Shown here one piece after another: positions 1 through 37,245 of a stretch of DNA of 37,245 bases. The DNA is from Candidatus Zixiibacteriota bacterium (lineage in GTDB: Bacteria; Zixibacteria; MSB-5A5; GN15; FEB-12). The first letter of the stretch is position 1. The number at the start of each line of letters is the position of its first letter. The DNA lies in the NCBI GenBank assembly GCA_020351995.1, contig CP070674.1:995775-1033019 (forward strand). Reading direction: 5' to 3'. Both the position numbers and the translations under genes were made by a program. The notes under the pieces are model-generated. The model made no database searches, was not told the DNA's origin, and saw only the letters and a program-made list of their open reading frames with translations.

Positions 1-125
1 ACAATATCGCCACCTGAATAAGCATGATGTCCCGACACGTTCTTCTTTTGGTCGGCCATCGCCTGTACGGCACAGAAACCCGGCACAAGCAGACCGAGAA
101 ACATCACCCACGCTCCCCTCTTCAT
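1..125 (-). CDS. Partial secreted protein, N-terminus only
   Basis: The gene starts at ATG 125-123 and runs off the left edge of the window, so only 41 codons are visible. The N-terminus begins MKRGAWVMFLGLLV and continues through a hydrophobic stretch to FCAVQAMADQ. This looks like a Sec signal peptide with an AMA-type cleavage site. The mature part seen is polar and His-containing (KNVSGHHAYSGGD). A strong Shine-Dalgarno (AAAGGAG) lies 6-7 nt before the ATG, and a good sigma70-type promoter lies about 190 nt upstream. The product cannot be identified from this fragment; export from the cytoplasm is inferred from the signal peptide only. Confidence 0.7.
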   Translation of the reverse strand, partial: MKRGAWVMFLGLLVPGFCAVQAMADQKKNVSGHHAYSGGDI

Positions 126-241
126 ATAAGACTCCTTTCGAGGACGGCAGTATTATAAACTGCGTTTGGACAGGTGGGGCATGATCTCCCGATTAAAGAT
201 GTTATGCGGATGACCGCTAGACGCATAGTGGCAAGTCTCAT
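122..241 (-). CDS. Candidate 39-aa leader ORF coupled to the secreted-protein gene
   Basis: A short ORF begins at ATG 241-239. It has a GGGAGG Shine-Dalgarno (251-256 on the plus strand) 9 nt upstream, and its TGA overlaps the ATG of the next gene (ATGA arrangement). The peptide begins MRLATMRLAVIRITSLIGRS and contains one CPTC. It lies inside the predicted 5' leader of the downstream gene. Seen: ribosome binding site, ATG and 4-nt stop/start overlap. Inferred: translational coupling or a leader-peptide role. No family is recognised, and the ORF could be chance. Confidence 0.3.
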   Translation of the reverse strand: MRLATMRLAVIRITSLIGRSCPTCPNAVYNTAVLERSLI

Positions 242-314
242 TACGGGAAACCTCCCTTTGGTAATTTGCTGATTGACACTGATGCGGGGCGAGAAGTAAG
301 ATTGGATATTTATT

Positions 315-343
315 AGTATACAAGAAAGACCATGTTTGGTCAA
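315..343 (-). promoter_or_regulatory. Sigma70-type promoter for the left-edge secreted protein
   Basis: Read on the minus strand: -35 TTGACC (343-338), 17-bp spacer, -10 TATACT (320-315). Predicted transcription start is near 308, giving a leader of about 180 nt before the ATG at 125. The promoter sits just downstream of the queA stop at 384, so the edge gene need not depend on queA readthrough. The leader contains one small ORF; I recognised no riboswitch consensus in it. Confidence 0.6.
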
Positions 344-383
344 GAGGAACTTCTCAGATGGCTGGTACGGGGACCGACCCGAC

Positions 384-1433
384 CTACAGAATCAGCATGG
401 CGTCGCCATAGCTGTAAAAGCGGAAACGACTGGTAATGGCTTCCTGATACGCTTTCAGAATGAGCTCTCTCCCGGCGTAAGCGGATACAAGAATGAGAAG
501 CGACGATTTGGGCAGATGAAAATTGGTTATCAAATGATCGACAAACTTGAACTGGTGGCCCGGTCGTATATACAAATCAACCTCACCGCTAAATGGAACG
601 ATATCACCTTCTTTAACGGGAGCCGACTCCAGCGTTCTCACGGTAGTCGTGCCAACCACGAATATCTTTTTTCCAGTGGCCCTTGCCCTGCTTATCGAAT
701 CGGCAGCGGTCTGTGTTATCTCAGCGAACTCGGGGTCAACCGTGTGCTGGTCGATATCATCCACCTGAACCGGCTTGAATGTCCCCGGCCCCACATGAAG
801 CGTCAATTCAACTACCTCAACCCCTCTCGCCTTCAACTCGTCAAGAATTGTTGGGGTAAAATGAAAACCGGCAGTCGGAGCCGCCACCGCTCCCGTTTTC
901 TCCGGCTTTGCGAATACCGTCTGGTAACGCTCAACATCCTCGGGCACGTCCGCCCGCCTGATATACTGCGGTAACGGCACATGCCCGTAGCGCTCAATAA
1001 TCCGCTCCTCGAATAACGCCGACGAAAACTCGATCAGCCACTTGCTGCCTCTATTCTCTTTCAGCGTCAGGCTAAGCCTATCCGTGTGACAGGCTTTGTG
1101 AAAGTAAATCTCCTCCCCTTGCTTGACCCTGCGCGAAGGACGGACCATCGCCTCCCACACGAGCGGCTGACCTTCGGTGCGTCGGACCAGAAATACCTCA
1201 ACCTCACCCCCAGTCGCCCTGTTACCTAAAAGCCGGGCCTTAAACACCTTAGTATTGTTAACAACGAGGACATCACCCGCGCCCAGGTAACCGACGATAT
1301 TTTTGAATGCCCGCAGTTCAATTTTACCGGACGCTCTCTCAATCACCATCAAGCGAGATTCATCCCGATGCCGGGCCGGATATTGAGCGATAAGTTCCGG
1401 CGGAAGATGATAATCAAACAGGTTTAAATCCAT
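384..1433 (-). CDS. queA: S-adenosylmethionine:tRNA ribosyltransferase-isomerase (QueA)
   Basis: QueA transfers and isomerises the ribosyl part of SAM onto 7-aminomethyl-7-deazaguanine in tRNA to give epoxyqueuosine, the penultimate step of queuosine synthesis in the cytoplasm. The 349-residue protein has the usual family length and opens with the typical MDLNLFDYHLPPELIAQYP. It also shows VVNNTKVFKARLLG, the PTAGFHFT segment and a C-terminal TNFHLPKSSLLILVSA block. The gene is intact. A second copy of its first 20 codons and upstream region lies at 3402-3504, next to the DUF2905 gene. That suggests queA was once directly downstream of DUF2905 and the ruv genes. No strong Shine-Dalgarno is seen before the ATG. 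Confidence 0.97.
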   Translation of the reverse strand: MDLNLFDYHLPPELIAQYPARHRDESRLMVIERASGKIELRAFKNIVGYLGAGDVLVVNNTKVFKARLLGNRATGGEVEVFLVRRTEGQPLVWEAMVRPSRRVKQGEEIYFHKACHTDRLSLTLKENRGSKWLIEFSSALFEERIIERYGHVPLPQYIRRADVPEDVERYQTVFAKPEKTGAVAAPTAGFHFTPTILDELKARGVEVVELTLHVGPGTFKPVQVDDIDQHTVDPEFAEITQTAADSISRARATGKKIFVVGTTTVRTLESAPVKEGDIVPFSGEVDLYIRPGHQFKFVDHLITNFHLPKSSLLILVSAYAGRELILKAYQEAITSRFRFYSYGDAMLIL

Positions 1434-1476
1434 AGTCAGGGAGCAATAAGCGGAAAGATTTCCGGATAGTCAAGTT
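1375..1476. repeat. queA: 102-bp direct repeat, copy A (queA 5' end and upstream region)
   Basis: This segment matches 3403-3504 at a constant offset of 2028 bp with five mismatches that I count (1401, 1460, 1461, 1464, 1465). It holds the first 20 codons of the intact queA plus about 43 bp upstream. The single mismatch in the coding part is synonymous (a proline codon). The two copies bracket the GT-C-like gene. Confidence 0.9.
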
Positions 1477-1513
1477 TGGGCTGCCAGGGCAATGGCAGGG
1501 TAGCCCCAATAAG

Positions 1514-3178
1514 TCAAAGCTGATCACAAATGCTCATGAGCAACTCATTATTCGATTCATGAACAACATCCCCCTGCAACGGAAAATTTGCAGCCTGCGC
1601 CGCATTTTCAAACAGGACATAGCCTACACCCAGCTTTTTTAGCTCACGAAGGAATTCTTCTTGGTTGCCAATAGGTTTCCCCGCATATACCATGGGAAAA
1701 CGCTGTCGCCTTTTCGCCGCTATGCGCGTGTCTGTGCGGGCCAAATATGACAGATATACAAACCGCATATTCATCGTCACCTGATACGTGTCATGAACGT
1801 TCCTGTATCGGCCCTCCGGTATCACCAACACGAATCTGTCCCTTTTGAGTTGATTCGTTTGCCTGGCATTTAGAGAGAAATTCTTTACCGGCGAGACATT
1901 CAGCCCCTGTGGATAGTACTCGGTAATAGTTATCGCTAAAAATGCCAGTGCAACTGAAACCCTTGCCCATAATTTCCACTTCTGGATGATGTGGTTGAGA
2001 CCATGACAGGCAAGAATCAGGAAGAAAAATAGAAAGAACGGGAAAAAGCGAGAAAACACCCTAAAGCCAGTACCCATGGGTAAAGATCTCAATATGCCGC
2101 TGACGGCGTGAAATGGATCAAGAACTGCAGCCAAACATATGCCTGCCAGGATGAGAATCGCCTTGAGACCCTTGCGACCATTAATCCTCATCGCCACCAC
2201 ACCTGGAATTGCCAGCATAATGGTCGAGACGGGAACGTAAACGCCCCAGAATTCCGGAAAGCTTGAGACTGCCAGTCCCGACAGCACGCTGAGCTTAGGA
2301 AAAGTCATCAGGTCGACAAACGCAAGCTGCTGGTACAGTTTCACATCAACTATATCCGATGGCGCTCTGCTCAGAAAAAGTGCTGCTGGAACCGCGCCAA
2401 CCATGGCGGGCAAATAGAACATGATTCTCCGGGGTAGGCCCGAGGTCCGGCTGGAAAAAGCACCTATCTCCATTACCGCGACGACGCACACCAATACAAC
2501 GGCCAACATAAAGAACTCCACAAAAGAGGTCCAGAACGTAGACCAAAGCAGGACGGCAAACAGCACGGCGTAGGGCCACCTGAATCTGTTCTTGACATAG
2601 CTGTACACCAATACCGCCAGCGCCCCACCCCAGAAACATGCGCCTATGAGATTGATATGAGCGTGAGCCTTCACCACATGATATGGGCAAAACCCAAACA
2701 ATGCCCCCGAAATAAAGGCCGCAACTGCCGACACATTCCAAGTATAGTACAGGAAAAGGTGATACATCCAAGCACCTAAGACGATGAGCATCAACACCAT
2801 TAAGTTATATCCGGACACCGACCCGAATACCTTCGCGAGGGGTATTGTTATTAGCGTTGGAAGTATTGAAGTGGAGTGAAACACGAGGTTAGCGCCGGTC
2901 GGGGGAAGAACCCAGTTGCTGTAGAATAGCTCCTCACCGGTAAGTGCGGCCTTCTGAACCCACCAGTACGTCCACACATTCGTGTATGCATCACTCACCC
3001 CGGCTTGAAAGAAGATGTCGTCCGCCAGGACGTGGGTGGTCAGCGTTGACACGAACGGAGCCAATATGAAAACCGCCAGAACGCTATAACCGATCAGAGC
3101 CTTGATTGAGTGATTGGATGTTATTATGGATATGAAGGTTCCCAAGGACGCAGAGACTGTGTTCTTGTTAACGGCCAT
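1514..3178 (-). CDS. Polytopic membrane protein, GT-C glycosyltransferase-like
   Basis: A 554-residue integral membrane protein with about 10-12 hydrophobic segments and a soluble C-terminal part from about residue 440. After the first membrane helix comes an extracytoplasmic loop with ADDIFFQAGVSDAYTNVWTY, then LPPTGANLVFHSTS. This layout is typical of GT-C enzymes that use polyprenyl-phosphate sugars. The specific family was not identified and no donor or acceptor can be named. The gene lies between two direct copies of the queA 5' region, interrupting an otherwise tight DUF2905-queA arrangement, so it is probably a later arrival. Assignment as a GT-C-type transferase rests on topology and loop pattern only. 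Confidence 0.75.
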   Translation of the reverse strand: MAVNKNTVSASLGTFISIITSNHSIKALIGYSVLAVFILAPFVSTLTTHVLADDIFFQAGVSDAYTNVWTYWWVQKAALTGEELFYSNWVLPPTGANLVFHSTSILPTLITIPLAKVFGSVSGYNLMVLMLIVLGAWMYHLFLYYTWNVSAVAAFISGALFGFCPYHVVKAHAHINLIGACFWGGALAVLVYSYVKNRFRWPYAVLFAVLLWSTFWTSFVEFFMLAVVLVCVVAVMEIGAFSSRTSGLPRRIMFYLPAMVGAVPAALFLSRAPSDIVDVKLYQQLAFVDLMTFPKLSVLSGLAVSSFPEFWGVYVPVSTIMLAIPGVVAMRINGRKGLKAILILAGICLAAVLDPFHAVSGILRSLPMGTGFRVFSRFFPFFLFFFLILACHGLNHIIQKWKLWARVSVALAFLAITITEYYPQGLNVSPVKNFSLNARQTNQLKRDRFVLVIPEGRYRNVHDTYQVTMNMRFVYLSYLARTDTRIAAKRRQRFPMVYAGKPIGNQEEFLRELKKLGVGYVLFENAAQAANFPLQGDVVHESNNELLMSICDQL

Positions 3179-3195
3179 CAGAAAACACCCGCTGT

Positions 3196-3285
3196 TTATT
3201 TGTCAGCAGCACGCCGTTTGGACAGCTGGTTAAGCAGCCGCTCCGCGGCTTCCACTGGATGAAGTATCGGCGACCAAGATATCAA
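3196..3285 (-). pseudogene. Possible C-terminal gene remnant or chance ORF
   Basis: A short open frame ends at TAA 3198-3196, just upstream of the GT-C-like gene. Its last residues, HPVEAAERLLNQLSKRRAAD, look like the amphipathic tail of a real protein, but there is no good start codon or ribosome site. It lies inside the block bounded by the queA repeats, so it could be the end of a gene carried in with the insert. This is a weak call. Confidence 0.2.
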
Positions 3286-3389
3286 TTATACCGGGTGTAG
3301 TCAAGTTCAAGGGTGTTTCGGTAGTGCGAACTATCATGCCCAAATCGGCGGATAAATGTAACAACGGCTTTAACTCGGATCTTCCAGAT

Positions 3390-3461
3390 CTAATGAGTGG
3401 CAGCCGGATATTGAGCGATAAGTTCCGGTGGAAGATGATAATCAAACAGGTTTAAATCCAT
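3390..3461 (-). pseudogene. queA: Truncated queA 5' fragment
   Basis: From an ATG at 3461-3459 the frame reads MDLNLFDYHLPPELIAQYPA, identical to the first 20 residues of the intact queA. It leaves homology and stops after three more codons (TAG at 3392-3390). It therefore marks the old queA position directly downstream of the DUF2905 gene. Any product would be a 23-residue peptide without QueA function. Confidence 0.85.
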
Positions 3462-3504
3462 AGTCAGGGAGCAATAAGCGGAAAGATGCCCATATAGTCA
3501 AGTT
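3403..3504. repeat. 102-bp direct repeat, copy B (queA fragment beside DUF2905)
   Basis: Direct-orientation partner of 1375-1476, about 95 percent identical. The rest of 3179-3525 (347 bp between the GT-C-like gene and DUF2905) holds a possible -10 TATAAT on the minus strand (3290-3285), the possible remnant at 3196-3285 and a third copy of the short motif tagtcaagtt near 3298. That motif also sits at the outer end of both repeat copies. Confidence 0.9.
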
Positions 3505-3525
3505 CAGCCATGTCGATAGCGGCGG

Positions 3526-3747
3526 CTATTTCCACCGCCCGATCAGATTGAGTATCAACGTAAGCAGAGCCGACAGTATAAGGCAGGTAGCTATCGGAAT
3601 GTAGATCCGGGTGTTGCCAGACTTGAATGAGAAGTCTCCGGGAAGTTTCCCGATCAGCGGAATCTTATCCACCAGCAGCAGAACCAGGCCGAACACCACT
3701 ATCAACAGACCAAAAACAATCAGCACCTTGCCGAACTGGGGAAGCAT
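3526..3747 (-). CDS. DUF2905 family small membrane protein
   Basis: About 73 residues with two predicted membrane helices separated by the family pattern IPLIGKLPGDF and a TRIYIPIATCLILSALLTLI stretch. This matches DUF2905, a short inner-membrane family of unknown function often encoded beside ruvB and queA. I prefer ATG 3747-3745 because family members usually begin M-x-x-x-GK and GTGAGGTGGAGG lies just before it. A GTG at 3759 would add four residues and touch the stop of the gene upstream. It belongs to the minus-strand ruv cluster. What it does for that cluster is not known. Confidence 0.85.
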   Translation of the reverse strand: MLPQFGKVLIVFGLLIVVFGLVLLLVDKIPLIGKLPGDFSFKSGNTRIYIPIATCLILSALLTLILNLIGRWK

Positions 3748-3758
3748 CCTCCACCTCA

Positions 3759-4049
3759 CTACTGCAGCTTGAAGAGAATGATACGATCGATAAAAATCTG
3801 CGCCAGGGCTTTCTGCTCCGGGGTCAGGTCAGAAGGGAATTTCTCACCGTTTAGATGGGTCTCCAGGGCATCCAGAGCCCTGCGGGTATCCTCCACAGTC
3901 AGGATTTGCCCCGTTTCTTCCTTGAGCTTATCACGAAAGTGAATGGTATCGTTGATTAGATTCTTCACCACCGAATTGACATTCTCTTTGTCTTCGAGAA
4001 TCTGGCCCCCCAGAGCTTTAATCAGCAAGCGATATTCCTCGTCAGACAT
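3759..4049 (-). CDS. Unknown 96-aa helical protein downstream of ruvB
   Basis: I do not recognise this gene. The 96-residue product is charged and predicted mostly helical, without signal peptide or membrane segment. It has an alternating E/K/D pattern and a C-terminal PEQKALAQIFIDRIILFKLQ. It has a clear Shine-Dalgarno, AAAGGAG, 8 nt before the ATG at 4049. Its stop abuts the alternative GTG start of the DUF2905 gene, and it begins about 60 nt after the ruvB stop. The position argues for co-transcription with ruvCAB. A link to Holliday-junction work is guilt by association only. Confidence 0.75.
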   Translation of the reverse strand: MSDEEYRLLIKALGGQILEDKENVNSVVKNLINDTIHFRDKLKEETGQILTVEDTRRALDALETHLNGEKFPSDLTPEQKALAQIFIDRIILFKLQ

Positions 4050-4108
4050 GTCTTAACTCCTTTTGAGAGTTTCGCGGATGTTACTGTCCGGTTAATTTGC
4101 TTTAAGGG

Positions 4109-5137
4109 TCAGAAAAGACTGCCCTGCGACCCGGTCTTCGGGATTTTTATCCCGAGATGACCGGCGGCCCCTGCCGAGGCAACCCTTCCCCGCTTGGTAC
4201 GCTGAACGAAACCAATCTTGAGAAGATAGGGCTCGACCATATCCACCAGGGTATCGGCCTCTTCACTCAACGTGGCGGCCAGGGCTTCAATACCGACCGG
4301 CCCGCCCTTGTAATACTCTAAGATAACTTTGAGAAGCTTGCGATCCAGATTATCCAGCCCGAGCGAATCTATTCCCTCGGCATCAAGGGCTTTGGCGGCA
4401 ATCCCGGAGTTGATCACACCGTCGCCTTTGACCGCAGAGTAATCGCGTACCCTGCGCAAAAGCCGGTTGGCGATTCTCGGCGTTCCCCGCGAGCGTCCGG
4501 CAATAACCTCGGCAGCTTCAGGCTCAATCTGAGTTTCCAGCAGCTTGGCTGAGCGCAGAACAATTTCCTTCAATTCACTCGCTGGATAGAAGTCGATATG
4601 ATAGTACAGGCCGAAGCGGTCGCGCAAAGGAGCCGAAAGCATCCCCGCCCGGGTAGTCGCGCCGACCAGCGTGAACCGCTTTAACGGCACATTTATCACT
4701 TTGGCGAACGCCCCCTTGTCCACCACGAAGTCAATCTTGAAGTCCTCCATGGCCGGGTACATGAATTCCTCGATCGTCGGCGACAAACGGTGAATCTCAT
4801 CAATAAAGAGAACATCGCCATCCTGAAGATTGGTCAGAATACCCATCAGATCACCTGTCCGCTGCAAAGCCGGACCGGCTGTCGAGTAGATTTTCGTACC
4901 CATCTCGTTGGCCAGAATGTGCGCCAGCGTCGTCTTCCCCAAGCCCGGTGGACCATAAAACAGGACATGTTCGACGGCCTCTTTGCGCCCCCTCGCCGCC
5001 TCAAGTGTAACTTTAATTTTATCCCGTAACTCCTTTTGACCTATATATTCCGACAGGAGCTTGGGACGCAGGGAAAGCTGTACACTGTCCTCGTCCGGGG
5101 TTTCTTGTGATCCGGTCACAATTCGCTCGCGTGCCAT
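4109..5137 (-). CDS. ruvB: Holliday junction branch-migration ATPase RuvB
   Basis: RuvB is the AAA+ motor that, loaded by RuvA, drives branch migration of Holliday junctions during recombinational repair. The 342-residue protein is full length. Walker A is GPPGLGKTTLA near residues 62-72, Walker B is LFIDEIHRLSP near 110-120, and GATTRAGMLSAPLRDRFG carries the sensor and arginine-finger region. A winged-helix end (GPVGIEALA to the C-terminus) closes the protein. ruvA lies immediately upstream with a 7-nt gap, so the two are almost certainly co-transcribed. Nothing unusual is seen. Confidence 0.98.
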   Translation of the reverse strand: MARERIVTGSQETPDEDSVQLSLRPKLLSEYIGQKELRDKIKVTLEAARGRKEAVEHVLFYGPPGLGKTTLAHILANEMGTKIYSTAGPALQRTGDLMGILTNLQDGDVLFIDEIHRLSPTIEEFMYPAMEDFKIDFVVDKGAFAKVINVPLKRFTLVGATTRAGMLSAPLRDRFGLYYHIDFYPASELKEIVLRSAKLLETQIEPEAAEVIAGRSRGTPRIANRLLRRVRDYSAVKGDGVINSGIAAKALDAEGIDSLGLDNLDRKLLKVILEYYKGGPVGIEALAATLSEEADTLVDMVEPYLLKIGFVQRTKRGRVASAGAAGHLGIKIPKTGSQGSLF

Positions 5138-5144
5138 CCGACAG

Positions 5145-5792
5145 CTACCCTCTACCCTGTTGCTCGTTACGGAATATCAGCGAAATCAAATCTTCCACCT
5201 TCGCCACTTTGGGATTGGTCTTAACAATCCGGGCGACCATATCCTCGGCCTCCGGCCTTTTGTACTGAAGCTGCAGAAGCACCTCGATAGCTTCCTGCTC
5301 AATTGGCCCGAGCTCTTTCTTCTCGTCCTTCTTTGCCAGTGGCTGGTCGCCCCGCGACAGAGCGAATTTCGTAGTCTTACCATTTAGCTCGGCGATAATC
5401 TTTTCCGCCAGACGGCCACCCACCCCCGGAAGACGATTAAGTGTCCCGGCATCCTTAGTCTCGATGGCGGTTGCTATCTCCCTGATGGGTAGGATAAGCG
5501 ATTTGAGCGCCTTCTTAATCCCCAGCCCTGGGACCTGCGTAAACAGCGAAAAGAACTCGCGATCAATGCTATTGGTAAAGCCTACCAGCTTCGGGTAGTG
5601 GCTGGACTTCTTGTCACCGGCCTCGATATAGTATATGGTCTTGAACTCTATATCTGAGCCAACCTGCCCATTAGCCTTGAGCCGGTCGGCCAGCGCTGAT
5701 GGCAACAGAATCTCATAGAACACACCGGTATTCTCCACCAAAGCGTAGTCATCTGTAATCTGCGCCAGTTTCCCTTTAATAGAGCCAATCAT
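5145..5792 (-). CDS. ruvA: Holliday junction DNA-binding protein RuvA
   Basis: RuvA binds four-way junctions as a tetramer and recruits RuvB. I place the start at ATG 5792-5790 because the family begins MIGSIKGKL and this ATG overlaps the ruvC TGA by four bases (ATGA). A longer frame upstream lies inside ruvC. The 215-residue product has an N-terminal OB-like domain, then helix-hairpin-helix elements (QVPGLGIKKALK and RLPGVGGRLAEKIIAEL). A C-terminal helical domain (EQEAIEVLLQLQYKRPEAED) contacts RuvB. Translational coupling to ruvC is expected from the overlap. Confidence 0.96.
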   Translation of the reverse strand: MIGSIKGKLAQITDDYALVENTGVFYEILLPSALADRLKANGQVGSDIEFKTIYYIEAGDKKSSHYPKLVGFTNSIDREFFSLFTQVPGLGIKKALKSLILPIREIATAIETKDAGTLNRLPGVGGRLAEKIIAELNGKTTKFALSRGDQPLAKKDEKKELGPIEQEAIEVLLQLQYKRPEAEDMVARIVKTNPKVAKVEDLISLIFRNEQQGRG

Positions 5793-6283
5793 ATTCTTAT
5801 CGCCTTTCTCTGCCTTATCGCCTGAATGTGGCACAGTGCCACTGCCAGGGCGTCGGCCACGTCGGGTGGCTCGGGTAACGCGGACATTCCCAGAGTGGAA
5901 CAGATCATCTGCTGTACCTGCTGCTTCGATGCCCGGCCGTTGCCCGTCAGGGAACTCTTGACCTTGGTCGCCGAGTACGGGAAAACTCTCACGCCGGCTT
6001 CGGCAGCTTTCATAAAAACTATCCCCCGTGCGTGTCCCATGATGATAGCCGTCCGGGGATGCTTATAATGCGAATATAATTCCTCGATCGCAATGGCGTC
6101 AGGCTTGAATTGTTCAATAACGTTCTGAATGTCTCGGCTGATATCGAGCAGCCTGTCTTCTATCGCAGCTTTAACATCGGTTCTCACCACACCGGCTTCA
6201 TGAACTTTGATTTCATGGCCGTTCTCTTCGATAATACCGTAGCCGGTCGTGTTCAAACCCGGGTCAATTCCTAACACTCGCAT
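5789..6283 (-). CDS. ruvC: Holliday junction resolvase RuvC
   Basis: RuvC is the dimeric endonuclease that cuts Holliday junctions symmetrically, completing the RuvABC pathway. The 164-residue protein has the normal length and the RNase H-like fold signature. The acidic residues are D7 in LGIDPGLNTTGYG, E67/E68 in AIAIEELY, and D141 and D144 in PPDVADALAVALCH. The start is fixed by MRVLGIDPG. It precedes ruvA with a four-base overlap and follows the HAD phosphatase after 72 bp. All catalytic carboxylates appear present, so an active enzyme is expected. Confidence 0.97.
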   Translation of the reverse strand: MRVLGIDPGLNTTGYGIIEENGHEIKVHEAGVVRTDVKAAIEDRLLDISRDIQNVIEQFKPDAIAIEELYSHYKHPRTAIIMGHARGIVFMKAAEAGVRVFPYSATKVKSSLTGNGRASKQQVQQMICSTLGMSALPEPPDVADALAVALCHIQAIRQRKAIRI

Positions 6284-6355
6284 AAATCTAATTACTGCTT
6301 ATGAGCCTCAAATATCAATATTAAAACACAAACGAGGGACGAATTGTGATGTATC

Positions 6356-7141
6356 CTAGAGAAGTTTCCTCAGCGACGCCACCGAGTCGACTGTAAGCTG
6401 CGGTTTAACGCTGGATTTAGCGACGATATCCTCACGGTACTTTCCCGTCTTGACCAGAATGCCCGACAGCCCCGCTAACTGCGCTCCGCCGATATCAGAA
6501 ACGATGTCGTCACCGATCATGGCTGCTTCAGAGGGAGCGATCCCCATATCCTCGACCGCCACCCTGAAGAAATCCTCGGAAGGTTTGCCGACCACGGTAG
6601 CGGTTACGCCGGTGGCGTACTCAAGGCCGGTGATGAACGCCCCGATATCCAGCGTCAGGCCCCTGTCCGTTTCCCAGTAGCGGCCCTTGTGTAAGGCCAG
6701 CAGTTCGGCGCCGTTCATTATCAAATGAAAAAGGCGATTCATTAAAGCGTAATTCCATCGATCACTATAATGACCGATCACGATGACATCAGGGTTAATA
6801 TCATCCTGCCTGAAACCGGCAAACTCGAGTTTCGTGTTTTCCTGAAGAATCAATAGCAGGCTCGGCTGGCCTTTCTTGCGAAGATAGTGGGCTGCTATCT
6901 TGGGCGGCGTAAAGATTTCTTCCCTGTCAATCTCCAGCCCCAGGCGCGTCGTTTTTTGATAAAGCGCATCGAGCGAACGGGTTGTGGTGTTGGTCAGAAA
7001 CCGACACGGGATTTTCTTGCTCTTAATATAACTTACGGTTTCGACGGCCCCTTCAACGAGCTCCTCCTCCACATACAAAACGCCGTCAAGATCAAACAGT
7101 AATCCCTTGATGTTGTCGAATGAGAATTTACTCACACACAT
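6356..7141 (-). CDS. HAD-superfamily (IIA) phosphatase, NagD/LHPP-like
   Basis: A cytoplasmic HAD hydrolase of about 261 residues. Motif I is LLFDLDGVLY near residues 14-23, motif II lies in FLTNTTTRS, the motif III lysine lies in VVGKPSEDFF and motif IV is MIGDDIVSDIGGA. The C2-type cap between motifs II and III is typical of subfamily IIA (NagD, 4-nitrophenylphosphatase, LHPP). The substrate cannot be told from sequence; sugar or nucleotide phosphates are usual. I start at ATG 7141-7139, which overlaps the last base of the yebC stop (TGATG). The alternative TTG at 7144 is less likely. It is probably translationally coupled to yebC. Confidence 0.9.
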   Translation of the reverse strand: MCVSKFSFDNIKGLLFDLDGVLYVEEELVEGAVETVSYIKSKKIPCRFLTNTTTRSLDALYQKTTRLGLEIDREEIFTPPKIAAHYLRKKGQPSLLLILQENTKLEFAGFRQDDINPDVIVIGHYSDRWNYALMNRLFHLIMNGAELLALHKGRYWETDRGLTLDIGAFITGLEYATGVTATVVGKPSEDFFRVAVEDMGIAPSEAAMIGDDIVSDIGGAQLAGLSGILVKTGKYREDIVAKSSVKPQLTVDSVASLRKLL

Positions 7142-7890
7142 CAAGCCAGTTTTTCCAGGATGTTTTCGTCGATATCGAAGTTGGCGTAGACCTTCTGGAT
7201 GTCATCGTTCTCTTCCAGCAACTCGTACATTTTCAGCATGCTGCTGGCCTGTGATTCTGAATCGAGCTTTACCGTCGTCGTCGGTCGCATCGTCACCTCA
7301 GACGAAACCATGGGCACATGTCTGCTTTCGAGCGCCGAACTCACCGAATATATATCAGCCGGATCAGCGATAATCTCGTATGATCCGGAATCGGTCAGAA
7401 TGTCTTCCGCTCCCGCCTCGGTAGCTATTTCCATCAGGGTGTCTTCATCGACAGCCTCAAGCTCAACTGTAACGATACCCTTCTTTTCAAACATCCAGGC
7501 CACGCATCCATTGGCCCCCAGGTTACCGCCATACTTGGACAGAATATGACGAATCTCCGCCACCACCCGGTTCCTGTTGTCAGTGAAAACCTCCATATAG
7601 ATAGCCACCCCTCCGGGACCGTAACCTTCGTACGTAACCGATTCATACGAAACGCCGGGAAGTTCCCCGGTACCTTTCTGAATCGCGCGCTTGATATTAT
7701 CCGCCGGCATATTGGAAGCTTTGGCCGCCGCAATGGCCGATCTCAGGCGCGGATTGCCGTCAGGATCGCCACCACTCTCTCTGGCGGCCACTGTGATTTC
7801 CTTAATGTGGCGCGTAAAGATCTTGCCACGTTCGGCGTCGGCTTTACCTTTTTTACGTCGAATGGTTGCCCATTTTGAGTGACCTGACAT
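7141..7890 (-). CDS. yebC: YebC/PmpR family protein
   Basis: The 249-residue protein begins MSGHSKWATIRRKKGKADAE, the hallmark of the YebC/PmpR (TACO1) family, and continues with the typical GPGGVAIYMEVFTDNRNRV and NLGANGCVAWMF. Family members have been described as DNA-binding regulators, and some as ribosome-associated factors helping translation through difficult proline-rich stretches. Which applies here is not visible. The ATG has a strong AGGAGG 10 nt upstream. It is the first gene of the minus-strand yebC-HAD-ruvCAB cluster; yebC next to ruvC is a common arrangement. Confidence 0.96.
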   Translation of the reverse strand: MSGHSKWATIRRKKGKADAERGKIFTRHIKEITVAARESGGDPDGNPRLRSAIAAAKASNMPADNIKRAIQKGTGELPGVSYESVTYEGYGPGGVAIYMEVFTDNRNRVVAEIRHILSKYGGNLGANGCVAWMFEKKGIVTVELEAVDEDTLMEIATEAGAEDILTDSGSYEIIADPADIYSVSSALESRHVPMVSSEVTMRPTTTVKLDSESQASSMLKMYELLEENDDIQKVYANFDIDENILEKLA

Positions 7891-8002
7891 AGGGGAAATC
7901 CTCCTGTATATGGCAATGAATAATCTTCAAATCCCGGGGCTTTAATCTAATCAAAAGGACCCCAATTAGCAAGAAGCCAACCGAAAATGAGCCTATTATA
8001 GG

Positions 8003-8031
8003 TTGCCTTGAGTTCTCACCCCGATTATAAT
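8003..8031 (+). promoter_or_regulatory. Promoter of the HIT gene, leaderless type
   Basis: -35 TTGCCT (8003-8008), 17-bp spacer, perfect -10 TATAAT (8026-8031). The ATG at 8038 lies only six bases after the -10, so transcription would begin at or next to the A of the start codon. The -10 sits in a perfect palindrome, GATTATAATC (8023-8032). A further attata at 7995-8000 could serve the divergent yebC operon, though I see no matching -35. Confidence 0.55.
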
Positions 8032-8037
8032 CAGGGC

Positions 8038-8370
8038 ATGCCATCAATCTTCACTCGCATCATCAACCGGGAGTTACCGGCCAGGATCTTCTACGAAACG
8101 GACGAGGTTATCGTCATTGCCGATCATCGCCCCCGAGCCCCCGTTCACCTGCTCATCATTCCAAAACGGGAATATAAGAACTTCTTTGAGGCACCTGCTG
8201 ATATACTAAACCTCCTGAACGAAACGGTCAAAATCGTAGCCGAGAAGCTTCGGCTGCGAGACCATTTCCGCGTCATCATAAACAACGGACTCGGTCAGGA
8301 GATTGACCACATTCACTACCACTTTATGTCCGACCGCGGGACCGACCTTCTGGATTATATCACTGATTGA
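8038..8370 (+). CDS. HIT-family nucleotide-binding protein
   Basis: A 110-residue histidine-triad protein. The signature HIHYHFMSD near the C-terminus supplies the H-x-H-x-H active site for hydrolysis of nucleotide phosphoramidates or dinucleotides. Upstream are the typical VIADHRPRAPVHLLIIPKRE and VIINNGLGQEIDH. Length and order match the HinT/HIT-1 group. I start at ATG 8038 (MPSIFTRIINRELPARI). A TTG 30 bases upstream would place the promoter inside the gene. No Shine-Dalgarno precedes the ATG, in keeping with a leaderless transcript. It is divergent from yebC. Confidence 0.93.
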   Translation: MPSIFTRIINRELPARIFYETDEVIVIADHRPRAPVHLLIIPKREYKNFFEAPADILNLLNETVKIVAEKLRLRDHFRVIINNGLGQEIDHIHYHFMSDRGTDLLDYITD

Positions 8371-8393
8371 TAAGCAAGTGACAAAGTGACTTA

Positions 8394-8436
8394 TATAAAA
8401 AGGAAGCAGGCGAAGTCATGTGGGGCCTTCGCCTGC
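8394..8436 (-). terminator. Hairpin with minus-strand T-tract downstream of DUF4184 gene
   Basis: A perfect 10-bp stem (8406-8415 with 8427-8436, 11-nt loop) is followed on the minus strand by TTCCTTTTTATA. It lies about 150 nt after the stop of the minus-strand DUF4184 gene and 35 nt after the stop of the plus-strand HIT gene, so it may serve the convergent pair. Confidence 0.5.
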
Positions 8437-8470
8437 GGCTCAAGAGGATGAAGGGAAATTTGAATTGTTG

Positions 8471-8494
8471 CCGGCCCGCACCCTAAAGGGCCGG
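8471..8494 (+). terminator. Second GC-rich hairpin in the HIT/DUF4184 gap
   Basis: A 7-bp perfect stem, ccggccc (8471-8477) with gggccgg (8488-8494), loop of 10. On the plus strand it is followed by TTAAACCTTTT, a poor U-tract. It could be a weak plus-strand terminator after the HIT gene or just structured spacer. Apart from these two hairpins I see nothing in 8371-8587. Confidence 0.3.
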
Positions 8495-8587
8495 TTAAAC
8501 CTTTTCAACTCCTCAAGTACGTTTACTACCTAATCCTACATACTACTACGCAAATTTTTCAAAATAGTTGCAGATAATTGAGTAAAT

Positions 8588-9382
8588 TTATCTACTATTC
8601 GGCAAAATCGCCGCCCGACTTCGCACCATTTGCCTAATCGTATATACCGCAATAGGATAAAAGAATCCGGACCATCCCGAAATCCCGAATATGGCCGCCC
8701 GTTTCACAGGATAATCCAGAAGAAAATAACTGAAAATCGAGACGACCATCAGGGCAAAGGTGGCCGCTGCCGCACCAAGCAAAACCCGGAAGAATAGTTT
8801 GTTCCTTGTCCTGCGAGGCGCAAAACCCGGCTGTGGGCTCGGAAGCAGTCGGGTTTTCCGTAAACCGAAGACTAGTCCCACTATCCCGACCGTGGTACTC
8901 ACCTGCTGGACGATCAAAGTGTTTAAAACCGGCACTCCGATTATTATCGTATTGTCACTGAGAAATGGCACCGCGCGGGCAATCTCTCCGCCGGTGTGTG
9001 TTAAAGAGTCCCAGAAGAAGTGGCTTAGTGTTCCCACCAAAACGGATACCACCAAGACCGCCCAGGATCTTAATCCAACAACACTGAACGACGTGGTCGC
9101 CAAACCCGAAAGTGCTTTATCAAAAGGACTTGGCAGATTAATTATGAAGTTATACTTAAAGAGCCAGTGGAACGCGAAAGCAAAAGCTATCCCGGCCGGC
9201 AGACAGAACATAACCAGCCCGGTCCAGCTGTGCCCAAGTCCCCTTGAAACGGTGGTTAATTGAAGGAAATAAACCAGATCGGGAGCCATGGCTCCGGCCA
9301 TCAACCCCGTAAGAGAGACATATCGGGGCCAGAGCCACTTGATAGGTATTATCAGGACCGTATGAGCAACGGTAAATGGCAC
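8588..9382 (-). CDS. DUF4184 family integral membrane protein
   Basis: A 264-residue polytopic membrane protein with about seven predicted helices. The N-terminus MPFTVAHTVLIIPIK, then SLTGLMAGAMAPDLVYFL and a later LVGTLSHFFWDSLTHTGG, match DUF4184. The conserved H, D and E/Q residues resemble membrane-bound metal-dependent hydrolase relatives (YdjM/DUF457-like). Biochemical function is unknown. The start is GTG 9382-9380, chosen because the family begins M-P-F-T. A TATATA lies six bases upstream, so this too could be leaderless, but I see no convincing -35. It stands alone. Confidence 0.88.
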   Translation of the reverse strand: MPFTVAHTVLIIPIKWLWPRYVSLTGLMAGAMAPDLVYFLQLTTVSRGLGHSWTGLVMFCLPAGIAFAFAFHWLFKYNFIINLPSPFDKALSGLATTSFSVVGLRSWAVLVVSVLVGTLSHFFWDSLTHTGGEIARAVPFLSDNTIIIGVPVLNTLIVQQVSTTVGIVGLVFGLRKTRLLPSPQPGFAPRRTRNKLFFRVLLGAAAATFALMVVSIFSYFLLDYPVKRAAIFGISGWSGFFYPIAVYTIRQMVRSRAAILPNSR

Positions 9383-9421
9383 ACTTCATATATAATCTTC
9401 ACTCTCGGGAGTTGCATGTGT

Positions 9422-9460
9422 GAAGCTTAGCGGCTGAAAACCTGAGGCTTCTTTTCTTTT
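9422..9460 (+). terminator. Orphan plus-strand terminator-like hairpin upstream of rpsU
   Basis: A stem of about 9 bp with one bulge and one G-T pair (9422-9430 with 9442-9451) is followed by TTTTCTTTT. No plus-strand gene precedes it within 1 kb, so it would stop readthrough or antisense transcription before the rpsU promoter. Otherwise 9383-9582 contains only the rpsU promoter region. Confidence 0.35.
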
Positions 9461-9488
9461 GAACCCGGCCCGGAACAACAAATAGGCG

Positions 9489-9516
9489 TTGACAATTTCA
9501 ATTAATTGAATATCAT
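9489..9516 (+). promoter_or_regulatory. rpsU promoter with palindrome in the spacer
   Basis: -35 TTGACA (9489-9494), 16-bp spacer, -10 TATCAT (9511-9516). The spacer is filled by a perfect 14-bp palindrome, TTCAATTAATTGAA (9497-9510). A second imperfect inverted repeat, attca...tgaat, lies at 9536-9551. The palindrome position would suit a repressor operator, but AT-rich chance is possible. Confidence 0.6.
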
Positions 9517-9582
9517 TCCGATGTTATAAGCAGACATTCATTGATTTGAATCAGTAAACACGGTGAAGGAGGTGTTGAATAG

Positions 9583-9783
9583 TTGACAGGCGTTAAAGTA
9601 CGCGACGATGAGTCTTTTGAAAAAGCCCTCCGCCGTTTTAACAAGTTCTGTGAGAAAACTGGAATTCTGACTGATATTAAAAAGCATCAGCATTACGAAA
9701 AGCCCTCTGAGGCCAAGAAGCGTAAAATGGCAGTAGCTAGACGCAAGGCCCGGAGAAACCGGCAGATGCAGGACAATTACTGA
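9583..9783 (+). CDS. rpsU: Small ribosomal subunit protein bS21
   Basis: The 66-residue basic protein matches bS21: DDESFEKALRRFNKFCEKTG in the first half and the C-terminal EAKKRKMAVARRKARRNRQ. bS21 joins the 30S subunit near the anti-Shine-Dalgarno and helps initiation. The start is TTG 9583, fixed by a strong extended Shine-Dalgarno, GAAGGAGGT (9565-9573), nine bases upstream; the only other nearby start runs into a stop. The SD is stronger than that of most genes in this window, a feature reported for rpsU in Bacteroidota, where bS21 can control its own translation. yqeY follows after four bases. Confidence 0.96.
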   Translation: MTGVKVRDDESFEKALRRFNKFCEKTGILTDIKKHQHYEKPSEAKKRKMAVARRKARRNRQMQDNY

Positions 9784-9787
9784 GTTT

Positions 9788-10234
9788 ATGTCTATAATTA
9801 GCAGGATAGACGAAGATATCAAAAAGGCCCTTAAAGCAGGCGAAAAGGAAGCCCTGACCGCCCTTAGGGGCCTTAAATCTGATATCAAGTACAAACAGAT
9901 CGACAAGGGTGAGGAACTGACCGATGACGATGTCATCGCGGTCCTTAACAGCGCCAGAAAGAAAAGGCGCGACTCTATAGAACAGTTCGAAAAAGGTGGG
10001 CGTGACGACCTGGTTCAGAAAGAGAGATTTGGACTGGCCTTAATTGAAAAGTACCTTCCGGAGCAGATAAGCGAAGAGAAACTTGTCGAGATAATTAAGA
10101 AGGCTATCGACGATACCGGTGCCGATTCTCCCGCTAAGATTGGTTTGGTAATGAAGGCCGTAATGCCACAGGTCAAAGGGCAGGCTGACGGCAAGGTTAT
10201 CAACCAGATCGCCATGCGACTGCTGTCCCAGTAA
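9788..10234 (+). CDS. yqeY: GatB/YqeY domain protein
   Basis: A 148-residue cytoplasmic protein matching the YqeY family. It begins SIISRIDEDIKKALKAGEKE, has RRDSIEQFEKGGRDDLVQKE in the middle and a C-terminal GLVMKAVMPQVKGQADGKVI. The domain is related to the tRNA-binding tail of GatB, and a tRNA-related role is usually presumed rather than shown. The gene lies four bases after rpsU, the common rpsU-yqeY pairing, and is surely co-transcribed. No clear Shine-Dalgarno is seen, so coupling to rpsU translation is plausible. Confidence 0.94.
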   Translation: MSIISRIDEDIKKALKAGEKEALTALRGLKSDIKYKQIDKGEELTDDDVIAVLNSARKKRRDSIEQFEKGGRDDLVQKERFGLALIEKYLPEQISEEKLVEIIKKAIDDTGADSPAKIGLVMKAVMPQVKGQADGKVINQIAMRLLSQ

Positions 10235-10301
10235 CGATTTTAGCCGATAATTTTAAGCTTGCGTCATATTTTTTTACAAGTCTATATTAGTTAAACGAGT
10301 C

Positions 10302-10307
10302 TATAAT
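10302..10307 (+). promoter_or_regulatory. -10 element before cvpA
   Basis: A perfect TATAAT lies 20 bases before the cvpA ATG, with AGGTGGAG (10311-10318) as a Shine-Dalgarno after it. No good -35 is seen at 16-18 bp. An internal start for the cvpA gene is possible but not secure. Confidence 0.35.
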
Positions 10308-10327
10308 CTTAGGTGGAGTAATACCTT

Positions 10328-10966
10328 ATGAATTGGATAGATGGCGTCCTGATAGTCCTGCTACTGGCTTCGGTCATAGTCGGGTCCAAAAAGGGACTTA
10401 TCCGCGAATTCATGGCGTTTATTGTCTTTTTCGCGGCCATTATAGTCTCTGTCAACTACTGCGACAACTTCGCGGTATGGGTGTACGAACGTCTGGGCGG
10501 CTCGCCTTTGATATCGGCTTTCCTTTCATTCGCCATCCTGGTGGCTCTCAGCTATGCCGTCTTCAAGATTCTGGGAATGATCTTTTACAAAGTGGCCCAG
10601 ATCAGACAGACCGGCCGGAAAGACCAGATGGGTGGTGCCCTGATCGGCTTCTTGAGGGGTTGGGTAGCTATTGGCTTTCTCAGTTTTCTGGCTTTTCTGT
10701 TGCCTATGCCCGATGCCTTTTACACATCCTACGAATCGTCGCTTTTCGGCCCTGCAGTAGCCAAGACTGTACCTCTTATGTTTGAGGGAACCGCCACGAT
10801 TCATCCCAAAAACCCGAACTTCATGGAAAAAATCGAGAAGACTTTGTTGGTCGCGCCCTCCCAGAGTACTACTGACAAGACAATGCTTGATGAGGATAAG
10901 CGGGAAGTCTACCGGGTGCTCTACCAACTGGAGAGATTCTTTTCCACCTCGGCCGACGAAACTTAA
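10328..10966 (+). CDS. cvpA: CvpA family membrane protein
   Basis: A 212-residue protein with four predicted N-terminal membrane helices. It opens MNWIDGVLIVLLLASVIVGS with the family KKGLIREF that follows helix one. Helices continue to about residue 135, and a soluble tail follows. The family is named for CvpA, needed for colicin V production in E. coli; its general role is poorly defined, with envelope stress links reported. AGGTGGAG precedes the ATG by nine bases. It is followed by a strong terminator, so it may end the rpsU-yqeY-cvpA unit. CvpA beside mutS2 is a frequent arrangement. Confidence 0.9.
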   Translation: MNWIDGVLIVLLLASVIVGSKKGLIREFMAFIVFFAAIIVSVNYCDNFAVWVYERLGGSPLISAFLSFAILVALSYAVFKILGMIFYKVAQIRQTGRKDQMGGALIGFLRGWVAIGFLSFLAFLLPMPDAFYTSYESSLFGPAVAKTVPLMFEGTATIHPKNPNFMEKIEKTLLVAPSQSTTDKTMLDEDKREVYRVLYQLERFFSTSADET

Positions 10967-11002
10967 ATTCGTTTTTCATTCTATTGTGATATTCTTATAT
11001 TA

Positions 11003-11027
11003 AACCGGCCCTTGGGGCCGGTTTTTT
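11003..11027 (+). terminator. Intrinsic terminator between cvpA and mutS2
   Basis: Perfect 8-bp stem aaccggcc (11003-11010) with ggccggtt (11016-11023), 5-nt loop, then a run of six T (11022-11027). It lies 36 nt after the cvpA stop and rules out a mutS2 start at the in-frame TTG 11012, which falls in the loop. Confidence 0.85.
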
Positions 11028-11053
11028 CATGGTTTACCGGATATCTGTCGATT

Positions 11054-13414
11054 ATGAACGCACACAGCCTGAAAATTCTTGAATATCCAAAGATCGTTGC
11101 CCTTATCGAAGGTAAGTGTCTTACGCCCTATGGGCGGGATGAGGTGCTAAAATTGCGTCCGCTGCAGGATCGCGATACCATCCAGCGCAGGCAAACCGAA
11201 ATCTCTCAAATGAAGGACATCATAAATTTCGGCGACCCCTTCCCTCTTTACCGTATAGAGGATTGCCGCGAACTGGTACAAAAATCTCGGTTAGAAAATA
11301 GCTTGCTCGAGGCAAAAGAAATTCTCGGGGTAGCTCAACTGGTTACCGCCTCTATCGAGATATCCCGTTATAATAAAGACAACCGCGAGAGTTTTCCCCT
11401 GATATCCGAATACCTGGATCAAATCAGGGCTTTTCCTGAACTGAAAAAGGAAATAGACCGGACTATCGATGAGAGCGGTGATATAAAAGACAATGCTTCC
11501 GGCAAACTCAAAGAAATCCGACAGGAATTGAACTCCAGCAAGCAGAAGATTATTAAGCGCCTCGAACAGATCTTGAACCGACACTCCAAACAGATCGGGT
11601 GGCAGGATGATATTGTGACCCTTCGGAGCGACCGCTACGTTATCGCAATCCCCACCAGCCAGTACCGATCCGACATGGGCATCCTGCATGACCGTAGCCA
11701 GACCGGGGCAACCTTCTATGTGGAACCTAAGGAGACCGTCGATCTCAACAATCGGATTAACATGCTCTGTCAGGAAGAGCGTGAGGAAATGATTCGTATT
11801 CTCAAGGCTCTTACAGCCGAGATTGGCCGGCGGGCCGAGGCTCTGGCTGAGAATATGCGTCTCATCGGCAAACTCGATGGCATCCATGCAGCGGCCATGT
11901 TTTCAAACCAGGTAGGAGGAAGCCAGCCGGATGTGGTTGCCCGGCCTGTATTTGACCTTAAGCAAGCGCGCCACCCCCTGTTGATTGTCCAGTTCGGCGA
12001 CCGGCAGAAAGTTGTCCCCAACAGCATTGATCTCGATGACTCGCGCCACGCGGTACTGGTAACAGGGCCTAATACGGGCGGAAAAACGGTCATACTAAAG
12101 AGCATTGGGCTTTCGATTCTTATGGCGCAGTCCGGCCTTCATATCGCCGCCGACGAAAAATCGGTGGTGGGCATATTCAAAGACGTCTTTGCCGATATCG
12201 GGGATGAGCAGTCAATTGAGCTCTCGTTATCAACGTTTTCATCTCACATCAAGAACATTATCAACGGATTGAACGGCGCCTCTACCGATGTCCTGCTGCT
12301 TTTCGACGAAATCGGAGCGGGAACCGACCCGAAGGAAGGTTCCGCCCTGGCTGAAGCCATCATTCTCTATGCTCTGGAAAAGGGTTCGAAGCTCGTCGCT
12401 ACCACTCACTATTCGCAGCTGAAAACTCTGGCGATGGAATATCCGCAACTCGAAAACGCTTCGTTGCAGTTTGACCGCCAAACCCTCGCCCCGACCTATC
12501 AGCTGAAACTGGGACTACCCGGCTCCTCGTATGCCGTAGAGATTGCCAGAAGGCTGGGTATGCCCGGCCCGATTTGTGACAGAGCCTCAGGCCTTATTGG
12601 CGGCGGAGAAAAATCACTCGACAAACTGATTCGCTCCCTGGAGGAAGAGCTAAAACAGCTTACTCAGGACAGAACCGAACAAACAGAAAAACTCAAGATT
12701 GCCCGGGAGCTGGAAAGTTACCACCGCAAACAATCCGAGCACCTCAAAAAAGAAGTCGACCATGAAAAGAAAAAGGCCCTCCGGGAAACCGAAACCTTTC
12801 TTGAACAAACACGAAAAGATATCGAAAGACTGGTCGCCGATATACGAACTTCTAAGGCTTCGCAAGAATCTGTTAAGGGATTTCACCGGAGACTGAAGCA
12901 GAGCGAAAAGGCCGTGAAGGAGCGCCTTCGGCGAGCCTCTCCAACGCCGGCGGATCATGGTACTTTCCAGGTTGGAGATCAGGTGGAGATCCTGTCACTT
13001 AACCAGCAAGGCGAAATTGAGCAGATGGTCGGACCGGACCGGGCCAAAGTTAAGGTCGGCAATGTTTTTACTACCGTTGAACTGCGTAACCTTCGTCACC
13101 TGGACGCCGATGAACTTGACACCAGAACACCCCGCTCGGAGGTATCATACAGCGGAGCCGGGGACACGGCTGAACGCGAAATACACCTGCGCGGCATGAC
13201 CGGCGAGGAAGCTATCGAAGAACTGGAGAAATTCCTTGACCGCTCGGTTGTTGCCGGACTGCATCAGGTATATGTTGTTCACGGTAAAGGCACCGGAGCC
13301 CTCCGTCGTAAACTAACTGAATACCTTCAGGGCCATCCTACGGTTGCCTCGATCAGGCTGGGTGATTTCAACGAGGGTGGTGCCGGCGTAACAGTCGTGA
13401 AATTGAAAGAATAA
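11054..13414 (+). CDS. mutS2: MutS2 family ATPase/endonuclease
   Basis: A 786-residue MutS2. Family members act in suppression of recombination and in rescue of collided ribosomes; they do not do mismatch repair. The order is core and lever helices, Walker A GPNTGGKT near residue 337, Walker B LLLFDEIGAGTDPKEGSALA near 416, and a long coiled coil at about 520-640. Next comes a KOW-like segment (FQVGDQVEILSLNQQGEIEQ), then a C-terminal Smr domain with HLRGMTGEEAIEEL and HGKGTGALRRKL. I start at ATG 11054 (MNAHSLKILEYPKI); upstream in-frame codons lie in the terminator. dnaG follows after one base. Confidence 0.97.
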   Translation: MNAHSLKILEYPKIVALIEGKCLTPYGRDEVLKLRPLQDRDTIQRRQTEISQMKDIINFGDPFPLYRIEDCRELVQKSRLENSLLEAKEILGVAQLVTASIEISRYNKDNRESFPLISEYLDQIRAFPELKKEIDRTIDESGDIKDNASGKLKEIRQELNSSKQKIIKRLEQILNRHSKQIGWQDDIVTLRSDRYVIAIPTSQYRSDMGILHDRSQTGATFYVEPKETVDLNNRINMLCQEEREEMIRILKALTAEIGRRAEALAENMRLIGKLDGIHAAAMFSNQVGGSQPDVVARPVFDLKQARHPLLIVQFGDRQKVVPNSIDLDDSRHAVLVTGPNTGGKTVILKSIGLSILMAQSGLHIAADEKSVVGIFKDVFADIGDEQSIELSLSTFSSHIKNIINGLNGASTDVLLLFDEIGAGTDPKEGSALAEAIILYALEKGSKLVATTHYSQLKTLAMEYPQLENASLQFDRQTLAPTYQLKLGLPGSSYAVEIARRLGMPGPICDRASGLIGGGEKSLDKLIRSLEEELKQLTQDRTEQTEKLKIARELESYHRKQSEHLKKEVDHEKKKALRETETFLEQTRKDIERLVADIRTSKASQESVKGFHRRLKQSEKAVKERLRRASPTPADHGTFQVGDQVEILSLNQQGEIEQMVGPDRAKVKVGNVFTTVELRNLRHLDADELDTRTPRSEVSYSGAGDTAEREIHLRGMTGEEAIEELEKFLDRSVVAGLHQVYVVHGKGTGALRRKLTEYLQGHPTVASIRLGDFNEGGAGVTVVKLKE

Positions 13415-13415
13415 A

Positions 13416-15161
13416 ATGATACCGCAGGAGACGATTGAACAGGTTCGTCAGGCTACCGATATCGTACAGGTTATCGGAGAGTATATCCGCCTCAAAAAAC
13501 GTGGACGCAATTTCCTTTCGCTCTGTCCGTTTCATACCGAAAAGACAGCGTCCTTCAGCGTGTCTCCGGATAAACAAATTTACCATTGCTTCGGTTGCGG
13601 CAAAGGCGGCAATGTCTTCACCTTCCTGATGGAACATGAGAAGATGTCGTTCATCGAGGCCGTGCGCCACCTCGCCCGGAAAGCGAACATCCCCATTCGG
13701 GAAGAGCGAACCGATGACTTTCGGCGCGAGATTCTCGACCGCCTCAACTACGCCAACCAGGTCGCCCTGGAGTACTTTCAGAAGACGCTGACACGAAACA
13801 AATATACCTCGGTTCTGAACGGCTACTTGATCGGCAAGCGAGCAATTACCCGGGAAGCTATTGAGTTTTTCAGCCTTGGTCTGGCCGGTGATGAGTGGGA
13901 AGGATTTCTCAACCATGCTCAGCAGAAGGAATTGTCTCCTGAGGACCTGGAAAAGGCGGGACTGGTCATGCTGTCAGAAAAGACCGGCAAGTACTTCGAC
14001 CGCTTCCGCCACCGCCTCATGATACCGATTTTCAACCTTAGCCAGAAACCGATCGCTTTCGGCGGTCGCACCTTGAAAAAGGGAGAAACTGCAAAGTACG
14101 TGAACTCTCCGGAAACCCCGTTATATGTGAAAGGCAACATTCTATACGGCCTGAATCTGGCCAGGGAGGCTATTCGACAGGCCGGGAGCGTTCTCGTGGT
14201 AGAAGGATATTTCGACCTGATCTCGCTGTGGCAAATCGGTGTCACAAATGTCGTGGCATCATCGGGAACTGCCTTTACGGCTCAACAAGCCCGCCTTCTG
14301 GCCCGTTTTGCCGAAAACGTTTACCTGTTTTTCGATGCTGACTCCGCAGGACGCACGGCCGCTCTTCGTTCGGTCGACGCCCTCTACGACGCCGGGTTGG
14401 AAGTAAAGATCATCGAACCCCCTGAAGGTGAAGACCCGGATTCATTGGCCCACAAGTACGGACGTGACAAAATCGATGAACTCTTGCAGGACGCTATTGG
14501 CTTCGTACCGTATCGAATCAAAGATTTTGACCGCAAGTCGGCCGGCATCATAGCCAAGGAAAAACTCGTAAAGGAATTTCAGAACATCGCTTCAAAAATA
14601 GCCGACGCCACTCGACGATCGTTGTTCTTGACCGAAGCTGCGCAGCTTATGGCTGTTGACCAGAGTGTCTTCCAGGAAGGGATGCCCGCCCCGCCTGCAG
14701 ACAGCCCAAAACCGGGTGCTAGAGCTCGCAGGAAAAACGCCACCGAGGCCGAATTCCTGTCGCTTCTGTTTAATAATCCGGGGACTATTGACAGTATCTT
14801 TCAAAAGATCTCCCCTGACGATTTCGATTCCAGGGACCTTGCTCGGCTTTATGCCGCCATCATAAATCAGTATCAGACGTTAGGTGTCATTGACGCTCGT
14901 AAGCTAATCGATAATTCGGATGATGAGAGTTTCACTTCCCTTATTTCCGAGGTTGCCTCGGTTTCATGGGATGAGGCGCGGGTCGAAGAGGAAACACGTA
15001 AGTCGGTCAAGCTGATCATGGTCGAGAAATCTAAGCGTATCCGCGCCAGACTTCAGAAAGAATTGGCCAGAGCCGAAGCTGACGGCGACCAGTCTGAGGC
15101 TGATCGAATACTTCAAGAACTAAGAAGTTACGGGTTAGATGCTAAAAAAGATACGGATTGA
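13416..15161 (+). CDS. dnaG: DNA primase DnaG
   Basis: DnaG makes RNA primers for replication. The 581-residue protein has the CHC2 zinc domain with C37, H40, C58 and C61 (SLCPFH and YHCFGCGKGGNVFTF). The RNA polymerase core carries a Toprim fold with VLVVEGYFDL near 258 and YLFFDADSAGRTA near 300. A C-terminal helical helicase-binding region begins near 430. It begins one base after mutS2 and its end overlaps recN by 23 bases, so all three are likely translated from one message. In many bacteria rpoD follows dnaG; here recN takes that place. Confidence 0.97.
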   Translation: MIPQETIEQVRQATDIVQVIGEYIRLKKRGRNFLSLCPFHTEKTASFSVSPDKQIYHCFGCGKGGNVFTFLMEHEKMSFIEAVRHLARKANIPIREERTDDFRREILDRLNYANQVALEYFQKTLTRNKYTSVLNGYLIGKRAITREAIEFFSLGLAGDEWEGFLNHAQQKELSPEDLEKAGLVMLSEKTGKYFDRFRHRLMIPIFNLSQKPIAFGGRTLKKGETAKYVNSPETPLYVKGNILYGLNLAREAIRQAGSVLVVEGYFDLISLWQIGVTNVVASSGTAFTAQQARLLARFAENVYLFFDADSAGRTAALRSVDALYDAGLEVKIIEPPEGEDPDSLAHKYGRDKIDELLQDAIGFVPYRIKDFDRKSAGIIAKEKLVKEFQNIASKIADATRRSLFLTEAAQLMAVDQSVFQEGMPAPPADSPKPGARARRKNATEAEFLSLLFNNPGTIDSIFQKISPDDFDSRDLARLYAAIINQYQTLGVIDARKLIDNSDDESFTSLISEVASVSWDEARVEEETRKSVKLIMVEKSKRIRARLQKELARAEADGDQSEADRILQELRSYGLDAKKDTD

Positions 15162-16794
15162 AAACCTGGCCCTCGTTGAGACCGCTCAAATAGAGTTCGA
15201 CAAAGGCCTGACCGTGCTCACCGGTGAGACCGGCGCCGGAAAGTCGATTATCGTCAATGCCCTTTCCCTCGCCCTGGGAGGACGGGCCGAGCGGGAGTAC
15301 ATTCGCGACGGAGCCGACCGCTGCCGCGTCGAGGCCGATTTCGATGTTTCGAGTATGCCCGCGGAGTTCCGCGGAAAATTCGCCGGGTTCATCAATGAAG
15401 GCCTGCTGCGAATATCCCGGGAGATTACCGGTGATGGCCGTTCCCGGATAAGAATCAGCGATTCCCCCGCCACCCTCGGCCAACTCAAATCGGTGACCTC
15501 TCCAATTGCCGAGATCCTCGGCCAGCACGCCGCCCAGATGCTGATGAACGAGGATAATCATCTCCTCTTTCTCGACCATTTCGCCGCCCTTGCCAGGAAA
15601 AAGGAAATTGTGGCCGGCGCCTACCACGATTGGTTACAGACTGCCACCAGACTATCCGAGATAACAGCCAGACGGGATCAGCTGGGCGCGGAACGAGAAC
15701 TTCTGCTGTTTCAGAGAAACGAAATCGAGAAGGCTCAGATACATGTTGGCGAAGAAGAACAACTTCTAAGCGAACGAAAAGTACTCGACTCGGCCCGGGT
15801 CCTCATGGCATCAGCCGACATGATTCGCGACATTATCGAAAACGAGGAAAACTCAGTATCATCATTGTTGAGTCTCGCCCAAAAAGAGCTGGACCGAATG
15901 GCCCGGATCGATACCCAGCTTGAAAAGAAAGTAGCGGAACTTATCGAAATGACCTATCAGCTCGAAGACCTCCGGGCTTTCATTGAACAGTACGGTTCCT
16001 CTATCGGCGACGATCCCGGCCGGATCGAGGAAATCAACCTGCGTCTCGATGAAATCTATAACCTCAAGAAGAAATATGGCGGCTCGGAGCAATCAGTTCT
16101 CGATTCCCTGGAGATCATTAATAAAAAACTGAGCGAAACGCCGGCCGATATAGACGACTACATCGACGAACTGGCCAATAAGTCCCGGGCCCTGTTCGAG
16201 CTATACTCCAGACATGCCCTCACTCTGTCACACGCCCGAAAAAAAGCGGCCACGCATCTCCAGAAACTGGTTACCCGTGAGCTTGAAGACCTGGCCATCG
16301 AAAACGGTGGTTTTGAATTCGAGTTTGTTTATGAAGACGACCCGGAAGGTGTCGTCATAAACGGACGAGCCGTCCGACCCACGCCGGACGGTCTGGAAAA
16401 AGGCCGTATTATGTTCTCGGCCAACCCTGGCGAACCGCTCAAATCGCTCGTGAAAACAGCTTCAGGAGGCGAGATCTCACGCGTCTTGCTGGCCCTGAAG
16501 TCGGCCGAAAAGAAAAACCATAAACTCCTTCATTCCCTTCTGGTTTTCGACGAGGTGGATAGCGGAATCGGCGGCCGAACAGCCATGAAAGTAGGGAAAA
16601 AACTTGCCCGGCTATCTGCTGACAGCCAACTCATTGTCATAACTCACCTTCACCAGATAGCTCGCGAAGGCACACACCATCTTCTGGCAGAAAAGAAAAC
16701 CGGATCGGACAAAAGATCCGTTATTAGCGTACGCAGACTGGATTCCACGGGTATAAAGCAGGAACTGGCCCGGATGATGGCCCTTCCGGAATAA
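15139..16794 (+). CDS. recN: DNA repair protein RecN
   Basis: RecN is an SMC-like ATPase used in double-strand-break repair. The 551-residue protein has Walker A TGETGAGKSIIVNALSLALG near residue 29-48. A central coiled coil covers about 170-370, interrupted by a hinge-like segment. The ABC signature follows as KTASGGEISRVLLALK, then Walker B LLVFDEVDSGIGGR and a switch histidine in ITHLHQIA. The start ATG 15139 lies inside the end of dnaG and gives the usual MLKKIRIENLALVE. It ends the plus-strand run and is convergent with the lipoprotein gene at 16833. Confidence 0.97.
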   Translation: MLKKIRIENLALVETAQIEFDKGLTVLTGETGAGKSIIVNALSLALGGRAEREYIRDGADRCRVEADFDVSSMPAEFRGKFAGFINEGLLRISREITGDGRSRIRISDSPATLGQLKSVTSPIAEILGQHAAQMLMNEDNHLLFLDHFAALARKKEIVAGAYHDWLQTATRLSEITARRDQLGAERELLLFQRNEIEKAQIHVGEEEQLLSERKVLDSARVLMASADMIRDIIENEENSVSSLLSLAQKELDRMARIDTQLEKKVAELIEMTYQLEDLRAFIEQYGSSIGDDPGRIEEINLRLDEIYNLKKKYGGSEQSVLDSLEIINKKLSETPADIDDYIDELANKSRALFELYSRHALTLSHARKKAATHLQKLVTRELEDLAIENGGFEFEFVYEDDPEGVVINGRAVRPTPDGLEKGRIMFSANPGEPLKSLVKTASGGEISRVLLALKSAEKKNHKLLHSLLVFDEVDSGIGGRTAMKVGKKLARLSADSQLIVITHLHQIAREGTHHLLAEKKTGSDKRSVISVRRLDSTGIKQELARMMALPE

Positions 16795-16832
16795 CCGACC
16801 GTTACCAACTGAAACCGTTTCCCCTCAGAACT

Positions 16833-17288
16833 CTAGTAGCGAGGATCAGAATCTCCCCTGTATTCGATTCTGTCACTCAATACCGAGTCATTTCCATCGC
16901 CAAAGAGGGCTGAAACCCGGTAGAAATACCATTCCTCGACGATACTCTCATCGTCAAGAAAGGTCGTCGTGGGAGGTTGTGTAACCGCAACCAGCGAGTA
17001 GGGACCGATCGGTACGGGAGCGCGGCGGAAAATATGGTACTCCTTCAAGGCGACATGGTCAATATCCCGCCAATCAAGCATGATTCTCCTGACTGTCCCT
17101 GTTTCGTCCGCTACGTTCACAAGCTGCAGCGTGAGCTGAAAAGGCTCGGTTAGATTCATGGGGTCAAGCGGATTTGCCCTTTCTTTAGGGCTCAGCGAAC
17201 AACTGATTGCCATAAAGATAATCACACTTACCAGCATTATGCTGAAGGCCTGACGATATCGACTGCGTCTGTCAGGTAATTCGTTCAT
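16833..17288 (-). CDS. Lipoprotein with fibronectin-III-like domain
   Basis: I start at ATG 17288-17286 (MNELPDRRSRYRQ), giving 151 residues. The N-terminus has a hydrophobic helix ending in IFMAISC, a lipobox whose Cys would be lipidated. NPLDPMNLTEP follows, a tether pattern often seen before fibronectin-III modules. The rest (LDWRDIDHVALKEYHIFRR to WYFYRVSALFGDGNDSVLSD) has the strand pattern of an FN3 domain. It probably sits on the outer face of a membrane. No ligand can be inferred. The TPR-like gene lies 22 bases upstream on the same strand, so the two likely form an operon. Confidence 0.75.
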   Translation of the reverse strand: MNELPDRRSRYRQAFSIMLVSVIIFMAISCSLSPKERANPLDPMNLTEPFQLTLQLVNVADETGTVRRIMLDWRDIDHVALKEYHIFRRAPVPIGPYSLVAVTQPPTTTFLDDESIVEEWYFYRVSALFGDGNDSVLSDRIEYRGDSDPRY

Positions 17289-17310
17289 AGCATCATCCTC
17301 ACCATAATCT

Positions 17311-18492
17311 TTACAGGTCCACTGCCAGACGGACACCCACATAATTGTTCTTGACATCCAACGATATCCCCGATGGCCGGTAGTCCCGTTCATATCTATC
17401 GATCAGATCGCGCTCATTTCCCGGCGATATAAGATACGTCACTATCCCGGCAGCGGCAAAACACAGCGAAAAGGCGCCCATGACGTTCCGCCGGTTCAAA
17501 AAATCCGTGTAATCCCGATAGGTATCAGAAATTTCTACTCGATCGACCTTTGTCAGGTACTCGGCATACTTGTCATCGGCCTTGGCATTGGCATCTATAG
17601 CCCAAATCGCGGTTGCCGCCGCACCGATTACAGCGGAAATTTTCACCACTTTCGCCAACATTCTTCGCGCCGGATTCGACTTAAGGCTGCGGTGCAGTTT
17701 GGTCCACTCCGTCTTGGCTTGCAAGACCAGGATCACAGAGGCCGACCAGTTACCCTCGATAACAATCTGAGATAATTCAGTAGAATAATAGTTGCCGCGG
17801 ATGAGCTCAACGCAGTACTTACCCATTTTAATACATGGACTGGCTGCACTGACGCTATCCTGCTCCACCCGTCCAGTCGCCGTTTCGTTGGGCGTAGGCA
17901 TGAACAAGAGGGAAAGGCTGTCAAAGGCACGGTAGTCTCGAAGTTCCTGCAGTTCCAGATCGAAAGAATTTACGCTCCCGGGGATCAGCCGATAACGCTG
18001 GGCATCCCCGTATTTGTTACTGTGGAGCTCGATCCAATCCGCCGGCACATCTGAGACGCGGTACACCGTACTGATCTGGTTGTCGGCCATGAAAGCGAGA
18101 GTCTGCGGCGTGAGGATTCGGATCTCCACCGAACAAAGTGTTCGACTCCTGGCCCTTTCAAAAAGCTCAACGAAGCCGAGGTCATAATCACTCGCCGAAA
18201 TGCCATGCCTCGGTCTCAACCGCACGCTTTCCATGAGTTCCTCAAGAGCATGATTCCTCTGGTGCAATTGGTAGCGACAAAATCCGGAAAGGAAGAAGAT
18301 CTCACCCAGACATGCCAGGTCACAGTCAATAAGTTTCTTGGCATCATCAATAAGAGATACAGCCTCGGCGTATCTCTCCTCTTCGATCAACTGATAAATT
18401 CGATCCATTGGAACCTGCGAAGCAGCCGGTGCCGACAGGAGGGACAGCACAAGCACTAGCGGAACCGAGTACCGCAAAACCGCATATGTCAT
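17311..18492 (-). CDS. Secreted or membrane-anchored protein with TPR-like N-terminal region
   Basis: I place the start at ATG 18492-18490 because MTYAVLRYSVPLVLVLSLLS with the following APAASQ makes a clean signal peptide; an upstream in-frame start would bury it. The 393-residue product then has helical repeats of TPR type (about residues 28-100: IYQLIEEERYAEAVSLIDDA and FFLSGFCRYQLHQRNHALEE). A beta-rich middle resembling a PEGA-like or lipoprotein domain follows. Two hydrophobic helices lie near 290-305 and 345-362, and the tail is NNYVGVRLAVDL. The end resembles a membrane-facing strand. I do not recognise the family. It is co-directional with the FN3 lipoprotein. Confidence 0.7.
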   Translation of the reverse strand: MTYAVLRYSVPLVLVLSLLSAPAASQVPMDRIYQLIEEERYAEAVSLIDDAKKLIDCDLACLGEIFFLSGFCRYQLHQRNHALEELMESVRLRPRHGISASDYDLGFVELFERARSRTLCSVEIRILTPQTLAFMADNQISTVYRVSDVPADWIELHSNKYGDAQRYRLIPGSVNSFDLELQELRDYRAFDSLSLLFMPTPNETATGRVEQDSVSAASPCIKMGKYCVELIRGNYYSTELSQIVIEGNWSASVILVLQAKTEWTKLHRSLKSNPARRMLAKVVKISAVIGAAATAIWAIDANAKADDKYAEYLTKVDRVEISDTYRDYTDFLNRRNVMGAFSLCFAAAGIVTYLISPGNERDLIDRYERDYRPSGISLDVKNNYVGVRLAVDL

Positions 18493-18757
18493 CGGAGGAA
18501 ACCGCAACTTAACACCTCTGACAGAGTCTATAATTACTAAACGAAGATAGCGTCGATAAGTTGACGTTTTCAGCCAACTTTTGTTAACTGACACCGGCTG
18601 ACACCAAATTCTGCTGTAGCCTCCTCCAGGACCGCCGGCCAGGCCGCTAATTCGTGCCGTTACAATGCCTTAAGTGAGGAGTTTTAGCTTGCGAAACCGT
18701 CCCGAACTTTCTTTCGTATGAGAGATATTTCCCTGAATAATTCGGAACCGCCAGAGT

Positions 18758-19333
18758 ATGTCTATTGACAGTAAAATACGTGAAACTGAAACAGACGCGG
18801 CGCTGGTTATGCATATAAAAGCAGGTGACAAGGCGGCTCTGGGGAAGTTGGTCGAGAAACACAAGAAACTCGCTTTTCGACTGGCTCTTGGCCTCGTTGG
18901 CAATAAGGACGATGCCTATGATATTTCCCAGGAAGCCTTCCTCAGGGTTTACCGGTCGGCCGATACCTTCAATGTTGACCAGCCCTTCTTACCCTGGTTT
19001 TACACCATCATCTCTAATCTTTGCCGAACCTGGCTCCGACGTCGTAGCCGTCGGGACCACCGTATGGTAGACATTAACGACGCTTCGTACCTTCTGGTCG
19101 ACAATACCAGCCCTGACTATCTGGTCGAAAAAGAAGAAACCATAGCGAAACTACGCCAGTGTCTGTTGGAGCTGCCGTTTGATGACCGCGAGATCATCAT
19201 GCTTCAGCATTTCAGAGGAATGTCATATGACGAAATAGCGGAGCTTCTGGGCATCCCGCGCGGAACGGTGATGTCCAGATTGTACTACGCCCGCAAAAAA
19301 TTAGCGCAGCTAATGAGGCAGTATTATGAATAA
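18758..19333 (+). CDS. ECF (sigma-70 family) sigma factor
   Basis: A 191-residue ECF sigma factor with only regions 2 and 4. Region 2 runs from HKKLAFRLALGLVGNKDDAY through DISQEAFLRVYRSADTF to PWFYTIISNLCRTWLRRRSR. Region 4 has LPFDDREIIMLQHFRGMSYD and a helix-turn-helix, EIAELLGIPRGTVMSRLYYA. It would direct RNA polymerase to a dedicated regulon. It overlaps the downstream anti-sigma gene by eight bases, the normal partner arrangement. No strong Shine-Dalgarno is seen, and the promoter in the divergent 18493-18757 gap is not clear, although autoregulation is usual for this class. Confidence 0.95.
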   Translation: MSIDSKIRETETDAALVMHIKAGDKAALGKLVEKHKKLAFRLALGLVGNKDDAYDISQEAFLRVYRSADTFNVDQPFLPWFYTIISNLCRTWLRRRSRRDHRMVDINDASYLLVDNTSPDYLVEKEETIAKLRQCLLELPFDDREIIMLQHFRGMSYDEIAELLGIPRGTVMSRLYYARKKLAQLMRQYYE

Positions 19334-19769
19334 GAACAAACGCGAGCTGCTGGCCGGCTATATCGATGGTGAGCTCTCGCCAGAGGAGCGGCAGGAGTTC
19401 GAACAGGAACTCGCTGTAAATGCCGAACTCCGAGCGGAACTGGAAGAGTTTAAGAAACTCAAGGAGGTTACTGGTATGATGCGCTATGCTGACCTGCCCG
19501 AGGAGGTCTGGGACAACTACTGGCAGAATCTCTATCGTAAGCTGGAGCGGGGTATCGGCTGGATCTTGCTCTCCGTCGGTGCCATTGTCCTCATTTCCTT
19601 TGGGCTCTTTCAGTTCTTCAGGGAACTTTACACTGACCCCGAGATACCATTCCTGATCAGGATTAGCGCTACCGCCCTGACCGTCGGCGCGGTCATTCTG
19701 CTTGTGTCTTTCATCAGGGAGCGCATATTTGCCTACAACCGGGACCGTTACAAAGAGGTTACGAGATGA
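19326..19769 (+). CDS. Membrane anti-sigma factor without zinc motif
   Basis: A 147-residue protein starting in the end of the sigma gene. The N-terminal cytoplasmic part, LLAGYIDGELSPEERQEFEQ followed by LAVNAELRAELEEFKKLKEV, has the helical layout of anti-sigma domains. However, it lacks the H-x3-C-x2-C zinc site entirely (no Cys in the protein). Two membrane helices follow (about residues 77-97 and 110-130). Position and overlap make it the likely regulator of the ECF factor, holding it at the inner membrane until a signal arrives. Its stop overlaps the ATG of the YbjQ-like gene by four bases. Confidence 0.82.
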   Translation: MNKNKRELLAGYIDGELSPEERQEFEQELAVNAELRAELEEFKKLKEVTGMMRYADLPEEVWDNYWQNLYRKLERGIGWILLSVGAIVLISFGLFQFFRELYTDPEIPFLIRISATALTVGAVILLVSFIRERIFAYNRDRYKEVTR

Positions 19770-20086
19770 TAATTACAAGCTGTGAGAACATTGCCGGCAA
19801 GAAAATCGTCAAGACTCTTGGGCTGGTCAAGGGAAATACCATTCGAGCTCGCCACATCGGTCGTGATATCGCGGCTCTCTTCCGAGGAATCATCGGCGGC
19901 GAGATTGTCGAATACACCAAGTTAATCGCCGAGTCGCGGGAGCAGTCCATCGATCGTATGATTGCCCAGGCCGAGGCACTTGGCGCCAACGCTATCATCA
20001 TGCTCCGATTCTCAACCTCGGAGTTGATGTCCGGAGCGGCCGAGTTGCTCGCCTACGGCACAGCCGTTATCATCGAAAACGAGTAA
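19766..20086 (+). CDS. YbjQ/UPF0145 family protein
   Basis: A 106-residue soluble protein matching the YbjQ/UPF0145 (DUF74) family. It shows TLGLVKGNTIRARHIGRDIA, then GGEIVEYTKLIAESREQSID and a C-terminal LGANAIIMLRFSTSELMSGA ending in YGTAVII. Members form pentameric rings, and some annotations call the family heavy-metal binding, without firm function. The start overlaps the anti-sigma stop (ATGA), so it is translated together with the sigma/anti-sigma pair. It is followed by a terminator, making a three-gene unit. A role in sensing for the sigma system is possible but only inferred. Confidence 0.9.
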   Translation: MIITSCENIAGKKIVKTLGLVKGNTIRARHIGRDIAALFRGIIGGEIVEYTKLIAESREQSIDRMIAQAEALGANAIIMLRFSTSELMSGAAELLAYGTAVIIENE

Positions 20087-20121
20087 CCTGCCACCCGCAC
20101 TCCACGATTCAAACGGACTGT

Positions 20122-20156
20122 CGGTTCTTGACTTGAGGTCAAGAGCCGTTTTTATT
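20122..20156 (+). terminator. Intrinsic terminator after the sigma/anti-sigma/YbjQ unit
   Basis: Stem ggttcttgac (20123-20132) with gtcaagagcc (20138-20147), one G-T pair, closed by a further C-G pair. The loop is ttgag and the tail is GTTTTTATT. It lies 36 nt after the YbjQ-like stop and contains the in-frame TTG 20133, which therefore is not a believable start for the next gene. Confidence 0.8.
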
Positions 20157-20162
20157 GCCCTA

Positions 20163-22358
20163 GTGAAGTTCAACCGCGCGAAAGACAGGCCGCTGTGGCG
20201 GTCATGGCTCCCGCCCCGTCCGGTGATCCTTATTCTCGGCATCTACATCGCCGCCATGGTGTTCTTTTCGCTCCTAAGGCTCGTTTTCTTCTTCAATTTC
20301 TCCCATTTGGCACAGGATGAGCAGGTTTCCAGGGTGGCACAGGCTTTTCTGATAGGCCTGCGGTTCGACCAGATAATTGTCCTGATCTCGCTCTTGCCGG
20401 TGACTCTGGCCGCATTTTGGATACGGCTTGACCTGTCAGCCGCGCGAAAAACCGTGCTTGCTTACCTCACCGCTGTTTTCGCGATCCACTTTCTTCTCCT
20501 GCTGGCCGACATCCGCTTCTACCACTATTTTGACTCACATCTCAATTTCCTCGCCGTCGAATACATTGGCGAGGGAGCCATGTTCGGCAACCTGATCACC
20601 TCTGATCCGCAGTTCTTCCCTTCGATCTTTATCTGGATGGTCATGGTAGTTTTGTTTGTGTTGGCGCTGATGCTCATTTTCTGGCTCGCCCGCAACATAC
20701 CCCGGCGTCGTTCGTGGACTAATCACGTCGTTTACTTGGTTGTGCTTCTTGCGGTGATGGGTCTGGGAATACGAGGAAGAATCAGCCTGGCTCCAATGGA
20801 CTGGGGACTGGCGTATTTCAGTGAGAACCGCTTCTTGAATCAACTCGCCCTCAACGGCATTTATACTCTTGGGCGCAACCTGTCCGAGAATAACCGCGAT
20901 CCGAGATTGGTTTACCTTCCTGAAACGCAGCGCTTCACGTTTGTCGAACTTCCCGATGCTCTGAAAACTGTAAAAGAGATGCTTGGCACCACTCGCGACC
21001 GCTGGCTCGACCCGGAGCGGTCGGTGCAGCGCCTTACCGAGCAGCCGGCAACCAAGTATGGTTTCCAGCCCAATCTCGTCATTATCCTTTCTGAGAGTTG
21101 GACCGCCCGCCTGACCGGCGCGCTGAGCAGGTCACGCTATCTCACCCCTAACTTTGACCGATTGGCCGACCACGGAATTCTATTTGAGAACTTCTATGCC
21201 AGCGGCATGCGGACCAATTACGGAATCCCGGCCACCTTCTGCTCTTTCCCTTCGCTTCCCGGTCGTGCCATAATGAAGAGATACAACGCCAATCATCCCT
21301 TTGTCTCGTTGTCCGAGATATTGAGCAATCGAGGGTATCTCAACGCCTTTGTCTACGGCGGCGACCTGGCCTTCGACAACATGGAAGGCTTTCTCAGGGA
21401 GAAGAAATTTCGGGCCTTCTATGGAGACGAGGAACTCGGTACCGACCTCTACTTCTCCAAGTGGGGAATCCCCGACCATGTTCTGCTGGAGAAAGCCGCG
21501 GCACTAATCGACACGTTCTCCCGGCCGTTTCAGCTGACCGTGCTGACATTGTCGAATCACGAACCCTGGGATCTGCCCGATTCAACCGTCCGGCGTTATT
21601 TGGATGACGAGGATACTTCGAAGATCTTCAACAGTCAGGTTTATGCTGATTTCTCCCTGGGAAGATTCTTTGAGCTGGTCGAGCGGAAGCCGGCCTTTGA
21701 CAGCACTATATTCGTTTTCCTGTCCGACCATGGCCGATACCGACCGACCCCACTGGCGCTGGATATACGCTTCTTTCATGTACCGCTTCTGATCTATTCA
21801 CCGGTTCTACTGGGCGACAGTGGCCGCGTTGTCTCAGCCTTTGGTTCGCAAACAGATATCCTGCCTACTATTATGGGTCTGCTGGGTGGCAATTATACGC
21901 TCGCCAGTTGGGGACGGGATCTTCTGAATCTGCCCGATGGTGACGGCGGTTTTGCAGTTATGAATGTTGCCGAAAGAATAGCTTACATCGATAAAGACTA
22001 TTTGTACATGGAAGAACTCGGAGGATTGGCCGGCTACGGGACAAGAGTATCCGGTGAGATAGAAAAATCCTGGTTTGGCTTCGCGACCCTGCAGCAGGCG
22101 GATATACTTGGCCGGGGACATACTCACCAGCGATGGCGGGAGGTGATGTTTAACTGCCTCGATAAGACTTACCGCTTCGCGGTCGAGCATGCGCTAAATC
22201 GAATAATCAGCTTGGGTCCGGGGCATCTACTCATCCAGGCGCTGGAACATCCAGATAATAAAACCTCCGATGATAAGGAACCCCCGGGACTGATATGGTC
22301 AAGAGAACGACTGCACCACTTTATGCAGGCGGCTGACCAACTCTCAACACCCGAATAG
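20163..22358 (+). CDS. LtaS-type membrane sulfatase/phosphoglycerol transferase-fold enzyme
   Basis: A protein of about 731 residues. Five predicted N-terminal membrane helices (to about residue 215) are followed by a large extracytoplasmic alkaline-phosphatase/sulfatase domain. Metal-site motifs are VIILSESW near 303-310 (Glu ligand), RTNYGIPATF near 349 with the likely catalytic Thr, YGGDLAFDNMEGF and LSNHEPWD, and FLSDHGRYRP near 518 with Asp and His ligands. This is the layout of lipoteichoic-acid synthase and OpgB/MdoB-type transferases, which move phosphoglycerol or related groups to surface glycans. The substrate here is unknown. I use GTG 20163; upstream starts lie in the terminator, and GTG 20223 is an alternative. 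Confidence 0.88.
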   Translation: MKFNRAKDRPLWRSWLPPRPVILILGIYIAAMVFFSLLRLVFFFNFSHLAQDEQVSRVAQAFLIGLRFDQIIVLISLLPVTLAAFWIRLDLSAARKTVLAYLTAVFAIHFLLLLADIRFYHYFDSHLNFLAVEYIGEGAMFGNLITSDPQFFPSIFIWMVMVVLFVLALMLIFWLARNIPRRRSWTNHVVYLVVLLAVMGLGIRGRISLAPMDWGLAYFSENRFLNQLALNGIYTLGRNLSENNRDPRLVYLPETQRFTFVELPDALKTVKEMLGTTRDRWLDPERSVQRLTEQPATKYGFQPNLVIILSESWTARLTGALSRSRYLTPNFDRLADHGILFENFYASGMRTNYGIPATFCSFPSLPGRAIMKRYNANHPFVSLSEILSNRGYLNAFVYGGDLAFDNMEGFLREKKFRAFYGDEELGTDLYFSKWGIPDHVLLEKAAALIDTFSRPFQLTVLTLSNHEPWDLPDSTVRRYLDDEDTSKIFNSQVYADFSLGRFFELVERKPAFDSTIFVFLSDHGRYRPTPLALDIRFFHVPLLIYSPVLLGDSGRVVSAFGSQTDILPTIMGLLGGNYTLASWGRDLLNLPDGDGGFAVMNVAERIAYIDKDYLYMEELGGLAGYGTRVSGEIEKSWFGFATLQQADILGRGHTHQRWREVMFNCLDKTYRFAVEHALNRIISLGPGHLLIQALEHPDNKTSDDKEPPGLIWSRERLHHFMQAADQLSTPE

Positions 22359-22392
22359 CAGTTGCCTCCTTCTTGCTCGTCAACCACATCCA

Positions 22393-23916
22393 CTATCCCA
22401 GAGATCCCACGGTGCTCTCCACTTCATCCAGTATTTCGCAGGATTCGACCAGTTCCTTCATTCGGGTATTGTCCGGGTAGAGCGGTCGGTCGATGTCCAG
22501 GAAATCCACGTGGCGTCGAACCACCTCTTTAGCCTTGGTTACCCCGTGACCGAACTTGTAATCACGGAAGTCAAGGGCCTGGGCGGCCGCCATTATTTCG
22601 ATACCCAGAACACCATACGCGTTATCAAGGATTTGCCCGTTCTTGATAGCTGTGTTCATGCCCATGGAAACGAAATCCTCCTGATCGGCTGCAGCCGGGA
22701 TTGACTGCACCGAGGCCGGCATCGAAAGAATCCTCTGCTCAACGATGAGCGAATCAGCCGTGTACTGGCTCAACATCAAACCGGAAAACATTCCTGCCCC
22801 CTTCGTCAGAAACGGCGGAAGTCCCGCACTCAAAGCCGGGTTGTTAAGCCGATTCATGCGTCGCTCCGAAAGAACACTAACCATCGTAATACAAGCGCCG
22901 ACCATATCCATCGGAACCGACACCGGCGAGCCCTGAAAGTTCGCACCCGACAATTGTAGATTCTCATCAGGGAAAAACACCGGGTTGTCGCCGACTCCGT
23001 TCAGTTCTATTTCAACCTGTGTCCGGGCATACTGCAGCGCGTCGTGAGCGGCGCCGATAACCTGTGGAGTTGATCTCATCGAATAGGCGTCCTGAACCTT
23101 GCACTTAACCCTGTGCTCGGCCAGGTCTCCACCGGCCACCATCCTGCCAATCGCGACAGCGCTCCGAACCGCCCCCGAAAACCCGCGAGCCTCATGAAGC
23201 TTCGGCGTGTATGGCGTCATATTGGCCTTCAAAGCCTCCAGCGACATGGCTGCCCCTATCTCGGCCTGCTTGAGCCAGCGATTAGTATCGTATAACAGCA
23301 GCGCACTCATGGCTGTCAGGAGGTTCGAGCCATTGATTACGGCCAGCCCATCGCGGGCCCGCAACCCGGGAATGGGAATGCCGGCCTTCTCCAAAGCCAT
23401 TTTACCATCGAGTAACTCCCCATTGTAATACGCCTTTCCCTCGCCCATCATCAGGAGTGCTATCTGCGACATAGGTGCCAGGTCACCGCACGCTCCAACT
23501 GATCCCTTCTGGCAAACGAAAGGTGTCACACCTTTATTCAGCATTTCAACCATCATCTGGGTAACTTCCGGGCGTATGCCTGAATTGCCGTGGGCGTGGA
23601 CATTGATACGGGCAGCCATGGCGCCTCGCACATACTCGATAGGAGCCGGGTCACCGATTCCGGCGGAATGATTGTATATGAGGTATTTCTGAAACTCCTT
23701 CACCTGGTCGTCATCAAGGACAACCTCCGAGAACTCCCCGATCCCGGTGTTAACACCGTACATGATTTCTCGCGCTTTAATTTTTTTCTCGAGCATGGCC
23801 CGGCACTTCTTCATTCTTTCCACCGCGTCACCACTGAGTTCCACCTTCTCATTCTGTCTGGCAATTTGGACCAATTTCTCAATCGTGAGCCCGCCGCCAT
23901 CTAATATTGTAGCCAT
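22393..23916 (-). CDS. hutH: Aromatic amino acid lyase, histidine ammonia-lyase-like, with Cys in the MIO triad
   Basis: A 507-residue MIO-type ammonia-lyase. HutH turns histidine into urocanate and ammonia. Residue numbering runs almost in step with Pseudomonas putida HAL: Y53 in IMYGVNTGIG, H83 in IYNHSAGIGDP, N195 in VINGSN, Q275/Y278/R281 in VQDAYSMRSTPQV, and E413 in AADQEDFVSMG. The cofactor-forming triad, normally Ala-Ser-Gly 142-144, reads Ala-Cys-Gly in QKGSVGACGDLAPMS. Retention of H83 and the Glu favours histidine over phenylalanine, but other aromatic substrates cannot be excluded. No hutU, hutI or hutG lies nearby. GGAGAG precedes the ATG by six bases. It is convergent with the sulfatase-fold gene. 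Confidence 0.9.
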   Translation of the reverse strand: MATILDGGGLTIEKLVQIARQNEKVELSGDAVERMKKCRAMLEKKIKAREIMYGVNTGIGEFSEVVLDDDQVKEFQKYLIYNHSAGIGDPAPIEYVRGAMAARINVHAHGNSGIRPEVTQMMVEMLNKGVTPFVCQKGSVGACGDLAPMSQIALLMMGEGKAYYNGELLDGKMALEKAGIPIPGLRARDGLAVINGSNLLTAMSALLLYDTNRWLKQAEIGAAMSLEALKANMTPYTPKLHEARGFSGAVRSAVAIGRMVAGGDLAEHRVKCKVQDAYSMRSTPQVIGAAHDALQYARTQVEIELNGVGDNPVFFPDENLQLSGANFQGSPVSVPMDMVGACITMVSVLSERRMNRLNNPALSAGLPPFLTKGAGMFSGLMLSQYTADSLIVEQRILSMPASVQSIPAAADQEDFVSMGMNTAIKNGQILDNAYGVLGIEIMAAAQALDFRDYKFGHGVTKAKEVVRRHVDFLDIDRPLYPDNTRMKELVESCEILDEVESTVGSLG

Positions 23917-23987
23917 AATTTCTCTCCAAAGAGTATTTCTTTGCTAAGGTTTAGATAAGTGAAAGATAACTGCAGGGAGGTGGAAAG

Positions 23988-24098
23988 CTATGTGTCCTGA
24001 AGGCCCGAACCGGAGTTGGGTGTATAGCGAGTCATGACCCTCGTGACCGGTCTGATTGCCTGGCGCCGGTCGTCTGAAAATTGCAGCATACATGTCAT
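23988..24098 (-). CDS. Candidate 36-aa ORF upstream of the ammonia-lyase
   Basis: A minus-strand ORF starts at ATG 24098-24096 with GGAGG (cctcc at 24106-24110 on the plus strand) seven bases upstream, and stops at TAG 23990-23988. The peptide begins MTCMLQFSDDRRQAIRPVTR and matches no family I know. It contains no histidine, so a classical histidine attenuator peptide is not supported. It lies 71 bases before the lyase ATG. The rest of the 23917-24178 gap also holds a 15-codon plus-strand ORF (ATG 23990) with GGGAGG upstream. I see no other feature there. Confidence 0.25.
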   Translation of the reverse strand: MTCMLQFSDDRRQAIRPVTRVMTRYTPNSGSGLQDT

Positions 24099-24178
24099 AA
24101 CACTACCTCCGCATTTACAGGAAAGATACCCGGCAAAAAGTGGTTGTCAATCAAATTCGGCTGTACGTTATTGGATGT

Positions 24179-25024
24179 ATGACTGACCTGCCGGATTTCC
24201 TCAAGAGCCAGATATTCATCGCCTTCGACACTGAAACCACCGGTATGTGGGCGCCTTCCAACCGAATTGTGGAAATCGCAGCTGTACGCTTTGATCTGTC
24301 TGGCAAAGAACTCGGCACGTTTCAGTCGCTGGTTAATCCGGGTAGGCAAATCCCGGCGGAGGTCATTTCGATCCATGGTATAACCGACGAAATGGTTAAG
24401 GAGGCCCGGCTAATCAAGCCGGTTTTGGAGGAGTTCTTCTCTTTCTGTGGAACTGATACTCTTCTGGTAGCTCACAACGCACCGTTCGATATCTCCTTTA
24501 TCGGTTGGGAGCTGGACCGGGCCGGGATGGGATTTTTGCCCAATCCAATTCTTGACACCGTCGATATTTATCACCGATTCTTTCCGGGTCTCCCCTCTTA
24601 TTCCCTGGCAAACCTTACTCAGCATTTCGATATTGCCCGGTCCCAGGAACACCGGGCATTGAGCGACGCCCGGTTGGTGAGCCGACTTGTGCTTAACGCC
24701 TCGCGAAAACTGGCTGGCTTCAAAGACCTTGCCGAAATGCGGGAGGCGATAACCATGCATAGTCTAACCGGTTGGCAAAGTGAACCCGCTACCTTGCCCA
24801 ACGAACACTCCGATATCGAACGCGCTATTACCGACCGGCTCCGGGTGGAGATAGACTATAACCACCCTGTTCGCGCATCAAAGATTCGTGTGATTCGTCC
24901 ACAACAGGTTTTTAAGTTGGGGTCGATTTATTATATCAATGCCTATTGTGAACTGGCTCGGGCCGAGAGAACCTTTCGGCTTGACAGAATCCTCAGCTAC
25001 CGGATACTACCGGAAAGTCTTTGA
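24179..25024 (+). CDS. DEDDh 3'-5' exonuclease fused to a WYL domain
   Basis: A protein of about 281 residues with two domains. Residues 12-175 are a DnaQ-like exonuclease: D17 and E19 in IAFDTETTG, D104 in VAHNAPFD, and H158 and D163 in EHRALSDA. This is the full DEDDh set, so nuclease activity is expected. Residues 212-281 are a WYL domain: RLRVEIDYNHP, KIRVIRPQQVFKLGSIYYIN, AYCELARAERTFRLDRILSY. WYL domains sense ligands or nucleic acid and usually sit on helix-turn-helix regulators. I chose ATG 24179 over GTG 24140 because homology begins just after it. No partner gene is adjacent; the neighbours are divergent or convergent. Confidence 0.9.
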   Translation: MTDLPDFLKSQIFIAFDTETTGMWAPSNRIVEIAAVRFDLSGKELGTFQSLVNPGRQIPAEVISIHGITDEMVKEARLIKPVLEEFFSFCGTDTLLVAHNAPFDISFIGWELDRAGMGFLPNPILDTVDIYHRFFPGLPSYSLANLTQHFDIARSQEHRALSDARLVSRLVLNASRKLAGFKDLAEMREAITMHSLTGWQSEPATLPNEHSDIERAITDRLRVEIDYNHPVRASKIRVIRPQQVFKLGSIYYINAYCELARAERTFRLDRILSYRILPESL

Positions 25025-25043
25025 GCCGAAAAATATATTCGGC
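25025..25043. terminator. Small hairpin between convergent genes
   Basis: GCCGAA (25025-25030) pairs with TTCGGC (25038-25043) around an AT-rich 7-nt loop. It fills the gap between the exonuclease-WYL stop and the stop of the minus-strand TPR gene. U-tracts are poor on both sides, so termination strength is doubtful. Confidence 0.3.
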
Positions 25044-25044
25044 G

Positions 25045-27165
25045 TCATTTGCCTTTCCGGGCTTCCGCCAGGCGGGCCTCAAGCGCAGGGAGCGTCGGTG
25101 CTGTCGGCGCAGTACGGCGTAACTCCTCGAGATGCCTGGCGGCTTCATCGATTTTTCCCCAGTCAATAGCCGCGCGTATAATATACCCATACAGGTCCAC
25201 TCGTGTTTCCTCCGGCGCCAGAGGAAGAGCGGCATTGACATAGAAGTAGGCCGAGTCCGACATCCCCACTCTGCCATAACATAAACCGAGGTTTAAAATC
25301 TGGCTGTAGGTCGAGGGCGATTGCTCGTAAGCACGTCGGAAGTAGTCGAGGGCTTCGCCGAAGCGGTCGCAAAACCCAAGCGATATCCCGATTTCGGTTA
25401 GGATGTCGGTGTTGTTGGGAGCAAGCGCTTCAGCTCTCAAACCCCATTTGATGGCACTGTTGTATCGTTTGCGCGCCCTTTCGACCTTGGCCAGGTTTAC
25501 CAGAAACCGTAGTTCGTTCGGGCTCGCGGCCAGACCCAGCTCAAGATACTTGGCTGCCGAGTCATATTCCTGCTGCTGGCTGTAAATATCGCCAAGACCA
25601 AAGCACGCTTTGTAAAACTCATAAGAGACGTCAACCTGCCGGGTCAGGTACTTGATGGCCAGATCGCTGCGGTTGACCTCATTGGCCAGAATCGCCGCCC
25701 AGGAGCCGCAATGCCGGGCCTGTTTATACTCGGGCCGGTAGTGTACGTCATTACTCAAATGTCCATCAACATGGCTGACAGCCAGATCGGAATGCTGTTT
25801 TTCGTAGAGGTTGGCGCCCAGATGCACACCCAGCACAACCACGGCGGGCACTATCCAGCGCACCGGTACCTCACGCAACGGGAATAGCTTCGTAAAACGG
25901 TAACAGGCCCAGATCGAAAGAGGAAAACCCACCAGGGACAACAGATCCCAATCTCGTGGCGCTCCAATTCCCGGATCGATCCAGAAAGCCACCAGCAGAG
26001 TCAGCATCGTAACCGTTCCAAGAACACCATCAACCGTTCCTACCGCGAACACGTGTCTGCGGCCATACCATCGAACCAGGAAAAGCAAACCCAGGCCGAG
26101 TCCCGCGACCAGAACTAATTCATTGATAACATCCGTAAAATGAGCCGCGGAAAAAACCCAATAAGGGTTCGTTTCTACGGGCCATACTCTTACGAAAATA
26201 TCGATATCATATAACTGGGTGAGGACTACGAGCAAAACCGAGCCGGAAGCTATCCCTATATTTACCGAGCGAAGTCGAAGTCCAAACAGGTGATTACCCG
26301 CCGGGCTGCCACGCATGAACAAAGCCAGCAATGCGGCAAGCAAGAATGGAAAAGTAATCATATGAAGCATGAACGCCAGCGGCCCCAGAATTACCATCCC
26401 CACCAGCCCGGTCCGAAACTGGCTGTAGCTGATTGCGAAGCTGAGCGTCCAGAGCGAAAGAGCCGTAGCCCAGGTGTAGTTTTCCACGTAACCAAAGAAC
26501 AATATCACCGAGGCACTGGAAAGAGCACCCAGCAAAACGAATGCCCGACTGGTTTGGCTGGATGTGATCTGTCCCGAAATTCGGACAATGGCCCACAAAC
26601 CTGCCACACCCCCAACTGCGTTTATCAATGCGTATGCCTTTTCGATCGAGATTGACAGATGGTCGCTGATTATCGGGCATACATACCGGTAGAAATATAC
26701 CGCCAGGATTTGAAACTTATATTGAAAGTGAAATGTGAACGACTCGGAATCGGTAATATCGCTGACCAGCGTGTATCCATCTCCGTAAACGAGAGCCCGC
26801 ACGCGAAAGAAGTAAAAAACTCCCCCCATGAGGATCGACACAAACGCGAAAAGAACCAGCTTATTGGTGACTCCGACACGCTTGTAAAAACGACCCACCT
26901 CAGCGAGAATTTTCGCGGCCCACTCCGTGACCGGCGGGATAAGTAAAACCACTGCCGCTAAGAACACCGCCGCCGCTACCCCCGGACTTACCAGCGACCA
27001 GAAATCAAATCCCCAGGTCATCCGTCCGGGAAACAGCCAGCCGATTAAATGCAGCACTACAACCGCCAGAAAAGGCAGCGTTAACACATAGGAGTTCAGC
27101 TGTCGTGTCGAAAGTTGGCGGTCGCCGGAACTACTTTGCTTGCCGGATGTCTCCTTGTTCCCCAT
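25045..27165 (-). CDS. Polytopic membrane protein with C-terminal TPR repeats
   Basis: A 706-residue protein. About 11 hydrophobic helices occupy residues 30-470 (for example LTLPFLAVVVLHLIGWLFPG and VLFAFVSILMGGVFYFFRV). A C-terminal TPR array of about four repeats spans roughly 500-690, with repeats such as YLELGLAASPNELRFLVNLA and AEALAPNNTDILTEIGISLG. The architecture resembles membrane glycosyltransferase-like proteins with TPR tails, but the family is not recognised and no catalytic residues can be named. It ends in a basic EARLAEARKGK. The DUF1893 gene lies upstream on the same strand after about 50 bases, so they may be co-transcribed. Its role is unknown. Confidence 0.8.
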   Translation of the reverse strand: MGNKETSGKQSSSGDRQLSTRQLNSYVLTLPFLAVVVLHLIGWLFPGRMTWGFDFWSLVSPGVAAAVFLAAVVLLIPPVTEWAAKILAEVGRFYKRVGVTNKLVLFAFVSILMGGVFYFFRVRALVYGDGYTLVSDITDSESFTFHFQYKFQILAVYFYRYVCPIISDHLSISIEKAYALINAVGGVAGLWAIVRISGQITSSQTSRAFVLLGALSSASVILFFGYVENYTWATALSLWTLSFAISYSQFRTGLVGMVILGPLAFMLHMITFPFLLAALLALFMRGSPAGNHLFGLRLRSVNIGIASGSVLLVVLTQLYDIDIFVRVWPVETNPYWVFSAAHFTDVINELVLVAGLGLGLLFLVRWYGRRHVFAVGTVDGVLGTVTMLTLLVAFWIDPGIGAPRDWDLLSLVGFPLSIWACYRFTKLFPLREVPVRWIVPAVVVLGVHLGANLYEKQHSDLAVSHVDGHLSNDVHYRPEYKQARHCGSWAAILANEVNRSDLAIKYLTRQVDVSYEFYKACFGLGDIYSQQQEYDSAAKYLELGLAASPNELRFLVNLAKVERARKRYNSAIKWGLRAEALAPNNTDILTEIGISLGFCDRFGEALDYFRRAYEQSPSTYSQILNLGLCYGRVGMSDSAYFYVNAALPLAPEETRVDLYGYIIRAAIDWGKIDEAARHLEELRRTAPTAPTLPALEARLAEARKGK

Positions 27166-27217
27166 TCAAAAACTACTGCCCCTGACCGGGCAGCGTAAGC
27201 ACACGATACTCACTGGT

Positions 27218-27604
27218 TCATTTAAGTATGTCCCAGAATGCTTCCGGTGATTTCCCGATAGTCATCTTTTCCCAGCGGCACATTTCATCGGAGGCCACAC
27301 CCATGAGGTACTTCACCTTTTTTTGCGCCTCAAACGGTATGCCGTATTTGGTCAGAATTTCCTGACCACCCTCGCTTATCACCGGCGTATAGACTTTCTT
27401 TGGCCCTATAAGAACCATCAGCAGAGCGGCGGCTCGGCCGATGTATTTGTCGTAAATGAGCATCTCTCTGTACTGCCCGTAATCCGACTTCATGAACCTT
27501 ATCAGCGGCTTTATGGCCGAGGCTGTCGAACGGAAGACAACCCGATCCTCCGCCAGAACTACCAGCGACCACTTGCTCTCGATAAACTTGTCAAAGGAAT
27601 ACAT
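27218..27604 (-). CDS. DUF1893 family protein
   Basis: A 128-residue soluble protein matching DUF1893, a family with a cytidine-deaminase-like fold (Thermotoga TM1506 type) whose activity is unknown. Conserved features visible are SLVVLAEDRVVFRSTASAIK near the start, IYDKYIGRAAALLMVLIGPK in the middle, then the EGGQEILTKYGIPFEAQKKV segment. A late MCRWEKMTIG precedes the end. The cysteine in MCRWE lies where family members often have C-P-x-E. It is followed by the membrane TPR gene and preceded by the tRNA-Ala terminator, so it probably has its own promoter. Confidence 0.8.
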   Translation of the reverse strand: MYSFDKFIESKWSLVVLAEDRVVFRSTASAIKPLIRFMKSDYGQYREMLIYDKYIGRAAALLMVLIGPKKVYTPVISEGGQEILTKYGIPFEAQKKVKYLMGVASDEMCRWEKMTIGKSPEAFWDILK

Positions 27605-27651
27605 GTTTCTGTATTATTTCAAGTTACGGTCTGCGCCCCGCTTATCCAAGC

Positions 27652-27679
27652 AAAATCCCCGGCCAGCGCGGCCGGGGAT
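27652..27679 (-). terminator. Terminator downstream of tRNA-Ala
   Basis: A perfect 10-bp stem, atccccggcc (27655-27664) with ggccggggat (27670-27679), and a 5-nt loop. On the minus strand it is followed by a short T-run (ATTTTG). It begins 13 nt past the CCA end of the tRNA. Confidence 0.75.
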
Positions 27680-27691
27680 CTTGCTAAATTT

Positions 27692-27767
27692 TGGTGGAGC
27701 CAAGGGGGATCGAACCCCTGACCTCTTGACTGCCAGTCAAGCGCTCTCCCAGCTGAGCTATGGCCCC
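27692..27767 (-). tRNA. tRNA-Ala (anticodon GGC)
   Basis: Read on the minus strand, the 76-nt gene begins GGGGCCATAGCTCAGCTGG and ends with an encoded CCA. The acceptor stem is GGGGCCA/TGGCTCC with the discriminator A. The D arm is GCTC-AGCTGGGA-GAGC. The anticodon stem CTTGA/TCAAG encloses loop CTGGCAG, giving anticodon GGC for GCC/GCU alanine codons. The T arm has GGTTCGATC. All arms pair well, so it looks functional. It is followed by a strong hairpin terminator. Confidence 0.97.
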
Positions 27768-27819
27768 GTTCTTTAGAGTTCCCAAGTTACCCAAATCATC
27801 GGCAATGTCAATAAGATTA

Positions 27820-29157
27820 TTAGTCGTCCCGGATTGCCCGACGCCCCCGTAGCACAGAGAACATCAAACTGCCTGCTGCGATCACGATGCTGACAGAGAT
27901 GACGTTCCTATAGCTTCCTACAAAGGCCTCGGTGGGAGAACCCAGCTCGCTGTTCTTCATCTGAAAATACGCGAAAAGGGCTGTCGATAGAGCCACACCG
28001 GTAGACATGCCGATATTACGGGTCGTGGCGAGAATGCTCGATGTCACCGCCCTCTGGTCAGATCTCACCGATCCCATCAGTGCCGACGAATTGGGCGTGT
28101 TGAAGATCCCGATGCCTGCCCCGAGAACCACCAGCGACAGCACAATGTGGTTATTGGTCGTTTGGGCACTCAAATCGGTCAATAAATACAAGCCGGACAT
28201 GACTATCATCACCCCGAGAACAGTCAGAAAACGATAGCCGATTCGATCCGAAAGTCTTCCTGACAAAGGCGAGAAGATAAACATGAGGACCGGCAGAATA
28301 ATCAGATAGAAGCCGACCTGCTTGGGCTCGAAGTTCTTTATTCTCTCCAGGTAGAACGGCACCAGAATCAACACCCCTGAATTGGCCATAAACATCATGA
28401 GCATGGCACCAATCGAGGATGTAAATTGCCAATTTTTGAAAATGTCCAGACCGATCAGCGCCGTGTCGGGGTCCGATTCAAATTTCAGAAAAGCCAGCAG
28501 ACATAGTCCTGAAACCAGAACCAGCCCCCACACGCGATAATCGGTGAGAGGAAAGTCATTTATCAGCGACAGGCACAGTGTGCCGCTCAGCAGGCCCAGA
28601 GAGGCCGCTACCGCCCCTTTCAGGGGGAGTCTGGCATCTGGAGCTGTCGGTGGAACGGACTTGAAATACGCCCGCGTCATCAGTAAACCTATCAGGCCAA
28701 TTGGGACATTTATCATAAACAGGGCCTGCCAGGGCCAGAAATCGAGAATCAGACCGCCCAGGGGAGCCCCAACCATAAAACCGGCGGAAACCATCATGAC
28801 CATCATACCAATGCCCTTTCCCCTCTCAGACGCCGGAAACACCTGCGTCACCATTCCGGGCCCGACAGCGGCAAACATGGCCGAACCCGAAGCCTGAACC
28901 ACTCTGCCTACAACCAGGATGTAGATGTTGGCGGCCGATGCGCACACAGCTGAACCGATGATAAACAAGCTGTAACCCAGCTTATAGGCAAAAGAGTATC
29001 CTTTCACCCCCGACCAGACCCCAAAAACCAGCAGCAGGGATATCAGCGTCAAAGAATAGGATAGCACCACCCACGCTACCACGTCTACCGGGCAGCCCAG
29101 GTCCGTAGAAATCGTTGGCAAGCCCACATTTAGAATGGAGCCATCCAGGGTGGCCAT
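27820..29157 (-). CDS. MFS transporter, DHA2 (EmrB/QacA) family
   Basis: A major-facilitator exporter of the 14-helix drug:H+ type. It shows MATLDGSILNVGLPTISTDL (motif D1), FPASERGKGIGMMVMMVSAG, the motif-C-like VGAPLGGLILDFWPWQALFM, and SGRLSDRIGYRFLTVLGVMI. Likely role: proton-driven efflux of small molecules across the inner membrane; the substrate is unknown. The first usable standard start is ATG 29157, but homology clearly extends upstream in frame (NKKYKLFSVGALGTF) back to a TAG at 29241-29239. The only plausible start there is CTG 29205. The true protein is therefore probably 16 residues longer. It is divergent from the second ECF sigma gene. Confidence 0.9.
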   Translation of the reverse strand: MATLDGSILNVGLPTISTDLGCPVDVVAWVVLSYSLTLISLLLVFGVWSGVKGYSFAYKLGYSLFIIGSAVCASAANIYILVVGRVVQASGSAMFAAVGPGMVTQVFPASERGKGIGMMVMMVSAGFMVGAPLGGLILDFWPWQALFMINVPIGLIGLLMTRAYFKSVPPTAPDARLPLKGAVAASLGLLSGTLCLSLINDFPLTDYRVWGLVLVSGLCLLAFLKFESDPDTALIGLDIFKNWQFTSSIGAMLMMFMANSGVLILVPFYLERIKNFEPKQVGFYLIILPVLMFIFSPLSGRLSDRIGYRFLTVLGVMIVMSGLYLLTDLSAQTTNNHIVLSLVVLGAGIGIFNTPNSSALMGSVRSDQRAVTSSILATTRNIGMSTGVALSTALFAYFQMKNSELGSPTEAFVGSYRNVISVSIVIAAGSLMFSVLRGRRAIRDD

Positions 29158-29261
29158 GAAGGTGCCGAGGGCCCCAACAGAGAAAAGTTTGTATTTTTTA
29201 TTCAGAGGTCCAAATCCGGTAAAATCGGCAAAACTCGCCTAAGTTATTGTCTAAAAAAAGA

Positions 29262-29290
29262 TTGACAAATTTAACGAATAACCATAAGCT
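29262..29290 (+). promoter_or_regulatory. Candidate promoter for the second sigma operon
   Basis: -35 TTGACA (29262-29267), 17-bp spacer, -10 TAAGCT (29285-29290). The -35 is perfect and the -10 is weak. It would give a leader of about 90 nt before the sigma ATG. Autoregulation by the ECF factor itself is common but cannot be read from this sequence. Confidence 0.4.
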
Positions 29291-29389
29291 ATTGGTTCCG
29301 AATAGTCAACGCTATTTTTTTAAGCCAATATGTTAAACAAGATTAGCTGACCAGCGTCCCTATGGTGAGTAACGAAATAGCGAGGGGGA

Positions 29390-29965
29390 ATGAATAAAGA
29401 CATTCCCCAGCTCGTCCAGGACTTCTTAGACGGCGACCCGAAAGCCTTTGAGACCTTGGTTGACCGGTTTAAACGGAAAATCTACTCGTTGGCTTTTCAG
29501 GTACTCGGTAATCATCTCGACGCCGATGAGGTGGTTCAGGAGACTTTTGTAAGGGTCTATAGGAAGCGAGAGGAGCTAAAGGATGTAAAGTATTTCTCGA
29601 GTTTTATCATTCGGATTGCCACCAACTATTCGATTGATTTGCTCCGTAAGCGCCGGGGACACAGCGGGATGCCAGACGATAGCGCTTCCTTACCCGGCGG
29701 CATTCAACTCGACCTGGCCCGACGGGTGGCGACACCGAGTGAGGACTTTGAGAAGAAACGTTTGATGGAGGAAGTTTACCGGGCTCTGGAGCAGTTACCC
29801 CCCCGGCAGAAGCTGACGGCGATTCTGCACGACGTTGAGGGTTACAGCAAAGCCGAAATAGCCCGAACGTTTGATTGTCCGGAAGCCACGGTTCGCTCAA
29901 ACCTCCATATCGCTCGCACCAAGATAAAGAAAATTTTGAAACAGCGTTTAAAGTCGAAGGAGTAA
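29390..29965 (+). CDS. ECF (sigma-70 family) sigma factor
   Basis: A second 191-residue ECF factor, distinct in sequence from the one at 18758. Region 2: FETLVDRFKRKIYSLAFQVL, then GNHLDADEVVQETFVRVYRK and SSFIIRIATNYSIDLLRKRR. Region 4: LEQLPPRQKLTAILHDVEGY and KAEIARTFDCPEATVRSNLH. GAGGGGGA precedes the ATG. It is followed after two bases by an anti-sigma reading frame that is interrupted by a stop codon, so this factor may lack its brake. Its regulon is unknown. Confidence 0.95.
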   Translation: MNKDIPQLVQDFLDGDPKAFETLVDRFKRKIYSLAFQVLGNHLDADEVVQETFVRVYRKREELKDVKYFSSFIIRIATNYSIDLLRKRRGHSGMPDDSASLPGGIQLDLARRVATPSEDFEKKRLMEEVYRALEQLPPRQKLTAILHDVEGYSKAEIARTFDCPEATVRSNLHIARTKIKKILKQRLKSKE

Positions 29966-29967
29966 AA

Positions 29968-30537
29968 ATGACGTGCCATGACGCCTTGACGCTCCTTGAG
30001 GAATATGTCGATAAAGAACTCCCGCCAGACAAAGAGGCTCTCTTAACCTAACATTTTGAGGGTTGTACGGGATGTCGGGCAGAGCTTGAAGCGGCATTAC
30101 TCCTCAAGGAGTTGTTGAAATCGAATAAACCACTCGACCCCGGCGAGGCTTACTGGACCGAAACAACCAGAATCATAAAAGCCCGCACTATCGATGTCCC
30201 CGAAATAGAGACGGTCGTAACCTCTATCGCCGAGCGCGCGGCCACGCAGCGTACGGCGCTATTTCGGTCAGTCGTATCTGTAGCGGCTTCGCTGGTGGTA
30301 CTTTTCTCAGCTTTGTTACTGGGTTCTGGTCAGGAGCAAAGAATGGCGCAGATCGAAGCCTCCCGGCCACCGGTACTTTATGCAGCCTCATTAGATGAAG
30401 TGATCGGGTCCGATAACACCGTAATACTGACCCGCGAAGAAAACGCCAGAATAGCTCGGGGAATGTTGCTCATGGGAGCCCCCGGCATTCTAGGGCGGTT
30501 CGGTAATCCGTACGGCTCTGCGGCCATCGCGAACTAG
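29968..30537 (+). pseudogene. Zinc-binding (ZAS) anti-sigma factor interrupted by an in-frame TAA
   Basis: From ATG 29968 the frame reads MTCHDALTLLEEYVDKELPP and then stops at TAA 30049-30051, immediately before HFEGCTGCRAELEA. That segment supplies the H-x3-C-x2-C of a zinc-binding anti-sigma domain. The same frame continues open to 30537 through a membrane helix (SVVSVAASLVVLFSALLLG) and a short exported tail. Removing the one stop restores a normal anti-sigma factor of about 189 residues. One base change (CAA to TAA) would explain it. A restart at TTG 30112 is possible but would lack the zinc domain. Most likely a nonsense allele, less likely a sequencing error. Confidence 0.85.
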
Positions 30538-30568
30538 AACCGCCTGAACACCAAAGAGGAATGAAGCA

Positions 30569-31411
30569 TTGAGAAAGAACACCGCCATCTTGTGCCTTTG
30601 TCTCGCTGGTCTGCTCTTAACAGTATGCAACCAGGGAGACAAGAAAGTAAGCCTGCGATATAAATTCACCCCCGGGCTAAAACTCTACTACCTCGAGTCG
30701 GCTAAGACCAACGAGCGCATCATTGAGAACGGGACTATTACAGGTTCCACCGGCTACACCGTCGATTATGACATCACTATCGAATGTGTTGGTATTGTGG
30801 ATGACACTGTATTGGAGGTTTCGCAACTGGCCAGAGCCGATAGTGCTACCTTCGTCACTCCTGACTCAACCTGGACCATGGCTGTCAACTTTGCGCGGAC
30901 AACCACGGGCCGGACGTTGACCAACGGGAAACTGCTGAACATCAATCTCGATGATGCTGTGCCCGAGCATCGTCGCGCTTATATGCAGGCCTGGAACCAG
31001 CAGGGTACCGCTGTCTTCCCCAGCGGCGAACGGCCGGTCGGCTATTCATGGACCCAGACAACCACCGTCGTTCTGCCCGACGAAACCATGGAGACATCAA
31101 CTACCTACACGATCACAGCACTGGTCAGGGAATCCGGTTACGACTGCGCTGTCGTCGAGTATGAAGGACTTTTGATCTTACCCGTCCAGCCGAAGGAGGA
31201 TGACCCCGAACAGCGTCGGGGCTCCGACCGGGTCGAGGGAAGTGGAAAAATCTATTTTGCCTATGAACCCGGGTTTGTCGTAAGGCAGACTGAGAAGCGG
31301 AGAATCCAGGGCGACCGGAAAAGGAACGTGGACGGGGATACAGTGTCGTACCGTGTTGAACAAGACTATAGTGTCGTCTTCCAGCTGCAACGCAAGGAGG
31401 GCGGCTCATAA
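30569..31411 (+). CDS. Lipoprotein of unknown function
   Basis: A 280-residue protein starting at TTG 30569, with AGAGGA eight bases upstream; the ATG at 30561 meets a stop after three codons. The signal MRKNTAILCLCLAGLLLTVC ends in a lipobox Cys, so membrane anchoring is expected. The mature part is beta-rich, opening LRYKFTPGLKLYYLESAKTN and ending RVEQDYSVVFQLQRKEGG. This resembles DUF6263-type lipoproteins, but I am not sure of the family. It follows the sigma and broken anti-sigma genes by 31 bases and may belong to their operon. A terminator follows. Confidence 0.75.
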   Translation: MRKNTAILCLCLAGLLLTVCNQGDKKVSLRYKFTPGLKLYYLESAKTNERIIENGTITGSTGYTVDYDITIECVGIVDDTVLEVSQLARADSATFVTPDSTWTMAVNFARTTTGRTLTNGKLLNINLDDAVPEHRRAYMQAWNQQGTAVFPSGERPVGYSWTQTTTVVLPDETMETSTTYTITALVRESGYDCAVVEYEGLLILPVQPKEDDPEQRRGSDRVEGSGKIYFAYEPGFVVRQTEKRRIQGDRKRNVDGDTVSYRVEQDYSVVFQLQRKEGGS

Positions 31412-31436
31412 ATTTCCTGTATTCTGTGGCAAAAAG

Positions 31437-31463
31437 ACCGGCATCCTCACAGCCGGTTTTTTT
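31437..31463 (+). terminator. Intrinsic terminator after the second sigma operon
   Basis: Stem accggc (31437-31442) with gccggt (31452-31457), 9-nt loop, then a run of seven T (31457-31463). It lies 25 nt past the lipoprotein stop and separates the sigma locus from deoB. Confidence 0.75.
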
Positions 31464-31534
31464 GTGCCTGCCCCTGACAAAAATGTGATGAACTTTGTAT
31501 TTACACTGCCCACTCGGCCACCTAAATTGACCAC

Positions 31535-32719
31535 ATGTCCCACGGGCGTGTTATTCTAATAATTATTGACGCCTGCGGAGTGGGCGAACTTCCTGACGCC
31601 GACCAATACGGCGACAGTGGCTCAGCCACTCTGCCCAATATTGCCCGGGCCGTAGCCGGGCTGGACATGCCCACCTGCCAGAAACTTGGTCTGGGCAACA
31701 TCGTTCCTATAAAGGGCTTACCACCCGCCGAGAAGCCACTTGCCTGCTTCGGCAAAATGGCCGAGAAATCGGCCGGCAAAGACTCAACCACCGGCCACTG
31801 GGAAATCGGCGGGATAATAATGGAAAAGCCCTTCCCTCTCTTTCCGAGAGGGTTTCCGGCAGAGCTTGTCGACGAGTTTCAACAGCGAGCGGCTGTAACG
31901 GTTATCGGTAATCTCGCTGCCAGCGGCACCGAAATCATCAAACAACTGGGCGAAAGACAACTTCAGACCGGAGAGATTATTCTTTATACCTCGGCTGATT
32001 CCGTATTCCAGCTGGCCGCTCACGAGGATATCTTTCCACTTGACCGGTTATATGAAATCTGCGCGATCGCTCGCGAGATTCTAACGGGAGAGTTTGCCGT
32101 TGCCCGTGTAATCGCTCGGCCGTTCACCGGGCAGCCAGGGAGCTTCGTTAGGACCGCCGGCCGTAAGGACTTCTCCCTTCAACCACCCTCGGACACCATT
32201 CTCGACCTGATGATTGCCGGTGGCTTCGAGACACTGGCCGTCGGAAAAACCTACGATCTGTTCGCCGAACGCGGATTCACTTCCCGAATGGAAGCCAAAA
32301 GCAACGCCGAAATCTTGGAAGAAATGATTCACGCCACTAAAAGCGACACCCGACACAGCCTGATTTTCGGCAACTGCGTTGATTTTGACATGCTCTGGGG
32401 CCACCGAAATGACACCGAGAGCTTCGCTGAAGGACTGGAGCAGTTTGACCGTCATGCCGCGGAGTTACTCAAGGTCTTAAATGAAGACGACCTGCTGATA
32501 ATCACTGCCGATCATGGCTGTGACCCGACTATCAAGTCATCGACAGACCACACCCGCGAATATGTTCCCCTGCTTGTTCACGGCAAAGATATAAGTCACG
32601 GGGTGAATCTCGGAACCAGGGCGACTTTCGCCGATATCGCGTGCTCCATTGCCCATTTCTTCGATCTAAATCACCAGCTTCCCGGAACTTCATTTATGGG
32701 CAGTATAGTCCGGAGATAA
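31535..32719 (+). CDS. deoB: Phosphopentomutase
   Basis: DeoB interconverts (deoxy)ribose 1- and 5-phosphate in nucleoside salvage, using two Mn ions in an alkaline-phosphatase fold. The 394-residue protein has normal length. Metal and active-site motifs visible are VILIIIDACGVGELPDADQY, the catalytic-Thr segment AGKDSTTGHWEIGG, NCVDFDMLWGHRND and LLIITADHGCDPTIKSSTDH. deoC begins eight bases after its stop, so the two enzymes of deoxyribose 1-phosphate breakdown are co-transcribed. No nucleoside phosphorylase is present in the window. Confidence 0.97.
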   Translation: MSHGRVILIIIDACGVGELPDADQYGDSGSATLPNIARAVAGLDMPTCQKLGLGNIVPIKGLPPAEKPLACFGKMAEKSAGKDSTTGHWEIGGIIMEKPFPLFPRGFPAELVDEFQQRAAVTVIGNLAASGTEIIKQLGERQLQTGEIILYTSADSVFQLAAHEDIFPLDRLYEICAIAREILTGEFAVARVIARPFTGQPGSFVRTAGRKDFSLQPPSDTILDLMIAGGFETLAVGKTYDLFAERGFTSRMEAKSNAEILEEMIHATKSDTRHSLIFGNCVDFDMLWGHRNDTESFAEGLEQFDRHAAELLKVLNEDDLLIITADHGCDPTIKSSTDHTREYVPLLVHGKDISHGVNLGTRATFADIACSIAHFFDLNHQLPGTSFMGSIVRR

Positions 32720-32727
32720 AGTTAACT

Positions 32728-33441
32728 ATGATAGGAATCCTGGCGGAATTGAACAAGCGCTTTGACCATGCCGCTCTCAGGCCGGAGACAACCGAGAAGG
32801 ACATCATACGCCTGTGCTCCGAGGCTGTAGAATACAAGCTCTTCGCAATAGCAGTCAATCCAGTCTGGGTGCCAGTAGCGAAAGATATTCTACTTGGCTC
32901 GGGCGTACGAATCGTGTCTGTGGCGGGATTTCCATTGGGTGCGAACCGAACGGAATCAAAAATCGTCGAAGCCGTACGTTGCGCTAACGACGGTGCGCAT
33001 GAGATAGACATGGTCGCGAATATCGGTTGGTTGATCTCCGGGGAACATGGCAGAGCCCGGGAGGAAATCTCCTCGGTCCGGAAAAACCTGCCGTATAATG
33101 TATTGCTGAAAGTTATTGTGGAGGCTGGGCTGTTAACACCACCGCAACAAATTGATGCTGTCAGAGCTGTTATCAATGGCGGCGCACAATTCGTCAAGAC
33201 CTCTACCGGGTTCTTTGGAAACACCACCAGGGAACAGATTGAAACACTTTCCGCGGCAGCCGGAGGGCAGGTTGAGGTCAAAGCTTCTGGCGGGATCAGG
33301 ACAATGGAGCAGTGCCGAGTTATGCTCGAGGCAGGAGCCACGCGCCTGGGAAGCTCGGCCTCAGTCAGCATTATGCGTGAATACCTGAAGTCCCGGGGGG
33401 ATTGGACACCGGACGGCAAAGGGCGAAAACAGCCGGATTAG
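32728..33441 (+). CDS. deoC: Deoxyribose-phosphate aldolase
   Basis: DeoC cleaves 2-deoxyribose 5-phosphate to acetaldehyde and glyceraldehyde 3-phosphate. I start at ATG 32728 (MIGILAELNKRFDHAALRPE); a longer frame overlaps deoB. The 237-residue TIM-barrel shows the family segments FAIAVNPVWVPVAKDIL and VASVAGFPLG-type SVAGFPLGANRTESKI. It also has EIDMVANIGWL and LLKVIVEAGLL, and the Schiff-base lysine lies in FVKTSTGFF. The late VEVKASGGIRTMEQC is also typical. It receives the product of DeoB, encoded just upstream. The signature residues are intact. Confidence 0.95.
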   Translation: MIGILAELNKRFDHAALRPETTEKDIIRLCSEAVEYKLFAIAVNPVWVPVAKDILLGSGVRIVSVAGFPLGANRTESKIVEAVRCANDGAHEIDMVANIGWLISGEHGRAREEISSVRKNLPYNVLLKVIVEAGLLTPPQQIDAVRAVINGGAQFVKTSTGFFGNTTREQIETLSAAAGGQVEVKASGGIRTMEQCRVMLEAGATRLGSSASVSIMREYLKSRGDWTPDGKGRKQPD

Positions 33442-33490
33442 TTCTTTGCGAATAAAGTTGTGTGAACGAACAAATCAATTATTTTATAGT

Positions 33491-33676
33491 ATGACGGAAA
33501 AGGCCCGCAGAAGACCTTTTATAGGGATGCACTTCCGGTGCTGCAATGTGTACTCCCGTGTTTATATAAACCGCAAAGGGACCGCCTTCACGGGGTGGTG
33601 CCCCAGGTGTTCGCGTAAAGTCGAGGTTAAGATTTCTCCTGATGGTACGGACGAGCGTTTCTTTACAGCTGGATAA
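33491..33676 (+). CDS. Small zinc-ribbon protein
   Basis: A 61-residue protein from ATG 33491 (MTEKARRRPFIGMHFRCCNV). It has a Cys-Cys pair, then WCPRC about 20 residues later, and basic residues around them, consistent with a single zinc ribbon. The sequence YSRVYINRKGTAFTGWCPRC reads like a treble-clef or ribbon hairpin. I do not recognise a named family. It starts about 50 bases after deoC and ends six bases before the archaemetzincin-like gene, so the last two are likely translated from the same message. Nucleic-acid or protein binding is possible; function is not known. Confidence 0.7.
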   Translation: MTEKARRRPFIGMHFRCCNVYSRVYINRKGTAFTGWCPRCSRKVEVKISPDGTDERFFTAG

Positions 33677-33682
33677 TATCTT

Positions 33683-34237
33683 ATGACGAAGACGATGGCC
33701 CTGCTCAAATCCAAAATAGTAGTTGTCCCTCTGGGCGAGGTCGACTTCATGCTGGTCAATAAACTGGCTGCCGATCTAGGCCCAGTATTCAATCGCTCAG
33801 TGGACATTCTCAAGGGAATGAAAATTCCCGTCGAGGCTCATAACGTCATAAGAAATCAGTACTACAGCCTGGTTATTCTCTCAAAGCTCGAGCGCCTCAA
33901 AGCCAACAGCCGCGAAAAGGTCCTGGCCGTGTGCGAGGAAGACCTTTACCTGCCCGAGGAGAACAACATTCTTGGCCACGCCGATATGCTCTCGGGCACC
34001 GCGGTCGTATCACTCCATGAGATAAGACAGGAATTCTATGGCCTGCCGGAGGACGATAGCAAGATATATCCCCGGCTTTACAAAGAAGCGGTCCATCAGA
34101 TCGCCCACCTTTTCGATATATCTGACTGCCGTAATCCCAAGTGTGTCAACTACTACAGTCAGATGATGCTCGATATTGACAGCAAAAGTGAACGCTTCTG
34201 CGATATCTGCAGACGCCAGTTAACCGGTATGGTCTAA
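33683..34237 (+). CDS. Archaemetzincin-like protein with altered active site
   Basis: A 184-residue protein aligning with archaemetzincin (AmzA) over its length: VLAVCEEDLYLPEENNILGH, then GTAVVSLHEIRQEFYG, then the metal region. The canonical HExxHxxGxxHC is here HQIAHLFDISDC (residues 138-149). The first two His are kept, the catalytic Glu is Gln139, the Gly is Asp145 and the third His ligand is Asp148. The family's structural zinc cysteines are all present (C149, C154, C173, C176). Zinc binding is likely; peptidase activity is doubtful, since the general-base Glu is missing. It is sandwiched between a zinc-ribbon gene and a helicase gene with gaps of 6 and 16 bases. Confidence 0.85.
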   Translation: MTKTMALLKSKIVVVPLGEVDFMLVNKLAADLGPVFNRSVDILKGMKIPVEAHNVIRNQYYSLVILSKLERLKANSREKVLAVCEEDLYLPEENNILGHADMLSGTAVVSLHEIRQEFYGLPEDDSKIYPRLYKEAVHQIAHLFDISDCRNPKCVNYYSQMMLDIDSKSERFCDICRRQLTGMV

Positions 34238-34253
34238 TCCCGGCGGCAACAAA

Positions 34254-36530
34254 ATGAACCTCGAGCAGATAATCGACTTTCTCAGATCCGACCCGGGCAT
34301 TGCCGGTAACTTATCGCACTGGAAAACCTTCCCGCCCCGGCCGGCCAGATACTCTGATTACCCGGAGAATCTTGATCTAAGGCTTGCCGCTGCGCTCAAG
34401 GAAAAGGGAATCGATAAGCTCTATACGCATCAGGCTGAAGCTATCGCGGCCGTCTCGCGAAACGAGGACGTGGTTGTCGTTACCCCAACCGCCTCGGGCA
34501 AAACCCTCTGTTATAATATCCCCGTGCTCGACCGGGTAATGAAAGACGCCGGCTCGCGTGCCCTGTACCTTTTTCCAACCAAAGCCCTTTCGCAGGATCA
34601 GCTGTCTGAGCTTTACGAGCTCATCCAGAAAATCGATGTGGACATCAAGACATACACCTTCGATGGTGATACACCGCAAACAGCGCGGCGTTTGATTCGG
34701 TCCGCCGGCCACATCGTGGTAACCAATCCGGATATGCTGCACGCCGGGATACTTCCCCATCACACCAAGTGGATTAAGCTCTTTGAGAATCTGAAGTATG
34801 TCGTCATTGACGAAGTGCACCATTACCGGGGGGTTTTCGGTTCTCATCTGGCCAATGTAATCAAACGCCTCATGCGCATATGTCGGTTCTACGGCTCCAG
34901 CCCAACCTTTATCTGTTGCTCGGCCACCATCGCTAACCCGCGCGAGCTGACTCAGAGAATAATTGACCGGGAAGTGACCCTCATAGATAATAATGGAGCA
35001 CCATCGGGTGAACGGCACTTCCTGATCTATAACCCCCCCGTCATTAACAAACAACTTGGCATTCGAAAGTCGGCCATTAACGAGGCGTCACAGCTTGCGG
35101 CGACATTCCTTAAACAGAAAATACAGACTATCGTATTTGCCCACTTCAGGCTTTATGTTGAGGTTCTATTAACCTATTTACAGCGAGATCTCAAGGGAAG
35201 TTTTGGGCAGGGTATTAATATTGCCGGCTACAGAGGCGGTTACCTGCCCAATGAGCGTCGGCGTATCGAGGCCGGGCTTCGCGATGGCTCGATCACCGGA
35301 GTGGTATCCACCAATGCCCTGGAACTCGGCGTGGACATCGGTCGTCTTGACGTATCAATCATAGTTGGCTACCCCGGTTCCATCGCCTCGCTGTGGCAGC
35401 AGGCAGGGCGCGCCGGAAGGCGTAGCGGTACCGCGGTCACAATAATGGTCGCCAACTCCAGCGCCATTAATCAGTTCTTGTGTTACGAACCGCGCTTCAT
35501 TTTCGATCGCACCCCGGAGTCTGGCATAATTGATCCGGACAATCTTATTATCCGTACCAACCACTTGAAATGTGCCACCTTCGAGTTACCGTTTGACAAA
35601 GGCGAAACAACGGGGGATGATGGTACCGACCAGATTCTCGACTATCTGGCCCAGTCGAATGTAGTGCGAAAGTCGGGTGAACGTTACCATTGGTCTTCCG
35701 AGATTTACCCTGCCCAGCAAATCTCACTGCGATCCGCCTCGCCGGACAATTTCGTAATCCTCAACGAAAGCAATAATGCCGAAGTTATCGGCGAGGTAGA
35801 CTATTTCTCGGCTCCCATCTTCCTCCATCCCGAGGCTATATATCTCCATGCCGCCAATCAGTACCAGGTAACCAGGCTGGACTGGGAAGGCAAGAAAGCC
35901 TATGTAAAGGAAGTCGAGGTAGATTATTATACCGACGCGGAAACAAAAACCGACCTGAAAGTGCTGTCAGTTAACGATGACGTTACTTTTGGGGATGCCG
36001 TTTTGAGCCACGGCGAGGTTACCGTTACTAACGTAACGGTTCTATTCAAGAAGATTAAGTTCCAGACACACGAGAACGTTGGTTCCGGATTGCTCAACCT
36101 GCCGGAACTTGAAATGCATACGGCTGCTTTCTGGTACACATTTCCGGGTGATATAGCCTTTCGGACAGGCCTCCAGGGAGCCCGGTTCGGTGGCTCTTTA
36201 CGAGGGCTGGCCAACATCCTCGGCAAGATCGCGCCACTATGGGTCATGTGTGACCCCCGTGACCTGCGTTCTATTTCACAGGTACGGGCGCCCTTTACTG
36301 AAAAACCTACGGTCTATGTGTACGAGAATGTGCCTGGAGGGGTTGGCTTATCCGAAAAGTTGTTCAACGAGCACGAGCGTCTGTTCGAATCCTGTTATCA
36401 ACACGTAAAGAAATGCGCCTGCGACGAAGGATGTCCCACCTGTGTTGGCCCGCCCATGGAGGTCGGCGAAGGGGGCAAAGACGGTGTGCTCAAGCTCCTC
36501 GAGTTTATGCTGGCTGTCGCACCGGTATAG
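34254..36530 (+). CDS. Superfamily 2 helicase, MrfA/YprA type
   Basis: A 758-residue DNA helicase. Walker A is VTPTASGKT near residues 76-84, motif Ia lies in LFPTKALSQDQ, motif II is IDEVHHYRG near 185, motif III is CCSATIANP and motif VI is QQAGRAGRRSG. After two RecA domains comes a DUF1998-type C-terminal part whose end has CACDEGCPTCVGPP with a fourth Cys upstream. This cysteine cluster is typical of MrfA (YprA), which acts in repair of mitomycin-type DNA damage in Bacillus. An ATP-dependent 3'-5' helicase is expected. No MrfB-like nuclease gene adjoins it. The start follows the archaemetzincin-like stop by 16 bases. Confidence 0.93.
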   Translation: MNLEQIIDFLRSDPGIAGNLSHWKTFPPRPARYSDYPENLDLRLAAALKEKGIDKLYTHQAEAIAAVSRNEDVVVVTPTASGKTLCYNIPVLDRVMKDAGSRALYLFPTKALSQDQLSELYELIQKIDVDIKTYTFDGDTPQTARRLIRSAGHIVVTNPDMLHAGILPHHTKWIKLFENLKYVVIDEVHHYRGVFGSHLANVIKRLMRICRFYGSSPTFICCSATIANPRELTQRIIDREVTLIDNNGAPSGERHFLIYNPPVINKQLGIRKSAINEASQLAATFLKQKIQTIVFAHFRLYVEVLLTYLQRDLKGSFGQGINIAGYRGGYLPNERRRIEAGLRDGSITGVVSTNALELGVDIGRLDVSIIVGYPGSIASLWQQAGRAGRRSGTAVTIMVANSSAINQFLCYEPRFIFDRTPESGIIDPDNLIIRTNHLKCATFELPFDKGETTGDDGTDQILDYLAQSNVVRKSGERYHWSSEIYPAQQISLRSASPDNFVILNESNNAEVIGEVDYFSAPIFLHPEAIYLHAANQYQVTRLDWEGKKAYVKEVEVDYYTDAETKTDLKVLSVNDDVTFGDAVLSHGEVTVTNVTVLFKKIKFQTHENVGSGLLNLPELEMHTAAFWYTFPGDIAFRTGLQGARFGGSLRGLANILGKIAPLWVMCDPRDLRSISQVRAPFTEKPTVYVYENVPGGVGLSEKLFNEHERLFESCYQHVKKCACDEGCPTCVGPPMEVGEGGKDGVLKLLEFMLAVAPV

Positions 36531-36543
36531 CCAGAATGGCCCC

Positions 36544-37245
36544 CTAAAACACGCTGAATTTGAAATACTTCCTCGGGTTTGCCTGAATATCCGTTATCAG
36601 ATTATTCAGCCGCGCCATAAGATTGGTCATCTCCGAATACATGGCCGTGTCATTTACCAGAAGACCCAGGTTGCCTTCGGCGGCATTAATTCTCTGAAGT
36701 ATGGTATCCAACTTGGCGGTGGAAGCACTTAGATTATCGTAGAGGGCAGGGTCATTAACCAGCCGCCCCACCGTACCGGTATTATCATCCACCTTGGTGG
36801 AAAGGCTCGAGACCGAAGTTGCCGTTTTTTCCAGTGAGCTTACGATACGCTCCTGGTTTTTCTGAAGGTCGTTGATCAGCATTGTCAGCTTGGTCAGCAT
36901 TTTGGTCATTTCCGTGTACAGTCGGTCGTCAGTTGCCATCTGGCCCAGGGTTCCTTCACCACGGTTCATCCGGGCTAACATGGTATCGAGTCCCACTACA
37001 AATGCTCGGGCATCATCGATGGCCTCCTCCCCGGCTCTGAACATAGCCGTGGCGTCTCCAGCGTCAATCGTCTCGATTACATCCTTTTCCTCTATCGATG
37101 GGCCGCCGTGAATGCCGGGAATTATCTCCACATATTTGTCACCAAGGAAACCGATTGTCCCTAACTGAACCCGGGCGTCCTTGGTGAGCTTGTCCCAGAC
37201 GGATTTCTTGACCCGGCAGACAACCTTCACCTGCCGAAGAGAGTC
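36544..37245 (-). CDS. MCE/MlaD family protein, partial (N-terminus off the window)
   Basis: The frame is open to the right edge, so the N-terminal membrane helix and part of the MCE domain are missing. Visible first are VKVVCRVKKSVW and DARVQLGTIGFLGDKYVEII, the second half of an MCE domain. A long helical region follows with three imperfect repeats of the type EG-x-L-G-x-L/M-x-x-D-x-x-L/M-Y: GEGTLGQMATDDRLYTEM, TGTVGRLVNDPALYDNL and EGNLGLLVNDTAMYSEM. Such proteins form periplasmic rings or tubes carrying lipids between membranes with an MlaE/MlaF ABC system. Its presence supports a cell with an outer membrane. It is convergent with the helicase gene. Confidence 0.92.
   Translation of the reverse strand, partial: DSLRQVKVVCRVKKSVWDKLTKDARVQLGTIGFLGDKYVEIIPGIHGGPSIEEKDVIETIDAGDATAMFRAGEEAIDDARAFVVGLDTMLARMNRGEGTLGQMATDDRLYTEMTKMLTKLTMLINDLQKNQERIVSSLEKTATSVSSLSTKVDDNTGTVGRLVNDPALYDNLSASTAKLDTILQRINAAEGNLGLLVNDTAMYSEMTNLMARLNNLITDIQANPRKYFKFSVF

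Follow-up and report, generated by a model that had tools for sequence, protein, structure and literature searches.

A GT-C-like membrane-protein gene between direct repeats of the queA start in an uncultured Zixibacteria species: a probable lineage-specific insertion

The queA locus and its counterparts in relatives

The stretch of DNA analyzed here, referred to as the window, comprises 37,245 nucleotides and is a single contig (genome positions 995775-1033019 of CP070674.1, assembly GCA_020351995.1) from Candidatus Zixiibacteriota bacterium, an uncultured Zixibacteria species. Its minus strand carries a compact row of genes that includes ruvB (4109-5137; 87-89% identical to the congeneric genes), a conserved ORF of 96 amino acids (3759-4049), a DUF2905 gene (3526-3759; Pfam PF11146, 3.3e-21), a gene for a polytopic membrane protein of 554 amino acids (1514-3178), and the tRNA-modification gene queA (384-1433). 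The last of these is intact, with 349 codons, a Pfam match to PF02547 Queuosine_synth at 3.6e-125, and 69-78% identity to the congeners over its full length. The 96-amino-acid ORF yielded no significant Pfam or NCBIfam match; it is conserved between ruvB and queA, before DUF2905 and queA, in most genomes of the family and is part of the ancestral row.

In all three congeners (G001 to G003) the row reads ruvB, 96-amino-acid ORF, DUF2905, and queA, with a gap of about 46-60 bp between the last two genes and no extra gene. DUF2905 also lies directly before queA in six other genomes of the family (G008, G009, G012, G027, G030, and G032), and a GT-C gene is absent from the queA site at every family locus compared. 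A queA stub in G036 was considered as a parallel case and rejected, as it lies at a contig end; a queA stub in G057 lies outside any ORF of at least 90 amino acids.

A 102-bp direct repeat of the queA start

The membrane-protein gene is bracketed by two direct copies of a 102-nt sequence, copy A at 1375-1476 and copy B at 3403-3504, both read on the minus strand. An earlier note, made from the letters of the DNA alone, had reported this match at a constant offset of 2028 bp with five mismatches, and the repeat search returned the same spacing and mismatches at 95% identity; beyond both ends of the repeat, identity drops at once to background. Queried against the entire genome, the 102 bp matched at these two places only (E values of 7.5e-48 and 6.3e-41; next best, 0.32), and a chance origin of the repeat is therefore excluded. 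Copy A comprises the putative promoter region, the leader, and the first 19 codons of the intact queA, to which the earlier note had assigned it, and copy B holds the native set of the same elements; the putative control region of an intact queA is duplicated, again as that note had proposed. The same note had described a 20-codon queA stub beside DUF2905; the stub is there, on the minus strand at 3390-3461, and shares its first 19 amino acids with queA, but the ORF has 23 codons. The queA stub of copy B lies 64 nt past DUF2905, in keeping with the native DUF2905-queA spacing, and copy B therefore sits at the native place. A CTTGAC element upstream of queA, followed by TTATTG or TAATTG near the start, is conserved across the genus and present in both copies, and this conservation suggests that the duplicated stretch consists of the queA promoter together with the leader and first codons.

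The short sequence TAGTCAAGTT occurs three times in the window (3297-3306, 1467-1476, and 3495-3504) and nowhere else in a 400-kb sample of the genome, in which about 0.4 occurrences would be expected; on the minus strand it contains the -35-like TTGACT of both queA and the GT-C-like gene. No second repeat of the same kind as the 102-bp repeat was found in the 400 kb sampled. Recurrence of such an insertion was rejected for that sample, in which the other repeats comprised ExbD-like paralogues, a hairpin repeat between genes, and a group of repeats at 1157-1177 kb. The hairpin-forming sequence, 61 bp long, recurs at a distance of exactly 305 bp (genome positions 903143-903203 and 903448-903508) and is possibly a dispersed repeat.

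The five mismatches between copies A and B fall at 1401/3429, 1460/3488, 1461/3489, 1464/3492, and 1465/3493. One is coding and synonymous, copy A having the codon of G002 and G003, and the remaining four are confined to a 6-bp patch in the promoter spacer, a clustering with P = 0.0012. Most of the differences cluster at a perfect palindrome in copy A, CGGAAATCTTTCCG (1451-1464, minus strand), which also emerged from the terminator scan; the corresponding place in copy B reads TGGGCATCTTTCCG, with TATGG common to copy B and G001. Three of the four clustered mismatches complete the copy A palindrome. Template switching is a described type of mutation that converts imperfect inverted repeats to perfect ones (PMC3820800), and these three differences appear to reflect one templated event after the duplication. 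Judged from the pattern of differences, the copies were probably identical at the start and diverged later, each acquiring its own derived change, and the insertion probably took place long after this species and the congeners had separated, QueA of this species being 69-78% identical to theirs. Gene conversion could also have maintained the likeness of the copies. Recombination between the repeats, proposed in the earlier note, might still excise the block.

The GT-C-like gene and its product

Between the queA stub and the membrane-protein gene lies a leader of 224 bp (3179-3402), and a short spacer (1477-1513) separates the stop codon of that gene from copy A. The leader contains a sigma-70-like promoter, TTGACT-17-TATCTT at 3304-3276, promoter-like sites being no more numerous than expected by chance; the gene is probably expressed both from this promoter of its own and by transcripts that read through from the ruv-DUF2905 row. 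The interval 1477-3402 holds no integrase, transposase, or insertion sequence (IS) gene and contains only the GT-C-like ORF and frames that overlap it, and the repeat search detected no inverted repeats at the ends of the block.

Searches of Pfam, NCBIfam, and PDB sequences with the 554-amino-acid protein gave no match of note. An AlphaFold2 model built from 15 sequences reached a pLDDT of 73.9 and a pTM of 0.80, an earlier model from 7 sequences (pLDDT, 42) having been too poor for use. When the model was compared with PDB structures by Foldseek, all 12 matches at an E value of ≤5e-4 were GT-C enzymes; AftD (1.7e-7) and AglB (4.2e-7) were the best, and DPY19, PglB, ArnT, and AftA were also represented. 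An aspartate in the first outer loop, D63, is conserved in at least 90% of the 15 homologues. One distant homologue passes the YfhO model (34.8 versus 28.5 bits), and two others just miss the YfhO and PMT_2 models. The predicted fold supports the assignment of the protein as a GT-C-like membrane enzyme, as the earlier note had suggested. It resembles the GT-C glycosyltransferases (AftD, AglB/PglB, DPY19, ArnT, and AftA, as well as YfhO-like and PMT_2-like proteins) in its predicted fold, its many membrane helices, and perhaps its conserved early-loop aspartate, and it differs from these families in matching no Pfam model.

The gene is lineage specific. No close relative of its product was found in the other genomes of the order that were searched (60 relatives; 61 genomes in all), where weak relatives of 26-32% identity are present, and the sole near relative among 132 genomes of the phylum is a fragment in G131, 49% identical and cut off by the end of its contig; G131 belongs to another family of the same class. 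A search of genome contigs with the single protein sequence returned nothing; with an alignment, it returned 11 loci, mostly distant and some of them in genomes already compared. Set against 83 ORFs of similar size, the gene lies at the 8th percentile for GC content, the 17th for GC3, and the 92nd for codon usage. Its composition, a property that the earlier note had singled out for comparison, is therefore mildly atypical but inside the range of the genome, and a foreign source is neither proved nor excluded by it.

Origin of the block

We consider it probable, with appreciable room for doubt, that a single-gene block of approximately 1.9-2.0 kb was inserted illegitimately at the start of queA in the lineage of this species, with a 102-bp target duplication. 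A segment carrying one GT-C-like glycosyltransferase gene would have entered the queA start, for example by template switching or by the capture of DNA during break repair, and the event would have duplicated 102 bp of its target, comprising the promoter, the leader, and 19 codons. The copy on the DUF2905 side would thereby have become the 23-codon stub, and the far-side copy would have given the intact gene a full promoter and start. The insertion would have been retained because the duplication saved queA from disruption. Entry of the block at the queA start had been proposed in the earlier note and is supported by the empty site in relatives (the DUF2905-queA junction is free of the block in the three congeners and in the six family genomes named above), by the lineage-restricted protein, and by the native spacing of copy B.

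Several observations bear on the route. A transposon or IS element was rejected, there being neither a transposase nor terminal inverted repeats and the duplication measuring 102 bp rather than the short 2-14 bp. Ku-dependent end joining was likewise rejected, as Ku was not found in 13 genomes (the source and 12 relatives), and the joining step would therefore need polymerase-error or alternative routes. The search for a mobile donor found no relative of the GT-C-like protein in plasmids or viral contigs and no queA start in viral contigs. The recombinase-free block, the failure to find a mobile donor or Ku, and the lack of a second such repeat in the 400 kb sampled point to one illegitimate insertion that duplicated its target. 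Neither a donor sequence nor a second strain of the species was found, which counts against this explanation, and the junctions therefore cannot be read against a donor.

The earlier note had offered a different route, in which a circle carrying the GT-C gene and approximately 100 bp of the queA 5' end was integrated by a single crossover of the Campbell type. Such an event yields exactly the anatomy seen here, with direct repeats, an intact queA, and the block between them, and about 100 bp of near identity suffices in principle for homologous recombination. No feature of the sequence calls for a circle, however, and an extra event is needed, in that the circle must first have captured 102 bp of the species' own queA start; the plasmid and viral searches brought no donor to light, and the copies do not resemble those of two diverged strains, their mismatches having the appearance of changes after duplication rather than of donor divergence. 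We regard this route as rather unlikely, and the 102 bp would be a duplication of the target rather than homology brought by a donor. A false repeat, produced by an assembly that joined strain variants or contig ends at the queA start, is less likely again. The window is itself one of the pieces that 100-N runs link in this metagenome-type draft, and the repeat is close in length to the overlaps used by short-read assemblers; on the other hand, 1375-3504 contains no run of N, the five differing sites show that one overlap was not printed twice, and coherent genes continue on both outer sides of the repeat.

Flanking repeats that rebuild the start of the target, and a whole queA of 349 codons, would also be accounted for by a site-specific integrative element that targeted and restored the queA 5' end and of which one cargo gene is left. 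In the case of SXT/R391, the start of prfC is restored on the far side of the element. These elements provide a precedent for the targeting of a 5' end (PMC4857294), but no integrase or integrase fragment is present in the block, and no second element occurs at queA among the relatives. The repeat also covers the promoter and 19 codons and extends beyond the usual crossover core of site-specific recombination, which is shorter than 102 bp, and we consider an origin of this kind quite improbable. Still harder to credit is a tandem duplication of a segment running from queA to the GT-C gene, followed by a deletion inside the first copy: the stub, the GT-C gene, and the full queA could arise in the observed order, yet two precise events are required, and the GT-C gene must already have been downstream of queA and would be left in a second copy, whereas only one exists. 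We attach similarly little probability to the idea of a mobile unit of one gene, now reduced to this block, that would insert itself where genes begin and copy the promoter and first codons of its target, which would let the target survive.

Relation to known systems

We favor the view that the insertion is an ordinary, one-off, lineage-specific change of the genome, and short variable segments of comparable type are an already described class. Of the small variable segments that make up the "microdiversity" loci of bacterial genomes, approximately 10% are flanked by direct repeats; such segments are frequent in membrane-protein genes and have been ascribed mainly to illegitimate recombination (PMC2884548). 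The queA block resembles them (PMC2884548) in being gene sized, confined to one lineage while its neighbors lack it, bounded by direct repeats, and occupied by a membrane-protein gene, and it differs in that the comparison is between species rather than strains and that its repeat duplicates 102 bp of the neighboring gene, with the putative promoter and start codons, and so rebuilds that gene. In homology-facilitated illegitimate recombination and in insertion-duplication mutants, foreign DNA would likewise come to lie beside duplicated host sequence, whereas here the donor was not found and the copies fit a plain target duplication. The likeness to SXT/R391 lies in the interruption of the target start and its restoration on the other side. 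Those elements, which occupy the 5' end of prfC, are approximately 100 kb long and carry integrase and conjugation genes, in contrast to the one-gene block of about 2 kb described here (PMC4857294). The locus would provide a clean example of a gene entering a tight row without killing its neighbor, the duplicated start having rebuilt queA, and of the gain by this Zixibacterium of a lineage-specific, sugar-transferase-like enzyme.

Scaffold order around the window

The 3.6-Mb genome is a metagenome-type gapped draft in which contigs are chained by 100-N joins, and the window is bordered on each side by a run of exactly 100 N (genome positions 995675-995774 and 1033020-1033119); gene order past the ends of the window is therefore unreliable. 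The gene after queA is ispD in the congeners and at 27 of the 29 loci of the family, whereas in this genome ispD seems to lie 0.83 Mb away, at 1.827 Mb. A chromosomal break at queA was rejected, as the window is bounded by 100-N runs and the ispD contig also starts at one, and the split is probably one of scaffold order.

Window positions 1-125 (minus strand) hold the start of a secreted-protein gene (41 codons), oriented as queA, and the ispD contig opens inside a large secreted protein (L078, 9073-11667), oriented as ispD and with 13 matches in the genome. The N termini of paralogues of the large protein are weakly similar to the start at the left end of the window (best E value, 0.21), and the two pieces may belong, as its opposite ends, to a single gene situated between queA and ispD. 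The order queA, secreted-protein gene, ispD, without a chromosomal rearrangement, would be the most economical reading. At a 100-N join on L078 (approximately 8967-9072), secA lacks its first 74 codons by comparison with G001, a loss that is likely to be a scaffold gap rather than a real truncation. Breaks in gene order in this Zixibacterium draft can thus be scaffold joins, and should be read with that warning in mind. The contig placed to the left of the window carries a second GT-C-like gene (L045, 6538-8493, corresponding to window positions -4236 to -2281), which is of the type commoner in the order and whose product is 38-39% identical to proteins of G039 and G052.

Follow-up and report, generated by a model that had tools for sequence, protein, structure and literature searches.

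Introduction

In the RseA/RseB and MucA/MucB systems the genes follow the order sigma factor, membrane anti-sigma factor and exported partner, and the mucA mutations of mucoid Pseudomonas are an example of anti-sigma genes broken in nature. Natural breakage of such genes is also known from Nocardia, where several members carry a premature stop in rskA and have kept the adjacent ECF sigma gene intact (PMC7509140). As described there, the shortened RskA of Nocardia retains residues 1-81 and still inhibits SigK, the stop is common to several species, and mpt83, the third gene of the RskA/SigK system, is given as absent from those Nocardia. With RskA missing, SigK is described as 'low on' when studied in Yersinia, whereas the Nocardia protein is described as highly active (PMC7509140). 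In the account of anti-sigma domains in PMC7406223, helix 1 of the domain binds region 4 of the sigma factor and helix 4 binds region 2, while RseA is presented as not relying on a zinc motif.

Here we describe a three-gene locus from a Candidatus Zixiibacteriota bacterium, found within a window of 37,245 nucleotides (the whole stretch of DNA that was analysed; contig CP070674.1, positions 995,775 to 1,033,019). As in Nocardia, a natural premature stop in an anti-sigma gene lies beside an intact ECF sigma gene and, as in the RskA/SigK system, there is a third gene. There are also differences. Just 27 residues precede the stop here, so that little of the sigma-binding domain is left; the third gene, encoding a lipoprotein, is intact; and the stop is confined to this one genome. 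The gene order is that of the RseA/RseB and MucA/MucB systems. Unlike RseA as described, the anti-sigma factor has a zinc motif, which it shares with RsiW of Bacillus, whereas the co-encoded lipoprotein sets the locus apart from RsiW/SigW. The model of this lipoprotein aligns with RseB and MucB structures, but higher scores go to unrelated beta-barrels.

Results

Gene order

The first gene (29390-29965; plus strand, as for all features of the locus given below) encodes an intact ECF sigma factor of 191 residues with the Pfam domains Sigma70_r2 and Sigma70_r4_2. Its best NCBIfam match is SigW, but as the score is below the curated cut-off the protein is not filed as SigW. The ATG of the anti-sigma gene lies 2 bases past the sigma stop codon; the gene itself (29968-30537) has 190 codons including stops and is interrupted at codon 28. 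The third member of the cassette is a gene with a TTG start for a putative lipoprotein of 280 residues (30569-31411). Beyond it lies a gene (31535-32719) that we take to encode a phosphopentomutase-like enzyme, a name of our own since Pfam assigns it to the Metalloenzyme superfamily only. A promoter and terminator scan gave no signal clearly exceeding those of shuffled sequences.

An interrupted class I anti-sigma gene

Translation of 29968-30537 gives 27 residues, a single TAA (30049-30051), a further 161 residues and a normal stop, with His29 coming directly after the TAA. This is the arrangement that the earlier note had described, a lone TAA immediately before the zinc-site histidine of a ZAS-type membrane anti-sigma gene, and the classification is borne out by the motif, the profile match and the fold of an orthologue. 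When the frame was read through with the stop as X, it matched zf-HC2 (PF13490) with a score of 29.1 bits (cut-off 22.2), and homologues were found across its whole length, the closest congener being 59.6% identical over 188 aligned residues. There are four putative zinc ligands. Cys3 (29974-29976) occupies a column that is invariant in an alignment of 25 rows; His29, Cys33 and Cys36 form the H-x3-C-x2-C motif directly behind the stop (30052-30075), which is invariant in 25/25 rows and present in 27 of 29 relatives. In the other two (L026 and L033) the histidine and both cysteines of the motif have been lost and the remaining protein is kept.

A hydrophobic stretch judged by eye marks a probable transmembrane helix at residues 102-120 (30271-30327), and the model of the orthologue from congener G002 has a long helix at 87-130. 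Near the C-terminus is the conserved motif GMLLMGAPGILGRF (30460-30501), in which Gly170, Pro172, Gly173 and Gly176 are invariant or nearly so in the 25 rows; judging from the topology it probably lies outside the inner membrane. The same motif, GMLL-G-PG-LGRF, is kept in relatives too. Residues 1-70 of the G002 orthologue were modelled with block-mean pLDDT values of 89-98, and the model matches RsiW, MucA, RslA and RskA with Z-scores of 5.5-7.5. RsiW, MucA and RslA tie for best, with RsiW of the Bacillus RsiW/SigW pair (PDB 5wuq) at the top (Z 7.5, 69 residues, rmsd 5.7). The zinc motif, the zf-HC2 score above the cut-off, the anti-sigma domain fold and the neighbouring ECF sigma gene are all those of class I (ZAS / zf-HC2); the reading frame, on the other hand, is interrupted by the TAA at codon 28, and the gene is classed as a broken copy of this class I zinc-motif family rather than a working member of it.

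The stop is private to one genome

All 29 relatives that were aligned carry a sense codon where this genome has the TAA. Since these orthologues, in the same position behind the same sigma factor, continue past it uninterrupted, the finding is more than chance. In a search of 61 genomes, the window's own and 60 relatives, a match was obtained in 53, and among the matches listed only that of the window has an internal stop; when 132 genomes of the class were searched with a profile, 127 gave matches, with the same outcome among those listed. A contig scan for a second genome of the same species returned one locus, from a relative at 45% identity ('FCB group bacterium'), and near genomes are possibly absent from the set.

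The earlier note had expected CAA at this codon. The column is in fact variable, with 12 residues in the 29 relatives: Glu in seven, Ser in five, Arg and Lys in four each, Asp in two and Thr, Val, Leu, Ala, Met, Gly and Gln in one each. Two of the three congeners have Lys there and the third has Glu. With Gln found only once in so variable a column, CAA has no special support.

The three-gene cassette

The sigma factor, membrane anti-sigma factor and lipoprotein (29390-31411 in the window) form a conserved three-gene cassette found across the family (loci L006-L034). All of 30 loci have the lipoprotein and 29 have the sigma factor, the one locus without it being cut by a contig edge. The lipoprotein was found in 45 of the 54 family genomes. 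A membrane-type anti-sigma factor, defined by a best E-value of 8.5e-21 or better and with genus g13 set aside, occurs in 46 of the 54; the lipoprotein is present in 45 of these 46 and in none of the other eight. The exception, G005, has no lipoprotein match, and its anti-sigma match is cut at residue 121. The eight genomes without a lipoprotein match and without the membrane type are G015, G018, G035, G075, G076, G079, G083 and G087, and the locus was viewed in three of them, all from genus g13 (L143 in G015, L144 in G076 and L145 in G075). In each the sigma factor is intact, and the next conserved gene is reached with no lipoprotein gene in between. G015 and G076 encode a soluble anti-sigma factor of 85 residues that has the zinc motif; G075 shows a disturbed anti-sigma frame as well. 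This combination of a soluble anti-sigma factor and no lipoprotein resembles that reported for Nocardia, whose rskA ends after 81 residues and which is described as lacking mpt83 (PMC7509140).

The lipoprotein has an invariant Cys20 and a weak match, under the cut-off, to DUF6263, a family that did not occur among the matches listed in the lipoprotein and ECF literature. Its TTG start is found in 13 of the 18 loci for which a start was listed, these starts being taken from BLAST edges. The model has a beta fold (pLDDT 90.9) and aligns with lipid-binding and barrel folds; MucB, RseB and LolA score Z 9.0-9.9 but unrelated barrels reach 12.8, so an RseB-like role is put forward as a hypothesis. 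As the membrane half of the anti-sigma factor and the lipoprotein occur together, and are missing together in g13, their distribution points to the lipoprotein as the putative signal partner of the membrane anti-sigma factor.

Conservation on both sides of the stop

At columns conserved in at least 90% of relatives the interrupted copy has kept 4/4 residues before the stop and 11/11 after it. At columns conserved in at least 80% the figures are 6/6 and 23/24, and at 70% conservation they are 8/8 and 32/35. The downstream half is thus intact, as had been noticed from the sequence, and the retention is about that of the congeners when each is left out in turn. Compared with congener G002 there are 0.15 nonsynonymous differences per site before the stop and 0.30 after it. 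The synonymous differences per site (0.76 before and 0.77 after) are near saturation, so this comparison mostly reports the long time preceding the stop. The post-stop half is 51.6 and 49.7% identical to those of G001 and G003, for which the G002 copy gives 54.7 and 52.2%; this slightly greater distance is too small to call decay. The neighbouring genes are also well preserved. The sigma factor is 88.5% identical to that of G002 and has kept 87 of the 89 columns conserved in at least 80% of relatives, the other two being changes of Lys to Arg and Ile to Val, and the lipoprotein gene is full length.

With both anti-sigma halves conserved the break is recent, or an error. The lack of follow-on decay in the sigma factor and lipoprotein genes fits a very recent event and fits an error equally well. 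Of the earlier suggestion that the break is either recent or suppressed, the first part stands with this proviso, while suppression finds no support, the stop being private and in a variable column and no tRNA with a UUA anticodon having been found among 43 matches (see below). It would seem probable that an ordinary class I membrane anti-sigma gene was broken recently, in this strain or population, by a single-base nonsense mutation.

A sequence error or a minority allele

If the TAA were an error of the consensus or assembly, or the allele of a minority strain, the organism would have an intact anti-sigma gene. One wrong base would be enough, and the conservation of both halves together with the lack of an interrupted orthologue among the matches listed fits such an error. 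The genome record is a draft made of contigs strung together by N runs, each exactly 100 long. Two of these runs (995675-995774 and from 1033020) border the window exactly, so that the window is a single contig of that draft. Against this, polished contigs usually carry few substitution errors, and a 400-kb sample of the sequence has no general sign of poor quality. With the genes of G002 as reference, an internal stop was found in 3 of 52 comparable genes, one of which is the anti-sigma gene; of the other two, one is apparently an antisense frame and the other a match near a contig join. With G003 as reference there was one among 19 genes, again the anti-sigma gene. On balance we regard an error or minority allele as somewhat unlikely, though it deserves serious consideration.

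Restart of translation

The nearest possible restart is at two in-frame TTG codons (30112-30117) right behind an AAGGAG (30106-30111). Initiation at TTG 30112 or 30115 would open 141 or 140 codons. The resulting membrane piece would lack the zinc domain but might still do something, such as titrating a protease or the lipoprotein. Although the AAGGAG comes directly before these codons, the spacing to the start would be 0 or 3 bases, which is poorer than usual. The AAGGAG also encodes Lys-Glu within a Lys-Glu-Leu-Leu stretch which, at the protein level, is shared by several relatives that lack the stop, and it need therefore be no adaptation. The piece would, moreover, lack the zinc site and helix 1, the latter being a main sigma contact according to PMC7406223. 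Taken together these points make a functional restart improbable.

Readthrough and recoding

The earlier note had also raised a readthrough switch, in which the UAA would be read through to some degree and the efficiency of termination would set the level of the anti-sigma factor. While the frame behind the stop is open and conserved, and the organism probably recodes another stop, UGA, this proposal is very improbable, given that the stop is private to one genome and at a column with 12 different residues in 29 relatives, that UAA is not the selenocysteine codon, and that no UUA-anticodon tRNA was found. Conservation of the stop, as expected of programmed readthrough, was seen in 0/29 aligned relatives. 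A total of 43 tRNA matches were found in the genome, and ARAGORN, run on their loci, gave none with a UUA anticodon; as the set is also without a few expected tRNAs, for example tRNA-Asp and tRNA-Ile, and the assembly may be incomplete, this absence is no proof. In the literature no paper was found that combines stop codon readthrough, bacteria, UAA and anti-sigma.

Selenocysteine or other recoding was considered and rejected, the stop being TAA and not TGA and no UUA-anticodon tRNA having been found. The recoding of UGA itself is likely, since the genome has a tRNA-Sec match over the cut-off and, on the minus strand of G000:C1 near 1212150 (L056), a HesB-like frame interrupted by a TGA within a glycine-rich stretch that is conserved. 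This frame, which falls below the NCBIfam cut-off, probably encodes a selenoprotein.

Genome-wide recoding of TAA and general decay were likewise rejected after a codon-usage scan of a 400-kb sample of the window's own genome (G000), which returned 23 candidate stops flanked by coding-like sequence. Ten of these were examined by eye: one was the internal TGA of the HesB-like frame, two looked like gene ends before another frame and seven appeared to lie opposite a listed frame on the other strand. The scan requires 30 open, coding-like codons on each side of a stop, and as it missed the anti-sigma TAA itself it is not a sensitive test.

Discussion

If the TAA is a recent nonsense mutation, as we think probable, the product of the gene would be a 27-residue stub containing only the start of the sigma-binding domain. 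An internal restart would add a membrane piece without the first helices of that domain, and neither the stub nor such a piece should be able to inhibit the sigma factor. Because the partner sigma factor and lipoprotein are intact, loss of inhibition is to be expected, and the combination of these two proteins with a broken inhibitor would make the sigma regulon constitutively active, in part or in full. Loss of function with derepression is thus the likely outcome, and its degree may differ, as does the activity described for SigK without RskA (PMC7509140); that the regulon would be always on, as the earlier note had proposed, is plausible. Polarity could also affect the later lipoprotein gene.

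Were the readthrough proposal true, the efficiency of termination would be an input to an envelope-stress sigma factor, through low-level or conditional suppression. A recent nonsense mutation, if real, would instead be a natural case of inhibitor loss from a lineage that is uncultured, and could reveal what an undescribed regulon does in nature. The cassette of sigma factor, membrane anti-sigma factor and lipoprotein can be tested as a parallel to RseB/MucB and rskA/mpt83, and it is a more useful by-product of the analysis than the stop.
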